Assembly (NCBI RefSeq): GCF_008298035.1
Contig: NZ_CP042910.1
Coordinates: 6,386,001 to 6,450,000 of the forward strand
DNA length: 64,000 nt
DNA from: Gimesia maris
Lineage (GTDB): Bacteria > Planctomycetota > Planctomycetia > Planctomycetales > Planctomycetaceae
Reading direction: 5' to 3'
Shown here: positions 1 through 64,000 of the stretch, one piece after another
How positions within the stretch are numbered: the first letter of the stretch is position 1
Layout: every line of letters begins with the position of its first letter
Notes under the pieces: generated by a model
Databases searched by the model: none
Told to the model about the DNA's origin: nothing
The model's input: the letters and a program-made list of their open reading frames with translations, nothing else
Made by a program: the position numbers and the translations under genes

Positions 1-1188
1 GACTTCCGACCCCGCTGAGTTCCCTTCCATCACAAAGTTCTGCACGAACCACTGGATCCCCAGAAAGGTGACGGGCGTCAGCAATCCAAACACCACTCCA
101 ATCAATCCCCCCGAGCCGGCAAGCACAATGGTTTCCGTCAGGAACTGTTCGATGATGTCTCTTTGACGAGCGCCCAGCGCGCGTCGCACTCCGATTTCAC
201 GTGTGCGCTCAGTCACGGTCGCCAGCATGATGTTCATAATCCCGATGCCACCCACCACCAGACTGATGGCGGCGATCGAACCCAGCACGACGTTAAAGAT
301 CATTCGAATCTGTTCCGCCTGTTTTAACAGTTCCAAAGGCACAACTACTGCATAGTCTTTCGTGCGCGGATGTGACTGATCGAGTGTCTCTCGAATTGCC
401 TGGGCGGTTGGCAGCACAGCATCTTTATGATTCACACGCAACGTGATCTGATTGAGTTCAATGTGTTCGGCTGTCATACTGCCAGCCTGATTTTTGATAT
501 CCAGATCCCCTTCGCGCGCCTGCAGGGTTTTGATGGGAATATAGACGTCTTTGTTATAATCCTGACCGGAAAGACTGCCTCCAATGGCGGCAGATGCCGT
601 CCTGTCTTTCGTCACGCCGACCACGGTATAAAACATGGGACCGATGCGAATGGATTTTCCGAGAGGATTTTCAAACTTAAACAGACTGTTGGCCACTTCG
701 TTGGCAATCACGGTCACGTTCAACAACTTCTCTTGATCACTGCCAGTCAGAAACCGCCCTTGAGAGAGCTGCAGATGATTCATCTCCAGATAGTCGGCGG
801 TGCACCCCACAACGCGAGCGTTCATGGCTTCTTTGAGATAACGGATTTCCCGATCCACTTCGCGAATCGGAGCCGCACTGGTAATGGTGGGTAGAGTTTG
901 TGTCAGGATTTTATAATCGGAACGTAGCAGGCCATACTGCAGAACGCGGCTGCGTGTAGAAGACTGTGTGACTTCATGCGGCGGTTTGACACTGCGGACA
1001 ATCACGTTTGTGGCCCCCAGCTCGAGAACCTGCTTCTGTGCCTGGGCGCTGGCACCTTCACCAATTGCCAACATCGCAATCACGGAAAAAACACCAAACA
1101 CAATCCCCAGCATCGTCAGTCCGGACCTCAGCTTATGCAGCATTAAGCTTTTTAAAGCAAGCCGAACGATACGAATAATACGGGACAT
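1..1188 (-). CDS. MacB/FtsX-type ABC transporter permease (partial)
   Basis: Inner-membrane permease of a tripartite exporter and last visible gene of the operon. The first 396 codons are present; the 3' end lies beyond the left edge. ATG at 1188, about 56 nt after the ATPase stop. A membrane segment near residues 18-40 is followed by a periplasmic domain of about 250 residues, a second segment near 297-322, the family motif [18 protein letters not shown], and the start of a third segment. This one-helix, periplasmic-domain, helix-cluster order is that of MacB-type permeases. Unlike true MacB, the ATPase is a separate protein. The substrate is unknown; neighbours indicate envelope export or efflux. 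Confidence 0.88.
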
Positions 1189-1244
1189 GCGAAGTGCCTG
1201 AATGTAATACAGAATGAAAAGTAAACGGGCGACTGTCGGTCGCG

Positions 1245-1958
1245 TTAAGAGACAGGGAGGGACTGTTCTAGGATGGTTTCACTCTCAATGAGACCATCTT
1301 TCATCATAATCTGACGCTTGGTCTGTTTGGCGATCCCCGGTTCGTGGGTCACCATTATGATGGTACGCCCCTCCGCATTCAAATTATGGAGGATATCCAT
1401 GATTTCCGCTTCGGTAGCAGAATCCAGGTTACCCGTTGGTTCGTCTGCGAGGATAATTTGAGGGTCATTGACTAACGCGCGGGCAATGGACACCCGCTGT
1501 TGCTGCCCCCCGGACAACTGGAAAGGGCGGTGATCCATGCGATCACCGAGCCCGACCATGCGGGCCAGTTCCATGCACCATTCCCGCTCGACGCGTCCAA
1601 TCGCCGGGTAACCAGCCCGGTAGAGCAGGGGGACTTCAATGTTTTCCAGTACCGTGTATTGTGTGATCAGGTTGAACGACTGAAAGATAAATCCGATCAT
1701 GTCATTCCGCATCTCAGAGAGTTCATCATCATCCAGCGTAGAGACATCGCGGCCGCCGAGGATGTATTGGCCACTGGTGGGTCGATCGAGTGCCCCCAGC
1801 AGATTCAGCATGGTACTTTTACCACTTCCGGAGGAGCCCATAATGGCCACAAAGTCCCCTTCAGGGAAGTCCGTAGACACTCCCCGCAGCGCTTTGACGA
1901 CCACCGACCCCAGATCATAGAACTTGGTGAGATCGATCACTTGGGCAGCAAGCTTCAT
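1245..1958 (-). CDS. ABC transporter ATP-binding protein (MacB/LolD type)
   Basis: Cytoplasmic ATPase that should energise the permease encoded just downstream. All nucleotide-binding elements are visible in 237 residues: Walker A GSSGSGKS at 41-48, Q-loop Q93, signature LSGGQQQR at 148-155, Walker B IILADE at 168-173, a GNLDS D-loop and a THEP switch histidine. The length and the VENIEVPL-like region fit the LolD/MacB subfamily. Its ATG overlaps the stop codon of the adaptor gene by four bases (ATGA, 1955-1958), which implies translational coupling. Confidence 0.93.
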
Positions 1959-3955
1959 GGTCGGTTTTCTCCGCCGGGCCTTGAACCTCCTGCCCCACCA
2001 CCGGAAGCACCTGCTCCGCCGCCGGGACCCCGGAGCTTACTGAGTTCTGCTGCGTCCAGAAATCCGTCCTTATTGGCATCCAGTTCATCGAAGCGCTCCT
2101 GCATGCGTTCCGGAGCTTCATCCTTGGAAATTTTTCCATCAGAGTTCTTATCCAGACGCTGCAACATGCCCCCGGCATTTCCACCGGCAGGTTTTTTCTT
2201 CTCTGCCGACTCACCACGAGGTTTTTCACCGCCTGCTTTTCCCGCTGCGGGACCAGCCGACTTCGCATCCACACTACCGGGCCCCTTTTTCTCAGCCTGC
2301 TTTTTCTTTTCCATGGCCAGCTGTTCTTCCAGTTCGATCAGCTCATCGGCAAAGTGGGTCCGCGGGTTCAAAATCACTTCTTCACCGGCTTCGATGCCAG
2401 ACAAAATTTCGATCATGGTATCACTGGCCTGACCGATTTTGACTTCTCGGCGTTCTGACGTTCCATCTGGCATTAAAATAAACATATAACGCTGCTCGCC
2501 AATCGTGATCACCGACTGTACCGGCACCTGTAAAATATCAGGGCGCTGATCAACGCGAATTTCAATTTCGGCTGTTAAACCCGGCTTGAGCTTGGTGATG
2601 TCACCATTGTCAGGAAGAATTCTGATCGTGGCTTTATACTCTTTTAAGTCAGGTCGCATCCAGTTGGAAGAAATCGGCACAGAGGAAACCTGGTCGACAA
2701 TACCTCGATAGAGTTGTTCCGGAAAGGCATCGACGCGGATATCAACAGGCAAGCCTTGATTGATCATACTGATTTTTGATTCGTGAATGCGGGCATCCAC
2801 TTTCATCTGCGAGAAGTCGGGGAGTTGAATAATGGACTGACGTTCCCGGACTTCTGTCCCTTCTTCAATCACATCTTCACCACTGCTGCGACGACCACTG
2901 TCCTGGTTGGCGTAAACGACCTGACCATTTTGTGGTGCAATCAGTTTACAGGCCACGATTTGCTCACGAATACGTTCCAGTTCACTTTTCTCGACTTCAT
3001 AAGTCAACTGGCTGGCTTTGAGGCGTGCATCGAACTGAGCCTGTGTAGCGATGCCCTGACGGATCACACGATCCAGGTTTCGTTTCTTTTCGTCTACGTC
3101 TGCTTCCAGCTCTTTATGTTTGCGGGTCTGTACGTAATCTTTTTCTACTTTGAGATCTTCTTTGGCTATTTCCAGATCAATCTCTGCTTTTACCACATTG
3201 ATGCGGTCGGCCTCGACGTCGTTCTGACTTTTATAACCTTTTTTGGCGATGCGCTTCGAAAACTCAAAGGCTTCTTCGGCGCGCTGCAGGTCCTCACGCG
3301 CTTTGGTAATGGCACCTTCTTTCACGTTGAGGTCTCGCTGAGATTCCCCTTTGAGGAATTTCTCCAGATCGAGTTTCGCCAGAATTAACGCCAGCTCGGC
3401 AGCCGAAGTATCGCTTTCATTTTGCGTCTTCTGGATCTCAACATTTTCCTCGGCCTGCTTCAGCTCTGCTTCAGTTTGTGTCACCTGAATTTGCTGCTGT
3501 TTTTCTTTATCCACCAGCAGGGATGAATCGAGTTCACAAACGACGTCCCCTTTCTCTACCATCGTTCCTTCGGGAACAATACTGAGGATGGTGGTAAAGC
3601 CTTTGACTTTGCTGGACAGGGTCACGTTATTCAAACTGTCAAGCTGACCACGTTCGGTTACCGATACCCGAAACGGCCCCCTGGTTGCCTTGTCCGTAAT
3701 GTAAGTCGTATTCTTCTTTGAACCTGAAGAAAAGACCGAAAGCAGCGGCGTGCGCAATACGGGGACCGTCAGAACAAGTATCGCGCCGACAATCAATGCG
3801 ATGATCAGCAGCTTGGCTTTATTGAGGCGCTTGCTCTTCTTCTGTTTCGGTGAGTGCGTTGAGTTCTGCTGCAGGTCGGAAGACGACTGGTTGGATGTCT
3901 TCTCCTGCAGTGACTCTTGTTTCAGTTGTTCCTGGGGTGGATTGGCGGTGCTCAT
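1955..3955 (-). CDS. Membrane-fusion (HlyD/MacA-like) adaptor with C-terminal EF-hands
   Basis: Periplasmic adaptor that should bridge the ABC permease and the TolC-like protein. I choose ATG 3955 (666 aa); an in-frame ATG at 4018 would add 21 residues. A polar cytoplasmic tail of about 45 residues precedes one membrane anchor (near 48-68), a lipoyl/barrel-sandwich half, a long Lys/Glu-rich coiled-coil hairpin (near 150-330), the second lipoyl half and beta-barrel domains. Unusually, the C-terminus adds two EF-hand loops, DKNSDGKISKDE (602-613) and DANKDGFLDAAE (626-637), then a Gly-rich tail. The 5' end overlaps the TolC-like gene by 137 bp. The adaptor assignment is firm; the EF-hand role is unknown. 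Confidence 0.9.
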   Translation of the reverse strand: MSTANPPQEQLKQESLQEKTSNQSSSDLQQNSTHSPKQKKSKRLNKAKLLIIALIVGAILVLTVPVLRTPLLSVFSSGSKKNTTYITDKATRGPFRVSVTERGQLDSLNNVTLSSKVKGFTTILSIVPEGTMVEKGDVVCELDSSLLVDKEKQQQIQVTQTEAELKQAEENVEIQKTQNESDTSAAELALILAKLDLEKFLKGESQRDLNVKEGAITKAREDLQRAEEAFEFSKRIAKKGYKSQNDVEADRINVVKAEIDLEIAKEDLKVEKDYVQTRKHKELEADVDEKKRNLDRVIRQGIATQAQFDARLKASQLTYEVEKSELERIREQIVACKLIAPQNGQVVYANQDSGRRSSGEDVIEEGTEVRERQSIIQLPDFSQMKVDARIHESKISMINQGLPVDIRVDAFPEQLYRGIVDQVSSVPISSNWMRPDLKEYKATIRILPDNGDITKLKPGLTAEIEIRVDQRPDILQVPVQSVITIGEQRYMFILMPDGTSERREVKIGQASDTMIEILSGIEAGEEVILNPRTHFADELIELEEQLAMEKKKQAEKKGPGSVDAKSAGPAAGKAGGEKPRGESAEKKKPAGGNAGGMLQRLDKNSDGKISKDEAPERMQERFDELDANKDGFLDAAELSKLRGPGGGAGASGGGAGGSRPGGENRP

Positions 3956-6590
3956 TGGTAGGCCTGATTCTTCCCGCGCGGTGTTGATAGAAATCGTCTT
4001 TCCAAATACCATTTTCATCTATCTCCATGATACCCATATCTCGATAGATGTTAAGTCGGTTTTGTTCATAATTTACCCAGTTGCTGATTAAACTGTTTTG
4101 TGCTTCCAATACTGATGATAACGCATTTAACAGATTTAACCCCTGGTTTCGACCAGCCTGGGCCGGGTCTGAGGTGGCTTCGACTGCACTGTCGTACTGC
4201 AGTGCCGCAAGTCGAATCTGAACCCGTGATGTTTCGAAGTTTTGACGGAGCACATTCAGCTGTCGCCAGCTCTGACGAATCTCAAATGTCACATCGTCTT
4301 GCGCTTCCATAAAGGTACGACGCTGCCGCTGATATTCGATTTGAGATTCACGATAGGCATTTCGCTCCTGTACTAATGATAACGGAGCCGTAAATTCGAT
4401 CCCAGCCCGTAATCCCGCCTGACTACCGCGGAAGTCAAGAGGCTTATTTTTGCCGAGAGGCGTACTTATGTCTCCATCTACTACGACATTTAACACCGCT
4501 TCCAGGGAATTAGACCGCACTTCCATCAATCTTCTGGCATCCATGACGAATCCTCGCTGGTTCATCAGGTCCAGACGATTCTCGATACCAAGACGCACTG
4601 CCTCAGTACTATCCATCGTAAATGGTTCCAGTGTAATGAGTTCGACTCGCAAGCCTATCTCGATCACCTGCATTCCCTGCGAGGTTCTGAGCATGTCTTC
4701 CCGCAAATTGGCCATTTCCAGGATAATTCGTTTTTTCTGGTCGTTGGAGAGCGTTTCTTCACTCAAAAAGCCTTTCAGCCCTTCCAGACGACTTTTCATC
4801 TCCTGAATTTCCTTACGAACCCCAGAATACAATCGTATATCATTTGCTGTGCTTTGACGGACCCGTTCACGGTCTTCGTCCGACTGGAATCGGCGTTTGC
4901 GTAAGGCCAGAATTTCCTCAGAGACCCCCTCCTCGCTGTCACCCAGCAGCTGATCCACGTTTTTAATATCCTGCTCAAGCGTCAGCAGGGCATCTTCTTC
5001 GAGACGTCCCTGCAATACTTGCAGACCTTCCACTACCTTGAGCAGTTCCGCAGTGGTCGGCGGGACAAGATTGGGATCTTCCCAGTCCTCCACGTAGACC
5101 TTAGCCCAGACTTCGACATAGTCATAAATCTCCTGTTCAATACCCGGCAACAGGGGATCGATCAACTGAAATGGTTTCAGCAGAGATTCGTCAATACTCA
5201 TTGGCATATTGGGGGGCAGACCGAGAAAGAGTTTGAATCTTCCCAGCGCATCCTGATAGGCCCGTTCCAGAGAACGGAGACGGTTGATCGACTGGGCCAG
5301 CCTGGTTTCCAACTGGGCCACATCCAGTGTGACGACTTCCGTCCGAATCCGCTGCACGAGTTCGCCGACGGTCGCCTGATAAGCGTCTTCATCGCTGAGC
5401 GCGAGCAGACGTTTTTCCTGCTCTGCTGTCATCTCACCTTTCCAGGAGAGCATTCGCGCCTCTTCATCGAATTCAAGTTTCTCCACCAGCTCTGGTGGAA
5501 TGATCCAGTTCTCAGGCAGTTTATCAAGACGCTCAGACTGCACTTTGGGTTTCTGTGAAGAGAGTGCCCTGAGGATTTCCACCTGGCGTTCGAGTCGTTT
5601 GATGTTATCGCGTTCGTTGTAAATCACCTGCAGCTGTTGCAACAGTTGCAGAAAACCATCTCCACCTGCCACGTTCTGAGTAAAAAAGGTTTTACGGAAG
5701 CGGGCCAGAACGCGCGTCTGATACAACACATTGCGCTCATCCTGCGTCAGGTTGTTCAAAACGACCTTCCGTCCTGCACCAAACAGCAGAGGTTGCACGA
5801 GGGAATAGGAAAGCACACTGACAGAATTCGTCTGATTCGATCCGGAAAACAACCAGAGTGTATTGTTAGCCAGCTCAACTGCCCATTGGGCACCACTGGG
5901 CAGAACCTGATTGACGCCCATTCGGCTGCTTAGGTCCAGTTCCTGGGTCCCGTTTGCCAGGCGTCTGCGATTCAATTCAGCCTGAGGGTTCTGACCGCCC
6001 ACACCCAGGTAACGAACATCAAACTGAAAACGCCCAAAGGTTAAATCCAAAGCAGCGAGGAACAGATTTTCGATTTGAAACTGATACTCACGACTGTTGA
6101 TATTGGCGATATCAATTGTTTCCCGCAGTGTGACATCTTCCAGCGCCGGTAATTCCGTGCCGGGTAACGAATTGCCAGAAGCAGCGATTTCGGCACTTAA
6201 TTCAGGACTGATCCCATACTGCACCAACCAGTCCGGGTTTTCGATACTGAGTGCACGGCCAAATTTATGCCAGCTCTTATAACCTTTTTTACACTGCAAC
6301 CAGTGCATGTAAACATTGGCCGCCGGATCGTCGGGAGGCAGGGGCTCATGATTCGGGTCATACGGATCATAGAACCGACTGCGTGGATCCGGTTCCACAT
6401 CATAGCGTGGCACTTCCCATGCCGGGTCGTTGGCTTTCTCAGCCAGAATCTCATAACTGTCCGAGTTGGCCTGATCGGCCCAGAAGGTAGGAGAGCAACC
6501 GACTGAGAGCACAACCAGACAGACCATCGTCGCAATAGAGAGGACTGGCTTGAATGTGTCACAACAGGAAATCAGATTTGTGCGCCTCAT
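3819..6590 (-). CDS. TolC-family outer-membrane efflux protein, very large
   Basis: Outer-membrane channel partner of the exporter. At 923 aa it is nearly twice the usual TolC length of about 450-500. The N-terminus is a lipoprotein-like signal (hydrophobic residues 15-30, then SVGC with Cys32). TolC-like helical repeats are seen around 130-340 and 690-880, including a C-terminal stretch rich in Tyr, Gln and Asn. Between them are added Glu/Leu/Arg-rich helical segments, near 350-470 and 500-670, that look coiled-coil. The last 46 codons overlap the start of the adaptor gene in another frame. It is preceded by the MarR gene 66 nt upstream. Confidence 0.85.
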   Translation of the reverse strand: MRRTNLISCCDTFKPVLSIATMVCLVVLSVGCSPTFWADQANSDSYEILAEKANDPAWEVPRYDVEPDPRSRFYDPYDPNHEPLPPDDPAANVYMHWLQCKKGYKSWHKFGRALSIENPDWLVQYGISPELSAEIAASGNSLPGTELPALEDVTLRETIDIANINSREYQFQIENLFLAALDLTFGRFQFDVRYLGVGGQNPQAELNRRRLANGTQELDLSSRMGVNQVLPSGAQWAVELANNTLWLFSGSNQTNSVSVLSYSLVQPLLFGAGRKVVLNNLTQDERNVLYQTRVLARFRKTFFTQNVAGGDGFLQLLQQLQVIYNERDNIKRLERQVEILRALSSQKPKVQSERLDKLPENWIIPPELVEKLEFDEEARMLSWKGEMTAEQEKRLLALSDEDAYQATVGELVQRIRTEVVTLDVAQLETRLAQSINRLRSLERAYQDALGRFKLFLGLPPNMPMSIDESLLKPFQLIDPLLPGIEQEIYDYVEVWAKVYVEDWEDPNLVPPTTAELLKVVEGLQVLQGRLEEDALLTLEQDIKNVDQLLGDSEEGVSEEILALRKRRFQSDEDRERVRQSTANDIRLYSGVRKEIQEMKSRLEGLKGFLSEETLSNDQKKRIILEMANLREDMLRTSQGMQVIEIGLRVELITLEPFTMDSTEAVRLGIENRLDLMNQRGFVMDARRLMEVRSNSLEAVLNVVVDGDISTPLGKNKPLDFRGSQAGLRAGIEFTAPLSLVQERNAYRESQIEYQRQRRTFMEAQDDVTFEIRQSWRQLNVLRQNFETSRVQIRLAALQYDSAVEATSDPAQAGRNQGLNLLNALSSVLEAQNSLISNWVNYEQNRLNIYRDMGIMEIDENGIWKDDFYQHRAGRIRPTNEHRQSTPGTTETRVTAGEDIQPVVFRPAAELNALTETEEEQAPQ

Positions 6591-6656
6591 GGATGAGTAT
6601 CCGTTACAGAATTTATTAAAACGCCTGGTAGTATCGAAGAAAAGAAAATGATCTCA

Positions 6657-7229
6657 TTAAGCAGCGGGCGTACCCTGAAAGGGAAATGGCCCCTCTGAAC
6701 CGGGAAATGTTTTGACGGTTTCCCTTTGAGAACGTTGAATGTGTGCTGACTTTAATAACGACTGCAACATGCCATTCAACTGTCTTCTCTGATCAGCAGA
6801 GAGAGTTGCCAGCAGTCGCTGCGAAACAATGCCATGAAAGGTCTTCACCCGTTCCAGCAATTGTGCGCCCTGCTCAGTCACTTCCAGCACGCGTTTCCGT
6901 CGGTCTTTCTGTGACTGACGCCGCACAACCAGCTGGTCACCTTCCATGCGTTCGATCAGAGTACAGATATTTGACTCGGACTGCCCCAGCTTTCGGGCCA
7001 GTTCCGATTGTGAACAGCCGGCTTCTGTAACCGAGTCAATCACCTTCAAAGCAGAATAGCGAACTTCATTGATCTCCAGTTGCGAGAAACTTTGATTCAA
7101 TGCCACCCGGATTAAATGTGCGGTGCGGATCAAAAGATCAATCTGCTCGACGCTCTCATGATGTTGCAGAGAACGCCAGTCGGCAGGACCGGAGATGGAA
7201 TCGAATTTCGTATTACTTTCCTGTGCCAT
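6657..7229 (-). CDS. MarR-family transcriptional regulator
   Basis: Winged-helix repressor of the MarR family, first gene of the export operon and so its probable autoregulated local repressor. ATG 7229 (190 aa) is preferred over an upstream in-frame start at 7268 because AAGG lies about 11 nt upstream and the MarR fold needs no more N-terminus. The wHTH is visible in the middle: SQSELARKLGQSESNICTLI as recognition region, then the wing VVRRQSQKDRRKRVLEVTEQG. The C-terminal helix contains LLATLSADQRRQLNGML, typical of the dimerisation region. The ligand cannot be read from sequence; efflux neighbours suggest a small toxic compound. Confidence 0.9.
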   Translation of the reverse strand: MAQESNTKFDSISGPADWRSLQHHESVEQIDLLIRTAHLIRVALNQSFSQLEINEVRYSALKVIDSVTEAGCSQSELARKLGQSESNICTLIERMEGDQLVVRRQSQKDRRKRVLEVTEQGAQLLERVKTFHGIVSQRLLATLSADQRRQLNGMLQSLLKSAHIQRSQRETVKTFPGSEGPFPFQGTPAA

Positions 7230-7345
7230 ATATTTCAGCCTTGAACTGATTCTTCTAACGCAAATCAATCATGAACGCTGCAAACTCCAGGCAGCGCAAA
7301 TGCCCTTATTTATATTTCGGACATGAAGTATTAGTATCTGAAGGA

Positions 7346-7359
7346 GTTATCGGCATAAC
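7346..7359. promoter_or_regulatory. Candidate operator palindrome between MarR and sulfatase genes
   Basis: GTTAT-CGGC-ATAAC is a perfect 5-bp inverted repeat in the divergent spacer, about 117 nt upstream of the MarR start. MarR proteins usually bind short palindromes near their own promoter. The match is short, so this is only a candidate. Confidence 0.25.
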
Positions 7360-7479
7360 CCGCAAAGTTTTACATAAGTAAAATCTGATTTCAGGTTGCA
7401 CAGTCGGAGGAAAGTCGGAACAATCAATCAGATGCTTTTGATTGATTTACTCGAAACCCCATCTGGGAGAACGCTTTAC

Positions 7480-8904
7480 ATGAAACAATCAGACCGCGCT
7501 CATCACACAGTATATAAATACGCATCCCCCCTTATCGCCCTATTCTTGCTATTAACCTCAGTCGCCGATCTCAACGCAGCCCCCGGTCCGAATGTCATCG
7601 TGATCTACGCTGACGACCTTGGATACGGGGACCTGGGCTGCTTCGGGCACCCGACGATTAAGACGCCGGCCTTGGATCAGATGGCAGCAGAAGGAATGAA
7701 ATTTACCCAGTTTTACTCCGCGGCTCCGGTGTGCACTCCCAGTCGGGCAGCGTTGTTAACGGGTCGCTATCCGATTCGTTCAGGTATGTGCAGCGACAAA
7801 CGGCGCGTCCTGTTCCCCAATTCCGGCGGGGGAATTCCTGCAAGTGAAGTCACACTTGCAGAAGCTTTGAAAGCAGCCGGGTATAAAACAGCTTGCGTCG
7901 GTAAGTGGCACCTGGGTCATCTGCCCCAGTTTCTGCCCACAAACAATGGCTTTGACAGCTATTTTGGAATTCCTTACTCCAACGATATGGATCGAGTCGC
8001 AGACCGAAAGCACGGACGCAGTATTTTCCTCAAGCCGGAAGTCAAGTTCTGGAATGTCCCCCTGATGCGTAATACAGAAGTCGTCGAACTACCGGCTGAC
8101 CAGACCACGATCACGAAACGTTATACGGAAGAGGCTATTAAACTGATTCAGCAGAATAAGCAGCAGCCTTTCTTCATCTACCTTGCACACAACATGCCTC
8201 ATGTACCTCTTTTTCGCTCCCCGGAGTTTCAGGACAAAAGTCGGCGCGGACTGTATGGAGACGTGATTGAGGAAATCGACTGGAGTGTGGGTGAGGTTCT
8301 GAAAGAACTCAAAACACAAGGGCTGGACCAGAATACAATTGTCTGGTTTTGCAGCGATAATGGCCCCTGGCTGATCTTTAATGAGCAGGGAGGGTCAGCC
8401 GGCCTGCTTCGGGACGGGAAGGGCAGTACCTGGGAAGGAGGGATGCGTGAACCAACGATCGCCTGGTGGCCCGGCCACATTCCTTCGGGTTCGGTATCGC
8501 AGGAACTGGGAAGTACAATGGACATCTATACGACATCCATTAAGCTGGCGGGGGGCTCCGTTCCGACCGACCAAGTGGTGGATGGAGTCGATCTCACTCC
8601 TGTATTATTGAAAAAGGAAAACAGCCCGCGTGAGGAACTGGCCTATTATCGAGGCACGAAACTGATGGCGTTTCGAAAGGGCCCCTGGAAAGCACACTTC
8701 ATCACCAAACCTGCTTATGGTCGCGAACCATTTCAGGAACACGATCCACCGGTTTTATACCATCTGGAACATGATCCGTCTGAAAAGTATGACGTGGCCC
8801 AAGACCATCCTGATGTCATCAAGGAGCTCAAAGCTGCCGCAGAACAGCATCATAAAACGGTGAAACCGGTCCCGTCACAGTTGGAAATCCCGTTGCCGAA
8901 TTAG
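7480..8904 (+). CDS. Secreted type I sulfatase (arylsulfatase family)
   Basis: Hydrolyses sulfate esters, probably on algal or other sulfated glycans, in the periplasm or outside the cell. ATG 7480 (474 aa) gives a proper signal peptide ending near LNAAPG; the longer frame from a TTG at 7396 does not. The metal-binding start IVIYADDLGYGDLG and the formylglycine signature CTPSRAALLTGR (Cys at residue 85) are intact, as are GKWHLGH and the later SDNGPW motif. It stands alone, divergent from the MarR operon. Its stop is followed directly by one copy of the dispersed 3' repeat. The substrate cannot be assigned from sequence alone. Confidence 0.93.
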   Translation: MKQSDRAHHTVYKYASPLIALFLLLTSVADLNAAPGPNVIVIYADDLGYGDLGCFGHPTIKTPALDQMAAEGMKFTQFYSAAPVCTPSRAALLTGRYPIRSGMCSDKRRVLFPNSGGGIPASEVTLAEALKAAGYKTACVGKWHLGHLPQFLPTNNGFDSYFGIPYSNDMDRVADRKHGRSIFLKPEVKFWNVPLMRNTEVVELPADQTTITKRYTEEAIKLIQQNKQQPFFIYLAHNMPHVPLFRSPEFQDKSRRGLYGDVIEEIDWSVGEVLKELKTQGLDQNTIVWFCSDNGPWLIFNEQGGSAGLLRDGKGSTWEGGMREPTIAWWPGHIPSGSVSQELGSTMDIYTTSIKLAGGSVPTDQVVDGVDLTPVLLKKENSPREELAYYRGTKLMAFRKGPWKAHFITKPAYGREPFQEHDPPVLYHLEHDPSEKYDVAQDHPDVIKELKAAAEQHHKTVKPVPSQLEIPLPN

Positions 8905-8951
8905 ACTGTGTCCAGTTTTACTGCAAGTTCTTCAGGATCATTGTGACTGAG
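8905..8951 (+). repeat. Dispersed 3'-UTR repeat, copy A
   Basis: Begins with the first base after the sulfatase stop codon. It shares the core GTCCAGTTTTAC and the CTTCAGGA block with copies at 11287 and 52362, all in sense orientation relative to the preceding gene. It is two bases shorter than the others and more diverged at its 3' half. The copy is followed by a weak hairpin (TGTGA at 8942-8946 with TCACA at 8954-8958). Confidence 0.6.
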
Positions 8952-9013
8952 AATCACAGTTCAGAAGACGCGATTGGCTAAGCACAGGCGTTCCCCTGGT
9001 AGACGGGCTCCGC

Positions 9014-9511
9014 TTACCAGTAACAGATATAGCGAGGACCTTCCGGTTCTTCCCTGATGCGAAAATGGATTGCTTTGCTGCTTTTTTCCTGATTGAAGCT
9101 GTTCCATTCCGCACAGAAAAGGGGAAGTTGCGCTGCATCAAATTCAGGCCGTGGTTCCGACAGGCGAAAATAAGCGTCATGAATCAATGCCAGCGCGACC
9201 ATCAGGGGATGCTTATCATTATCAGGCTGGCAAAGCAGCAGTTCCAGCGACTGGGCTGCATGCAGACAGTCTTTGAAACGCGATTCACGCAGACACTCTG
9301 AGGCCATTCGTTCCACATATTTTAACAGATTATCGATGCCATGCTGATTTAAGAGTACGTCTTTTCGGTTTTCAAACTGCAGTGCGATTTCAATCTGCTC
9401 CTGGAGTTCTTCGTCGGTCTCACTGGGAATCGGCATGCGGCCGTAACCGTCGGGGACAATCGACTCGATGGTTTTTATCGTCTGTGCCAGATCGGCAGGA
9501 TTGTGATTCAT
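9014..9511 (-). CDS. Hypothetical cytoplasmic protein
   Basis: 165 aa, mostly alpha-helical by composition, with no signal peptide or membrane segment. I do not recognise the family. The ATG at 9511 opens MNHNPADLAQTIKTIES; the middle is rich in Leu, Glu and His and the end is short and aromatic (GPRYICYW). It is transcribed alone, convergent with the sulfatase and sharing no operon with the lipoprotein gene upstream, from which it is separated by a strong hairpin terminator. Codon use resembles the neighbours, so I take it as a real gene. Confidence 0.6.
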   Translation of the reverse strand: MNHNPADLAQTIKTIESIVPDGYGRMPIPSETDEELQEQIEIALQFENRKDVLLNQHGIDNLLKYVERMASECLRESRFKDCLHAAQSLELLLCQPDNDKHPLMVALALIHDAYFRLSEPRPEFDAAQLPLFCAEWNSFNQEKSSKAIHFRIREEPEGPRYICYW

Positions 9512-9624
9512 TTTTGTTTAACTGCAAAATAGGAAATAGAAATCTTCCGGGACACACGAACCAGGTTCGCTGACGAGTGATTATATATAAAAACCGGAAA
9601 ACGATTCATCCTCTTTTCAAAATA

Positions 9625-9662
9625 AAAAGAACCGATTGAGTCAAAACTCAATCGGTTCTTTT
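9625..9662. terminator. Rho-independent terminator, probably bidirectional
   Basis: Perfect 17-bp stem (9625-9641 with 9646-9662), four-base loop CAAA, A-run on one side and T-run on the other. It lies 32 nt after the stop of the minus-strand lipoprotein gene at 9695, which it most likely terminates. Confidence 0.85.
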
Positions 9663-9694
9663 ATCAATGATCAGTGGCAAACCGGACTGACTGC

Positions 9695-10126
9695 TTATTT
9701 CAGAAAGAAGTCATCTGGTCCTTTGTGCGTGTAGTAAGGATACTGCACGATACCCAGTGGCTGGTTCTGCTGCGGATAGACGGTCGCAGGGGGGACATAC
9801 TTGTATGTCTGATAGTGCTTCGGGCGTTTATTTTGATGGTAGGTATTTTTGTGGCCGGTTTTCCAGCCACCTGCACCCGGTGGGCAATAAGCGCCGCCAT
9901 GGCGACGATGTCCCATCTGCTGAATCGGTGCCTGCTGGCCTGCATACTGTTGATGCATGGCCTGCTGATGCATGGCCTGTTGACGCTTCTGCATCATTTC
10001 AGCCTGTTGCTGCATCAGGAATTCTCCGTCGGCCGACTGACCCCGAATGACCTGGCTATTCGAACATCCCACACACAGTGGTAGAATCAGACAAGCGGCC
10101 ATTTTACAAAACAAGTGAGGCTTCAT
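9695..10126 (-). CDS. Small Gln/His-rich lipoprotein
   Basis: 143 aa from ATG 10126, which has a strong GGAAAGGAAG ribosome site; the frame stays open upstream to 10291 without a better start. A short basic end and hydrophobic stretch lead to PLCVGC, so lipid attachment at Cys21 is likely, though the residue at -3 is Cys rather than Leu. The mature part is low-complexity: an imperfect tandem of QQAMHQQ, then Gly, Pro, Tyr and His-rich sequence ending near YYTHKGPDDFFLK. Such small envelope proteins are common in planctomycetes. No function can be given. A perfect hairpin terminator follows. Confidence 0.65.
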   Translation of the reverse strand: MKPHLFCKMAACLILPLCVGCSNSQVIRGQSADGEFLMQQQAEMMQKRQQAMHQQAMHQQYAGQQAPIQQMGHRRHGGAYCPPGAGGWKTGHKNTYHQNKRPKHYQTYKYVPPATVYPQQNQPLGIVQYPYYTHKGPDDFFLK

Positions 10127-10518
10127 TGGCTTCCTTTCCCCGGTTTTACTGAATTTGAGCGTGTTTCCGTTCGCGCTCGTCATTGGGTATGAGTGATACC
10201 TGCTGAGAATTCTGCGGACCACGATTCGATTGAGATCGTATTTTGTCTGCGAAAGACTTAATTCTTTTATCGGCCATTCCGAGTTAAACAATAGTTAAAA
10301 TCACCAAGAATCGGAAAACCGCGCTAATATTCAAATCTGATCGACCTTGCAGAATCGTTAAAACCGGGATAGATTATCGTGGTTTCCTACTCTATGAGAC
10401 CATAAGCGTAAAATAGATAAAGTGGGTTGTTTGATAGTTTGAGTTTTTTCAGGCAAGACATCGTCTGTGACGAAGTGCTCATATTGCTTTGTTCTTTGCC
10501 AACAAGGGAGTGTTCGGC
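10127..10518. other. Divergent intergenic region
   Basis: 392 bases between the lipoprotein gene and the TIM-barrel gene. It is AT-rich in the middle and should hold both promoters. The only structure I see is a weak inverted repeat AAACC...GGTTT near 10360-10385. I found no RNA gene or coding frame of note. Confidence 0.4.
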
Positions 10519-11265
10519 GTGTTTGTAGCTGCATCATCACGTTGTTTTTCTGATGAATCGTTTGAAGTCAGTTGTGAGCGTCTCACCGATCTGGAGTTCG
10601 ACAAAATCGAAATCTGGATGAGTGAAGAGAGCGACCATCTGAAACCATCTGAAGTCGTTGCGTCACCGGAAGATTTTTATTCACGTTTTCGAGAAGCGAC
10701 CCGGTTGACCCCTATCGCCTTCTGCCTGGAGAACGATATCTCACCGGCCGGGTTCAAATCCTTGTGCAAAGCAGCCAAGATGTTGCGGATTGCACAGATC
10801 ACCATCCCGGCTTCTCCACTGGGGACGCCGTTTAATACGGAAATTGACCGACTCAAAGCATTACTGGAAATTGCCAGCCGCGATGGAATTCGACTTTCCA
10901 TCAAAACCAAAACCGGGCAACTGACCGAAGATCCGAGGACGGCAACAGAACTCTGTCAATCTGTCAAAGGTCTCGGCCTGACGCTTGATCCGAGTTATTA
11001 CACTTGCGGCCCATTCAGTAATACTTCATACGACCTGGTATTTCCGTATGTCTGTCACATTCACCTGCGTGATTCCACCGCCGACCAGATTCAGGTTCCA
11101 GTCGGTCTGGGAGAAATCGATTACAGCCGCCTGATCAGCATGCTGGAACGTCAGGAATATCACCAGTTCCTCTCAGTGGAACTTCTCCCGGAACTGTTGA
11201 AAGATACTGACCGGGCGCTGGAACTGCGAAAATTGAGAATGCTGCTGGAATCCGTTGTGATCTGA
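10519..11265 (+). CDS. Sugar phosphate isomerase/epimerase-like TIM-barrel protein
   Basis: 248 aa member of the AP-endonuclease-2/xylose-isomerase-like TIM-barrel superfamily. I choose the GTG at 10519 (MFVAASSRCFSDESFE) because AAGGGAG lies about 10 nt upstream and this opening is usual for the family; TTG 10489 and GTG 10510 are alternatives. Features seen: an early EIWM strand, SIKTKTGQL, LTLDPSYYTCG, then VCHIHLRDS (His and Asp likely metal ligands) and LSVELLPE with a late Glu. These fit a divalent-metal barrel. The exact substrate is unknown. It is a single-gene unit followed by a copy of the dispersed repeat and a terminator. Confidence 0.8.
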   Translation: MFVAASSRCFSDESFEVSCERLTDLEFDKIEIWMSEESDHLKPSEVVASPEDFYSRFREATRLTPIAFCLENDISPAGFKSLCKAAKMLRIAQITIPASPLGTPFNTEIDRLKALLEIASRDGIRLSIKTKTGQLTEDPRTATELCQSVKGLGLTLDPSYYTCGPFSNTSYDLVFPYVCHIHLRDSTADQIQVPVGLGEIDYSRLISMLERQEYHQFLSVELLPELLKDTDRALELRKLRMLLESVVI

Positions 11266-11286
11266 GCATCTGCCAGTCAGTTTACG

Positions 11287-11335
11287 ACCGCGTCCAGTTT
11301 TACAGTCGCGTCTTCAGGACCATTTGAACCGGGTA
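11287..11335 (+). repeat. Dispersed 3'-UTR repeat, copy B
   Basis: 49 bases starting 21 nt after the stop of the TIM-barrel gene, in the same orientation as that gene. It matches copy C (52362-52410, reverse strand) at 40 of 49 positions without gaps. Shared blocks are GTCCAGTTTTAC, GCGTCT, CAGG and CCATTTG. It lies before the hairpin terminator at 11386, so it would be transcribed as 3' UTR. Confidence 0.65.
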
Positions 11336-11385
11336 CCATAAATTGAGAGACGCTACGGTTCAATGTGATGTGATCTGGAATACAG

Positions 11386-11428
11386 AAACAGACAGAGCCT
11401 TCCGTGACGCGAAAGGCTCTGTCTGTTT
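11386..11428. terminator. Bidirectional rho-independent terminator
   Basis: 16-bp perfect stem, AAACAGACAGAGCCTT (11386-11401) with its complement at 11413-11428, 11-base loop, T-run on the plus side and A-run on the minus side. It separates the convergent TIM-barrel and S1 genes. Confidence 0.85.
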
Positions 11429-11450
11429 TATGTGCTGTTGAAGAGATGAT

Positions 11451-13169
11451 TTATTTGTAATCTTTGGGATTACCAAACAGACCGCCGCTTCCACCGCCGG
11501 CTGATTCATCCGCGTTTCCACCCAAGAGTGGCCCTTTGCGTTTGCGCTCATAAGAGGGCTGATCTTCTACCGGTGCTTCGGCGGCCTCTGGTTTGTCGAT
11601 CAACGCTTTAATCGACAGACTGATCCGTTTCCGGTTGGGATCCACTTCCAGAACCTTTGCAGAAGTCTCCTGACCGGTAGTCAGTACTTCCGTCACCCGT
11701 TTCACGCGACGATGATCGAGTTCACTGATATGAATCAAACCTTCCAGGCCTGGCTCCAGTTCGATGAACGCACCAAAGTCTGTCGTACGGGTCACTTTGC
11801 CGGAGATCGTCGAACCGGTTGCATAACGGTCTTCGGCTGACTGCCAGGGATCCTGCTGCAGTTGCTTCATCCCCAGACTGATGCGATTCTTTTCTTTATC
11901 GATCTTCAGAATTTTCACATTGATCTGCTGATGTTCGCTCAAGGCATCTTTAGGATGCTTGATCCGGTTCCAGCTGATCTCGCCAATGTGCAGGAAGCCA
12001 TCAATGCCTCCCAGATCCACGAAGGCACCATAATCTTTGATATTTTTCACGGTCCCGGTATGTTCCTGACCGATGGCCAGTTTTTCCCACAGCTCTTTCT
12101 GGATTTCTTCGCGTTCTGATTCGAGATACTTGCGACGACTCACAACCAGATTACGTTTCTTGGGGTTCACTTCTGTAATCTGAACAGTCAGTTTCTGACC
12201 GACGAAAGGTTCGAGATCACCCACAAAATACAGGTCGACCTGGCTGGCGGGCAGAAAACCTCTCAGGCTTCCCACGTTGACTTCCAGTCCCCCTTTATTT
12301 GATTTGTTGACAACACATTCGACGACCTGACCGGCTGAAACGGCATCCCAGTCACCAGCGGGTTTGTGATGACCACGTGGCAGCGAAAGCTGAATCAGAC
12401 CTTCCGCTTCTTTGACACTGGTGACTTTCACATCCACTTCCTGTCCGATGACAGGTGTTTTCTCGCCAAACTGTCGCAGGGGAACAATTCCAGGGACTCC
12501 CATTGCTTTGGCACCGAGATCGATGAAGACGTCGTCGTTATTGATGGATTCCACAACCCCTTTCAACCGATCGCCTTCGCCAACTCCTTCTTCTGCTGCT
12601 GCGCCTGATTTTGTAGCTGGAGTGGCTGGTGCAGTTGCATCTTCCGATTTTGCTTCGGCGGCGATTTCTTCATCACTCAGAGTTTTCGGAAGTTCCTGTG
12701 CTCCCTGACCTGACAGGGCGGCTGCGAGTTCTGCTTCCAGATCACCGTCCAGATCATCCACTGCTGGAGGAATATCGACAGGTTCGGCAGCTTCTGCAAT
12801 CTGCATCATGGCCGCTTCCTGAAGCTGTTCCTGTGTGGGTTCAGCTGAAGCTTCTGCATCGCCCCCTTCCTTGTTAGCAGGAGCAACACTCGAACCTTTT
12901 GCAGGAATGGCTTTGAACTGTGCCGGGTCCACTTTCGGCTTCAACTGGACTTTGCGTTCCGCTTTTTCCGCTTCCTGTGAGGCGGCAGCCTCTGGTTCCG
13001 CAGGAGTTTCGGGCTGTGGAGTTTCAGCGGAAGCTGAAGAGGTTGCCTCATTCACGCCGGCGTCGGACTCCTGTGGAGTCTCCGGCTGTTCCTGATCGGC
13101 TGGTGATTTCGCTTCCAAAGCTTCTTCACTCGTATTGACTTCTTCAGTAGATGGTCGTTCTGAACTCAT
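11451..13169 (-). CDS. rpsA: Ribosomal protein S1 (four S1 domains, long acidic N-terminus)
   Basis: RNA-binding protein of the 30S subunit that helps mRNA engage the ribosome. 572 aa with four S1/OB-fold repeats at about 200-263, 279-345, 365-437 and 451-522. The last two carry the strongest consensus ([29 protein letters not shown]). The first 195 residues are low-complexity, rich in Glu, Ala, Pro and Gln, and replace the ribosome-docking repeats of the six-domain E. coli protein. The C-terminus ends in a short basic stretch and a Gly-rich tail. It is monocistronic with a strong terminator. It could instead be a second S1-like protein if another rpsA exists elsewhere. Confidence 0.85.
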
Positions 13170-13350
13170 GGGAGATGAACTTTCTCGCCTAATTACTTAC
13201 TTCAAGATACAGGAATGTTTCACAGGCTCGTCAGGCCAGCCACAGACAGACATCCACCCGACTGCAGTAACTTCTTTCATTCAGGTTCAAAAACCTGCCG
13301 GACTAATTAAAAGAGTATCACCGCTGCAGCAGACCTGCAATTCGCAGGGC

Positions 13351-14265
13351 CTAGTTTTCCGATTTTTTCACTTTTGCCTTCACACATCGTAACCCCAGTG
13401 CAGGACTGACAGTAGTTGCGGTCACCCTGTTACGAAAGGCGGAACGCAGTTGTTCGAAGCGGTCCGTCCAGGCGCCGCCGCGCACGACAACAGGCTGATC
13501 ATCGGTTCTCGAGCCCCAGACGCTGCCATCTCCGGGCGCATTTTCATAGCTGTCATGCCAGGGATCGGCGACGAACTCCCACAGATATCCATGCATGTCA
13601 TACAGACCCCATGGATTCGGCTTCAGAGCCCCCACAGGCGGGTCATTTCCTGCGGCATTCCCGGTATGCCATGCATATTCGTCCAGAATACGGGCCTGTT
13701 TGTCCTCATCCCCCGGTTTCTGTGGCTGATTACCAAAACTGTATTCCGTGTTCGTCCCGGCCCGGCAGCAGTACTCCCACTCGGCTTCGCTGGGTAGACG
13801 AATCTCTTCTTCCGCCGCAATCAGCTTCGCTTTCCTTAATTCGGCTGTCAGTTTGGCGCAGAATTCTCTGGCAGTCTTCCAGTCAAACATTTCCGCCGAA
13901 TTGCGTGGGCCTCCCCAGCGGCTGGGATTGTTGCCCATCACAGCCTGATACAGATTCTGAGGGACTTCGTATCGACTCATCCAGAAATCGTCTGACATTG
14001 TAACTTTATGAACAGGTCTTTCTGCAGGTTCCCCTGTTGTGGATCCCATTTGAAATGACCGGGGAAACTTCCCTTTTCCGGGTGTGATCGGCACCAGCTC
14101 TTTGACAAACACTTTGAACAACTCTGATTTTCCACCAGAGTCTGCAGGGGATGCAGCCGGTTTTTCAGCTGCAGACAGTGTTGTCAGCCCGCACAGCATG
14201 AAACACGTAAGAGTGACCAGGGCAACCTTTTGCCAGGCCCAGACGGCTTTTTTGAATTCGTTCAT
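13351..14265 (-). CDS. Secreted SUMF1/FGE-fold protein, apparently non-catalytic
   Basis: 304 aa from ATG 14265, with a signal peptide (hydrophobic 14-30, cleavage near LSAAEK). The rest is a formylglycine-generating-enzyme fold: FQMGST near the start, EVPQNLYQAVMGNNPSRW, LPSEAEWEYCCRAGT, GLYDMHGYLWEFVADPW and VVRGGAWTD. The paired cysteines of true FGE (CYRYRC in human SUMF1) are replaced: the aligned stretch reads AFRNRV. Only a late Cys (GLRC) remains. It is therefore more likely a binding or structural SUMF1 protein than a sulfatase activator. Divergent from the isochorismatase-like gene. Confidence 0.85.
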   Translation of the reverse strand: MNEFKKAVWAWQKVALVTLTCFMLCGLTTLSAAEKPAASPADSGGKSELFKVFVKELVPITPGKGKFPRSFQMGSTTGEPAERPVHKVTMSDDFWMSRYEVPQNLYQAVMGNNPSRWGGPRNSAEMFDWKTAREFCAKLTAELRKAKLIAAEEEIRLPSEAEWEYCCRAGTNTEYSFGNQPQKPGDEDKQARILDEYAWHTGNAAGNDPPVGALKPNPWGLYDMHGYLWEFVADPWHDSYENAPGDGSVWGSRTDDQPVVVRGGAWTDRFEQLRSAFRNRVTATTVSPALGLRCVKAKVKKSEN

Positions 14266-14447
14266 ATGCTTCACTACTGGTTCAGATTTTGTTAGGGTAC
14301 AACTGCAACCACATTTTACCAGTTCTGCATTGATTTCGAAAGCAGAGAGGGCGTCTGAACCAGCATACCAGGCGAACTCAGTATGCTGTTGATTGCCGAT
14401 CGATTCCTGTTTCACTGTCAGGTTATTTATTTGAGTCAGGTCATTTC

Positions 14448-15032
14448 ATGTCAGAGTCCCCGCACATAATTCCACGCAGCATCGATTTAGTGTCGCACCA
14501 GGAATGTCGGCTGGTTGTGGTTGATGTTCAGGAAAAACTTCTGCCGGTTATTCCGGATGCCAACCAGCTGACACATCGTATCCGACAACTGCTCCAGGCA
14601 GCCCGCCTGTTTGAAATCCCGCTGTACTGTTCTGAACAATATCCCAAAGGTCTGGGTTCCACTGTACCCGAGTTGGCAGATTTGCTGCCGGCTCCCCGAG
14701 AAAAACTGCGATTCAGCGCCGCCGCATGTTTAAGCTGGGAAACCGCTGCCAACACTGTCGACAGCCGCACCCGTATCGTGCTGACCGGAATTGAAGCGCA
14801 CATTTGCGTGCAGCAGACGGCTCTGGATTTGTTAGCCGCCGGCTATCGCGTTATCATTCCGGTAGATGCGATCGCCAGTCGGAATCAGCTGGACTGGGAA
14901 ACGGCAATCAGACGCATGGAAAACTCAGGTGCCTGCATCACAACCACCGAATCCATTCTGTTTGAATGGTGTGAGGTCGCTGGCACACCGGAATTCAAAC
15001 AGATCAGTCGTCTGGTAACTGAAAAACAGTAA
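14448..15032 (+). CDS. Isochorismatase-like cysteine hydrolase
   Basis: 194 aa cytoplasmic hydrolase of the isochorismatase fold. The catalytic triad is visible: Asp26 in VVVDVQEKLLP, Lys86 in REKLRFS and Cys120 in GIEAHICVQQ, so it fits the cysteine amidase/nicotinamidase-like branch rather than true isochorismatases, which lack the Cys. The cis-peptide region TGIEAH is also typical. The aminotransferase follows 58 nt downstream on the same strand and may be cotranscribed. Substrate unknown. Confidence 0.88.
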   Translation: MSESPHIIPRSIDLVSHQECRLVVVDVQEKLLPVIPDANQLTHRIRQLLQAARLFEIPLYCSEQYPKGLGSTVPELADLLPAPREKLRFSAAACLSWETAANTVDSRTRIVLTGIEAHICVQQTALDLLAAGYRVIIPVDAIASRNQLDWETAIRRMENSGACITTTESILFEWCEVAGTPEFKQISRLVTEKQ

Positions 15033-15090
15033 CCGTCAATCAGAGAAATCAATCTATTTTGAGTCCTTCAGTTCATAAAGAGCCACTCTC

Positions 15091-16290
15091 ATGACAATCG
15101 AACATCATATCCCTCCCGCCATTCATCCTCCCCGTCGTACTCTGATGGGACCGGGTCCCAGTGATGTCGCCGCCAGTGTGCTGGCTGCGCTGGGAGCACC
15201 AACCGTGGGACACCTCGACCCCTATTTTCTGAAGGTGATGGATGAAGTTCAGGACATGCTGCGGAATATTTTTCATACCACCAATGAACTCACACTCGCT
15301 GTGAGCGGCACAGGGAGTGCCGGTATGGAAGCCTGTGTGGTCAATCTGCTGGAACCGGGTGACAAAATCGTTGTCTGTACGAATGGCGTGTTTGGTGGCC
15401 GGATGGCCGATGTGGCAGGTCGGATTGGTGCGGAAGTCGTACAGATTCATCGTCCGTTTGGTGAAGTCTTCTCTGTTGAAGAAGTAATGGATGTCCTGCA
15501 GAAAGAGAAACCCAAAGTTCTGGGCATCGTACACGCGGAAACATCCACGGGTGCTGCCCAGTCACTCAAAGAGATTTCAGAAGCAGTTCACGAAGCAGAT
15601 GCACTGCTGCTTGTCGACTGTGTCACGTCGCTCGGCGGAATGCCGGTTAAAATTGATGAATGGAATATCGACGCCGCCTACAGCGGGACGCAAAAATGCC
15701 TGAGTTGTCCTCCCGGGCTGTCTCCCGTGACCTTCAGTTCCCGGGCTGTCGCCGCCATGGATGCACGAAAAACCAAGGTTTCCAGCTGGTATCTGGACAT
15801 GTCGATGGTCCGTTCCTACTGGGGCGATTCACGCGCCTATCACCATACTGCACCGATTAACATGAATTTCGGCCTGCATCAGGCACTACGCCTGGTCCTC
15901 GAAGAGGGGATGGAAAACCGCTATTCGCGTCATTACGCCAACCATTGTGCCCTCAAAGCGGGCCTGAACGCGATGGGAATTGAATTTGCGGTTGCGGAAG
16001 ACCACCAGCTCCCCATGTTAAACGCCGTGAAAATCCCGGATGGCGTGGACGACGCTGCAATCCGCGGTCAGTTACTGAAACGGTTCGGCATTGAAATTGG
16101 TGGCGGACTGGGACCTATGAAAGGCAAAACCTGGCGTATTGGCCTGATGGGAGAAAGCAGTCAGAGCACCCATGTGCTGCTGTTCCTGGCGGCCCTGGAA
16201 CAGTGCCTGCTGCATGCTGGCTACCAGCTCACTCCTGGCGCCGGTGTCGCTGCTGCAAATGATTTTTACCGCACAACGATTACAGACTGA
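15091..16290 (+). CDS. Class V aminotransferase (alanine-glyoxylate/serine-glyoxylate type)
   Basis: 399 aa PLP enzyme. The opening LMGPGPSDV, the glycine-rich GTGSAGMEA (about 73-81), VDCVTSLGG with the PLP-ring Asp, and the Schiff-base Lys202 in [12 protein letters not shown] identify the alanine-glyoxylate / serine-glyoxylate aminotransferase group. It would convert glyoxylate to glycine, which links to glycine supply also served by the tdh-kbl operon in this window. The length is normal and the frame intact. Confidence 0.92.
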
Positions 16291-16450
16291 ACTTCAGACT
16301 GCAGGAACTTTGAGTTTCTCTTCAATTCCCAGGCTGATTTTTTAATGAGACCGGTCTGGATTTCCGATTCCTAAGATACGACTCTCATATGACTTGCTGT
16401 CCGATGAAAGTCGCGGTATAGTGAAAACAGATCAAGACGTCATGCGTCTG

Positions 16451-16483
16451 TGTTCGAGTGAGAAATTTTTCGAACATTCTCAC
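16451..16483. promoter_or_regulatory. Two mutually exclusive hairpins upstream of tRNA-Asp
   Basis: TGTTCG (16451-16456) pairs with CGAACA (16471-16476), and GTGAGAA (16458-16464) pairs with TTCTCAC (16477-16483). The arms interleave, and the joining loops are too short for a standard pseudoknot, so only one hairpin can form at a time. It lies between the aminotransferase stop and the tRNA. Confidence 0.35.
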
Positions 16484-16547
16484 GAATTTTGTGTCGAATG
16501 AGTGGCAATCGAGAAAATGATCGCCTAGAATTTCCGACCACCTGTAA

Positions 16548-16621
<74 letters not shown>

Positions 16622-16626
16622 CTTAC

Positions 16627-16663
16627 AACGCTCGTTGTCATTCTTGACAGCGAGCGTTTTTTT
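16627..16663 (+). terminator. Rho-independent terminator of tRNA-Asp
   Basis: 14-bp stem AACGCTCGTTGTCA (16627-16640) with TGACAGCGAGCGTT (16645-16658), one T-G wobble, four-base loop, then a T-run to 16663. Confidence 0.85.
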
Positions 16664-16822
16664 GTGCGCGCAGGATCCCATATATCTCAAACTGCAGGCT
16701 CCTAATCCTCTGGAACCAATCGGAGAGTAAAATAATGTCGATCTCGAATTGTTAACGGTATGATAAGATCAAAATGAATTCTTAATCTCTTATACAAATC
16801 TGAGAACAGTAGAAGAGACGAG

Positions 16823-17458
16823 ATGTTAACAGATCAGCCAGTTTGGCTTTCTTCCGTATGCGAACGGGTCAAAACCCAATGCGATCAAGCGTGGGATTCT
16901 TTTGTTGTCGGCGAACAGGCTTGGGATACCCCAATGGGTGAGTTGGTCGCTTCATTTTTGAAGCATGGGGGACCGAAGGCAGAATTACAGCTTATCTGGC
17001 TGATGATGTTTGCAACACGCAGAGTGCTTCCCTGCTGGCAGATCTATTGTGACACTTCTGAACCGATTGAAACGGTCAATGTCATTCGAAACTGGTTAAT
17101 TGCACCACAACCGCAAGACTGGTCAAAATTCATTACACCGGCAGAGCCTGCTTATCAAGGGGTACCGATAGTAGACTGCCGGCAGTGCGATACCAGTGCT
17201 GTTGCTTCCGCAGCCGCCAAAGCGGCGGAGTTCATTAAACACCGTAACCCGCTTGCAGTGATCGAGTCACTTGGTGACGCAGATGCCGCGATAGATCAGT
17301 CACCGTTGCAAGCAGGGAACCATTACCGCGAATGGTTTATTAATGTGGCGATTCCGACTGCTTACCTGCAACGGGACTTGACGACAGATGAGCAATCAGC
17401 TTTTCTGGATTATAACATCGATGAGGTTCTCAAAAATTCGTCTAAGGGTGAAACATAA
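16823..17458 (+). CDS. Hypothetical protein
   Basis: 211 aa, no signal peptide or membrane segment; family not recognised. ATG 16823 has AGAAGAGA upstream. The first half is rich in Trp and aromatics (LIWLMMFATRRVLPCWQIYC), with Cys-containing VDCRQCDTS in the middle and an Ala-rich helix after it. After the TAA stop the same frame stays open to 17566 and reads like protein (EDFRLEKHYTILDDLIPG), so the gene may have lost a C-terminal extension. Single-gene unit. Confidence 0.55.
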   Translation: MLTDQPVWLSSVCERVKTQCDQAWDSFVVGEQAWDTPMGELVASFLKHGGPKAELQLIWLMMFATRRVLPCWQIYCDTSEPIETVNVIRNWLIAPQPQDWSKFITPAEPAYQGVPIVDCRQCDTSAVASAAAKAAEFIKHRNPLAVIESLGDADAAIDQSPLQAGNHYREWFINVAIPTAYLQRDLTTDEQSAFLDYNIDEVLKNSSKGET

Positions 17459-17728
17459 AGTAACAGTGTCCCCAGCGAGGATTTTCGTCTTGAAAAACAT
17501 TACACCATTCTGGATGATCTGATTCCCGGTATCAATCACTTTCAAAGAAACGAGATGACGGAGTGAGACAATGAGACTGTCACAGTTTTTCCCCACTGTC
17601 GCTCATGTATTCTACGCGAGACCTCGATTGACAGCTTATCGGTGTCTAATACGATGCGAATCTGATTCGTCCACTTCTTTCGGATCATCAATCAATCGAA
17701 CCAGGTATATGAATGGAGTCAGCACACC

Positions 17729-18538
17729 ATGCAAACGGTATTAATCACAGGAGCGTCCGCCGGATTCGGAAAGCTGGTAGCGGAAAAATTGCTGGCCAAA
17801 GGATACACCGTCTATGCCGCCGCCCGTCGGGTCGAGAAGATGCGCGACCTGGAATCCCTGGGCGCGCATATCATGCATATGGATGTGACGGATACCGAAT
17901 CGGTCAACGCAGGTGTCGCGAAGGTGATCGAAGAACAGCAGCGCATTGACGTGCTGTTCAACAACGCGGGCTACGGTTCGTATGGCACGATTGAAGATGT
18001 GCCCCTGGAGGAGATTCAGCGTCAATACGATGTCAACGTGTTCGGCATGGGCCGACTCGTACAGGCCGTGCTGCCGCAGATGCGGAAACAGGGCTCCGGA
18101 CGAATCATCAACACCGCGTCGGTCGTCGGCCATGTCTCGACCGCGGTACTGGGCTGGTATGCATCGACGAAGCACGCAGTCGAAGCGTTCTCCGATGCGC
18201 TGCGGATGGAAGTCAAAGGGCTGGGTATTGATGTTGTCGTGATCGAGCCGGGGGCCGTCAAAACCGAATTTGACGAAGTCGCGTTCGCTACGCTGGACAG
18301 CCTGGACCATGCGGAAGATTACAAACCACTGGTCGCCGCCTTTCGCAAATTCACCGGCGATCTTTACTCAAAAAGTCCGGGGCCGGAGAGTACTGCGAAC
18401 GCGGTGATCAAAGCCATCGAAGCGAAGAAGCCCAAAACCCGGTACGCGACCACCCTGGATGCCAAACTGCTCCCCCGGGTCAAACGACTCTTCAGCGATA
18501 AACTGTTTGATAAGATTGTCCTGAGCCAGATGAAGTAG
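17729..18538 (+). CDS. Short-chain dehydrogenase/reductase
   Basis: 269 aa NAD(P)-dependent oxidoreductase. Rossmann motif TGASAGFG (7-14), NNAG (78-81), catalytic Ser131, Tyr144 and Lys148 (YASTK) are all present. Arg33-Arg34 after the second strand suggests NADP preference. The C-terminal region near VIEPGAVKTEF and the extra helices after it match the classical SDR branch that acts on keto groups of lipids or steroids. GC is somewhat higher than in flanking genes. No operon partner. Substrate unknown. Confidence 0.92.
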   Translation: MQTVLITGASAGFGKLVAEKLLAKGYTVYAAARRVEKMRDLESLGAHIMHMDVTDTESVNAGVAKVIEEQQRIDVLFNNAGYGSYGTIEDVPLEEIQRQYDVNVFGMGRLVQAVLPQMRKQGSGRIINTASVVGHVSTAVLGWYASTKHAVEAFSDALRMEVKGLGIDVVVIEPGAVKTEFDEVAFATLDSLDHAEDYKPLVAAFRKFTGDLYSKSPGPESTANAVIKAIEAKKPKTRYATTLDAKLLPRVKRLFSDKLFDKIVLSQMK

Positions 18539-18917
18539 GACTCTATCTTCCCGATTTTCCCTAAGACCGAAATCGCTCTACTCAGCCAGCAGCTTCTTCC
18601 CGATCGTAGCCGCGACTGTCCTCTCGTTGCGCAGGGATGCGAACCATTCCCCTATACAAAAACCTGATACCTGATCGCCTGCGATCCCATGTCTGGCAAT
18701 CAGGACAATTCTCTGGCAGGTTTAAGATCGAGTTGTTCGCTGATCATCCAGTCGTGTGATCGCCCATCAGCAGAATCGCTTTCGATTTCAGACATCCTGT
18801 CGCACTTTAGTCGATTTTGGTGGTATTTTTTTAGTTGGCATAGCCTTTGCATTTCTCTTCCAGTGTGGCCAGGAACGAAACCACTAACTACTCGAAACAA
18901 ATATGGAAGGAATTGAA
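18539..18917. other. Intergenic region before the glycine-zipper gene
   Basis: 379 bases with no credible gene. The distal half holds the sigma-54-like promoter at 18835. A small open frame at 18689-18916 runs across that promoter and is not convincing. Confidence 0.4.
18835..18852 (+). promoter_or_regulatory. Sigma-54 (RpoN) type -24/-12 promoter
   Basis: TTGGCATAGCCTTTGCAT has the GG and GC doublets separated by exactly 10 bases and matches the TGGCA-N6-TTGC pattern, differing from TGGCAC only at the last base of the -24 element. Expected transcription start near 18863, 55 nt before the ATG of the downstream gene. Confidence 0.65.
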
Positions 18918-19973
18918 ATGTTACGCCGAAGTATAAAAGTATTAGCAGCTGCCGCCGTATTGGGGATCAGCCCCGCATTGCTGACCGCGCAGGCTCCGTT
19001 GGAAGATGCCGGCGCACAACTGGAATCGCAGTCGAAGGCTGCGGGACAGGTGACGAACCCTGCCCCCAAAGTACCGGGAAAAAATGTCAGGATTGATGCC
19101 AATTCAGAGTTGGACTCCAAATCTCAGTTGAATAACAGACAGCTGGATGCCAAGTCAAAACTGGATGCAAAATCACAGTTGGAATCGGATTCACCTCTGA
19201 AGTCCATGAATGAGTCGGACGCTGGTGTGGACGCCAAAGCCAAAGGGAATGCCCGTGGCCTGCAGACTCCACCACAAACCCCCGATGCTGCCGACGGTGC
19301 CATTCAAAGCACTCCCGGTAATGTGGAGATGAGGGGAAAAGTTCAAGGGGATGCTGATTTGGATGTAGATGGAAATCAACCTCTGCGTCATCAGACCAAT
19401 CGCCCACAGACTTTTGACAACCAGACCAATACAGATATTGATGATTTCGTGCGGCAGGGAACCGCTCATCTGGATATTGATGATGCGACCCGTGCCCGCT
19501 ATCGTCACCACAATGGTCACTGGTGGTACAAGACTGAGCAGGGTGCCTGGTTAATTCATAATAATGGTCAGTGGGAATCATTTGATCCTGTGACTTATCG
19601 TAGCCCCGGTCAGCCTATGGACCAGAATTATTACCAGGACGATGACAACTATCAGTCCAGCAACTATTACGATGACGGAAGTTATTACCAGGGCGGTACC
19701 TATTACGATCCCGGCTATAATAACAATGGTTATGGTCGCAATTACTACCGGGGTAACCGATCCCGTAACAACTACTACAACGATCGTGGTTATGGACGCG
19801 GTTATTACAATAACCGGGGAAATAGATTCAATGGTCGTTATGGTAGTGGCTATCGCGGTTTGAATCGTGATCAACGTCAAGGTGCTGCCATCGGTGCCGG
19901 CATCGGAGGTGCCATCGGCGGTAACCGTGGTGCAGCCATCGGAGCTGGAATTGGTGCTGGCGTTGCCGACTAA
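18918..19973 (+). CDS. Secreted repeat-rich protein with C-terminal glycine zipper
   Basis: 351 aa from ATG 18918, with GGAAGGAA 8 nt upstream (ATG 18903 lacks a site). A signal peptide ends near LLTAQA. The N-terminal part has short repeats built on DAKSKLDAKSQLES; the middle has an HxHxGHWWYKT patch; residues about 235-320 are extremely rich in Tyr, Asn, Gly and Arg; the end is a glycine zipper GAAIGAGIGGAIGGNRG. The zipper suggests membrane insertion or self-association in the envelope. Function unknown. Expression appears driven by the sigma-54-like promoter at 18835; a hairpin terminator follows. Confidence 0.75.
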   Translation: MLRRSIKVLAAAAVLGISPALLTAQAPLEDAGAQLESQSKAAGQVTNPAPKVPGKNVRIDANSELDSKSQLNNRQLDAKSKLDAKSQLESDSPLKSMNESDAGVDAKAKGNARGLQTPPQTPDAADGAIQSTPGNVEMRGKVQGDADLDVDGNQPLRHQTNRPQTFDNQTNTDIDDFVRQGTAHLDIDDATRARYRHHNGHWWYKTEQGAWLIHNNGQWESFDPVTYRSPGQPMDQNYYQDDDNYQSSNYYDDGSYYQGGTYYDPGYNNNGYGRNYYRGNRSRNNYYNDRGYGRGYYNNRGNRFNGRYGSGYRGLNRDQRQGAAIGAGIGGAIGGNRGAAIGAGIGAGVAD

Positions 19974-20057
19974 TAATCCAGCGAACAAAATTGATTGAGA
20001 AATAAGGAACTATTTCCTGACCGCAATACTGAATGATGGAGTGAGGTATTGCTCTCG

Positions 20058-20098
20058 AAGCAGGCCAGCAGATGCCCCTCTGCTGGCCTGCTTATTTT
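20058..20098. terminator. Rho-independent terminator
   Basis: 15-bp stem AAGCAGGCCAGCAGA (20058-20072) with its complement at 20079-20093, six-base loop, then TATTTTTG. It lies between the convergent glycine-zipper and 20140 genes. Confidence 0.8.
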
Positions 20099-20139
20099 TG
20101 CGCGCTGAGATAAATCACTCCAAGACGGCAAGCGTTTTA

Positions 20140-20583
20140 TTACTTATCCCTGATGAATTCATCCACGTGGATGGTAAAATAATAACCGGTCAGTGGTGTC
20201 GGCTTGCCGGTTTGCGGGTCACTCCTCGTTTTCAGTTGTAACTGGACACGTTCTGCCAGTTCTTTAATCATGTGTGCGCGTACCTTCGTTTTTCCGTCAA
20301 CCGTAGTACTTGCCAATGAAACCAGCAGATCGGGTCGACCTGTTTTACCTTCAGACGGAATGTAAAGCGAAATGGAATTGATGGGTTTCAATTTTCCTTC
20401 ATCGGCAATATCCAGAACCACGGTCACATGACCAGTACCATGATCGACGACGGACAGCTCATATTTAAGTCCGAGTTCTTCCTTCGACTGACCGATTTCA
20501 AACTCAATCGCCCAGGTATGCTGTCCTGTCAACAATAGTCCCAGAAAACCAAAAAGCATCGTGACCTGTTTGCGTGTCGGCAT
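20140..20583 (-). CDS. Small secreted hypothetical protein
   Basis: 147 aa with a signal peptide (hydrophobic 8-20, cleavage near TWAIEF). A strong GGGGAGGAG site precedes the ATG. The mature part looks like a beta-rich single domain (VTVVLDIADEGKLK, SISLYIPSEGKTG, YYFTIHVDEF) with no motif I recognise. It is 44 nt downstream of the HEAT-domain gene on the same strand, so the two are probably one operon of secreted proteins. Confidence 0.65.
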   Translation of the reverse strand: MPTRKQVTMLFGFLGLLLTGQHTWAIEFEIGQSKEELGLKYELSVVDHGTGHVTVVLDIADEGKLKPINSISLYIPSEGKTGRPDLLVSLASTTVDGKTKVRAHMIKELAERVQLQLKTRSDPQTGKPTPLTGYYFTIHVDEFIRDK

Positions 20584-20627
20584 CGTTTCTCCTCCCCTGA
20601 TAACATGACTGGTTTCAATTAAGAAAT

Positions 20628-21503
20628 TTACCTTTCCCGCGTCTTCAGGAACTGGCTGATCTGCTTAAGCGTTTCCTGATGCTGTTTTTCCGCCTTCGAT
20701 TTGTCTGGTGCTGTCTCAATGATTTTGATCGTCTCTGCCAGACGTTTTTTCAACGCTGCATCATCGGTATCGAGCCTGGACTTCAGGTCTGGCAGCAGCG
20801 GGGTCGCTTTTTTCCCAAACACAGCCAGCGCCCCGGCGGCATTCAGTCGAACCCAGACTTCGTTGTCGTCCAGCAGTTTCGCAATGGCATTCATATTACT
20901 GGAACTGTAGGGATTGAGTCGCGCCAGTAGCCCCGCGTCCCAGCCACGCACGGTAATATCGGAACTGGTCAGCCCCCCGGAAAACCGTTTTTCCAGATCT
21001 GTCAGTTCCAACAGAGTCACACCAGCGGGAATTTTGAGTTGGTCCAGCGGGATTGTCTCGTCGATATAGATACTGAGCATCGGGTAGGGGTTCCAGATCT
21101 TTTCGCCTTGATCTTTCTTTGCGATGACCCGAGCAATGCCGCCCACCAGATGCAGATCCCAATGGAAGGGGATCGTTTTTGTCTGTCGAAATGACTTTGT
21201 GGAAGCGGGGCCGGGACGCAGGACAACCTCATGCTGCTGCTGATTCGTGGCGGCGAATTTCTGCAAAACATCGTTCAGCGCATCAATATCGCCGCGGTAA
21301 TAAGCGTACTCGTTTCCATTCACCCAGACATGATAGACGCGGCTCTCATGATTGATGACCGACATAATCCCGGGCCAGTCCTTGTAATTCAACGCGTTTA
21401 ACGGTTGATTACCAAACGATTCTTGCCCCATAGCCCGGACGAGGGAAGTCATACAGCTTACCACCAACAGGACAGACAATGAAACCAGAAAGACGCGTCG
21501 CAT
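20628..21503 (-). CDS. Secreted protein with a HEAT-like helical region
   Basis: 291 aa. Signal peptide MRRVFLVSLSVLLVVSCMTS, with AGGAGGT 7 nt before the ATG. Residues about 35-170 form a mixed domain of unknown type (NYKDWPGIMSVINHES, PLDQLKIPAGVTLLELTDLE). Residues about 205-255 (AIAKLLDDNEVWVRLNAAGA, LLPDLKSRLDTDDA) look like one or two HEAT repeats, usually protein-binding. The last 35 residues are a charged helix. Leader gene of the pair with 20140. Exact role unknown. Confidence 0.7.
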   Translation of the reverse strand: MRRVFLVSLSVLLVVSCMTSLVRAMGQESFGNQPLNALNYKDWPGIMSVINHESRVYHVWVNGNEYAYYRGDIDALNDVLQKFAATNQQQHEVVLRPGPASTKSFRQTKTIPFHWDLHLVGGIARVIAKKDQGEKIWNPYPMLSIYIDETIPLDQLKIPAGVTLLELTDLEKRFSGGLTSSDITVRGWDAGLLARLNPYSSSNMNAIAKLLDDNEVWVRLNAAGALAVFGKKATPLLPDLKSRLDTDDAALKKRLAETIKIIETAPDKSKAEKQHQETLKQISQFLKTRER

Positions 21504-21672
21504 GGCAGGACCTCCTGAAATGAGGAAATTAGGATCATTGCCTGAAGTGACGTTCGCCGGGAGGTCTTAGTTGCAAAGATTCAGACCAGATACCGGATTT
21601 TCAGGTTTTTATCTCAGCGCGGAGTAAATGACGTTCCGCACGATTGAGAAAAACCTGAAATATTCCGTCGAA

Positions 21673-22422
21673 TCATGGCTCAGGTATGATCTGTTTCACC
21701 CAGGCCGCATTTTTAATCTTGCCGTCGTATTGATTGCCGGACTCATCGTGGGCGACATTGCCCGTGCCTTCGTCGAAGTGATAGAGTACCAGGGTGTCCT
21801 TGTCTGGCTTGAAGCGATGGGCTGGTTCAAAGTCCTCTGAATAACGGGCGACTTTGGAAATACGAACTTCGTCGATCGCGCCTTTAAAAAACTGGTGAGG
21901 CAGACCTGTGCCGTTCGGGTCTGCACCAATCATGAAATCATGGGGTGAGGCCACATGTTTTAAGGTCGTTTCATTAACCGACTCCTGCTTTTTCCCATTG
22001 ACGAACAGCAGGACATTTTTGCCATCGAAAACCGCAGCCAGATGAACCGGTTTGTCATGCTCCGCCTCTGCATCAGACACGACCGAGGCATAACCGGCGT
22101 TTGACTTGCGACCTTCATTGAAGTGCACCATCCAGTGACCGCCCGAATAATGAATGCCCACCCCCGCCAACTGCAGATTGGCCACTACGGACGCACGAAT
22201 GTAGTTGTCATCCCGCGTCTCAGGTTTGGCCCAGGCTTCCAGCGTAATCGGATGATCGCCGTCATACCGCAACTTCGGGATGATCACCTGGCCTTTGCCT
22301 TGAAACTCCAGACTGGATTTGCCTGCCTCTGCTTTGGAGTTAACTTCCCCCTGAACAGGCAACAGAGTAAAGTGAACGGGCAGGAAGATCAAAAGCATCA
22401 GAAACAAGGGGCGAACGGACAT
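21673..22422 (-). CDS. Secreted LamG (concanavalin A-like) domain protein
   Basis: 249 aa from ATG 22422, which has AAGGGAA 10 nt upstream; an earlier in-frame start (22470) would put 16 residues before the signal peptide. After a long hydrophobic leader ending near PVQGEV there is one jelly-roll domain: ITLEAWAKPE, VHLAAVFDGKNVLLFVNGKK, DFMIGADPNG, FKGAIDEVRISKVARY and DTLVLYHFDEGTGN. These are standard LamG_3 strand motifs. Such domains bind glycans or proteins at planctomycete surfaces. Single-gene unit. Confidence 0.88.
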   Translation of the reverse strand: MSVRPLFLMLLIFLPVHFTLLPVQGEVNSKAEAGKSSLEFQGKGQVIIPKLRYDGDHPITLEAWAKPETRDDNYIRASVVANLQLAGVGIHYSGGHWMVHFNEGRKSNAGYASVVSDAEAEHDKPVHLAAVFDGKNVLLFVNGKKQESVNETTLKHVASPHDFMIGADPNGTGLPHQFFKGAIDEVRISKVARYSEDFEPAHRFKPDKDTLVLYHFDEGTGNVAHDESGNQYDGKIKNAAWVKQIIPEP

Positions 22423-22593
22423 TTTCCAGTTCCCTTCTGGTGAAACGACAAGACAGAACATACTGAACAACCATCCTAGCCTGTTTTAAATCGGTCCTGC
22501 CAGACTAAAATCTTTTTTTGGTTGAAAATAATTGACATTATACTTGTCGAACACGTACCAGCTGCAACCTATGCCTTCTCCGAATAAAAAACA

Positions 22594-23085
22594 ATGAGTC
22601 ACAGACCAGTACAGCCAAGCGGGCCTTATCATGATTTCTGGATATTTGCAGAAAGCGCTCGCGCGTACTCAGATTATGATGATTTACTGAGTCGCAAAGA
22701 TGCGCCCGTGCGTGTTCCCGATGATCTGCTTCGTTATTTTAACGACTGTTTCAACTGGATTCCCACACTAAACCCCGCAGTCTCCAATCAGAAGCAAACC
22801 GGCCTCGGTTTTAATTATTATGGCCTGACTATCGTCAACAAACAGGGAGCGGAAAACTGGGAACGGATTCTATTTCATCTCAAAGAGCTTTATCAAGGTG
22901 CCCCCGATCTCATCCATCTGACCGGTCCCTGGACCACTGATCCACCAACCCATTCTTCAACTGCCGGCTACTATGAAGTGCTCGAAATCAAAAAAACATG
23001 GATAATCTCTGTGCTGACGACACTTCACGAATTTGCCCGACAGGCTTCCACTGGCTCTCATTATGTGCTGCACCTCGGAATGTAA
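22594..23085 (+). CDS. Hypothetical protein
   Basis: 163 aa, soluble, family not recognised. It starts MSHRPVQPSGPYHDFWIF. An early DYDDLLSRKDAPV region is followed by aromatic-rich alternating sequence (GLGFNYYGLTIVNKQGAENW) and a C-terminal helix ending HYVLHLGM. Size and style resemble the small orphan or immunity-type proteins scattered in planctomycete genomes, but nothing here proves that. It is convergent with the small membrane protein at 23087, stops 1 bp apart. Confidence 0.6.
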   Translation: MSHRPVQPSGPYHDFWIFAESARAYSDYDDLLSRKDAPVRVPDDLLRYFNDCFNWIPTLNPAVSNQKQTGLGFNYYGLTIVNKQGAENWERILFHLKELYQGAPDLIHLTGPWTTDPPTHSSTAGYYEVLEIKKTWIISVLTTLHEFARQASTGSHYVLHLGM

Positions 23086-23086
23086 T

Positions 23087-23293
23087 TCAATGGCGATACA
23101 TGGCATTGGCGAGTAAACCAAAGACAACGGCAGAAGCCAGCAGGTAGAGACTGCCTCCCACAGCTTCCGCATTAAAAAACGCCATCACAGATCCGATGAT
23201 CCCGATAAAACCTGTCAGAACTCCGCCAAAATAGACCAGTCCCGCTTCTGCAGAACCACGTTGTTTTTCTGCTTTGTGTGCTTCGGAATCCAT
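23087..23293 (-). CDS. Small two-helix membrane protein
   Basis: 68 aa from ATG 23293 with AGGAAAA upstream; an ATG at 23308 lacks a site. A charged N-terminus is followed by two hydrophobic segments, roughly residues 19-40 and 45-65, joined by a short GG-containing turn. Unknown function. Same strand as the 23335 and 23668 genes and close enough to be in one operon. Confidence 0.6.
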   Translation of the reverse strand: MDSEAHKAEKQRGSAEAGLVYFGGVLTGFIGIIGSVMAFFNAEAVGGSLYLLASAVVFGLLANAMYRH

Positions 23294-23334
23294 GTCCGTT
23301 TTCCTCATGTTGAAATCAAACTGGTAACATTTTT

Positions 23335-23643
23335 CTACTTTTGTTCTTCGGTCACAACAGGCTGATCTGATTTTGCATCGCCTCCTGAGCCTCCCACCTG
23401 GAACGCGATTCCAAAGCAGAGCCCCGCCAACAGGACGGAAATGGGAATCGAATACACTCTCAACAGGTTGGCGATGGAGATTCGCTGCAACAGATCACCG
23501 GGCAGTTCCATGCCCATATCCTGTTCGCCATCCCAGCCCCGATCCAGGGCGGCCTGGCGAAATTCGCCTTCCGTTTTCCAGATGAAACCGAACATCGCCA
23601 GAATTAAAAATCCTGTCATGAAAGCAGCAATCAGATACTTCAT
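23335..23643 (-). CDS. Small membrane protein of unknown function
   Basis: 102 aa with hydrophobic segments at about 3-22 and 65-83. The loop between them is acidic and Gly-rich (ALDRGWDGEQDMGMELPGDL). The C-terminus is polar. It sits 24 nt after the NADH dehydrogenase gene, with the smaller membrane protein gene following, so a link with respiratory membranes is possible but unproven. Confidence 0.6.
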   Translation of the reverse strand: MKYLIAAFMTGFLILAMFGFIWKTEGEFRQAALDRGWDGEQDMGMELPGDLLQRISIANLLRVYSIPISVLLAGLCFGIAFQVGGSGGDAKSDQPVVTEEQK

Positions 23644-23667
23644 CTTAAACGGCTCCTTGACTGAGAT

Positions 23668-25023
23668 TCAGGACTCGTCGGTTTCGTGCTGATTCTTTTT
23701 GCCGGGTTTGACATCCGGGGGCTGATGATCAGAATAGAGTTGTTTGATGTGGACTTTGGGGTCGCCGGTAATCAGTCGCGAGCGGCGGGTTTTCCAGATG
23801 TAGTTCCAGCACCAGTCAAGCATGACTTTGAAACGATTGCGAAATCCGACCAGGAACATGACGTGGAGAATGTTCCAGGAGATCCAGCCCAGAATGCCGC
23901 CATAATGGATTTTGCCGATCGCGGCGATCGCATTTCCACGACCGATCATCGCCATGGAACCTTTGTCATAATAACTGAACTGCGGCCGCTCTTGCGGTGC
24001 GTTCCCATTGAGTTCCTGTTTGATAATGTCCGCGACGAAACGACCGGTCTGAATAGCGCCCTGCGCCAGACCGGGCACCGGTTTACCGGTTTTCGCATCA
24101 GTCGCATGCGCGGCGTCTCCGACCACAAACACTTCGGGGTGGCCGGGAATCGACATATCCGGCCCCACAACGATTCGGCTGCCTCGATCGACTTCAGTGT
24201 CCAGTGTTTTCGCCAGATCCTGTCCCTGTACGCCCGCGGCCCAGAAGACGTTCTCGGCATTAATCGTTTCCTCGCCGATTTTCACGCCATCTTCGGTCAC
24301 ATCGGTTACGTGCACATTCAGATGGATTTCCACCCCCATCTTTTCCAGTACCTGCTGAGCGCGGGCGCTCAAATCTTCGGGCATGGGCCCCACCAGTCGC
24401 GAACCGCCATCAACGAGAATCACGCGGGCCATATCACAGTGTATATTTCGAAATTCACGGGGCAGGGTTTCAGACGCGACTTCTTTGATGGCGCCAGCCA
24501 GTTCGACTCCCGTCGGTCCCCCTCCGACAACCACAAACGTCAGAATCTTGCGGCGGGCTTCTTCATCGGCTTCCCATTCCGCTTCTTCAAACGCGAGATA
24601 GAGCCGCCTGCGGATTTCCAGCGCATCATCAATCGACTTCAATCCCGGTGCATGCACACGATATTCATCGTGACCGAAATACGACTGCCGGGCACCGGTG
24701 GCGATGACCAGGTAATCGTAGTCGAGTTCGCCGCCATCAAAGCAGACCAGCTTTTTATCAAAGTCAATCGCGGTGACTTCCCCTAACGCGACGTGCACAT
24801 TCTTCTGCTTCCAGAGAATCTTACGAATGGGAGCCGCGATATTTGCCGGGTCCAGTTCGCCCGTCGCCACCTGGTACAGCAGGGGCTGAAACAGGTGATA
24901 ATTCCGCTTGTCAATCAGATCGATTTCGACCGCTTCATTTTTGAATGCTTTGGCAACATTGATACCGCCAAACCCGCCTCCGATGATGACGATTCGCGGC
25001 AGGACCTTAGAAGTCTGATTCAT
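23668..25023 (-). CDS. ndh: Type II NADH dehydrogenase-like FAD oxidoreductase
   Basis: 451 aa non-proton-pumping NADH:quinone oxidoreductase, peripheral on the cytoplasmic membrane. Two dinucleotide folds are clear: IVIIGGGFGG near residue 12 (FAD) and VVVGGGPTGVELAG near 165 (NADH). The family signature AAGVQGQDLAKTL and FVVGDAAHA (second FAD contact) follow, then GLAQGAIQTG. The C-terminal amphipathic region (GILGWISWNILHVMFL) matches the membrane-binding part of NDH-2. First gene of a probable operon with two small membrane proteins. Confidence 0.92.
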   Translation of the reverse strand: MNQTSKVLPRIVIIGGGFGGINVAKAFKNEAVEIDLIDKRNYHLFQPLLYQVATGELDPANIAAPIRKILWKQKNVHVALGEVTAIDFDKKLVCFDGGELDYDYLVIATGARQSYFGHDEYRVHAPGLKSIDDALEIRRRLYLAFEEAEWEADEEARRKILTFVVVGGGPTGVELAGAIKEVASETLPREFRNIHCDMARVILVDGGSRLVGPMPEDLSARAQQVLEKMGVEIHLNVHVTDVTEDGVKIGEETINAENVFWAAGVQGQDLAKTLDTEVDRGSRIVVGPDMSIPGHPEVFVVGDAAHATDAKTGKPVPGLAQGAIQTGRFVADIIKQELNGNAPQERPQFSYYDKGSMAMIGRGNAIAAIGKIHYGGILGWISWNILHVMFLVGFRNRFKVMLDWCWNYIWKTRRSRLITGDPKVHIKQLYSDHQPPDVKPGKKNQHETDES

Positions 25024-25088
25024 GGTGATCTCAGTTTCTGGAGTAAGTAAAGCAGCGCAGAATTCGGGGGAACATCAGTCGGTGTCTG

Positions 25089-26345
25089 TCAGTCGAAAAC
25101 ATGCCCGTGATCATAGCGTTCGTCGATGCCTGCCGCTTCGGTCAGAGCGGCGACATTGGACTTCGTAAAGAAGCCCTCGTATTTGTGGCAGCGTTCGACA
25201 TATTCGGTAATCAGAATCGAATACTGGGAATGTTTGGAGAATATCTGTTTCAGATTGGGTTCATCCAGGCATTCCCCGACGACATGTGCCAGGAACGGAA
25301 TGCCTCGGTCTTTGAGAGTCTGCACGACGTAATCCACATTCTTTTCGCCGCCGCGATGATCGCCGTCGAGCACTTCATAGGCAATATGATGGAGTCGGCG
25401 TCCGTAATTGCGGACGAAGTCTTCGGTGGGCATGGGTAGATTTTCGAAGGAGTTCACGAAGGAGGGTGTATTGTTGGCAGTGAAGACTTTGGCGGGTGAT
25501 TTTTTATCGTTATCGACATAGCCGTTCCGCGTTACATTCGTGGAAGAGTTCATCTCCGAAATATTGTAAGCGCCCCAGAAGTAATGGTTGGACATGGTCA
25601 GAAATTCGAGGATGGCATCTTCCCGTTCGCCGGCCAGAATCCGGGTGGCCAGATGGTCGACGCCCAGCACCAGTTTATTCAGCTGATGCGCTTCGCCAAA
25701 CGCGAGCACCTGGTTCAGCGACTCCATAACTTCGGGTGCCAGTTCGAACGGTTTTCCCAGCTGAAGTACGTCGTAGTCGTCGATGTCTTCTTGAGTATAG
25801 CCGACCCGGTTACAGGTGAAATCGGAAGGGAAGGTGAATACAAAATGCGCATCGGTAAAGAACGGATTTTTGGTTTCGTGATGATAATTGAAGCGGACAC
25901 TGTGTGACTCAAGTGTGCTCCGCGTTTCGTTGACATCTTTGGTACTGAAGATTTCACCGATGTAACGGGCGTTAGGCTTTTTGCTGGAGAGTGGATAGAG
26001 CCGATTGAACATGGTGATTTCGTCGGCGTAGTCCTTCTCCAGCGGTTCCAGGATGAACATCCGCGGATAATCGGGATGCGAAGTCAGGATATATACATTA
26101 TGCGTATTATTTCTGAAAGCAGCAGAAAAACGATAAGGGCTCATCAGGTAAAGTTCATGCAGATAAGGCAGGACTTCTCCCGTTTCCACCTGCAGCACCA
26201 TGCCACGCATGGTACCGAGCAGGTCTTCGATGCCACTGGACTTGCGACGTTCGAAAATCTTCATCCGGTAGTCTTCAAAAAACTCGGAGTTCTTTTTGTC
26301 GCCGCCCGGTTGATACTCTAATGTATTGATACTCACTGGAATCAT
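25089..26345 (-). CDS. HPPD-like dioxygenase of the VOC superfamily
   Basis: 418 aa from ATG 26345, with AGGAAAGGG just upstream. The C-terminal half has the vicinal-oxygen-chelate layout of 4-hydroxyphenylpyruvate dioxygenase: GVDHLA (His231), LHHIAYEV (His320), DRGIPFL, and QIFSKHSQYSILITEYVER with Glu381 as third iron ligand. The N-terminal half is the expected ligand-free partner domain. It is longer than usual HPPD (about 360 aa) and diverged around the substrate pocket, so tyrosine catabolism is possible but another 2-oxo acid is equally likely. Monocistronic. Confidence 0.7.
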   Translation of the reverse strand: MIPVSINTLEYQPGGDKKNSEFFEDYRMKIFERRKSSGIEDLLGTMRGMVLQVETGEVLPYLHELYLMSPYRFSAAFRNNTHNVYILTSHPDYPRMFILEPLEKDYADEITMFNRLYPLSSKKPNARYIGEIFSTKDVNETRSTLESHSVRFNYHHETKNPFFTDAHFVFTFPSDFTCNRVGYTQEDIDDYDVLQLGKPFELAPEVMESLNQVLAFGEAHQLNKLVLGVDHLATRILAGEREDAILEFLTMSNHYFWGAYNISEMNSSTNVTRNGYVDNDKKSPAKVFTANNTPSFVNSFENLPMPTEDFVRNYGRRLHHIAYEVLDGDHRGGEKNVDYVVQTLKDRGIPFLAHVVGECLDEPNLKQIFSKHSQYSILITEYVERCHKYEGFFTKSNVAALTEAAGIDERYDHGHVFD

Positions 26346-26655
26346 CCCTTTCCTGAAACTGTGATGCATTTGATTTTCTGGTTTGAATATACCTGAAAGG
26401 AACTGCCGTCGCCGCGACTCCCTTAACCGGTTTCGTAGACTGCAGCAGACCTTATGTTACCGCACAAAATCGGATTTGTAATGTTTGGATTGCTTTCTTT
26501 TCATTTTTTTCACAGTCAATGGGAGATACGGCATCGACTGTCCTGCAGCGAAAGTGGAATTCCGCCACGCAGATTCGGAATGACAGCCCCGGCATTTCAA
26601 GTTATGCTGAATTCCTGGAAACCGTCTCAATTTTACTGTGGAGAGATTCGCGCCA
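26346..26655. other. Divergent intergenic region
   Basis: 310 bases between the HPPD-like gene and the second sulfatase. Mixed composition with a T-rich stretch around 26485-26515. I see no terminator, repeat or RNA gene; it presumably holds both promoters. Confidence 0.35.
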
Positions 26656-28128
26656 ATGAAACGCACTCAAATTGATGCCCAGCCCGCTTTCAGGAATTTG
26701 ATCTTTCCGATCCTGTCCCTCTCTGTTTTCCTCGGCAGTCAGGGGAGGATCGCCGCAGCGGAACCCGTGCGTTCTCCCAATATTGTGCTGATTATTTCAG
26801 ACGATCAGACATTTCGTGATTTCGGCTTCATGGGCAACACAGAGATTCAGACGCCTCACATCGATCGGCTGGCAAAACAATCGGCCCGGTATGTGAATGG
26901 CTATCTGCCGACCAGTGTCTGCAGCCCCTCGCTGGCCACCCTGCTGACCGGCCTGTATCCGCATCAAAGCGGGATCCATTACAACCATCCGCCTCCAGGT
27001 AATAGTGCCTTCAATAAAATGACATCTCGCAGGGAATACGAGTCAACCCGCAGCCAGGCGTTTCAACTGATCCAGAACGTCGATACGCTGCCCCGCATTC
27101 TGGCGGCGAACGGTTACCGCTGTCTGCAGACGGGCAAGTTCTGGGAAGGTCATTATCGCAACGCCGGATTTACCGAAGGGATGACCATTTTCGAACCGGT
27201 GCCCGGTCAGTCGTTCGGCGGCAATCGCAGACTGGCAAATGGGGAACTGGCGGCGCACGGCAATGGAGACTGGGGATTGAAGATCGGTCGGGAAACGATG
27301 CAGCCGATTTATGACTTCGTCAAAGACTGCGAACAGAAGTCAACACCGTGGCTCGTCTGGTATGCACCTTACCTGCCTCATCAGCCTCACGATTCCCCCC
27401 GAAAATATTTTGACCTGTATCGCAATAATCCGCGCGTGGCGAAAAATGAAATCGCGTATTATGCCAGCTGTTCGCAATTCGATGAGACTGTGGGAGAACT
27501 GGTCCAGTTCGTAGAACAGCAGGCCGACCCGAACAATACGCTGTTTCTGTTTGTCATTGACAATGGCTGGACGCCGGGCGAAAGACCAATGAAGCCACGC
27601 GAAAACTTTCATCATACGAAAGAGAGTAAACGCTCTCCCTATGAAGACGGTCTGCGTTCACCCATCCTGATCCGCTGGGACGGGCACACTAAATCTGCCA
27701 CGCATACAGCGCTGGTCAGCAGTATTGATATCGTGCCGACACTGCTGCATGCAGCCGGTCAGGGAACACAGGCGGCGAAACTGCCAGGCGTCAACCTGCT
27801 CCCTTCGGCGCAAGGGGAAGCCGCATTGCCAGAAGATCGCGCCGTCTATGGAGAAGTCTTTCCGGGAGATGCGACGGCATTGAAACAGCCGGAACGGGAA
27901 GTCGCACATCGCTGGATCCGCAAAGGAAATCTGAAACTGATTACTTCGCATAACCCGAATGCACAAGGGAAAACGTGGAATAATTACACCCGAGGCGATG
28001 TGCTGTTCGACCTGGAAGACGATCCAGGCGAGACGAAGAACCTGATCAACGATCCCGCTTCTGCTGAGTCACTGGCAGAACTGCGACGGTTACTGGATGC
28101 CTGGTGGAATCCTGCGAAAGCCGATTAG
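26656..28128 (+). CDS. Secreted sulfatase-family protein with variant CSPSL motif
   Basis: 490 aa from ATG 26656 (GGAGAG about 12 nt upstream), with a signal peptide ending near RIAAAEP. Alkaline-phosphatase-fold markers are present: IVLIISDDQTFRDFG, the heparan-N-sulfatase-like block LLTGLYPHQSG, VWYAPYLPHQPH, LFLFVIDNGW, SIDIVPTLLHAAG. The formylglycine signature reads CSPSLATLLTG, so the Arg of CxPxR (residue 93) is Leu; the Cys (89) remains. This may impair Cys conversion or the active site. It stands next to a convergent RraA-like gene. Confidence 0.88.
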   Translation: MKRTQIDAQPAFRNLIFPILSLSVFLGSQGRIAAAEPVRSPNIVLIISDDQTFRDFGFMGNTEIQTPHIDRLAKQSARYVNGYLPTSVCSPSLATLLTGLYPHQSGIHYNHPPPGNSAFNKMTSRREYESTRSQAFQLIQNVDTLPRILAANGYRCLQTGKFWEGHYRNAGFTEGMTIFEPVPGQSFGGNRRLANGELAAHGNGDWGLKIGRETMQPIYDFVKDCEQKSTPWLVWYAPYLPHQPHDSPRKYFDLYRNNPRVAKNEIAYYASCSQFDETVGELVQFVEQQADPNNTLFLFVIDNGWTPGERPMKPRENFHHTKESKRSPYEDGLRSPILIRWDGHTKSATHTALVSSIDIVPTLLHAAGQGTQAAKLPGVNLLPSAQGEAALPEDRAVYGEVFPGDATALKQPEREVAHRWIRKGNLKLITSHNPNAQGKTWNNYTRGDVLFDLEDDPGETKNLINDPASAESLAELRRLLDAWWNPAKAD

Positions 28129-28137
28129 CGGTAGTCT

Positions 28138-28806
28138 TTATAAAATCCCGTATTTGGCGAACGCTTCGGTCGCCGACATGCCGTTCTTGATGCTGTCGCG
28201 GAACGTGTTTTCTTCGTGCACTTTTTTCCAGGCGGACTGAATCACTTCGGCTTCGACGGCCTGGGGCACGACGGCGATGCCGTCCACATCGGCAAATACC
28301 AGATCGCCGGGTGAGAAGTAAACGCCACCAATTTCCACGGGCACATCAACGTCGATAATCCGTTGACGGTCTTTGCTGTCATAGGGAGACGTTCCGACTG
28401 CCCAGACGGGAAACTGCATGGATCGCATCTGCCTGACATCGCGAACCGCACCATCGATGACGGCACCCGCACAGCCCCGATGTTTGACGGCGGTGGAAAG
28501 CAGTTCGCCCCAGATCCCCGACCGCATCGAACCGCTGGCAGCGGCAATGAAGACTTCATCGGCGTTGATCGAGTCCACGGCTTTCAATTCGAGTTCATAA
28601 GGGCTGGGATCGACGTGGTACATGTCCGCCCAGAGACTGGTTTTGCAGCGTCCGACAACGACCGACTCCACCGTCATCGGCAGCAGTTCTTTACGCGGCG
28701 ACTGGTTCGTATATCCCAGCGCATCGAGGGCGTCGCAGATGATGGCTGAGTGCAGATGCTGCCGCATCATGTCGAGCGTGATGGTTTCCGGTTGTGTCTG
28801 ATTCAT
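28138..28806 (-). CDS. RraA-family protein (aldolase-like)
   Basis: 222 aa from ATG 28806; the frame continues upstream into the IclR gene without a better start. The RraA/HMG-aldolase fold is shown by IICDALDALGY, SGIWGELLSTAVKHRG (about 96-111) and DGAVRDVRQM with the Arg122-Asp123 pair of the active aldolases, then PGDLVFADVDGIAVVP. These enzymes cleave 4-hydroxy-4-methyl-2-oxoglutarate-type acids or decarboxylate oxaloacetate; the alternative, RNase E inhibition, is unlikely in this setting. It starts 7 nt after the IclR stop. Confidence 0.88.
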   Translation of the reverse strand: MNQTQPETITLDMMRQHLHSAIICDALDALGYTNQSPRKELLPMTVESVVVGRCKTSLWADMYHVDPSPYELELKAVDSINADEVFIAAASGSMRSGIWGELLSTAVKHRGCAGAVIDGAVRDVRQMRSMQFPVWAVGTSPYDSKDRQRIIDVDVPVEIGGVYFSPGDLVFADVDGIAVVPQAVEAEVIQSAWKKVHEENTFRDSIKNGMSATEAFAKYGIL

Positions 28807-28813
28807 GGTTGTC

Positions 28814-29584
28814 TCATGTCTGAGGTTGAAGTTGTCGGGAAATCTGCCGGGCCGTCCGCACCACGGCTTTAATAAACTGTTGCAACGCTTTCGCATCGGC
28901 GCGTGCTGTGGGCACACTCAAACTGATGGCGGCAACAACCTGCGTCCCTTCATAGAGAGGTGCGCCGATGCAGGTGACGCCGACATCGTTCTGATCCTGT
29001 TCGACGGAATAACCGTCGGCCTGCGTCTGTTGGTGAATTTTTCGAAGCTGCTTGAGATCGATAATTGTTTCTCTCGTACGGGCGACCAGTCGGGTTCGCG
29101 CGATCAACGCATCCCAGGCTTCGTCCGTCAGTTGTGAAGTGATCGCACGCCCCAGTGAAGTCGAGTAAAATGGATCGGTGCTGCTGGGCTCGACAATCCG
29201 CCTTAACGGATGGGTACTCTCCAGCACACTCAGATAGCGAACCTGGGTGCCCCGCAAAACGCCGAGATTGACGGTTTCCCCCGTCTGCTCATGCAACTCC
29301 CTCAGCAGGGGAGCCGCCAGTTCCTTTAAACGGTCTTCCAGCGAACCGGATGCCAGCCGCCTCAGTTTCGGTGTAATCTGATACACGCCTTTCTCAAGGC
29401 GACTCACATAGCCCAGTTCGAGCAGTTCCTGCAGGATCCGATGCACGGTCGGTTTGGGGAGCCCGAGCTCGTGTACCATTTCCAGCAAAGTCAACGAACC
29501 GTCAGCCGTCGCCAGCACCTCAAGTACCAGAAAGGCCTTACCCAGAGAGGTGATTTCTTTGGTAATCAGCATTGAGAATGACAT
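28814..29584 (-). CDS. IclR-family transcriptional regulator
   Basis: 256 aa from ATG 29584; ATG 29572 is an alternative, and neither has a strong ribosome site. An N-terminal winged helix (LTLLEMVHELGLPKPTVHRI) precedes the GAF-like effector domain (ETVNLGVLRGTQVRYLSVLE, YSTSLGRAI, DGYSVEQDQNDVGVTCIGAP). It is divergent from the M81/enolase-superfamily genes and cotranscribed with the RraA-like gene, so it very likely controls this small catabolic cluster in response to an organic acid. Confidence 0.9.
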   Translation of the reverse strand: MSFSMLITKEITSLGKAFLVLEVLATADGSLTLLEMVHELGLPKPTVHRILQELLELGYVSRLEKGVYQITPKLRRLASGSLEDRLKELAAPLLRELHEQTGETVNLGVLRGTQVRYLSVLESTHPLRRIVEPSSTDPFYSTSLGRAITSQLTDEAWDALIARTRLVARTRETIIDLKQLRKIHQQTQADGYSVEQDQNDVGVTCIGAPLYEGTQVVAAISLSVPTARADAKALQQFIKAVVRTARQISRQLQPQT

Positions 29585-29658
29585 CCGGAAAAACAGAACA
29601 TAAAGCCAGTCGATCGCTGCTTGCAATCGCAGATACGTTCCAATATACTGAATACACC

Positions 29659-29698
29659 ATTCCATTTTAAGATATAACTGCCTGTTTTCTTATGGAAT
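29659..29698. promoter_or_regulatory. Candidate IclR operator in the divergent spacer
   Basis: ATTCCAT (29659-29665) and ATGGAAT (29692-29698) form an inverted repeat around an AT-rich centre, midway between the divergent IclR and M81 genes. The arm spacing is wide for a single dimer but suits two half-sites. Confidence 0.3.
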
Positions 29699-29741
29699 TC
29701 TGGTAGTCTCAAATTTTGCCCGGTTCATAGAGGAGCCTCTC

Positions 29742-31214
29742 ATGCGTGTCGGAATCATTGCGTTGCAACACGAGTCCAATACGTTCATTCAGTCGGCGAC
29801 GGAACTGCCGGATTTTGAATACGATGTGCTGGCGACCGGGGATGCGATCTATCCTGTTTTTAAAGATTCCGCACATGAGATCGGCGGATTTTTCGCCAGT
29901 CTTTCAGAAACGGACATCGAAGCAGTGCCGATTTTTGTGGCTCGTGCTCTGCCCGGAGGAACAATCACCCAGCCAACCGTCGAGTCACTCCTGCAACAGA
30001 TGCTGGAAGAATTGAAAAACGCGGGTCCCCTGGATGGTCTGCTGGTGGCGCCACATGGTGCAGGAGTCAGTGAAAATGCGCGTGACCTGGATGGGTACTG
30101 GCTGACGCAGGTCCGCGACGTAGTCGGACCGGATCTGCCCATTGTCTGTACGCTGGATGCGCATGCGAATGTGTCGCAGACGATGATCGATACCTGTAAT
30201 GCGACGATCGTGTACCGTTCAAATCCCCACATCGATCAGCGCGACCGGGGCATTGAAGCGGCCCGGCTGATGCAACGCATTCTCGATGGTGATGTCAAAC
30301 CAACGCAGGCCGCCTGTTTTGTTCCCCTCGCAATTAATATTGAGCGGCAGCATACCTCGTCTGAACCCTGTGCCTCACTCTATCAACTGGCAGATGAAAT
30401 GCTGAAAACGCCGGGCGTACTGAGTAACAGTATTATCCTGGGGTTCCCTTACGCCGACGTGCACGAGATGGGTTCTGGTTTTATTGTCGTGACTGATAAT
30501 GATCGCGAACTGGCACAACAGTTGGCCGACCAGCTGGGTGAAACCTTGATTCAGCGTCGTGATGATTTTCGGGCACACCTGGTGGGCATTGACGATGCGC
30601 TGGATCGGGCGGAACAGTTGGAGGGACCAGTCTGTTTTCTGGATATGGGGGACAATATCGGTGGCGGCTCTCCCGCGGATGGCACAACGATTTTACATGC
30701 AATCAAACAGCGAGGCGGCCCCCCCAGCTTTGCCTGTCTCTACGACCCCGAGGCGGCACAACAGGCGATCGTCGCGGGTCCGGGAGCTACATTGGCTCAA
30801 CTGGCAATGGGAGGTAAGACCGATGATCAACATGGCGCGCCGCTGGTCTGCGATGTAACCGTGGTGAGTATTCATGACGGCCATTTTAAAGAACCGGCAG
30901 TCAGGCACGGGGGTAAAACCGAATTTCAGATGGGCCCCACTGCAGTCGTGAAAACCAGTTTTGGCCTGACGATCATGCTCAACAGTCATCGCACGCCGCC
31001 GTTCAGCCTGGGGCAGTTGACGTCATGTGGCGTTGAACCTGCTGACTACCAGATCCTGATTGCCAAGGGAGTCCAGGCACCGTTGGCCGCTTACAGCCCG
31101 GTCTGCCCGAACCTGATTCGCGTAAATACGCCGGGCGTCACATCAGCCGACATGGAACAGTTTCAATATCAGTACCGGCGTCAGCCACTGTTTCCTTTTG
31201 AATCGATCGATTAA
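29742..31214 (+). CDS. M81-family metallopeptidase (MlrC-like)
   Basis: 490 aa. The opening RVGIIALQHESNTF, then APHGAGVSE, CTLDAHANVS, YRSNPHIDQ and MGSGFIVVTD, and the C-terminal domain beginning VCFLDMGDNIGGGSP identify the M81/DUF1485 family named after microcystinase C. His10, the Asp-His of LDAHANVS and His of NPHID are likely zinc ligands. Members are often found beside acid-catabolism genes rather than toxin genes, as here. ATG 29742 has AGGAGC upstream. The dehydratase gene follows after 44 nt, probably in one operon. Confidence 0.88.
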   Translation: MRVGIIALQHESNTFIQSATELPDFEYDVLATGDAIYPVFKDSAHEIGGFFASLSETDIEAVPIFVARALPGGTITQPTVESLLQQMLEELKNAGPLDGLLVAPHGAGVSENARDLDGYWLTQVRDVVGPDLPIVCTLDAHANVSQTMIDTCNATIVYRSNPHIDQRDRGIEAARLMQRILDGDVKPTQAACFVPLAINIERQHTSSEPCASLYQLADEMLKTPGVLSNSIILGFPYADVHEMGSGFIVVTDNDRELAQQLADQLGETLIQRRDDFRAHLVGIDDALDRAEQLEGPVCFLDMGDNIGGGSPADGTTILHAIKQRGGPPSFACLYDPEAAQQAIVAGPGATLAQLAMGGKTDDQHGAPLVCDVTVVSIHDGHFKEPAVRHGGKTEFQMGPTAVVKTSFGLTIMLNSHRTPPFSLGQLTSCGVEPADYQILIAKGVQAPLAAYSPVCPNLIRVNTPGVTSADMEQFQYQYRRQPLFPFESID

Positions 31215-31258
31215 ACTGAATTCCACTTCGAGTCTACCTCCGCTAAGAAAGAGACCGT

Positions 31259-32476
31259 ATGCAGATCACGAAAATTGAAACCTCGATCGCCGATTCGATC
31301 ATGCCCGGTCTACTGCTGGTCCGCATTCATACGAGTGAAGGGCTCGTCGGCTGCGGTGAAACCTATTACGCGCCGCATGCGGTAGCCGCGATGATCCACG
31401 ACTGGATGTCGCATTACCTGATAGGAAAAAACCCCCTGGATATCGAAGCGCACTGGCGATTTCTTTACGAACGGTCGACAAACTTTGGTTCGCGGGGAAC
31501 CGAGCTGCGGGCGATCTCGGCGATTGATCTCGCGTTGTGGGATATTTTCGGGCAGGCAACTTCACAACCGGTCTGGCAGCTGCTGGGTGGCTGTGTACAG
31601 GAATCGATTCGTACTTACAACAGCTGCGGCGGCCCTTCTTACGGTGGCGCCAATGCAGAAAAGACCACACACACCTGGCCCGGATATGGATCCGTGGGAA
31701 ATCAGGGTCCGCTGAATGACTACTGGTCCGCCGTCAATGAACCGGTTGAACTGGCACGTTCACTGATCTCGGAAGGTTACCAGGCGCTCAAAGTCTGGAC
31801 ACTGGATTTCGCCGCGCATAAAACCAACGGTCCCCTGCATATCACACAAAAAGATATTACGCGGGCACTGGAACCATTCCAGAAAATCCGGGAGTCACTG
31901 GGGAGTAACATCGAACTGATCATCGACGGACACGGGTTCTTTCAACTCGCCCCCGCGATCCGGATTGCCAAACGACTGCAGGAGTATGATATTCTCTGGG
32001 CCGAAGATCTGCTGCGGGTCGACTGTGTGGATACGCTGAGTGACTTTCGCGATAAAGCAGGTATTCCGGTTGCCGTGAGTGAAATGTTTAACGGCCCCGA
32101 TGACTATCGTCTGGCGCTGGAAAAAAGAGCTGCTGACTTTGTGATGATTGACCCCACCTGGGTGGGGGGTATTTCACAAACGCGGAACATCACCCGTCTG
32201 GCGCAGTTTTATAATGTCCCTGTCGTGATGCATGACTGCACGGGTCCCTTAACACTGCTGTCCGGTGTGCATGTCGCCGCCAGTTCGAATAATGTCGCCT
32301 GGCAGGAAAGCCTGCGGGCGCATCTGCGGATTCTTTATCCTCAGCTGATCGACACCCCGATTGAAGTGGAGCAGGGACGGATTGTCATACCGAAAACTCC
32401 GGGTCTGGGAGTTGCCTGGCTGCCCGAACTGTTTACGCCGGGGACGAACCAGTATCGTGCGACGGAGCTGACTTAG
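31259..32476 (+). CDS. Enolase-superfamily dehydratase (mandelate racemase/MLE group)
   Basis: 405 aa. The N-terminal capping domain is followed by the barrel with metal ligands Asp223 (IIDGHGFF), Glu249 (WAEDLL) and Glu275 (VSEMFNG), and His325 near the end of the barrel (VVMHDCTGP). Position 178-180 is KVW rather than the KxK of mandelate racemase, and Asp-Gly-His at 223-225 resembles sugar-acid dehydratases. It probably dehydrates an aldonic or similar acid. It is paired with the M81 gene and with the divergent IclR/RraA genes. Confidence 0.88.
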   Translation: MQITKIETSIADSIMPGLLLVRIHTSEGLVGCGETYYAPHAVAAMIHDWMSHYLIGKNPLDIEAHWRFLYERSTNFGSRGTELRAISAIDLALWDIFGQATSQPVWQLLGGCVQESIRTYNSCGGPSYGGANAEKTTHTWPGYGSVGNQGPLNDYWSAVNEPVELARSLISEGYQALKVWTLDFAAHKTNGPLHITQKDITRALEPFQKIRESLGSNIELIIDGHGFFQLAPAIRIAKRLQEYDILWAEDLLRVDCVDTLSDFRDKAGIPVAVSEMFNGPDDYRLALEKRAADFVMIDPTWVGGISQTRNITRLAQFYNVPVVMHDCTGPLTLLSGVHVAASSNNVAWQESLRAHLRILYPQLIDTPIEVEQGRIVIPKTPGLGVAWLPELFTPGTNQYRATELT

Positions 32477-32541
32477 CAGTTCCCGGGTAGCGTTTTACAA
32501 TTCGAATGGTCCCTAGCTTTGACACATAACCGGGGCTAACG

Positions 32542-34032
32542 CCTAATGGCACTTACTTTAAATTAAGCTGGTTACCCCAGCCGTTTGGCATGGGATTTGC
32601 GCAGGATTCTATTCTTGAAAATAGACTGCCAATTTGCCAGGAGTAATCACGCTGTGAAACAATCACCGGAACAGATTCTTGAATTCGATCGTGCCTTCGA
32701 ACAACTTAAAGATTTGGTGGACTTACGCCAAGCCGATCAGCTGCATCCCAGGCGGCCCAATGCAATCTATACCGCCTGCGTTGTGCTGTGGATGCTGATT
32801 TTTCAACGCCTCAAACCAGATGCCTCACTCGAAGCGGCGGTGAAGCATCTGATTGAAAATCAACCTGACTACCTTCCTGAAAACAAACGATTAAGCCAGG
32901 GTACACTCTCGTCCAACAGTGCAGCATACAGCCGGGCTCGCAGCGAACTGCCGTTGGATGTTGTGAAATGGTTTTCCAATGAAATCACTCGTGCCATCGT
33001 CGGGCAATCTGAAACCCTGCTGGACGGTCGTCAAATATTTTTACTCGATGGAACCACGATCACATTAGCACCGGAAAAAGAATTACAAACGAAATTTCCG
33101 CCCGCCTCAAATCAGCACGGTGAAAGTGTCTGGCCTGTTGTCAATCTGACCGTTTTTCACGAACTCAGTAGTGGATGTGCCTTGCTGCCACAGCTGGGGG
33201 CCATGTATGGACCTGAAGCGGTTTCCGAAACGGAACTTGCCCGAAATGGCATGCACTGCCTGCCAGACGAATCGATCATCATGGCTGATGCAGGATTTGG
33301 GATCTTTGGCGTTGCTTACCAGGCACAACTCCTGGGGCATGATTTTTTTCTACGCATGAAGAAGTTAAACTTTGAGTCACTTCGAGCCAAAGCAAAACTC
33401 GTATCGCAAAGCCCAAAACATAAGACCTACCAACACCAGTGGACTCCGACCCCCAAAAACCGTAAAACACAACCCGGGCTCCCCAGGGACGCTTCGCTGG
33501 CTGTTGTTTTGCACGAAATCATCGTCAATGAAACCTTGACGCTGTATTGCGTTACCAGCCTGCCGCAAGACGCTGCCACCCTGGGCAACCTCTACAATCA
33601 AAGGGTCAATGTCGAAGTTGATATTCGTAACTTGAAGGTCGTATTGGACACCGAGAACATTCGCGCCAAGAAGGTAGACACGTTTTTGAAAGAGCTGTAT
33701 ACGTCAGTGGTCGCCTACAATTTAGTTGGTCAATTCCGCAGACAGGCGGCTGAACTGAATCAGGTTGCTCCGCGGCGGATGAGCTTTAAGCGAACCTGGA
33801 CAACATTCCAAACGTTCCTGTTGAAGCACCTGCACACTGAGCCAGAATCATGGCGTGAATCCTTCGAGCGAGCACTGTTCTACGCGACCAAAGATAAACT
33901 ACCCAATCGCGCTGCCAGCCGAAGCGTAAAAAGAGAATGCTACGCCAAACGTTCAAAGAGAGACCATTTCGAAAAAAGAAAAAAGCCCCCAGAGAAATTG
34001 AAACACACTGATCTGAAGTAAGTGCCATTAGG
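32542..34032 (+). mobile_element. IS4-family insertion sequence
   Basis: 1491 bases bounded by perfect 17-bp terminal inverted repeats: CCTAATGGCACTTACTT (32542-32558) and its complement (34016-34032). The direct repeat CTAACG lies immediately outside both ends (32536-32541, 34033-34038) as target duplication; the repeats could be read as 18 bp with a shorter duplication. One intact transposase fills the element. It landed inside a palindromic MITE-like repeat. Confidence 0.92.
32654..34021 (+). CDS. IS4-family transposase (DDE)
   Basis: 455 aa from GTG 32654 with AGGAG 10 nt upstream; the frame opens earlier at TTG 32585. RNase-H-fold catalytic residues: first Asp in FLLDGTTITL, second Asp in IIMADAGFG, and Glu in the family's Y-2-R-3-E-6-K signature, seen as YNQRVNVEVDIRNLK. 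The N-terminal part is the helical DNA-binding region; the C-terminus is strongly basic. The stop sits inside the right terminal inverted repeat. The frame is intact and the ends are complete, so the element may still be active. Confidence 0.93.
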   Translation: MKQSPEQILEFDRAFEQLKDLVDLRQADQLHPRRPNAIYTACVVLWMLIFQRLKPDASLEAAVKHLIENQPDYLPENKRLSQGTLSSNSAAYSRARSELPLDVVKWFSNEITRAIVGQSETLLDGRQIFLLDGTTITLAPEKELQTKFPPASNQHGESVWPVVNLTVFHELSSGCALLPQLGAMYGPEAVSETELARNGMHCLPDESIIMADAGFGIFGVAYQAQLLGHDFFLRMKKLNFESLRAKAKLVSQSPKHKTYQHQWTPTPKNRKTQPGLPRDASLAVVLHEIIVNETLTLYCVTSLPQDAATLGNLYNQRVNVEVDIRNLKVVLDTENIRAKKVDTFLKELYTSVVAYNLVGQFRRQAAELNQVAPRRMSFKRTWTTFQTFLLKHLHTEPESWRESFERALFYATKDKLPNRAASRSVKRECYAKRSKRDHFEKRKKPPEKLKHTDLK

Positions 34033-34169
34033 CTAACGCCCTTCGGCTAATCAGTCATTCCGATTGGCAACTTGTCTAAAAATTAGCCGCACGGCGTTAG
34101 CCGCGGTTTCTCCCATTTGCAGGGATGCATTCTAACCAGGAAACGCTCTCTGGCAATTTCTATTGCCTC

Positions 34170-35867
34170 TCAATGCAGGCCGATGATTTTGCCGGTATCG
34201 TCGATGTCGATCTGCAAAGCGGCCGGCTCTGAAGGGAGACCGGGCATCGTGCGGATTTCACCGCTCAACGCGTAGAGAAACCCGGCTCCCGCCGAGAGAC
34301 GCAAGTCACGCACTGGGAAGGTGAAGCCGGTCGGTCGTCCCAGCAGGTGCGGATCGTGGGAAAGTGAGTACTGCGTTTTAGCGATGCAGACGGGCAGGTC
34401 TCCGTAGCCTGAGTGTTCGTATTCCTGCATACGTCTGCGGGCCTGTGGTTCGAATTCAACAGAAGCTGCACCATAAATGCGGGTTGCGATCGTTTCGATT
34501 TTTTCGGCGATCGGCATTTCCAGGGGATAGAGATACTGAAACTGATTTGGCTGTGCAGCAGCTTCTACGACCGCTGCGGCCAGTGCGAGGGAGCCTTCGC
34601 CTCCTTCGCTGAAAGCGCGCGTGATGACGGCCGCTGCGGCGCCCTGTTCGAGCGCGATCTTCTGAATCTCTTTCAGTTCCCGTTCGGAATCATCGGGAAA
34701 GGCATTGATGGCGACGACGGTGGGCAGATGATACTGCTGGATGATCTCCAGATGCGCCCGCAGGTTGACGGCGCCGGCGTGGAGGGCATCCAGATTTTCT
34801 TCCAACAGTGCCGGGGGCAGCGGTTTTCCCGGATGAACGTCGAATAGCCCGCTCTGTAATTTCAGGGCGCGGGCGGTACAGACCAGCACTTCGGCATCAG
34901 GCTGCAGACCGCTGGTACGACATTTGATATTGAAGAACTTTTCTGCACCACAGTCCGCGCCAAAGCCGCTTTCCGTGACGACATAATCGGCCAGTTTCAG
35001 AGCGATCTGATCAGCAATGATAGAACTGTTGCCGTGTGCAATGTTGCCGAAAGGGCCAGCATGCACCAGAAACGGCGTCGCCTCACAGCTCTGGACCAGA
35101 TTGGGTCTCAGTGCATCGACGAGCAGGGCCGCCATCGCACCGGTACAGCCCAGCTGTTCGACGGTCACCGGCTGTCGGTCGTACGTCATGCCGACAACAA
35201 TGCGTCCCAGTCGCTGTCGCAGATCGCGGGGATTGCTGGCCAGAGCGAGAATCGCCATGACTTCCGAGGCGGCGGTCAGGTCGAAGCCGGTTTCACGGAG
35301 CGGGGCCTGCAGCGGTTGATCCAGCCCACTGATGATGTGGGCCAGGCCTTTGTCGCAGAGATCCAGGGCCCGTTTCCAGGTGATGGTCTTCGGATTGATC
35401 TCGGGAATCTTCCGCCGGGCAATGTGGTTATCGATGATGCTGGCCAGCAGATTGGTGGCCGAGGTGACTGCGTGCAGATCGCCGGTGAAATGCAGGTTGA
35501 TATCGGACTGAGGTTCCAGCGTGCAATTGCCTCCACCGGCCCCGCCTCCCTTAATGCCAAACACCGGCGCCAGCGAAGGTTCGCGGAGTGTGCCGATCGT
35601 GGTGTGGCCCAGTTGAGAGAGGGCCATCGCCAGTCCGATGACAGTGACGGTTTTGCCTTCGCCCAGCGGAGTGGGATTGATCGCGGTGACGCCAATGTAC
35701 TTTGCCAGGGGGCGATCAGCATATTTGTCGGCGAGACCGTGTACCAGCTTGGCCTTAAGGCGGCCGTACGGCTCGTAGTCACCTGGTCCCAACCCGATTT
35801 CTTTCGCAAGGGAATCGATGTCCCTGAGAATTCGCCCGTCGGGGCTGGAAGGAGTAATGCGATGCAT
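34170..35867 (-). CDS. fhs: Formate-tetrahydrofolate ligase
   Basis: 565 aa, usual length. ATP-dependent formylation of tetrahydrofolate, supplying 10-formyl-THF to one-carbon metabolism. P-loop TPLGEGKT (66-73), then GIKGGGAGGGNCTLEP, INLHFTGDLHAVT, the NNLL-like block TNLLASIIDNHI, TYDRQPVT, VTESGFGADCGAEKF and VVAINAFPDDSE are family hallmarks. The first ATG at 35867 gives the expected N-terminus (ITPSSPDGRILRDIDSLAKE). Monocistronic. It gives a glycine/serine one-carbon link to the tdh-kbl and class V aminotransferase genes in the window. Confidence 0.95.
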   Translation of the reverse strand: MHRITPSSPDGRILRDIDSLAKEIGLGPGDYEPYGRLKAKLVHGLADKYADRPLAKYIGVTAINPTPLGEGKTVTVIGLAMALSQLGHTTIGTLREPSLAPVFGIKGGGAGGGNCTLEPQSDINLHFTGDLHAVTSATNLLASIIDNHIARRKIPEINPKTITWKRALDLCDKGLAHIISGLDQPLQAPLRETGFDLTAASEVMAILALASNPRDLRQRLGRIVVGMTYDRQPVTVEQLGCTGAMAALLVDALRPNLVQSCEATPFLVHAGPFGNIAHGNSSIIADQIALKLADYVVTESGFGADCGAEKFFNIKCRTSGLQPDAEVLVCTARALKLQSGLFDVHPGKPLPPALLEENLDALHAGAVNLRAHLEIIQQYHLPTVVAINAFPDDSERELKEIQKIALEQGAAAAVITRAFSEGGEGSLALAAAVVEAAAQPNQFQYLYPLEMPIAEKIETIATRIYGAASVEFEPQARRRMQEYEHSGYGDLPVCIAKTQYSLSHDPHLLGRPTGFTFPVRDLRLSAGAGFLYALSGEIRTMPGLPSEPAALQIDIDDTGKIIGLH

Positions 35868-36008
35868 CTGTTGCGCCTGTCAGAATAAAGTATTGCTCGC
35901 TCAGTGTATGGGAAAGCAAAATTCTAGCTTAGTCCCTGTATCAGAGAAATGCCAGAACCTGTGAATTCTGTGTACCAGTCATTGTGAATTCAGCGAGAAA
36001 CAATAAAA

Positions 36009-37040
36009 ATGCAATTAGGACTGCAGGAAAAGAGGGACTCCTTTCCTGCGAATTTCATCAGACCTGAGTACTGGAAACAAAACATGCAGCTGACATCAGT
36101 CGTAACGCCTTTTACCGATGACAACCTGAAACTGCTGTCACAAATTGGTGTCACACATGTGACGATCCGTTATCCGGGGCCTGGTCTGGAAATGCTACAG
36201 GCAATCAAAACACGGGTCACTGCCTGCGGTCTGCAGATAGCGGCGATCGAAGGATATCTACCCATTGAAAACATCAAGCTGGGCAATGAGCGGTTTGACG
36301 AAGAGATTGCGGAAATGAAATCGCTGTTGCAGAACATGCAGCAGGCAGGCATCCCCTTTGTCTGTTACAATTTTATGGCGGGAACCGACTGGGTCCGTAC
36401 AGAACTGAAAGCGCCGGAGCGGGGCGGTGCATTCGTGACCGGCTTTGATCTCGAGCAGGCTGAGCAGGCGGTTTCGCTTTCAGAAACCACACGCGATCAA
36501 GAATCCGCCCCGGTCACCGCTGAGGAACTCTGGACCAACCTGAAACGCTTTCTACAGGAACTGCTACCGGTCGCCGAAGCGTGCGGCGTGACACTGGCGA
36601 TGCACCCCGATGATCCGCCTCTGGACACATTCATGGGGAAAGCCCGCATCATGAATTCGGTGGAGAGTTTCGAACGTCTGATGGAACTCTCTTCGAGCCC
36701 CGCGAATGGCATCTGTTTCTGTCAGGGCACGTTTGCAGAAATGGGCGTTGATATTCCCGCGACGATTGAGCGACTGGGATCTCATATCCGTTATGTCCAT
36801 TTCCGGGATATCCGGGGAACGCGCGAACGTTTTGTCGAAACGTTTCACGATAACGGCCCGACCGACATGTTTGCCGCCGTCAAAGCATATCAGAATATCG
36901 GGTTCACAGGACCGATTCGCCCCGATCATGTGCCTCAGCTGGTGGGAGAAGAAGCGGGAGAGCCCGGTTATACGATGCTGGGACGCCTGCATGCCTTCGG
37001 TTACCTGCAGGGACTGATTGAGGGGGCTCAGAAATGCTGA
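36009..37040 (+). CDS. uxuA: Mannonate dehydratase-like TIM-barrel protein
   Basis: 343 aa, shorter than E. coli UxuA (394). UxuA hallmarks are present: MHPDDPPLDTFMG with metal-binding His, GICFCQGTFAEMG with Cys, YVHFRDIRG with His, ETFHDNGPTDM and PIRPDHVP with a late His. It should dehydrate D-mannonate or a close aldonate in hexuronate breakdown, which fits alginate or pectin use by a marine heterotroph. ATG 36009 and ATG 36084 are both possible starts and neither has a clear ribosome site. The short C-terminal part might indicate another substrate. Confidence 0.8.
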   Translation: MQLGLQEKRDSFPANFIRPEYWKQNMQLTSVVTPFTDDNLKLLSQIGVTHVTIRYPGPGLEMLQAIKTRVTACGLQIAAIEGYLPIENIKLGNERFDEEIAEMKSLLQNMQQAGIPFVCYNFMAGTDWVRTELKAPERGGAFVTGFDLEQAEQAVSLSETTRDQESAPVTAEELWTNLKRFLQELLPVAEACGVTLAMHPDDPPLDTFMGKARIMNSVESFERLMELSSSPANGICFCQGTFAEMGVDIPATIERLGSHIRYVHFRDIRGTRERFVETFHDNGPTDMFAAVKAYQNIGFTGPIRPDHVPQLVGEEAGEPGYTMLGRLHAFGYLQGLIEGAQKC

Positions 37041-37325
37041 GGACTGCTTTGTCACTCGAATCAAGCCAATTCTCCGGAAAACCATAACCCATAACAGTTT
37101 ATTGATCTGTCTGAGATTGAAAAAACATGAACTGGCTGGTAGATGTGCGCGGAATTCCCTGTATAATCGTTATAGCAGGCACAACTTACCCAGTTGATGA
37201 CGTCTGACAGGGAAGTCGAGATCGCAGGCAGGAGGCACCTCATTGGGGAAGCGTCTGAGCAGAATGAACTGTGCCCGGTTCATCAGTGACTAAACTCGAT
37301 TTTCCACTCTTTAGGAGTCAGACCC

Positions 37326-37712
37326 ATGCGTATTCGAATGTTGTTTGCCGCGGCGGCTGTTGTCGCCTGTTTCTCTTTGATGTCTTCCATTTCTGAAGCA
37401 GGCGGACGCATCACTTACTACAGTTCACCATTTCCGTATGTAGGACCTGCTCCTGTTTACTCGGTGCCTGCTCCGGTTAATACCGCCTACTATGTACCAG
37501 CCATGAACGCTTATTATGCTCCCGCACTGGTACCCGCACCGGTCATGACTCCGGTTTACTATCAACCCGCTCCGGTTGTGGTGCAGCCTGTGACCACTTA
37601 CTATGCCCCTGCTCCCGCTTACTCTTATTACGCTCCAGGAAAAGTCGTCTATAAGAGCCGCGGTCCCCGTTTTTTAGCGCCCAACTATAAAACGGTTGTG
37701 AAGTATAAATAA
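37326..37712 (+). CDS. Small secreted Pro/Tyr/Ala-rich protein
   Basis: 128 aa. ATG 37326, with AGGAG about 11 nt upstream. A clear signal peptide (cleavage near SISEAGG) precedes about 80 residues of degenerate repeats built from PAP, VYY and YYAPA units, then a basic end (KVVYKSRGPRF, VVKYK). The composition suggests an extended, possibly cell-wall or surface-associated structural protein. Followed by a strong terminator. No enzymatic motif. Confidence 0.65.
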   Translation: MRIRMLFAAAAVVACFSLMSSISEAGGRITYYSSPFPYVGPAPVYSVPAPVNTAYYVPAMNAYYAPALVPAPVMTPVYYQPAPVVVQPVTTYYAPAPAYSYYAPGKVVYKSRGPRFLAPNYKTVVKYK

Positions 37713-37739
37713 ACGACTGCGATTTAAAGCCGAAATAAG

Positions 37740-37776
37740 AAGAGCCTGCTGAATCAGATTCAGCAGGCTCTTTTTT
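37740..37776. terminator. Bidirectional rho-independent terminator
   Basis: 14-bp stem AAGAGCCTGCTGAA (37740-37753) and complement (37759-37772), five-base loop, T-run after it and A-rich sequence before it. It separates the convergent Pro/Tyr-rich and Gfo/Idh/MocA genes. Confidence 0.88.
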
Positions 37777-37816
37777 GTTGTGACGAAGTAAAGTTCGTCT
37801 GATTGATTCACACCAA

Positions 37817-39124
37817 CTACAGTGTCCAGCCTTCGCGGTATTCGCGTTTGATGTACTGGGCGGCTTCGGGGACGTTGGTGACCTTAAGGTTGTCGGCATC
37901 CCATTCCAGCTTCTTCTGACCGACGCGGTAAGAAACGTTGCCCAGCAGCACGGTCTCTGTCAGTGGGCCGGCATAATTGAAGTTACTGCCCGTGGGGGTA
38001 CCGTTACGGATGGCATCCAGCCATTCGATGTGGTGGCTCTTGGGACGGGTCAGGTAAGGTTCTACCGGTTTGGCTTCTTTGCCGGCTTCCATGAAGACCT
38101 TGTTCGTGCCATAGTCGGCGAGCAGACGTCCGTCATCCCCTTCGAACAGGACGGCGCTGTTTTTCTCGTAGACTTCAGCGCCTTTGGGTTTCCAGCCGCC
38201 GTGATACCAGGTCATGTGCACTGGAGGCAGATCTTCGCGGGCCTCGTATTCGTAATCGACTTTCATCAGGCTCGGGCATTCATTCACGCCGCCATGCCCT
38301 TTTTCTCCAACAGCGACGACCGTTTTGGGATATTTCAGTTTCAATGCCCAGAAAGGCAGGTCCATATAGTGACAACCGAAGTCACCCAGTTGACCGTTAC
38401 CGAAATCCCACCAGTAGCGCCAGTTGAAATGGAAGTGGGATTCATTATAAGGACGGAACGGAGCCGGCCCGATCCATTGATCGTAGTTGACGTAAGAAGG
38501 GGGATTATTTTCTTTGGAACGTTCGCCTTCAATACGAACGCCGCCTCCGACCCAGACATGCACGCGGCGGACGGGACCGATCACACCGGACTGAACCATT
38601 TCCACCACCTTGCGGTAGTTGTCGGTGGCGTGAATCTGGTTGCCCATCTGAGTGGCAACACCGGCTTTCGCGGCCAGATCAGTCAGGACGCGTGCTTCGT
38701 AGACGGAATGCGTGAGAGGTTTTTCACAGTAAACGGGCAGGCCTTTTCGCAGCGCTGCTGCCGCTGCCGGAGCATGCATGTGATCGGGAGTACTTACCAG
38801 TACGCCGTCCAGGTCGTTGCGATCAAGAACTTTGCGATAGTCATCGTACTTGTCGGCTTTGGGGAATTCTTTGGAGGCAATCTCCAGACGCTTCGAATCG
38901 ATATCGCAGAGCGCGACGAAGTTTTCTGTTTTTGTACCGCTGATATTCGCATAAGCCCGGGCGGCCACGCCGATCGAAGCCAGGTTCAGTTTTTCGTTGG
39001 GACTTTTACTTTTGGAAGCGGCTTCCAGCGGCATTAGAGGGAGAGCCCCCGTGAAGGCAGGCACGGCAGTTCCCGCAATCAGCGCTTTCTTGAGGAACTC
39101 GCGGCGGTCAACAGAATTTGACAT
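37817..39124 (-). CDS. Tat-exported Gfo/Idh/MocA-family oxidoreductase
   Basis: 435 aa NAD(P)-dependent sugar or inositol-type dehydrogenase. A twin-arginine leader (DRREFLKK, then a hydrophobic stretch to about residue 36) indicates export folded with cofactor. The Rossmann part has SIGVAARAYANI and ALCDIDSKRL, and the family motif CEKPLTHSV (Glu-Lys-Pro) is intact. The C-terminal half is the large beta-sheet domain, with HFHFNWRYWWDFGNGQLGDFGCHYMDLPFW as long conserved block around residues 219-248. AAGGAG precedes the ATG. Planctomycetes carry many such exported paralogues; substrate unknown. Confidence 0.93.
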   Translation of the reverse strand: MSNSVDRREFLKKALIAGTAVPAFTGALPLMPLEAASKSKSPNEKLNLASIGVAARAYANISGTKTENFVALCDIDSKRLEIASKEFPKADKYDDYRKVLDRNDLDGVLVSTPDHMHAPAAAAALRKGLPVYCEKPLTHSVYEARVLTDLAAKAGVATQMGNQIHATDNYRKVVEMVQSGVIGPVRRVHVWVGGGVRIEGERSKENNPPSYVNYDQWIGPAPFRPYNESHFHFNWRYWWDFGNGQLGDFGCHYMDLPFWALKLKYPKTVVAVGEKGHGGVNECPSLMKVDYEYEAREDLPPVHMTWYHGGWKPKGAEVYEKNSAVLFEGDDGRLLADYGTNKVFMEAGKEAKPVEPYLTRPKSHHIEWLDAIRNGTPTGSNFNYAGPLTETVLLGNVSYRVGQKKLEWDADNLKVTNVPEAAQYIKREYREGWTL

Positions 39125-39352
39125 TAAAAAAATCTCCTTGTGAGAAGTGATCTATTGTGTCACTGGAATGAACATGGCTGACGGTGATTCGTGGTAGAAA
39201 ATCGCCATCTCTATTGAAGACGCACCTAATATATTAACTTTTTTTAATATATCGCAAGGCCGAAGGGAAATCGAGTATGGAATGCGAAAACGGAAAAAAT
39301 GAGCAAGAGGGAAAGGAACACTGTCCGTCAGGATCAGCGTGAGGCAGGAACT

Positions 39353-41077
39353 TCAGTTGGAGGTTTCTGAAGCGATATCTTCAGAGATGCTGACCGCTTT
39401 TTCAACGCCGGTAATAAGTTGATCGAGGCGGAACGGCTTGTAGAGGACGCATTTCAGACCAAGTTGTCGGGCCTTGACGATCGAGTGCGTGGGATCGTAC
39501 CCAAAACCTGTCATCAGGATCACAGGCAGGTGCTCATGGATCTCCCGGATCTGGGCGAAGCATTCGTACCCGTTCATATCGGGCAGCCGGATATCGGCGA
39601 TGACCACATCATAATGAAAGCTGCGGACCATCAGGAATGCTTCTTCTCCATCGTGAGCGGTTTCTACCTCACAGCCCAGTCGGCCCAGCAGTTCATGTGC
39701 TGCCCGTCTGACAGTGGCATCACTGTCGACGACCAGAATCCGCTTGTTGACCAGTTTGGGATTCACCTGTCTCATCGTGGGCACTTTATGATGATGAGGT
39801 GTCTGGGGAGCCATTTCGTCTCCCACCTGTTGAATCAGTTGCTTAATGTGGCGAGTATCTTTAAGGATACGCTGCAATCGCTCGCACACACTTGGCTCGT
39901 GACCGATATACCGCTCCAGAATCCAGGCCGTATCGTTGAGGATCTCATCCACCGGATCAACGACCCCACGCATAATCAATTCAGTACTGGCAGAAGCCGT
40001 CGTCAGTTTTTCGACAACCAGCAGATCCAGTGTATTTAAGGCAATCGCGACTTCGCGACTGAACAGCTCGAGGAAGTGCAGATCATTTTCGTCAAAGGCA
40101 CCCGCGTGCGGACTTTCCACATTGAATGTTCCCAATACTTCATCGTGCAGGTTCAGGGGAACCGTCAGGGAACTGCGGGCATTGGGAGCCCCTGACATAT
40201 AGAGGGGATCGTGCGCCGTGTCTTCACAGAGGTAACTTTTTCCCGTCGCAGCGACAAAGCCGGTCACGCCGTTCGCTTCGGGATCTGCATAGAGTGTGCG
40301 GTTGGTTGCCACCTGCTCCATGCCGACAGCGAGCAGAACATCGAGCCGATTCGAGGCTTTATCCAGCAGACGAATTTCCACGGTTTCAAACTCGAGCAGA
40401 TCCTGAGTGTAATGCAGAATCTTGGCTTTCAGGAGTTCGATACGATCTTCGGTCGTCATCTCGAAGATTTCTTCGGGTGAGAGATCACCGAGTTCGAGTC
40501 CCGCCTGATAAATGGCATTGAGTTTCTGACGCTGTAATACCTCTTCCGAAATATCACGCACGCTGGCTACCAGGTAAGCCGGTTCCTCTTTGCTGTCAGA
40601 AGAAGTCAGGACCGGCATGACCTCGACATCAAAGTAACTCTTATCACCCACCCGCAGTCCGCTCTTGGCAATCTTGCGTGTGGAGAAAGCGGAGTGAAAC
40701 GGGCTGAAGTCAGGGCCCAGAATTTCGGGAGCACCAAAAGCATCATAGAAGGAATGACCGATCAGTGAGTTTTCCTGTCCGCAAAGCTGGCTCAACTGAT
40801 GGTTCGACCAGATGATTCGCAGGTCGGCATCCAGAACGACCACGGCATGCGGCAGGAATTCCAGCAGGGTCCCCGATTGAATCAACGCCAGGGGTAGCGT
40901 GTCGGAAGTGGCAGGCACGACCAGGGCAGAAATATTTCCCTGATCAAATTCAGCGATGCCTTCCGCCAGATTCTCCGAGGTCACGATCAGGTAATCTTGA
41001 TTGGAGAACTGTTCTCGCAACTCAGAAGTCTGATCGTCTGAGGGCCCACAGAAGAGAATTTTTTGCGGATTGGTCAC
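39353..41077 (-). CDS. PAS-GAF-receiver signalling protein without a kinase core
   Basis: 574 aa from GTG 41077 (AAAGG upstream). Order: short N-terminal receiver-like domain (1-60, degraded), PAS (about 75-190; VVVLDADLRIIWSN), GAF (about 225-350; VEIRLLDKASNRLDVLLAVG), a helical linker (about 355-430; RHIKQLIQQVGDEM) and a full C-terminal receiver (about 445-560) with phosphorylatable Asp in VVIADIRLPD and Lys in VLYKPF. There is no histidine-kinase ATPase domain. It probably takes phosphate from, or signals to, a partner encoded elsewhere. Monocistronic. Confidence 0.85.
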   Translation of the reverse strand: MTNPQKILFCGPSDDQTSELREQFSNQDYLIVTSENLAEGIAEFDQGNISALVVPATSDTLPLALIQSGTLLEFLPHAVVVLDADLRIIWSNHQLSQLCGQENSLIGHSFYDAFGAPEILGPDFSPFHSAFSTRKIAKSGLRVGDKSYFDVEVMPVLTSSDSKEEPAYLVASVRDISEEVLQRQKLNAIYQAGLELGDLSPEEIFEMTTEDRIELLKAKILHYTQDLLEFETVEIRLLDKASNRLDVLLAVGMEQVATNRTLYADPEANGVTGFVAATGKSYLCEDTAHDPLYMSGAPNARSSLTVPLNLHDEVLGTFNVESPHAGAFDENDLHFLELFSREVAIALNTLDLLVVEKLTTASASTELIMRGVVDPVDEILNDTAWILERYIGHEPSVCERLQRILKDTRHIKQLIQQVGDEMAPQTPHHHKVPTMRQVNPKLVNKRILVVDSDATVRRAAHELLGRLGCEVETAHDGEEAFLMVRSFHYDVVIADIRLPDMNGYECFAQIREIHEHLPVILMTGFGYDPTHSIVKARQLGLKCVLYKPFRLDQLITGVEKAVSISEDIASETSN

Positions 41078-41488
41078 TACGAAAACAGCCTTTGTCCACT
41101 AAGACATTTGATGCTTCACTTAATGTTGTATCACGAATCGAGACAGTTGTATTTCCGGCCTAACTGATTTGTAGTAACAACCGGCTTGAAAACAAGATGT
41201 CCCAGACTTGTATTACGTAGAATCAGGCACGAATGATAGAATACACGTCCTGATTTTTATGCTTTTCACCAAAATCTTGAACAACATAAACAGTATAACG
41301 TTATCGTACCTATGAAATCGGCTATCTGTCATCCAAAATTAAGATCCAACGAGAGGAATCTGGGAATTTCCTCAAATTCTGCCCGATTCCGGATATTTTA
41401 TCTCAAGTTTTTTCGCCTGTTTTGATGAATGGTCCCCATTCCAGCGAATCGTTTCATCAACCAGCCTCTGCACAGAGAATGACTGCCA
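41078..41488. other. Divergent intergenic region
   Basis: 411 AT-rich bases between the PAS-GAF-receiver gene and the lipid kinase gene. It should contain both promoters. I see no terminator, repeat, RNA gene or convincing small frame. Confidence 0.35.
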
Positions 41489-42364
41489 ATGAGTTTACCC
41501 TGGGTCGCTATTCAAAGAAATCCGATCTCCGGTACAGGAAACCGTGCCTCTTTGATTATGGATTTGATCCGCCACCTGAAGCAGAATGGGATCAGGCCGC
41601 GACTGTTTTCCAACCGGGAACGTATGCAGAAACTGCTGCGTCACCAGTTTACGGATGCCCCGCCTCTCTGCGTGGTGGCCGCCGGCGGTGATGGGACTGT
41701 CCAGGATCTGATCAACCGTTATCCTGACCAGCGAATCGCGATTCTCCCGCTGGGAACCGAAAATCTGATGGCCCGGTACCTGGGAATCCCCCGTTCAGGC
41801 GTCTTCGTCGCGGAAATGATCAAGGAGGGTGCGACACGTGAAGTCGACCTGTGTCAGATGCAGCAGAAACGTTTTATCCTGATGGCCAGTGTGGGCTTTG
41901 ACGCGGCAGTCGTGGCGGATCTGACCGAATTCCGCAAAGGAAATATTTCTCACCTGAGTTATCTGAAGCCCATCTGGCGAACGATTTGCTCCTACCCGTA
42001 TGAACGGCTGCTGATCTCTACAGATCAGAGTACTGAAGAGTTCACCGCCTATCATGCCATCATCGTCAACATTCCCGCCTATGGGCTGAATTTGAAATTT
42101 TCCCCTTCAGCAAACGATCAGGATGGACTGCTCGACCTGATTCTGTTTAAGAAAAAAGGGCTGTTCAGCACGCTGAAATACCTGTACCAGATCGTACGAG
42201 GCTCGCATTTGAATTCGCCTGATGTACTGCGGATTCAGGCAAATCGCATCCAGATTCGTTCTGCGAAACCGGTGCCCGTTCAGACCGACGGGGATGCTTC
42301 CGGTCTGACTCCGCTGGAAATAACGGTTCTCCCCCGGGCAGGGCGATTTATCGTCCCTTGCTGA
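41489..42364 (+). CDS. Diacylglycerol kinase-family lipid kinase
   Basis: 291 aa of the DagK/YegS/LCB5 catalytic family. [13 protein letters not shown] at the start, the nucleotide motif [12 protein letters not shown] (about 70-81), [16 protein letters not shown] and [14 protein letters not shown] are typical. The C-terminal sandwich ends [16 protein letters not shown], with the usual QTDGD metal-site block. It would phosphorylate diacylglycerol or a related lipid. Next to kdsA (67 nt) on the same strand, so it may serve envelope lipid synthesis. Confidence 0.9.
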
Positions 42365-42431
42365 ACCCGGCGAATTCCACCATAATTCCTTCAACAACAT
42401 TACAAGTCATACTGCTGGAAAGGATTCACAG

Positions 42432-43292
42432 GTGTCACAAAACCCAGTTTCAATCGGTCAGGTTCAATGCGGAAAAAATCTTCCACTGGTTTTCATTACT
42501 GGACCGTGCGTGATTGAAAGTGAAGAACTGGTCCTGACCACTGCCAGACGACTTGCTGAAATTGCCTCGAAAGAAAACCTGTCGCTGATCTTCAAATGCA
42601 GCTTCGACAAAGCCAATCGGACCAGTGTTGACAGCTTCCGTGGCCCCGGTCTCGAACGCGGCCTGGAGATCCTGGCGAAAGTGAAACAGGAAACGGGGCT
42701 GGAAGTCACGACCGATATCCATGAGCCTTGCCAGGCGGCGCCTGCGGCTGAGGTCTGTCGGATTTTGCAGATCCCTGCATTTCTGGCGAGGCAGACCGAT
42801 TTACTGGAAGCAGCTTCTAAAGCCGCGCTTCAATACGATGGTGTGGTCAACATCAAAAAGCCTCAGTTTGTGGCTCCCGAGGACTGTATTCATGCGGTAA
42901 AAAAATGCGAGGCCTTCGGGCTGGACCGCCTGCTGCTGACAGAACGGGGAACGACATTTGGCTACGGTCGGCTGGTCAACGATATGCGCTGCATTCCAAT
43001 TATGAAGCAGATGGGGCCCCCTGTGATCTTTGATGCCACCCATAGTGTCCAGACACCGGGGGGGAAATCAACGGGAGGAGACCGCGAAATGATACCGTTC
43101 CTGGCCCGGGCTGCCGTGGCCTGTGGCTGCGATGGAATTTTTGCAGAAACGCATCCCGATCCTTCACAGGCGCTCAGTGACGGCCCGAATATGCTTCCGC
43201 TGGATCATTTCGCCAGCTTTGCCATCCAGATGCAGAGATTCCGCGATCTGTTCAACGAAATCAGTGGCACATCAGACATTCCATCTGCCTGA
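42432..43292 (+). CDS. kdsA: 3-deoxy-8-phosphooctulonate synthase
   Basis: 286 aa. Condenses arabinose 5-phosphate with PEP to KDO 8-phosphate for lipopolysaccharide. Motifs: [91 protein letters not shown] and [15 protein letters not shown]. Cys26 in the GPC motif marks the metal-dependent class, in contrast to Asn in the E. coli enzyme. GTG start 42432 with GGAAAGGA upstream. Direct evidence for a KDO-containing outer membrane. Confidence 0.96.
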
Positions 43293-43434
43293 AAATTGGT
43301 TATAGTATCTGGTACAGCGTGTTCTCCTCTGACGATTCATTGAATTTCCTTCCAGAGGCCTAACCGATCTTTGACAGACACAGGCCCGTCTTCTGAAAGG
43401 CGGATCTGTACAGTACCATGAAGCCACAACTGAT

Positions 43435-45126
43435 ATGACACTCTCGAATCTGATACGACGCCACTCTGCTCCCCGCCTGGGAATGATTTCTGGTGTTTTC
43501 TGCTTTGCCCTGCTGATCTCTATTTCCGGCTGTAAAGAACAGACACCTTCCTCATCGACTGCGAACAAAGAAAAATCCCAGGGAACAGCCGGTAATTCCA
43601 GTGCTTCCAGTCAGGGTGATCATGAGTGTGAAAATTACATTGATAACGCGATGAGCATGCTGGAGCCTGAGCGACTGGAAATCAGTTCGTTCGTGGGTCG
43701 TGCAGTGGGCCTGTTGAATCAGTGGGCATCACAATGTGGAAATCTTGATGCGGATGCTTCCAGCCTGACGGATTCACAGAAACCATTTTTCAAAAAGTAC
43801 CTGGGAGAGGCCCAACTGGCGAAAATGGATTTGACCCGATTTACGGAGTCTGATGCAAAATTCATCCGTGACTCACAACTTTTTAACGGTATGATCAACG
43901 CCGCGATTGAAGGCAAATCGAATGATGTCGAACGTGTGACGGCTGCCTTCTATTACTGCATGAGTAATATCGCGCTCAATACCAACCAGCAAAATGTGCT
44001 CCCGTTGACCCCGTACGAAATCTGTATTCTGGGTGCCGGCTCTGCAGAACAACGCGCCTGGATCTATATCGACATGCTCAGGCAACTCCGACTGGACGCG
44101 GTCCTGTTGAAGCCTGCCAAAGAGGCTCCTTATAAATTACTGGTAGGCGTCTTGTTGAACGAAGATATTTACCTGTTTGATCCCGTGCTGGGTCTGCCGA
44201 TTCCCGCGAAAGATCAACCTGTCGATGCGGTGCTGATTCCCAACCCGGCAACCCTGGCCGAGGTCTTAAAGTCTCCCGCGATTCTGAAAGACTTTTACGG
44301 AGAAGAAGCGGCTAACCGCTTTTCAACCGAAGAACTGAAGGCCCCCCAGGTCCTGATTACAGGACGCAGTTGTGAATGGTCGACCCGGATGCGGCATCTG
44401 GAAGATTCGCTATCACGCAAACAAACCTTCGTCCTGTACCGTAACCTGGAAGAATTTAAAGGTGATCCCGGTTTCATTTCACATCTGCAGACGATTGGGA
44501 AGGGAATTTTGAAAGACGCGGAAATCAAGGTGTCGGAATCCCCTGACAAAGAGATCGAGGGCAGTCAAGCCGTCACCGGTGATCTGAAGAAACGAATCAC
44601 TTCACTCAAATTAGCATTCCACGCGCCAGTGCCTTACGATGTGAAATTGAGAAAAGAAACGCCGGAAGGATTTATCGTCCCCTGGGGTGCTCCCACGAAG
44701 AAATTACTGAAAACGCGAACTGCTCAATTACTGGGAGAACAGAAATCAGCCATCGAAAGTTATGTCACCACGCGACTGGAGGCTGGCTTTCCGTCCGACC
44801 TGATTGTTCCTCAGGAAACGCGGTTAATGCATCTGATGGCGGCCCATGATGCCACCTTTTTCCTGGGGGTAGGTCAATATCTGCAGGGAGACTACGCTTC
44901 TGCCAGCCAGGCGTTCAATGATTATTTACGACTCTATTCCGGTGCGAATCAGGAACGCAGGATTGCAGCCGTGTATCTGATGGCATTCAGTGATGCAAAA
45001 TCGGGGAAATTTTCCAGCGCGATTGTTGCCGTCGGTGAGACGAAACCCCCTGCAGCACTCAAACCAGCATTCCCCTACCTGGAACAGCGGTGGCGCACGA
45101 TTCGCGACAATGCATCGAAAAAATAA
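43435..45126 (+). CDS. Lipoprotein with transglutaminase-like region
   Basis: 563 aa. Signal II sequence with classical lipobox ISGC (Cys33), then a Ser-rich linker. The region near residues 155-240 (LPLTPYEICILGAGSAEQRAWIY, then DAVLLKP and YLFDPVLGLPIP) resembles the transglutaminase-like proteins common in planctomycetes: the Cys position is ICILG and no clear catalytic His is evident. Near the C-terminus is a tetratricopeptide-like stretch (YLQGDYASASQAFNDYL). Probably anchored in a membrane facing the periplasm. The transporter gene follows after 38 nt. Confidence 0.65.
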   Translation: MTLSNLIRRHSAPRLGMISGVFCFALLISISGCKEQTPSSSTANKEKSQGTAGNSSASSQGDHECENYIDNAMSMLEPERLEISSFVGRAVGLLNQWASQCGNLDADASSLTDSQKPFFKKYLGEAQLAKMDLTRFTESDAKFIRDSQLFNGMINAAIEGKSNDVERVTAAFYYCMSNIALNTNQQNVLPLTPYEICILGAGSAEQRAWIYIDMLRQLRLDAVLLKPAKEAPYKLLVGVLLNEDIYLFDPVLGLPIPAKDQPVDAVLIPNPATLAEVLKSPAILKDFYGEEAANRFSTEELKAPQVLITGRSCEWSTRMRHLEDSLSRKQTFVLYRNLEEFKGDPGFISHLQTIGKGILKDAEIKVSESPDKEIEGSQAVTGDLKKRITSLKLAFHAPVPYDVKLRKETPEGFIVPWGAPTKKLLKTRTAQLLGEQKSAIESYVTTRLEAGFPSDLIVPQETRLMHLMAAHDATFFLGVGQYLQGDYASASQAFNDYLRLYSGANQERRIAAVYLMAFSDAKSGKFSSAIVAVGETKPPAALKPAFPYLEQRWRTIRDNASKK

Positions 45127-45164
45127 ACGCTCATCGCGGCACTCCTCCAACTGAAATCTAAGTC

Positions 45165-46205
45165 ATGCTTGCCTTCCTTCGTCGTCGCTGGTTTTTAGTC
45201 TGTATTACAATTGTGATTTCGATCGGTGTCTACGCGGGCCATGAAGGATCCCAGGCGACACTTTCGCAGGTGAAGCAGTTCATCCGTCCTTCCTGGTTGA
45301 CGGCAATTGTCCTGTTTCTGATGTCGTTGAGTCTGAATTCCGAACACCTGCTGACATCCTTTAAAAAACCGGGACCACTGATCCTGTCACTGGCAACGAA
45401 TGTGGTATTTTTACCCCTGATTGCCTGGGCATTATTGCCGCTGCAACTGACGGCTGATTTTGGCATTGGCCTGATTATCATAGCCTGTGTGCCCTGCACG
45501 CTGTGTGGCGCCTCGGTCTGGACCCGTCGCGGGGGAGGCAATGACGGCGTCTCCCTGATGGTCACCATGATCACCAACGGTGCCTGCTTTCTCACGGTTC
45601 CGTTCTGGATTCTGTTGATCACGTCACGTGAGGTGGAATTCGATCGTGTCGCCATGATTACCAAACTTTTCTACGCGGCGATGCTGCCTGTCGTCTTCGG
45701 ACAGATCCTTCGCATGAATTCGCAGATCAAAGCATTTGCAGACCGGATTACCTCCCGGCTGGGAACCGTGGCATTGGTCTTTGTGCTGTTTATGGTACTG
45801 CTTGCGGCAGTGCAGACGGGATATGGTATACAGACATCGGAAGTCGGCATCTCGCTGGCAGCGGTTGCCGTCGTGTGGATCAGTTGCATTGTGGTGCATG
45901 TCAGCGGATTTGCTGCCAATCTGCTGCTGGGAAAAACGTTTGGTTTTGCGCCGCGCGATCGGATCGCCAGCGCCATCGCCGGCAGTCAGAAGACGTTGCC
46001 GATTGCCGTCTTCGTCGCCACCGATGCCTCGATGTTCGGGAACGCAGGAATTCCGTCCGCCGTCTTTCCGCTACTGATGTTTCACACGTCTCAGTTCTTG
46101 ATCGACACCATCCTGGCCGATCGACATCGCGAAAAATACTTTGAACTCGAACTGTCACCACCCGAGTCAGAATCAGAACCGAGCCTGACCGCCTGCGAAC
46201 AGTAG
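45165..46205 (+). CDS. Bile-acid:sodium symporter-like transporter
   Basis: 346 aa with 9-10 hydrophobic segments. The core GLIIIACVPCTLCGASVWTR with an unusual Cys-Thr-Leu-Cys and the later SAIAGSQKTLPIAVF (about 270-284) match the SBF/BASS fold, close to the YfeH-type DUF4137 branch. The last 25 residues are acidic and cytoplasmic. It is 38 nt downstream of the lipoprotein gene, probably cotranscribed, and convergent with the XRE-cupin gene with stops 9 nt apart. Substrate unknown, probably an organic anion. Confidence 0.85.
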   Translation: MLAFLRRRWFLVCITIVISIGVYAGHEGSQATLSQVKQFIRPSWLTAIVLFLMSLSLNSEHLLTSFKKPGPLILSLATNVVFLPLIAWALLPLQLTADFGIGLIIIACVPCTLCGASVWTRRGGGNDGVSLMVTMITNGACFLTVPFWILLITSREVEFDRVAMITKLFYAAMLPVVFGQILRMNSQIKAFADRITSRLGTVALVFVLFMVLLAAVQTGYGIQTSEVGISLAAVAVVWISCIVVHVSGFAANLLLGKTFGFAPRDRIASAIAGSQKTLPIAVFVATDASMFGNAGIPSAVFPLLMFHTSQFLIDTILADRHREKYFELELSPPESESEPSLTACEQ

Positions 46206-46214
46206 CCGATTTTT

Positions 46215-46832
46215 TCAGTTCTGGTAAATGACGACCAGAAACAGGACTGCTTCGCCGCGACCGATGTTCATGATCGCATGGGGCACATCGACCCTGTAGC
46301 TGGCAGAATCTCCCGGGCCCAGTTGGGTGGTATCTTCTCCCGAGTTGACCTGGACTTTTCCTTTCTCAACGGTCAGGAACTCACGGGTGCCTCGAAAGTG
46401 CGGTGCACTCTGCAGTTTTCCATTCGCATGCAGTTGAACTTCGTAGAACTCCACATCCTTTTCCAGGTGCAGGGGAGAAAGCGTACGAATGCGGCATTCA
46501 TCATCCGAGCGATAATGAAACGTCCGATCCTCGGCACGGATGACTTCGATTGCAGAAGTAGAAACCGGGGCTTCGACCAGTTCTCCCAACGCGATGCCGA
46601 ACGCCTGAGAGATCCGTACGGTCACAGCCAGTGTCGGGTTTGCTTCGCCACGCTCAATCTGACTGAGCATCGAACGGCTCACACCACACGCGGCCGAGAG
46701 GGAATCGAGAGACCAGCCCCGCTCTTTGCGCAGTTCCCGTACGCGCTGCGAAAGCTGCCCGCTGATTTCATCAGGAGATAATTCGGAACCTGTTGTCGCA
46801 GAAGTTTTTTTTCTGGCGGGATTTGCCGACAT
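46215..46832 (-). CDS. XRE-family regulator with C-terminal cupin
   Basis: 205 aa. A helix-turn-helix at about 30-85 (LRKERGWSLDSLSAACGVSRSMLSQIERGE) is followed by a single cupin (about 115-200) with a VEKGKVQVNSG turn and DVPHAIMNIG, the usual small-molecule sensing layout. It is divergent from tdh-kbl with 135 nt between the chosen starts and is the likely regulator of that threonine-degrading operon. The spacer carries two copies of TATAATGGAT. Confidence 0.92.
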   Translation of the reverse strand: MSANPARKKTSATTGSELSPDEISGQLSQRVRELRKERGWSLDSLSAACGVSRSMLSQIERGEANPTLAVTVRISQAFGIALGELVEAPVSTSAIEVIRAEDRTFHYRSDDECRIRTLSPLHLEKDVEFYEVQLHANGKLQSAPHFRGTREFLTVEKGKVQVNSGEDTTQLGPGDSASYRVDVPHAIMNIGRGEAVLFLVVIYQN

Positions 46833-46847
46833 GAATTCACGATCCAG

Positions 46848-46901
46848 TATAATGGATTTTTACTCTTGCAAATTGGATAATCGTTATCTATTATAATGGA
46901 T
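46848..46901. promoter_or_regulatory. Direct repeats in the XRE / tdh divergent promoter
   Basis: TATAATGGAT occurs at 46848-46857 and 46892-46901, with 44 bases between their starts. The second copy contains a perfect TATAAT suited to the tdh promoter, but no well-spaced -35 is visible. The duplication could be the binding site of the divergently encoded XRE-cupin protein. Confidence 0.4.
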
Positions 46902-46967
46902 ATAGAGTCGATATAAAGGATTTTCCGGAGTTAAATTTCCCAATTTTCCCGAGCGGTGGGTTCAATC

Positions 46968-47999
46968 ATGAAAGCATTGGTCAAAAAGGAGTCAAAGCCG
47001 GGGCTTTGGCTGGAAGATGTTCCTGTTCCCACGATTGGCATTAACGATGTGCTGATCAAAGTCGACCGTACCGGGATCTGTGGTACGGACGTGCATATTT
47101 ACAAATGGGACGACTGGGCCCAGAAGACGATTCCCGTCCCGATGGTTGTGGGACATGAATTTGTCGGTGAAATTGTGGAGGTCGGTTCGAATGTCGTCGA
47201 CTACACGCCAGGCGAAATCGTGAGTGGTGAAGGGCACGTAGTCTGCGGACGCTGTCGCAACTGCTTCGCGGGTCGACGGCATCTGTGTGCTCATACGCGG
47301 GGCGTCGGCGTGAATCGTCCCGGTGCGTTCGCAGAATACATTTCCCTGCCGATGACAAATATCTGGCATCACGAAGATTCAATTAACCGGGATGTCGCTT
47401 CCATTTTCGATCCGTTCGGTAACGCCGTACACACTGCTCTCTCTTTTGATGTTCTGGGAGAAGATGTCCTGATCACGGGAGCCGGCCCGATTGGTGTGAT
47501 GGCAGCCGCCGTTGTGAAACACGCGGGTGCCCGGCATGTCGTTGTGACCGATGTGAACCCGTATCGTCTCGACCTGGCCCGTAAAATGGGAGCGACGCTG
47601 GCACTGGATGTGCGCGAGAATACCATTGCCGATGCGCAACAGCAATTGGGCATGACAGAAGGCTTTGATGTCGGACTGGAAATGTCAGGGAATCCACAGG
47701 CGTTTCGGGACATGCTGAATAACATGTGCCACGGCGGTAAGATTGCGATGCTGGGTATTCCCGAAAAGGAAATCGCCATCGACTGGAACGTGGTCGTGTT
47801 CAACATGCTGACCATTAAGGGGATCTATGGTCGCGAAATGTATGAGACCTGGTATAAAATGACGGTCATGCTGCAAAGCGGACTGGATCTCAGCCCCATC
47901 ATCACGCATCGCTTTCATGCCAGTGAATTTGAAGCGGGATTTGATGTGATGATGTCTGGCCAGTCCGGGAAGGTCATTCTTGACTGGAACAATATTTAA
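46968..47999 (+). CDS. tdh: L-threonine 3-dehydrogenase
   Basis: 343 aa. NAD-dependent oxidation of threonine to 2-amino-3-oxobutyrate. From ATG 46968 the numbering equals the E. coli enzyme: catalytic zinc ligands Cys38, His63, Glu64; structural zinc Cys93, Cys96, Cys99, Cys107; Rossmann motif [11 protein letters not shown] near 172. MEMSGNP-like and [14 protein letters not shown] blocks are typical. A start at 46956 would add four residues. Forms an operon with kbl (58 nt apart). Confidence 0.95.
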
Positions 48000-48057
48000 C
48001 GAACTTCTATCAACTATATGAATACTCAATCTACCAGAACGGAACAGGACTTGTCTC

Positions 48058-49242
48058 ATGTATGGATCAATCAAACAGGAACTGGAACAGACACTCTCGT
48101 CGATCCGCGAGGAAGGGCTTTATAAGTCAGAGCGGATCATCACGACACCCCAGGATGCCCATATCCGTGTCGCGGAGGGTGAGCCGGTTCTGAATATGTG
48201 TGCCAATAACTATCTGGGGCTGGCCGAACACCCGGCTGTGATCGCCGCCGCCCATGCCGGTCTGGACGAGTGGGGCTACGGTCTTTCCTCGGTCCGTTTC
48301 ATCTGTGGCACGCAGTCGATTCACAAACAGCTGGAACAGAAACTGAGCCGGTTTCTGGAGACCGAAGACACGATTCTTTACACGTCCTGTTTCGATGCTA
48401 ACGGCGGCCTGTTTGAAACGCTGTTAACGGCTGAAGATGCGATTATCTCGGATGAACTGAACCATGCCAGCATTATTGATGGCGTGCGACTGTGTAAAGC
48501 ACAGCGGTTCCGCTACAAAAACAACAACATGCAGGATCTCGAGGAACAGTTGAAAGCCGCTTCGTCGGCCCGCTATCGTCTGATTGCGACTGACGGCGTG
48601 TTCTCGATGGACGGTTACATTGCCAATCTGCCGGCCATCTGTGATCTTGCGGAAAAATACGATGCCCTGGTAATGGTGGATGACTCCCATTCGGTCGGAT
48701 TCATGGGACAGCATGGCAAAGGGACCCACGAATTTCATGACGTGATGGATCGGATTGACATCATCACAGGCACGCTGGGCAAAGCGCTCGGCGGTGCCAG
48801 CGGTGGTTACACCAGCGGACGCAAAGAGATCATTGAACTATTAAGACAGCGTTCGCGGCCTTATCTGTTTTCCAACTCCGTGGCTCCGGCAATCGTCACA
48901 GCTTCGATTGCCGCCATTGACTTGTTGACCGCTTCAACGGAACTCCGCGACAATCTGGAAACCAATACGAAACACTTCCGTGCTGGGATCTCCCAAGTCG
49001 GTTTTGATGTCCTGCCCGGCGAGCACCCCATCGTACCGATCATGCTGGGTGATGCGGCTCTCGCAGCTCGCGTGGCCGATGCGCTGCTGCAGAAAGGCAT
49101 CTATGTGATCGGGTTCTCATTCCCGGTGGTTCCCAAAGGGAAAGCCCGGATTCGAACCCAGATCTCAGCCGCCCATTCGATTGAAGACCTGGACTTTGCG
49201 ATTGAGAAATTCAGAGAAGTTAAAGCAGAACTGGGAATTTAA
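48058..49242 (+). CDS. kbl: Glycine C-acetyltransferase (2-amino-3-ketobutyrate CoA ligase)
   Basis: 394 aa PLP enzyme of the alpha-oxoamine synthase family. It splits 2-amino-3-oxobutyrate with CoA into glycine and acetyl-CoA, completing the pathway begun by tdh. [44 protein letters not shown] and the Schiff-base Lys242 in [13 protein letters not shown] are all present. Convergent with the ExbD-like gene, stops 5 nt apart, and no hairpin terminator is evident. Confidence 0.96.
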
Positions 49243-49247
49243 TTTCG

Positions 49248-50132
49248 TCAGTTCGACTCGCTTTTGACAGCACTGCGCTCTGGAGCAAAGCCCATCACCG
49301 CGTATTCATAGCGGGTCCGGCCGCTGCTGTCGGTTCGCATGCGTTCGGCGACCAGAGGCAGACCTTGCGTTGCAGCAAACCGCACGGAGGCGCGGGCGTC
49401 GCCGTATGAGAAGAGGATGATCACCAGGCTCTTGGGCTGGGGCACCGTTTTGTAGACAGCGTAAAAGCGGTCGACAAATTCCTGGGGAGAATCCGCCCGA
49501 AATTCGGTGGACTGATCGCCGATCTTCAGGCGAAAAACACCGTTCTCTGTCAGATAGAGCTCCCAGATATCACTGCGTTTGGTCAATTCATCGTACGTCA
49601 GGAAATGCTTGACCACGTCGATGGCTTTGCCGCCCGCCAGTTCCTGCAGTTGTTTTTTGATGCGCTCGATTTCCGCTTTCGTCTGTTCGGAATCGGGATC
49701 TGGTTTGGCCTTTAAGAGGGGGTCCAGCAGTGCATCGGGTAGTTGAAACAGTTGCTGCACCATTTCGCCGACGAGATCACGTTGCTCCCGCGTCTGCTCC
49801 AGTTGTTCGTTGAGTTCCCGGCTCTGCTTCTCTGCCAGTTGTTGACTGACACGCGCCTGGTCCTGCATCTTAATAGCGTTCTGTTCCGCCTGCACCGCAT
49901 CGATGACGGCCTGCTGCTTTGATCGTTTCAATTCGGCGATTTCATTCTGTGCGATTCGTTGTTCTTCTCTGAGCGCTTTCGCGGTCTGTTCGGCCTGCGT
50001 CACCTGCTGCTGAGAACGCTGCTCAATGCGCGCCGTCGTTTCCTGGGTGTCCATGAACTGCGCAAAGATCACGATCAGGAGCAGGTCCAGCAGGGGAGTC
50101 AGTTGAAATGTCAGGCGGCGACGGCTGATCAT
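49248..50132 (-). CDS. ExbD/TolR-like protein with long coiled coil
   Basis: 294 aa. The N-terminus LTFQLTPLLDLLLIVIFAQF has the ExbD/TolR membrane helix with the proton-carrying Asp (residue 16). A Gln/Glu-rich coiled coil of about 120 residues follows (35-155), where ordinary ExbD has only a short linker. The C-terminal domain (about 170-285) reads DIWELYLTENGVFRLKIGDQ and SLVIILFSYGDARAS; it is not an OmpA peptidoglycan-binding domain. The start overlaps the ExbB-like stop by four bases (ATGA), so the two subunits are coupled. Confidence 0.75.
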   Translation of the reverse strand: MISRRRLTFQLTPLLDLLLIVIFAQFMDTQETTARIEQRSQQQVTQAEQTAKALREEQRIAQNEIAELKRSKQQAVIDAVQAEQNAIKMQDQARVSQQLAEKQSRELNEQLEQTREQRDLVGEMVQQLFQLPDALLDPLLKAKPDPDSEQTKAEIERIKKQLQELAGGKAIDVVKHFLTYDELTKRSDIWELYLTENGVFRLKIGDQSTEFRADSPQEFVDRFYAVYKTVPQPKSLVIILFSYGDARASVRFAATQGLPLVAERMRTDSSGRTRYEYAVMGFAPERSAVKSESN

Positions 50133-50785
50133 GCAGGTGTCTCGCCTCCCCCGGCCAGCACGAGCTCGCGTTTGGCGCGGACGACGGTATCGCGGACATG
50201 CTGGCGATTTTCCACCAGTCCCAGGAAGGACATCTCCAGAACACTGTTGACAAACATCAGCAGGATGGCGGCAGCCAGGCCCGCAAACGTCGACCAGATG
50301 GCATCGCCGAAATGACTGACTATCGAACTGATGGCGTTGGTCGTTTCAGTTCCCGCGTTGGCCTGCAGCGCGGCTCCCATCGCAAGAATCGTGCCCAGCA
50401 CGCCTGCCAGGGGATAGGCTTCGATCATGGTGCGGCAGATGTTGTAGCAGGTCTCGAAAAAATGCGAGTCGAGGTAGCGGCGTTTTTCATCCAGAATGTG
50501 CACCCGTTCGGAAAGCGCTTTGCGGTCGGCGGGATTGGCTTGCGGATCAAGTGTTTCATTCACGTCAGCCAGGAACGCTTCGATCTGATCGGACAGGTGG
50601 CCCGTCGAATCGAGCAGACTGCGGTGCTTCAGACCACGGGTGAAATCGTCCAGCGAAGAAGCGATGCCCCGCAGGTCGCGTCGGGACCAGACCCAGAGCA
50701 CAAAGAAAAAAAACAGGTGGGCTCCACAGGCCAGGGTAATGACCATGGTGGAGAGCCCGGAGAGCTGGCTTAAATACTGCGACAT
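50129..50785 (-). CDS. MotA/TolQ/ExbB-like proton channel subunit
   Basis: 218 aa from ATG 50785 with GGGTGG upstream (GTG 50794 lacks a site). Membrane helices near 13-35, 122-142 and 158-182. The conserved core AYPLAGVLGTILAMGAALQA, then FGDAIWSTFAGLAAAILLMFVNS, is the ExbB/TolQ channel signature. The cytoplasmic loop between helices 1 and 2 is about 85 residues. Forms a two-gene unit with the ExbD-like gene. There is no TonB, Tol or flagellar gene nearby, so the driven process is unknown. Confidence 0.82.
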   Translation of the reverse strand: MSQYLSQLSGLSTMVITLACGAHLFFFFVLWVWSRRDLRGIASSLDDFTRGLKHRSLLDSTGHLSDQIEAFLADVNETLDPQANPADRKALSERVHILDEKRRYLDSHFFETCYNICRTMIEAYPLAGVLGTILAMGAALQANAGTETTNAISSIVSHFGDAIWSTFAGLAAAILLMFVNSVLEMSFLGLVENRQHVRDTVVRAKRELVLAGGGETPA

Positions 50786-50964
50786 CAATTCCACCCGTTA
50801 TAGTAAGTGTTTCTGCTTTCCACTGTTTCAGGGAATGTATCTGCTTCTGCATGATTGAAACGGTTTCTTTTATAGAATCGATCATCAATGCCTCTGCACC
50901 TTGAAGATTCCTGAAGATATTGTCTCGCACCGCTGCAGTTCTTCCAGTCACAACGAATATAACG

Positions 50965-51005
50965 AAAAAGGATGCAGTCCTCACGCGGAAGACTGCATCC
51001 CTTTT
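50965..51005 (-). terminator. Rho-independent terminator of apgM
   Basis: 15-bp stem (50965-50979 with 50991-51005, one wobble), 11-base loop, T-run on the minus strand. It lies 26 nt downstream of the apgM stop. Confidence 0.82.
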
Positions 51006-51031
51006 TAGTTTAACGCTGATTCATTCTCAAA

Positions 51032-52240
51032 TCAGGCACCATATTTTTCCAGTCGACCGGCGTGCGCCATGGCCAGCCACATCAGATATTTGGCTTCAAA
51101 CTGGCCCAGTCCGCCTTGAATGCACTCCGATTCACCGAAGCTCTGGCAGCCGTCAAAGCGGGCATTTTCCGCAGACAGCAGGACGGGCACGGGATGCCAG
51201 CTATGCGACTTCATTTTGGCAGGCGTACTGTGATCGCCAGTGACGATGAGCACGTCTGGGTTAAGTGCCGTGATACGGGGAATGCAGGTATCGACATCTT
51301 CCGTCCGGGCGACTTTCGCATCGAAGTTTCCATCTTCCCCTGTGGAGTCGGTGTATTTGTAATGCACGAAAAAGAAATCATAGTCATCCCAGATTTTTTC
51401 CAGGCAGTCCATCTGTGACTCCAGTGTCTGACCGGCGTCTTTGACGTCCATACTAACCAGTCGGGCCAGTCCCCGGTACATTGGATAGACGGCAACCGCA
51501 GCAGCGCGGGTGCCATAGACTTCTTCGAAGGTCGGAATCTCGGGCATCTTGGCAATGCCCCGCATGGTAAGCAGGTTTGCGGGATGATCATCTTTGAGAA
51601 TCTCGCCGGCCTGCTTGAGGAACTCTTTACAGAGGACAGCGGTTTTCGCAGAAGCTTCGTTCTGCCCGACTGGTTCCAGCGGAGGAACGCCGGTTTTCTG
51701 AGGGTCGGTATCGTTGATGTCACCGCCCAGCCCTTTGGCCCGCAGGACGATCACCAGGCGATATTCTTTGACGTGTCGTACAAATACTTCGACACCGGGA
51801 ATTTCGATTTTGTCGAGTTTCTTGCAGAGTTCAGCGCCGACTTCGCTGGGAATGCGCCCGGCGCGACGGTCAGTAATCTTGCCGTCATCGTCGAGCGTAC
51901 AGAAGTTACCACGAATGGCGACGTCATCGGGACCGAGTTCGAAATCGATGCCCAGCGCTTCGAGTACTCCTCGACCGATGTTGAATTCGAGGGGATCATA
52001 ACCGAACAGACCCAGGTGACCGGGCCCGCTGCCGGGAGTGATGCCGGGAATCACGGGAATGCTGCGTCCCAGGGTTCCTTTTTTCGCGAGGGCATCCAGG
52101 TTGGGAGTGTTCGCGGTTTCCAGTTCGGTTTTTCCGCCCGGCTCCAGGGGCAGCCCCCCCAGTCCATCCGAGACGAGGAGTACGATTTTGGAATCATTCT
52201 TCTTTTGCAGTTTTTTCATTAACGCGTGCAGGTCTGCCAT
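51032..52240 (-). CDS. apgM: 2,3-bisphosphoglycerate-independent phosphoglycerate mutase, archaeal type
   Basis: 402 aa, usual for the ApgM family. Metal-binding and catalytic blocks: KIVLLVSDGLGGLP (first Asp), NTPNLDALAKKGTLG, GSGPGHLGLFGYDP with the phospho-acceptor Ser, AIRGNFCTLD, DTDPQKTGVPP, FFFVHYKYTDSTGEDGNF, IVTGDHSTP and HSWHPVPVLL. Interconverts 2- and 3-phosphoglycerate in glycolysis. Monocistronic with a clear terminator. Confidence 0.95.
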   Translation of the reverse strand: MADLHALMKKLQKKNDSKIVLLVSDGLGGLPLEPGGKTELETANTPNLDALAKKGTLGRSIPVIPGITPGSGPGHLGLFGYDPLEFNIGRGVLEALGIDFELGPDDVAIRGNFCTLDDDGKITDRRAGRIPSEVGAELCKKLDKIEIPGVEVFVRHVKEYRLVIVLRAKGLGGDINDTDPQKTGVPPLEPVGQNEASAKTAVLCKEFLKQAGEILKDDHPANLLTMRGIAKMPEIPTFEEVYGTRAAAVAVYPMYRGLARLVSMDVKDAGQTLESQMDCLEKIWDDYDFFFVHYKYTDSTGEDGNFDAKVARTEDVDTCIPRITALNPDVLIVTGDHSTPAKMKSHSWHPVPVLLSAENARFDGCQSFGESECIQGGLGQFEAKYLMWLAMAHAGRLEKYGA

Positions 52241-52361
52241 CGAAATCTCAATACCTTATGATTGAACGTTTATAAATTCAGTGGTCCGCAAGTGGGAACC
52301 AGTACTGTCAGCGGGAGGCTAGATCGCATCACAATTAACCTTAGCGCCTGTCGATCTAATC

Positions 52362-52410
52362 TACTCGGTCCAAATGGACCTGGAGACGCTGCAGTAAAAC
52401 TGGACACAGT
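52362..52410 (-). repeat. Dispersed 3'-UTR repeat, copy C
   Basis: 49 bases on the minus strand, starting 50 nt after the stop of the glycosyltransferase gene (52461) and in the same orientation as that gene. It matches copy B at 40 of 49 positions without gaps and copy A over the 22-base 5' part almost perfectly. The sequence beyond it on either side is not shared. Confidence 0.65.
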
Positions 52411-52460
52411 CTATACAATACAGAATTCTACGCCCGTTGTTAAGCAGAACGCAGTGACAA

Positions 52461-53810
52461 TCAGGGATCGGGCGTCAATTGTGGAATGTTCTGCCTTAAA
52501 CCCGCGGCATCGACCCATTTCTGAAAGAAGCTCAGGCTTTCGGTCGCCATCAGTTCCGCATTATAGAACTGACGAACACGTTCATAACCCTGCCGGGCCA
52601 GTTGGAGACGGTATTCCTGATCCTGGTACAGTCGTTCCCAGGCATCCGCGAGCGCCTGCGGATCTCCGGGGGGAACCAGCAGTCCGCCGGCGGTCTGTTC
52701 GATCAGTTCCGGGAACGCGCCATGGGCGGGCTGCACGACGGGCACGCCGTTCGCTAATGCTTCCAGAACAAACAGTCCCTTGGGTTCATGATAGTCGGTC
52801 GGCACAGAGAGTACTGACAGACTCTTATAGAAGGCGATTTTTTCTTCGCGCGTCGCGGGACTGCCCCAGTATTTGTATGACTCATTGAGGGCGTTTAGAT
52901 TTTTAGTGGTCTCTTGAAAGTACTCTTCGCTCTCCTTACCCAGGAAACCGCCAACACACAGGCGGCTGTCAGGATGGGCTTTGTGAAAAATCTCAAATGC
53001 CTGGACGACATTATGGAGCCCCTTTTCTTTACAGATCCGGGCGAAAAAGCCGATGGTAAAGGGCTCACCGCTGCGATCGTCGGGGGTGCCATCGTGGCCT
53101 TCGAGATTGATTCCCAGCAGCACTTTATGAAAGTGTTCGACAGGCATATCCAAATAGCCGGACATGAATTCGCGATAGTAGTCGCTGTGAACCAGCACGC
53201 CATCGACCTGCTGCACGTTGTTGCGAATCAGTTCCAGCGAACGGCTGCGATAAGGCTCGCCCAGTTCTTCCAGGAAGACGTCATCCCCCTGCAGAATACA
53301 GAACAGGGGACCTTGATAATGTTCTTTGATTTTTTTGATGGTACCGGAGAGTAATGCATTACTCAGGCAGATCACGTCGGGTTTGAGCTGGGATCCCAGG
53401 AACTGCGCCAGTTCTTCAATCTCCCTGCCTTCGGCTCCCTGATCTCCTTCCAGCAGCGTGACGGTCAGCGCTCCCAGTTCGTGAGCATCATTACTGACAC
53501 CAAACTTTGTGGCCAGATTGATAATCCAGGGCGCATTGAGCCAGTGCTTCATGAAACCGGGCAGTTTACGCCAGAGCTTCGAGCGATAATTCAGATAGAC
53601 ATTGATCCCCCCCAGGAAAACGGGAGAGCCTGTCATATTTTCTTCGTCCACACGAATCGGGGTATATGTGGGGACCAGCGTAGCTTCCGCGCCCTGCAGC
53701 ATCATGGCCCGGGTCCAGGTGTTGTCGTGCATACAGGCACCACAGAACATCCCGGCGCCTCCCGAGGTGATGATGGCCACATGTAATTTTTGGGATGATG
53801 GTTCTGACAT
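52461..53810 (-). CDS. GT4-type glycosyltransferase
   Basis: 449 aa from ATG 53810. GT-B fold: N-terminal HVAIITSGGAGMFCGACMHDN (acceptor-side glycine-rich loop), interdomain VHSDYYREFM, donor domain opening FTIGFFARICKEKGLHNVVQ, and the E-x7-E region LEALANGVPVVQPAHGAFPE followed by GGLLVPPGDPQALADAW. This is the GT4 (glycogen synthase / sucrose synthase-like) layout. Donor and acceptor unknown. It follows the amidotransferase gene by 34 nt, presumably in one operon. Confidence 0.9.
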   Translation of the reverse strand: MSEPSSQKLHVAIITSGGAGMFCGACMHDNTWTRAMMLQGAEATLVPTYTPIRVDEENMTGSPVFLGGINVYLNYRSKLWRKLPGFMKHWLNAPWIINLATKFGVSNDAHELGALTVTLLEGDQGAEGREIEELAQFLGSQLKPDVICLSNALLSGTIKKIKEHYQGPLFCILQGDDVFLEELGEPYRSRSLELIRNNVQQVDGVLVHSDYYREFMSGYLDMPVEHFHKVLLGINLEGHDGTPDDRSGEPFTIGFFARICKEKGLHNVVQAFEIFHKAHPDSRLCVGGFLGKESEEYFQETTKNLNALNESYKYWGSPATREEKIAFYKSLSVLSVPTDYHEPKGLFVLEALANGVPVVQPAHGAFPELIEQTAGGLLVPPGDPQALADAWERLYQDQEYRLQLARQGYERVRQFYNAELMATESLSFFQKWVDAAGLRQNIPQLTPDP

Positions 53811-53844
53811 AAACTCTCTGCCTGGCGGTGAGCGTAAGATCGCT

Positions 53845-54588
53845 TCAGGTTTGATCCAGATGGAGTGGTGCAATCTGTTGCACAAATCGTTTTAACAGAG
53901 CGGCGGCTTCAGGTGTATCATGAATGGAATGTCGAAAGTCATCCAGCGACAGGCCCGCGATTTTTTCGACATACTTGGGATACGTCTGCAATCGCCCGAG
54001 AAACGACTTACGATTGAGTTCCGGATGAAACTGCGTGCAGTAAATGGGACGATCCAGAAATCGGTAAGCCTGGTTCTGCACCCGTTCTGTCGAGGCCAGC
54101 AGTTCGGTCCCCGGAGGCAGTTCAATCACTGTATCTTCGTGTCCCATCAGACCTTGAAGAACAGGTCCTGAAGGACCAAACACCGGATCGGCTGTACCGG
54201 CGGCCGTCAGCCTGACATGATGCACGCCAAGTTCTGCTTTTTCAATATCGTGAACCACACGCCCTCCCAGCGCCCGGGCAACTGCCTGGAATCCCCAGCA
54301 GGATGCAAATGTCGGCTTGCGGGAATCGTGAACCAGTCGCAGACTGTCCAGAGCCACTTCCAGCCAGTCCCCTTCACCGGCAGCAGAGTAGTCTCCACTA
54401 CCTCCAATCAGTACGACATCAGTCTCTATCAGATCATGTTCCTGCAGCGGTCCCCCCAGCAGATCGAATACCTCAATCTGGCTGATGTCTGATTCCAGAA
54501 TCTCCGCAAAACAGGCAACTTCCTGCTTTAACATCGGATCGTCGGCGTTACGCACCTGCAGCAATAAATAACGTAGTGGTTCTAACAT
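53845..54588 (-). CDS. Class I glutamine amidotransferase-like protein
   Basis: 247 aa from ATG 54588, where the family usually begins (LRYLLLQVRN); the frame is open to 54669. The triad is visible: Cys in ASCWGFQ, His and Glu in TQFHPEL. The Gly loop LIGGSGDYSA and HEDTVIELPPG also fit the GMP-synthase-like free-standing glutaminases, many of which act on gamma-glutamyl compounds. Its partner is the downstream glycosyltransferase. Substrate not assigned. Confidence 0.88.
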   Translation of the reverse strand: MLEPLRYLLLQVRNADDPMLKQEVACFAEILESDISQIEVFDLLGGPLQEHDLIETDVVLIGGSGDYSAAGEGDWLEVALDSLRLVHDSRKPTFASCWGFQAVARALGGRVVHDIEKAELGVHHVRLTAAGTADPVFGPSGPVLQGLMGHEDTVIELPPGTELLASTERVQNQAYRFLDRPIYCTQFHPELNRKSFLGRLQTYPKYVEKIAGLSLDDFRHSIHDTPEAAALLKRFVQQIAPLHLDQT

Positions 54589-54926
54589 CAAAGTCCGATC
54601 AATTATGATTCGATGAACCCGAAACCCCTGGTGCTCATAACGCCAGTAACAGCAGAGATCCAAATTCATGTTCGTATTGTAGTGCGATTCTCGCGAGATC
54701 AGGCCTGAAATTCAAAACTTCCCGGGTATGCATCGAGTTCCACAAACCAGATCCGGCATCATTTCCAGTTGGTTTATATTACATTTTCCCAGGAGAAATT
54801 CCTATCAAGGCAGTCAGTTTTCACCGAGGGTGACAGTCTGTCGGTGACATACCGATGCGGTTGTGCAGACAACCGGACAATAATCAGAAAATTTCCCAAA
54901 GATTTCATTTAGTATTTATATTTGAC

Positions 54927-54955
54927 TTGACAATTTTGATCCATCAAAAGATAGT
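54927..54955 (+). promoter_or_regulatory. Sigma-70-type promoter of the orphan unit
   Basis: TTGACA (54927-54932), 17-base spacer, GATAGT (54950-54955). The -35 is perfect and the -10 matches TATAAT at four of six positions. Start of transcription expected near 54962. Confidence 0.5.
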
Positions 54956-54961
54956 AGACCC

Positions 54962-55083
54962 ATCAACAAAATTTGTTTTTATCTCATGCGTTATCTCCTG
55001 AGAGGATTATCTGTTTCCTTTTTTTAACCTCTTCAATGCATGATTATTCACGCCAGTCAACTCGTCTTGACTGGCGTTTTTTT
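54962..55083 (+). ncRNA. Candidate small RNA
   Basis: About 122 nt between a promoter with perfect TTGACA and a 10-bp hairpin followed by seven T. No ribosome site plus ATG frame of substance is seen inside. The next gene begins 77 nt after the terminator, so the alternative is an attenuated leader of that gene. Supported by sequence signals only. Confidence 0.4.
55051..55083 (+). terminator. Rho-independent terminator without an upstream gene
   Basis: CGCCAGTCAA (55051-55060), six-base loop, TTGACTGGCG (55067-55076), then a T-run to 55083. No plus-strand gene lies upstream within 10 kb apart from the candidate RNA. Confidence 0.85.
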
Positions 55084-55160
55084 GTATCTGCTGTGTTTCT
55101 TTCGGGTATAATGACAGGTAACGGGTCTGGACCAATGCCTCTCACTCGAAGGAACAAGTC

Positions 55161-55718
55161 ATGCAAAAGTTACCCTTACTCAAATCGCTGATGTTCCTGG
55201 GCCTGATCTCATGCACGTTGCCCGCTTCAGCAGAGCCGGACGCAGATGCAAAGCCACAGGAATTGAAATCGATTTCCCTGGGTCAGATCACCCCACTGTA
55301 TCGCAGCAAGCTGGTCTACCTCGCAGGCCAGCCAACCAAAGAAGATTTTCGGCTGATTCAGAAGGATGGCGTCAAAACGGTCGTCAATTTGCGTACCGAA
55401 AAAGAACTGGACTGGGATGAAGGGGGGTTTGTCCGGATGCTGGAACTGGATTATGTGGCGATCCCGTTTCTGACTCCCGACACCTTAACCCCGGCGGTCT
55501 TTGATCAGTGTCGCAGCGTCCTGAACGATCAGGCCCGACACCCGCTGATTCTGCATTCTGCTTCCGCCAACAGAGTAGGAGCCATCTGGCTCGTGCATCG
55601 CGTGCTGGACGACGACCTCGACTATGATGCGGCGTTAAAAGAAGCCCAACAGGTGGGCCTGAAAACACCCGGTTATATCGAAAAAGCAAAAGCGTATATC
55701 ACCGAACAGAAGAAGTAG
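55161..55718 (+). CDS. Secreted DUF442/beta-lactamase-hydrolase-like pseudophosphatase
   Basis: 185 aa with a signal peptide (cleavage near PASAEP). The fold of DUF442 proteins (a tyrosine-phosphatase relative) is seen: VYLAGQPTKEDFRLIQKDG, KTVVNLRTEKE, VAIPFLTPDTL, ILHSASANRVGAIW. In the P-loop the catalytic Cys is Ser133 (HSASANR in place of HCxxGxR), so phosphatase or sulfur-transfer chemistry is unlikely, though Arg138 is kept for anion binding. A related protein with an intact Cys is encoded at 61893. Confidence 0.82.
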   Translation: MQKLPLLKSLMFLGLISCTLPASAEPDADAKPQELKSISLGQITPLYRSKLVYLAGQPTKEDFRLIQKDGVKTVVNLRTEKELDWDEGGFVRMLELDYVAIPFLTPDTLTPAVFDQCRSVLNDQARHPLILHSASANRVGAIWLVHRVLDDDLDYDAALKEAQQVGLKTPGYIEKAKAYITEQKK

Positions 55719-55729
55719 CCATTCTGTTG

Positions 55730-56074
55730 TCAGGTACGCGATACTGCTTTTTTGAGGATGTCGACTCCTTCGTCAACCGTGCGAAAATGGAATTCCTCTT
55801 CTCGCGCATCTTCGATGGGAGCGTAAAGAGTATAGACCAGACCAGTTGCTTCAATGTTCGCATAGACTTCAGCCAGTCGAGTCTGTTTATGAAATACATT
55901 GACCTTCAGGTATCCCGGTTCGATCAGATCCAGTTCAACCGAGAAGTCTGAACTGAGATCAAGCACTGCTTGAGAAATTTTCCGTAAAGCCTGTAATTCC
56001 AATGTGGCCTGGAGTTCAATGTCGTGGTGCCAACTCGGAGGAATCTGCCAGGTATCGGGGTTAGTATTTTTCAT
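55730..56074 (-). CDS. Hypothetical protein
   Basis: 114 aa from ATG 56074; the frame runs up to 56248 inside the next gene but the upstream part reads unlike protein. Predicted soluble, with a helix (LELQALRKISQAVLDLSSD) and a strand-rich middle (SVELDLIEPGYLKVNVFH, LVYTLYAP) ending in a helix. Last of four close genes on this strand. Family unknown; the style recalls small immunity-type proteins. Confidence 0.6.
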   Translation of the reverse strand: MKNTNPDTWQIPPSWHHDIELQATLELQALRKISQAVLDLSSDFSVELDLIEPGYLKVNVFHKQTRLAEVYANIEATGLVYTLYAPIEDAREEEFHFRTVDEGVDILKKAVSRT

Positions 56075-56088
56075 CGGAGGTTCTTCAT

Positions 56089-56925
56089 TCAGGTTCGATC
56101 TGGTTGAAACAGCAGGACTTCGCAAACAGTGCGAGGCGAAACAGTGCTTGCCCTCTGAGTTGGCAGCGACTCGACCACGGGTAATCCGGATGCGTCCCTG
56201 CTGCAATGCGTTGATTCCAGCCAAAGCCGGGTTAACAATTCGAGCCACTGGTGGGGAAACTGCTCGGACAAACGTTTACAGAGATGATCAATTTGAGACT
56301 GCGATTGAAAATCAGAATGCAACTCATGGCTCTGCCTGATCCGCTTCTTCAATGCCAAGTCAAGATAGAACGAGACGAAATGGATCGTGATCAGAATCCA
56401 GGCGGGCCAGTCTGCTGAATCACTATATGTTCGTTCTAACTGCTGCAGACAGGAAGTTAATTCCGCTCTCCATTCTTTCAATCCATCGGGATTATTTGAA
56501 ACATGCAGTGGACAGCCATCACCCAAAGCCAGATCAAACAGTCTTTTCTGCTCCCCCGTGAAAGCTTCGAACTCGATAAAACAACGGTGCTCAAGAAGCG
56601 TGTTCCAGAACAGAATTTCCGTCGTGCGACTGATCTCCCCCAGTTCCTGCTGAGTTTGCAGTGAGCGACAATTTCCCGCAGCGATCCAGACCTCATAACG
56701 GAGTGGAAGATAGCAGGAAGCAAAATGTAGTGATAAAAACAGACGCTTCGGCCAGGTATTGCTCACGAAAAGACAACTCTCAGCAGCAGTCAGAAGTTGA
56801 AAGTAGCGTTCCGACCATCCAGCAGGAAGTTGCCCCTTTTCCATCAGTGAAGTGACGGGCTCGCGTGTTCCCCAAACCAGTGTTTCCAGAGAATCATTGA
56901 GCTGAACCAGCTTTTTTAAAACCAT
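56089..56925 (-). CDS. Hypothetical protein
   Basis: 278 aa from ATG 56925 with GGAG 8 nt upstream (a GTG at 56931 is too close to that site). No signal peptide; rich in Leu, Trp and Cys and probably all-helical (WPAWILITIHFVSFYLDLAL may be a buried helix or a membrane segment). Family not recognised. Gene three of the four-gene cluster, 15 nt before the 114-aa gene. Confidence 0.6.
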   Translation of the reverse strand: MVLKKLVQLNDSLETLVWGTREPVTSLMEKGQLPAGWSERYFQLLTAAESCLFVSNTWPKRLFLSLHFASCYLPLRYEVWIAAGNCRSLQTQQELGEISRTTEILFWNTLLEHRCFIEFEAFTGEQKRLFDLALGDGCPLHVSNNPDGLKEWRAELTSCLQQLERTYSDSADWPAWILITIHFVSFYLDLALKKRIRQSHELHSDFQSQSQIDHLCKRLSEQFPHQWLELLTRLWLESTHCSRDASGLPVVESLPTQRASTVSPRTVCEVLLFQPDRT

Positions 56926-56954
56926 CCACACTCCGATTTCTGTTTGTGTTGTGA

Positions 56955-57317
56955 CTACTGAATTTCAATGTGGCCTGACCTAAAACGGAATGAAGGCTCC
57001 TGGAAGTCCAGATCATAGATTCGATACCAGACATTCTCCCATTGCTGTGAGCGAACATTTTCCAGAATCAAATGTGAAAACTGCAACAGACGCAATCCCA
57101 TTTCAGGAAGCTTGCATTCAGTTACCTTTTTCAGTCGGATTACAGCCGAACGTTCAGGCTGTGACGTACAGGAGACAGTCAATTTTACTGTGGGAGAACG
57201 ACGGTCGTGCCAGTCGATCGCAATGTCAGAGACATCTGAAAAATCATACCAGGGGAAATTTTCAATCAATTCGTCATTGATCAGAAATGTTGTTCCCGGT
57301 TTCAGTTGAAAACTCAT
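56955..57317 (-). CDS. Hypothetical protein
   Basis: 120 aa from ATG 57317, which has a GGGAGGGGG site. Beta-rich: FQLKPGTTFLINDELIENF, DIAIDWHDRRSPTVKLTVSC, VWYRIYDLDFQ. The start lies 44 bp inside the end of the upstream gene in another frame, which suggests coupled expression. Family not recognised; possibly a partner of the 57274 protein. Confidence 0.62.
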   Translation of the reverse strand: MSFQLKPGTTFLINDELIENFPWYDFSDVSDIAIDWHDRRSPTVKLTVSCTSQPERSAVIRLKKVTECKLPEMGLRLLQFSHLILENVRSQQWENVWYRIYDLDFQEPSFRFRSGHIEIQ

Positions 57318-57612
57318 CAGAATCCCCCTCCCGCTTCCCATTTACGTAATGTTCGTGCTCCTGGCTTGCGCTGGTGAAGCGTCCAATAAACCGGGGGCTG
57401 CGCTGATACTCTTTCCGGGGTAGGAAATACTGCTGATCGATGGCCCAGTCGTAAACGCCGGTATCTAAGGGGTAACGGGTTAAAATTCCCGTCAATTGAT
57501 GCCGGGTTATCCAGATTTCTGCTTTCGCTCTGGATGAAAACAGACCACCGCTAAATTGTGCGGCTTCACCATGAAATACCCAGATCGAGTCAGGATTATG
57601 AATTGGCGGCAT
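57274..57612 (-). CDS. Small conserved-type protein (DUF7710-like)
   Basis: 112 aa from ATG 57612 (the frame is open to 57696). WVFHGEAAQFSGGLFSSRAK, IWITRHQLTGILTRYPLDTG and VYDWAIDQQYF, then PRFIGRFTSASQEHEHY, resemble, from memory, a family of small stand-alone proteins annotated as DUF7710 in many bacteria. No catalytic residues are evident. First gene of a tight four-gene run with two overlaps or near-overlaps. Confidence 0.65.
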   Translation of the reverse strand: MPPIHNPDSIWVFHGEAAQFSGGLFSSRAKAEIWITRHQLTGILTRYPLDTGVYDWAIDQQYFLPRKEYQRSPRFIGRFTSASQEHEHYVNGKREGDSDEFSTETGNNISDQ

Positions 57613-57788
57613 AAGTAAAATCTTTAAACTGGCCCCTGCATACTTTCTCCATTCGACTTTCCAAATTCTTCGATGACTGCAATATAGAATTGACATGCAT
57701 CGAATGAAAATGTTCGCGATGAGCCAGAGTTGATGTTATCAATTTTCACAAAAAATAACAGCAATCAATTTCAACCGACTGCAACTGG

Positions 57789-58436
57789 TCAGGCCTTGAG
57801 CGGAGCGGTGGGCAATCTCTTCTGCGTCTTCCGCTCAGCTTTTTTCCAGAGATAAACATCCAGGGGAGGCAGGTTCCATAATACCAGTTCTCGACTCTGG
57901 GGGGTACCGAAACAGTCTGCGGCGAGTTCACAGACATTGTTGCGAAACTGATACGTGACGAATGCGCCACCCGGGGCCAGTACCTGATAAATGGTCTGAA
58001 TCAGCTGACGACCTTCTTCGGGAGTCATCACCGAAAAGGGAACGCCGGAGACAATCACCTCGGGGGCGGGAAACTTCTTCTGCTGCAAAATTGATTTGAG
58101 CGCCAGGGCAGAGTTTTCCACAACCGTCACACGGGGATCTGCAAACTCCTGCAGGCGCGCCACAAACTCTGAAACCACTTCCACGCAAAGAAGTTGAGAG
58201 TCTGCCGGCATTGCCTCCAGCAGGGCTCTTGTGGTTTCCCCTGTCCCCGGGCCAAGTTCCACCACGCAGCGGGCCGTCTGCAGGCAGGCCAGGGAACTCA
58301 GTTTTCGCTGCAGGTAAACTGAACTTGGAACGAATGAAGCAACCTGCAACGGGTTCTCAAAGAACCCCCGGAGAAAACAGGGAATCACCGACGGTCGCGA
58401 TGCCGACTCCTGTGATGAAAGTTGAGTACTGCTCAT
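57789..58436 (-). CDS. Class I SAM-dependent methyltransferase
   Basis: 215 aa. SAM-binding motif I VVELGPGTGETTRALLEAM (about 58-76) and acidic motif II (LLCVEVVSEF) are clear; motif IV reads EVIVSGVPFSVM, and GGAFVTYQF follows. The opening FLRGFFENPLQVASFVPSS is typical of phospholipid N-methyltransferases (PmtA) and rRNA adenine-dimethylase relatives. Most likely a phospholipid methyltransferase. Monocistronic. Confidence 0.85.
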   Translation of the reverse strand: MSSTQLSSQESASRPSVIPCFLRGFFENPLQVASFVPSSVYLQRKLSSLACLQTARCVVELGPGTGETTRALLEAMPADSQLLCVEVVSEFVARLQEFADPRVTVVENSALALKSILQQKKFPAPEVIVSGVPFSVMTPEEGRQLIQTIYQVLAPGGAFVTYQFRNNVCELAADCFGTPQSRELVLWNLPPLDVYLWKKAERKTQKRLPTAPLKA

Positions 58437-58559
58437 CTCTTGAATCCTGGTTAGTTGGAATGAAAAAGTTTAGATTGCATCAGAGTTCAAATTTAATTGA
58501 ACCAGTACTCATCTTCCAGTCCTGAAAATTGATTTTTGGTTTGACCCTTTTAAGGGCTG

Positions 58560-58859
58560 CTATTGCTTATCACGCAGAGCATCGATCAGTTCAGCCTTCT
58601 TCATTTTGCTGCGACCTTGAATGTTGTTCTCTGCTGCCAGATTCTGCAGCTCGTCGACCGTCCGGTCTTCCAGCCTCGAATTGGGGTTTCCCGTACCCTG
58701 CGTCGTTTGATTGGGTGTCTTACCGGCCTGCCGTCTCTGTTTATTGACGGTCCGGGCAGCAATCTCTTCGGCTTTGTCTTCCGAACGGCCTCGGTCAAGC
58801 GCACTCTCTTTAATGTGCTGATACTGTCTCTCATCTTTCTCATTCCATGCTGTAGGCAT
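58560..58859 (-). CDS. Small charged protein with Rho-N/SAP-like C-terminus
   Basis: 99 aa. AGGAGTAAGGG precedes the ATG. The N-terminus MPTAWNEKDERQYQHIK and the block EDKAEEIAARTVNKQRRQ are typical of small proteins loosely named plasmid-stabilisation proteins; residues 63-99 (RTVDELQNLAAENNI, SKMKKAELIDALR) form a Rho N-terminal or SAP-like helix-turn-helix that may bind nucleic acid. Often stress-induced in other bacteria. No plasmid context here. Confidence 0.8.
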   Translation of the reverse strand: MPTAWNEKDERQYQHIKESALDRGRSEDKAEEIAARTVNKQRRQAGKTPNQTTQGTGNPNSRLEDRTVDELQNLAAENNIQGRSKMKKAELIDALRDKQ

Positions 58860-59102
58860 AACCCTTACTCCTGTTCAGGCGGGTTGCAATGTTTGAAGCT
58901 GTACTATTGAAGCACCAAGATAATTTCGCACATTTTGTGCCAAAACAACGGTTCATTAAATAAGAAAGCAGGGGATTCCCCCTGGCATTGCAAAACAGGG
59001 GTCGAACCGGACGAGCATCTCCGATGCAGAAGCAATTAACGGATTTGGCAGGGAATGTCGTCACTGCTTGGTCGTAAACCACTCTGGTGGACGAGGAACC
59101 AG

Positions 59103-60416
59103 TTATTCCTGCTTTTGATTTCTGAGAAAGAGCCACTCACCGAGAAATATCAGTAGCAGCCCCGGGAGAGCAATCATAATTACCAGGGGGTCAGACTGAA
59201 CTTTTACGATGATAAAAGCAATCAGCACGATGACATCCAGCAGCATGGCAGTAATCAGGATTGTTGCACTGGCACTGACTTCCTTGCGGAGATATCGAAA
59301 GACGCCCCAGTGTATGGCAATATCCATAATGATATAAAAAATGGCTCCCAGCGAAGCAATGCGGCTCAAGTCAAAGAGGATGGTAAAAATAATCGCCAGT
59401 ACGACTGTATAAACCAGCGTATGCTTCTGAATGTCTCCCGGCATCCCGAAATGAGAATGGGGCACCAGCTTCATATCCGTAAGCATGGCAAGCATGCGTG
59501 AAACCGCAAATACGCTGGCGATCACTCCCGATACGGTCGCCACAATTGCAAACACGACAGTAAACCAGAGTCCATACTCTCCAAAGGCTGGCTGGGCAGC
59601 ACGTGCCAGCGAATAATCTCTGGCTTTGACAATCTCATCGATCGAAAGTGTTCCCCTGATTGCGAGAGTCACCAGCATATATAAGCCGAGGCAGAGGCAA
59701 ATCGAAATCGTAATTGCCCGACCTACATTTTTGTGAGGATCTTTAATCTCACTACCACTGTTTGTGATCGTGGTGAATCCTTTGAAGGCCAGGATGGCAA
59801 GCGCAACGCCACCCAGAAAGCCTCCAGGCCCCGATTGAGCAGATGCAGACGAACTGTTTTCGAAGGAGAACCCGGCTGCCCAAATTCCGCCGACAGCGAA
59901 AATAGCAATGCCGGCAATTTTGATAAATGCAGTAATATAAGAAATGGATTCAATGTACTGATTGCTGAGGATATTAATCAGGAATGCAAAGCCCAGTAAA
60001 CCAACCCCCAGTACCACGATCAGCCACTCGCTGTTTTCAACCTGAAACAACTGCAGGGTGTAAGTTCCAAAAGTGCGGGCGACCAGGCTCTCATTGATGA
60101 TCATGGAGAAATACATCAACAGGGCGCAGGCCCCTGTCATGGTGGACTTACCATAAGCCTGTTTGAGAAACATGGCGATGCCACCTGCCGAGGGATAAGC
60201 GTTTGCCAGCTTCACATAAGAATACGCACTGAAGCCTGCGATGATTCCCGCCGCCAGGAAGGCAAGTGGAAACCAGGACTGTGCCAGTTCAGCCACCTGT
60301 CCTGTGAGAGCAAAGATACCGGCGCCAATCATGACGCCAATTCCCATCGCGACAGCGCCGGTTAATGTGAGACTGTTTTTCTGGTAATCGGGTGAAGACT
60401 CGCTCGCATGTTCCAT
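59103..60416 (-). CDS. APC-family amino-acid permease
   Basis: 437 aa with about 12 membrane helices. The first helix has GIGVMIGAGIFALTGQ, the substrate-binding unwound segment of the APC fold, and YPSAGGIAMFLKQAYG and FKGFTTITNSGSEIKDP fit amino-acid or polyamine transporters. It is 27 nt downstream of the persulfide dioxygenase gene, suggesting supply of cysteine or another sulfur amino acid, or coregulation with sulfur metabolism. The last gene of the operon; no hairpin terminator was found behind it. Confidence 0.9.
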   Translation of the reverse strand: MEHASESSPDYQKNSLTLTGAVAMGIGVMIGAGIFALTGQVAELAQSWFPLAFLAAGIIAGFSAYSYVKLANAYPSAGGIAMFLKQAYGKSTMTGACALLMYFSMIINESLVARTFGTYTLQLFQVENSEWLIVVLGVGLLGFAFLINILSNQYIESISYITAFIKIAGIAIFAVGGIWAAGFSFENSSSASAQSGPGGFLGGVALAILAFKGFTTITNSGSEIKDPHKNVGRAITISICLCLGLYMLVTLAIRGTLSIDEIVKARDYSLARAAQPAFGEYGLWFTVVFAIVATVSGVIASVFAVSRMLAMLTDMKLVPHSHFGMPGDIQKHTLVYTVVLAIIFTILFDLSRIASLGAIFYIIMDIAIHWGVFRYLRKEVSASATILITAMLLDVIVLIAFIIVKVQSDPLVIMIALPGLLLIFLGEWLFLRNQKQE

Positions 60417-60443
60417 TCTACCATGTGTTCTTTACTGACAATT

Positions 60444-61859
60444 TCAATTCGATTTTTTTGTGACAGGTAACTCCGCTGCCTGCCAGGCAGACATGCCTCC
60501 GATGATATTGGTGACATCTTCCACACCTTTCCTTTTCAGAAAGGAGGAAGCGATCGAGGCGCGGTATCCCGAACCACAGATGACAGCCACTGGTTTATCC
60601 GACTCCAGTTCACCAACCCTCTCCTGCAAAGTACCTCCATGAATATGTAAGGCTCCCTCGATATGTCCTTGATTCCATTCCTGATCGGTACGAACATCCA
60701 GCACGGTCAACTGGTCCTGTTGCGAAAGCTTTTCCTGCAATTGATGGACGGACATTGTTTTCAGTTTTCCCAAGGGATAGCCGGCGGTTTCCCAGGAATT
60801 AATGCCGCCTTCCAGATATCCCTGCAGATCATCAAAGCCGACCCGCAACAGGTGCCATACGACATCTTTGACCTGCACCTCGTCATCCACGATGAGCAGG
60901 ACGGGGCGATCATAGGGTAAGACCCAGCCTGCCCAAACCGGAAGATTGGAGCCGAACGGGATATTGATCGATTCGGGAATATGAGCCGCGGCAAAAGCTT
61001 CTTTGGAACGCACATCCAGAATCAGACAGTCTTCACAGACGCGCTGATGAATCTGATCTGCCTGCCAGCGCTCGAGCCCCGGCAATTTCGGGCCGATGAT
61101 GGCCGGCCCTTCTTTATTCACTTGTTTCATCCGTTTAAAATAGGGAGGCGAAAGCGGCATGTCTTCCAGCAACTGGTCGATCCATTCTTCCACAGGAGCT
61201 TGTTTGAAAGCCTCGCTAAAATGCCGCTCGTATCCCAGCGTGGATGATCGGCGGGAACCGATGGCTTTTCCACACAGGGAACCAGCGCCATGAGCGGGAT
61301 AGATTTCCGTATAATCGGGGACTCCCTCCAGTTGATTGAAGACACTGTCATAAAGCTGACGGGCGAGTTTCTGTTTTTCCTCTTCCCCCAACAGGTCGGG
61401 ACGCCCGACATCGCCTACAAACAGAAAATCGCCGGTGAACATGCACCAGGGTGACGTTTCACTGCGTGATTGATCAAACAGCAACACTGCCAGATGCTCG
61501 GGCGTATGTCCGGGAACATGCCGGAACTCCAGCTTCAAGTCCCCCATTTGAATCGAATCAGATTCTTTTACCTGCCGATCCGCGAAAGACTGATTCCAGT
61601 CTGCACCACCATAAGACGAACAATAGATCAGAGGCTGGTCATCCAGACGCGTTTTTAACTCGCGCGAACCGCAGACAAAATCAGCGTGAATATGCGTCTC
61701 GATGATATGCCTGATATGCAAATCGTGTTCTCGGGCATAATCAATGAAGTCGTCGACATCACGCGTGGGATCAATTACCACGGCTTCACCTGTTTTTTCA
61801 TCTCCAATCAGATAGGAAACGATAGCGAGCCCTGGAACAAATCGTTCGTAAAACTTCAT
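60444..61859 (-). CDS. Persulfide dioxygenase-rhodanese fusion (ETHE1/CstB-like)
   Basis: 471 aa from ATG 61859 (AAGG upstream; TTG 61889 is less likely). The N-terminal metallo-beta-lactamase domain has THIHADF, PGHTPEH and FTGDFLF: His56, His118 and Asp144 are the three iron ligands of mono-iron persulfide dioxygenases. The usual second His of HxHxDH is Phe61, as fits a single-metal site. Two rhodanese domains follow: the first lacks a catalytic Cys (LIVDDEV), the second has VICGSGYRAS with Cys. It should oxidise glutathione or CoA persulfide to sulfite and transfer sulfur. Confidence 0.9.
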   Translation of the reverse strand: MKFYERFVPGLAIVSYLIGDEKTGEAVVIDPTRDVDDFIDYAREHDLHIRHIIETHIHADFVCGSRELKTRLDDQPLIYCSSYGGADWNQSFADRQVKESDSIQMGDLKLEFRHVPGHTPEHLAVLLFDQSRSETSPWCMFTGDFLFVGDVGRPDLLGEEEKQKLARQLYDSVFNQLEGVPDYTEIYPAHGAGSLCGKAIGSRRSSTLGYERHFSEAFKQAPVEEWIDQLLEDMPLSPPYFKRMKQVNKEGPAIIGPKLPGLERWQADQIHQRVCEDCLILDVRSKEAFAAAHIPESINIPFGSNLPVWAGWVLPYDRPVLLIVDDEVQVKDVVWHLLRVGFDDLQGYLEGGINSWETAGYPLGKLKTMSVHQLQEKLSQQDQLTVLDVRTDQEWNQGHIEGALHIHGGTLQERVGELESDKPVAVICGSGYRASIASSFLKRKGVEDVTNIIGGMSAWQAAELPVTKKSN

Positions 61860-61892
61860 GACAGATAAACCTTCTATTGCTTCAGTCAAAAT

Positions 61893-62342
61893 TCAATTGG
61901 AGTGAGTATCGACGTATTTTTTCACGAACTCAATCAACTCGGGCTTCTCGCATTCGAACCCCATCTCTTCGGCCTTCTGCAGAGTCTGTTCGCCACTCAT
62001 TCCCTGTTTGACCGCCAGATCCATCATCACCATGGCACCCGCTCGTTTACCACTTTTACAATGGGCAAAAATGGGCTTAGGGAGAGCCTCATACTGTTCC
62101 CGAAACTGATCGACGAGTGATTCATCCAGTGAATTCATCGAGACGGGAATATGCAGATACTCCATATCTGCTCCCTTCACGATTTGCTCCTCGGCCTGGG
62201 GGTTAATCGGCTGGTCTTTTTCGTGAGGTGCACGGAAATTAACGATGGTCTTAAAGCCATTCTTTCCGAATTCGTAGATCTCCTTATGATTGGGCTGTGG
62301 ACCGACGGTTACTTCTTCATTAATTTTCATTGTGCCTTCCAT
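61893..62342 (-). CDS. DUF442-family phosphatase-like protein with intact Cys
   Basis: 149 aa, no signal peptide. GGGAGA precedes the ATG. VTVGPQPNHKEIYEFGKNGF, KTIVNFRAPHE, YLHIPVSMNSL and the P-loop AHCKSGKRAG with Cys95 and Arg100 mark the DUF442 (Blh N-terminal-like) family. In other bacteria this domain is fused to a persulfide-dioxygenase-type domain; here it is a separate gene 33 nt before one. It leads the sulfur operon. Reaction unproven; persulfide or phosphate chemistry at the Cys is likely. Confidence 0.85.
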   Translation of the reverse strand: MEGTMKINEEVTVGPQPNHKEIYEFGKNGFKTIVNFRAPHEKDQPINPQAEEQIVKGADMEYLHIPVSMNSLDESLVDQFREQYEALPKPIFAHCKSGKRAGAMVMMDLAVKQGMSGEQTLQKAEEMGFECEKPELIEFVKKYVDTHSN

Positions 62343-62682
62343 CTTTGATTCTCCCTGTTAATGATCAAATAGTTCGTACCATTACAGGTCGCATAGAATT
62401 GCAAAACGCATGCCAGCGATTCATTCAGTGACAAACCATTTCATTTACAGGGAAATTGAAACGAGGAGAACGAAACAGTGAGAGTGATTGATATTCAGAT
62501 TGACTGATGAACTACCAGAATGGTCGTCGGACTACCGCCTGAGCTGGTTTTTTGAAACACATTGCGTGATATTTGTGGTTTCAATACGCCTAACCTGATG
62601 TGTGGTCATTCTCGCTTGGCTATCTGCAGAGTATAGTATGACTTACGGTACTGACCTTTGGTCTTTTTCAGGGAGTTCGCTC
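62343..62682. other. Divergent intergenic region
   Basis: 340 bases between the sulfur operon and the secreted protein gene. A TATAGT at 62632-62637 might be a -10 for the latter but lacks a spaced -35. No RNA gene or repeat seen. Confidence 0.35.
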
Positions 62683-63936
62683 ATGCGTTATAAGTTGCTA
62701 CTCATCGTCTTTTTTGGAACATTCCCGCTATCCACGCAACTGGCGAGCGCAGCACCACTGGCGGAGGAGTACCTGAGAACAGGCCAGTTGAGCGAGGGTG
62801 CGACTGCGCTTCAGGCACATTTAAAAAAGTCTGCCGCGGATGACGAGGCCCGGTTCGGACTGGGAGTGATTCAGTTCTTCCAGTCTTTCGAACATCTGGG
62901 AACGAATTTCTACAACTATGGTCTGTTGACCCGGAGTGGTTTCGGGAATTTACCTGGTCGCGTCAGTGACTTCCTGCCAGCGAATCCAAGCCCCAAAACG
63001 CTTTCCTATACTGATTTTCGTCAGATTCTGCAAACTTGGGTCAATGATTTGAACGCAGCAGAGAAAACCCTGTCAGCCATCAAAGATCCAGATGTCAAAT
63101 TACCTCTGCCTGTGATGAGCATCAAAGTCAATCTGTTCGGTAATGGAACACTGGTTGATGGAAGCTACCTGATGGGCACTGTCAGGACTCCCGAAGAACA
63201 GAAGCTTGACAGTAAATTCGTCATTCAATTCGACCGCGGCGATGCAGACTGGCTGGCCGGTTATTGCAATTTCCTGTGTGCCTGGGGAGAAGTGCTGCTG
63301 GCAATTGACGGTCAGGAAATGTTCAACTGCACGGCTCATCTGTTTTTTGAAAAAGTGGAGACCCCCTATCCGTTTCTGGTGGAAGGCAATCGCAATTTTA
63401 ACAGCATCCTGGGAGGCCCACGAGGTTTCAACCGGCCGCTCATCTCCGACATTCTCGCATTTATTCATCTCTGGCGATTTGAACTCAAAGAACCGGAACG
63501 GATGAAAACAGCGCTGGCGCATCTGGAAGACATGCAGCGACATGCGAAATCGATGTGGAAATATTATCTGGCGGAGACCGACAACGAGAATGAATGGATT
63601 CCCAACCCAAACCAGACCGGCGTCCTCGAAATCAAAGTCACGCAGGAGATGGTGGATACCTGGCTGGTGGTTGTGGATGAAGCGGGAGAAGTGCTGCAGG
63701 GGAAGAAGCTGATTCCGTTCTGGCGCGGCAAACCGGGAACACAGGGCGTGAACCTGCGACGTGTATTTACCGAGCCGCGCAAAATTGACCCGTTTCTCTG
63801 GGTCCAGGGAACTGCGGCGGCCCCCTACCTGGAAAAAGGAACGATTACGGATTTCGCGAGCCCGGAAATGTGGGGACGCATTAACCGGACCTTTGGCAGA
63901 AACAACTTCTTCACGCTGGCGTTCTGGTTCAATTAA
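62683..63936 (+). CDS. Secreted protein of unknown function
   Basis: 417 aa from ATG 62683, with GGGAG 7 nt upstream. Signal peptide with cleavage near ASAAPL. Residues about 24-60 look like a tetratricopeptide-type helix pair (AEEYLRTGQLSEGATALQAH). The long middle part is aromatic-rich (NFYNYGLLTRSGFGN, RGDADWLAGYCNFLCAWGE) and the C-terminal part has ENEWIPNPNQTG, IPFWRGKPGTQGVN and FALAFWFN-like endings. I recognise no family. Single gene, convergent with the frame at the right edge. Confidence 0.65.
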   Translation: MRYKLLLIVFFGTFPLSTQLASAAPLAEEYLRTGQLSEGATALQAHLKKSAADDEARFGLGVIQFFQSFEHLGTNFYNYGLLTRSGFGNLPGRVSDFLPANPSPKTLSYTDFRQILQTWVNDLNAAEKTLSAIKDPDVKLPLPVMSIKVNLFGNGTLVDGSYLMGTVRTPEEQKLDSKFVIQFDRGDADWLAGYCNFLCAWGEVLLAIDGQEMFNCTAHLFFEKVETPYPFLVEGNRNFNSILGGPRGFNRPLISDILAFIHLWRFELKEPERMKTALAHLEDMQRHAKSMWKYYLAETDNENEWIPNPNQTGVLEIKVTQEMVDTWLVVVDEAGEVLQGKKLIPFWRGKPGTQGVNLRRVFTEPRKIDPFLWVQGTAAAPYLEKGTITDFASPEMWGRINRTFGRNNFFTLAFWFN

Positions 63937-64000
63937 ACGTTGCGATCTGAAGTTGCCGTTTCCAGACATTCGTCAAACAGCTGAGTGAGTTCCCCGCTGT
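63933..64000 (-). CDS. C-terminal end of a convergent gene (partial)
   Basis: The last 68 bases contain, on the minus strand, an open frame of 21 codons ending in TAA at 63933-63935: SGELTQLFDECLETATSDRNV. It reads like protein, overlaps the stop of the plus-strand gene by four bases, and would enter from beyond the right edge. Too short to assign. Confidence 0.35.
   Translation of the reverse strand, partial: SGELTQLFDECLETATSDRNV

Follow-up and report, generated by a model that had tools for sequence, protein, structure and literature searches.

The window, a 64,000-nt stretch of the Gimesia maris genome, holds three copies of a dispersed repeat, here called A, B and C, which neighbour genes for a sulfatase (PF00884), a xylose-isomerase-like TIM-barrel protein (PF01261) and a glycosyltransferase (PF00534) (Table 1). 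A sequence-only reading had described these copies as 47–49 nt long, and our analysis recovered all three where it had placed them, together with the shared sequence GTCCAGTTTTAC and the ungapped agreement of B and C at 40 of 49 positions. Its boundaries covered the left half of the repeat and missed the right half: the full unit spans 94 nt, i.e. 90 bp between two TA dinucleotides, and over this length B and C are identical at 71, A and C at 60, and A and B at 54 positions. A profile search revealed no fourth copy in the window. As had been noticed, all three copies lie in sense orientation, by the earlier boundaries 0, 21 and 50 nt after a stop codon; measured from the true ends, these distances become -3, 18 and 47 nt, the first value reflecting that the stop codon TAG forms the first three bases of the element. 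Counting the 12-mer GTCCAGTTTTAC in the window alone, with up to two mismatches, yielded 7 occurrences versus 3.68 expected, a number reached by 7 of 100 shuffles and by itself not clearly beyond chance.

Table 1. Repeat copies and associated features in the window. E-values refer to a search space consisting of the window and the fetched own-genome loci.
Feature	Position	Strand	Basis
Decayed MITE copy A	8902..8995	+	Profile match 8902-8979, E 6.3e-11; end 8995 extrapolated from the 94-nt model
TAG, left end of copy A and stop codon of the sulfatase gene	8902..8904	+	Sequence, ORF list
MITE copy B, end dinucleotides eroded	11284..11377	+	Profile match, E 1.9e-23; G014, G006 and G011 without the element there
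Intact MITE copy C, including both TA dinucleotides	52320..52413	-	Profile match, E 2.8e-27; site empty in G014, G011 and G006
TA target duplication of copy C, left	52412..52413	-	Empty-site comparison
TA target duplication of copy C, right	52320..52321	-	Empty-site comparison

Copy number and distribution

Across the 7.82 Mb genome, the exact 12-mer GTCCAGTTTTAC occurs 58 times, compared to 4 times for the reversed control. An alignment (A2) of 56 genome copies with the exact 12-mer, from which the chance 12-mer L003 and window copy A were left out, consists mostly of rows of 94 nt, and its 94-column consensus runs from TAGACTGTGTCCAG to GCGCTCTA. The terminal inverted repeats are imperfect, with 21 of 31 positions agreeing in a hand count on the consensus, and the model also gives weak matches on the other strand of these copies. 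In its own genome, the alignment-built model finds at least 150 matches, 150 being the number scored; as even the weakest of these has an E-value of 3e-13, the true copy number is probably above 150.

The element is present in all 17 genomes of the genus (own included) and in none of the 23 genomes from other genera of the family or class, 40 genomes having been searched in total. Within the genus, a genome may contain a single copy or over 100 of them. An exact 21-mer, looked up among 84,980 species, was found in 35 stretches, all of which belong to records titled Gimesia, Planctomycetaceae or Planctomycetota. Four genomes hold one strong copy each, at a common site in G005 and G008 and at other places in G001 and G012. 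A single ancestral source gene behind these genomes was considered and rejected, since the copies of G001 and G012 sit elsewhere than the site common to G005 and G008.

Orthologous empty sites and target duplication

At copy C, the orthologous site lacks the element in three relatives (G014, G011 and G006), and the filled site is 92 bp longer than the empty one, corresponding to 90 bp plus a second TA. Copy B is absent from the same three genomes, with clean spacing in G014 and G006, while copy A is absent, judged by spacing, from G009, G012, G016 and G013; it is shared by G014, and the alignments of G006 and G011 run through it. A clean TA duplication could be read at copy C only, the ends of B being eroded and the site of A too diverged. 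The orthologous empty sites show that the element has inserted. At 94 nt and with at least 150 matches, the repeat is short and numerous and has no room for a transposase gene; it also possesses terminal inverted repeats, a target duplication (clean at copy C) and empty orthologous sites, the features of a mini-transposon (MITE). Its insertion at TA is that of elements mobilised by IS630/Tc1-mariner transposases. Tandem arrays occur at two loci of G014, with three MITE copies at L223 and two at L224; the period is 92 bp, and adjoining units have one TA in common.

Target preference, strand and gene context

For position counts we used 155 of the 160 unique own-genome matches, dropping 5 under 40 bits, and relied on gene calls from our own hexamer caller, which within the window chose a doubtful small ORF (2783-3388). 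As a second genome, G014 was sampled at 70 loci from 150 listed places, 80 of 84 unique matches being counted. In the own genome, 117 of 155 copies occupy a YTAG target (CTAG 46, CTAA/TTAG 71, strands merged), as do 71 of 80 in G014. Coding sequence is nearly free of the element, with 1/155 copies lying in an ORF call in the own genome and 3/80 in G014.

The sense placement of all three window copies had suggested strand specificity, to be doubted if copies elsewhere in the genome were randomly distributed with respect to strand. When this was examined with 147 of the 155 copies (excluding the one in an ORF call and 7 lacking a called neighbour), 36 were found between convergent, 23 between divergent and 88 between tandem genes, and the tandem-gene copies showed no strand bias, with 39 in sense and 49 in antisense orientation (p = 0.34). 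G014 gave the same picture, with 21 versus 23. A stop codon lies within 25 nt on the 5′ side of 34 and on the 3′ side of 36 of the 147 copies. Three-of-three sense placement in the window was due to chance. The proposed nearness to stop codons, on the other hand, holds genome-wide: within 50 nt there are 92 stop sides (5′ side of 43 copies, 3′ side of 49) versus 27 start sides (18 and 9). With 35 stop sides (17 + 18) versus 17 start sides (8 + 9) within 50 nt, this bias is weaker in G014.

Stop codons supplied by the element

TAG is read inward at both element ends, and in 42 of 155 own-genome copies an element end forms the stop codon of the neighbouring gene (left end 20, right end 22). Two further copies overlap the stop end of a called gene in another manner, and five extend over a called start. 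In G014, the element forms the stop in 12 of 80 cases (5 left, 7 right), with three more copies overlapping a stop end in another manner. With TAG reading inward at either end, an element landing on the TA within a TAA or TAG stop would restore the stop whichever way round it inserts, and the protein would stay the same.

This prediction can be compared with relatives devoid of the element. For the 16 highest-scoring stop-forming copies, leaving out a tandem-array copy and window copy A, we fused the two flanks and used them as queries against three relatives, reading 30 of 44 matches. At 13 of the 16 sites, the same codon is TAA or TAG in one or more relatives that lack the element, where L006 depends on the reading of an alignment gap and the flank past the stop is unaligned for L143, L164 and L163. 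Among the loci read, there was no informative relative for L148, L016 and L173. Differing relatives comprise two genomes with TGA for L149, and G014, which ends differently for L006. At copy A, relatives without the element end the sulfatase one or two codons further on, so that this copy does not illustrate a stop retained at the same codon.

An IS630 element shares one end with the repeat

A domain search of the 17 genus genomes found DDE_3, the IS630 domain, in nine of them and not in the own genome. G001 and G016 carry a TA-bounded element of approximately 1.03 kb with two overlapping frames, one encoding an HTH and the other DDE_3; the latter passes the IS630 model NF033545 (E 1.2e-41), and the overlap suggests that the transposase may be expressed by frameshifting. 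Both inverted ends of this element match the right end of the MITE, at 25 of 27 positions in G001 and 24 of 27 in G016. The left end of the MITE does no better than background, agreeing with the IS boundaries at 17-18 of 30 positions versus 17-19 for the best chance match, and no IS630 element with the MITE left end was found in the 17 loci compared out of 20 DDE_3 loci (20 of 31 listed matches). The two MITE ends differ, the right one but not the left one, GACTGTGTCCAGTTTTAC, matching the IS630 element; by this comparison, the IS630 element appears to account for only one MITE end. Searching all 17 genus genomes showed that in the own genome the IS630 element exists as relics only. One of these (L229, C1:2649093-2649610) is 518 bp long and has retained both ends while its middle is deleted; by its structure, it would represent an intermediate between transposon and mini-transposon.

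Discussion

Based on the results above, the repeat is very probably a non-autonomous IS630-type MITE that inserts at TA, mostly within YTAG, and whose bias towards gene 3′ ends would be due to selection. It comprises 90 bp between duplicated TA dinucleotides and is nearly palindromic owing to its long, imperfect terminal inverted repeats. From the shared end, we infer that it was mobilised in trans, most likely by a transposase of the IS630 family (Tc1/mariner superfamily), whose element is present in sister species and survives in the own genome as relics only. Copies inside genes would have been lost and copies at or just after stops kept, giving rise to the 3′-end bias. An insertion preference had been put forward as one explanation of the three window copies, and it stands as far as the TA/YTAG target is concerned, while selection probably also shapes which copies survive.

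The other explanation offered at the time, a transcribed role in mRNA stability, as an sRNA target or in 3′ processing, would make the repeat a structured 3′-UTR RNA element. Nearness to stop codons agrees with such a role, as does the consensus folding better than shuffles (z -3.4), with pairs formed in 86% of cells; however, this degree of pair formation is what inverted repeats would give, a near-palindrome folding in any case. Covariation is no higher than in shuffles, 280 of 500 of which reach the observed score, and RNAalifold kept only four consensus pairs with zero compensatory changes. The invariance of GTCCAGTTTTAC in alignment A2 is not special conservation, as it follows from picking exact 12-mers, and 78 full-length copies without GTCCAGTTTTAC are 78-90% identical to the consensus all along. 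Covariation, RNAalifold and the even decay along these copies thus give no sign of selection on RNA structure. At gathering score, Rfam matches nothing in the window besides a distant tRNA gene (16548-16621), and at a relaxed threshold it yields chance-level matches only, at copy B. Strong intergenic inverted repeats, terminator-like by eye, lie at 11386-11428 and about 9625-9663 of the window, the former also matching a microRNA at chance level on each strand. Given further that a strand bias is absent in both genomes and that orthologs exist without the repeat, we regard an RNA element as very improbable. Even less credence is due to the view that the repeat is of REP/REPIN type and owes its spread to a Y1 (RAYT) transposase. 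The repeat is palindromic and extragenic and has GTAG inside its consensus, and GTAG REPs, which likewise supply TAG stops, occur in Planctomycetes, as described in PMC3733652; a TA-bounded unit with a TA target duplication and one end in common with an IS630 element nevertheless speak against this assignment.

It is also conceivable that the mini-transposon is what we describe, and that its transposition machinery prefers stop codons or the 3′ ends of genes, in which case the bias would reflect targeting and not selection. Stop-codon insertions make up 27% of the copies, compared to an expectation of 8.2% from non-coding TA sites weighted by tetranucleotide (4.4% unweighted). The density of insertions peaks at stops and drops with distance: inserted and free YTAG sites number 37 and 29 at stops, 20 and 24 in the next 30 nt, 17 and 40 at 31-100 nt, 42 and 227 at distant and upstream positions, and 1 and 412 in coding sequence, these densities being relative only, since the presence of a copy was the criterion for choosing the loci. 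With all TA sites counted, insertions are more frequent at stops than in the next 30 nt (p = 3e-4); at YTAG sites, however, the two do not differ (p = 0.33), and the same gradient would arise if insertions upstream of genes or in coding sequence were selected against. Moreover, the stop share is lower in G014, whose copies score higher, than in the own genome (12/80 versus 42/155, p = 0.049). Within the own genome, better preserved copies and worse preserved ones have stop shares that are not significantly different (10/44 versus 32/111, p = 0.55). We consider targeting unlikely; a YTAG preference together with purifying selection explains the stop-codon bias best, and we infer selection rather than targeting as its cause. 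More tentatively, the YTAG preference and the inward-reading TAG ends may constitute a safe-landing device, making stops harmless, and perhaps actively favoured, targets in both orientations.

The nearest precedent for the IS630-type MITE of Gimesia is RUP of pneumococcus with IS630-Spn1, a short MITE of intergenic regions that inserts at TA and has terminal repeats similar to those of the IS630 element (PMC2229807, PMC3049150); RUP is over-represented between convergent genes (PMC3049150). At 107 bp, RUP differs from the Gimesia MITE in length, and also in sequence and host, while the latter has its partner in the host as relics only and just one matching end. Stop-codon regeneration, which we describe for the Gimesia MITE, does not appear in the RUP passages of PMC2229807 and PMC3049150. 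ISY100 moves by cut-and-paste into TA with TA duplication (PMC2170065), and it and other IS630/Tc1-mariner elements resemble the MITE in both respects, whereas ISY100 is autonomous and encodes its own transposase. ERIC and Correia/NEMIS are likewise small repeats of bacteria that have terminal inverted repeats, end in TA and duplicate their target (PMC2229807), differing from the MITE in terminal sequences and hosts. According to the same source (PMC2229807), ERIC affects transcript stability in an orientation-dependent manner; nothing of the kind was seen for the Gimesia MITE. The ends of GTAG REPs, 20-40 bp palindromes located close to 3′ ends, often supply the TAG stop of flanking ORFs (PMC3733652) and so set a precedent for repeats that supply TAG stops, as the Gimesia MITE does. 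Among the matches listed from open-licence papers, there was neither a planctomycete IS630 MITE nor a MITE whose insertion at TA regenerates stop codons. GTAG REPs are associated with Y1 transposases and are not known to produce a TA duplication.

What looked like a regulatory 3′-UTR motif thus turns out to be a mobile element, and the orthologous sites show how such an element can live in a gene-dense genome: it lands on stop codons and restores them. If the safe-landing proposal were true, this would allow the MITE to spread into gene 3′ ends in such a genome, turning TAA stops into TAG. With varied copy numbers, filled and empty sites, and a presumed partner that is present in some and lost in others, the 17 Gimesia genomes make insertion preference and selection separable.
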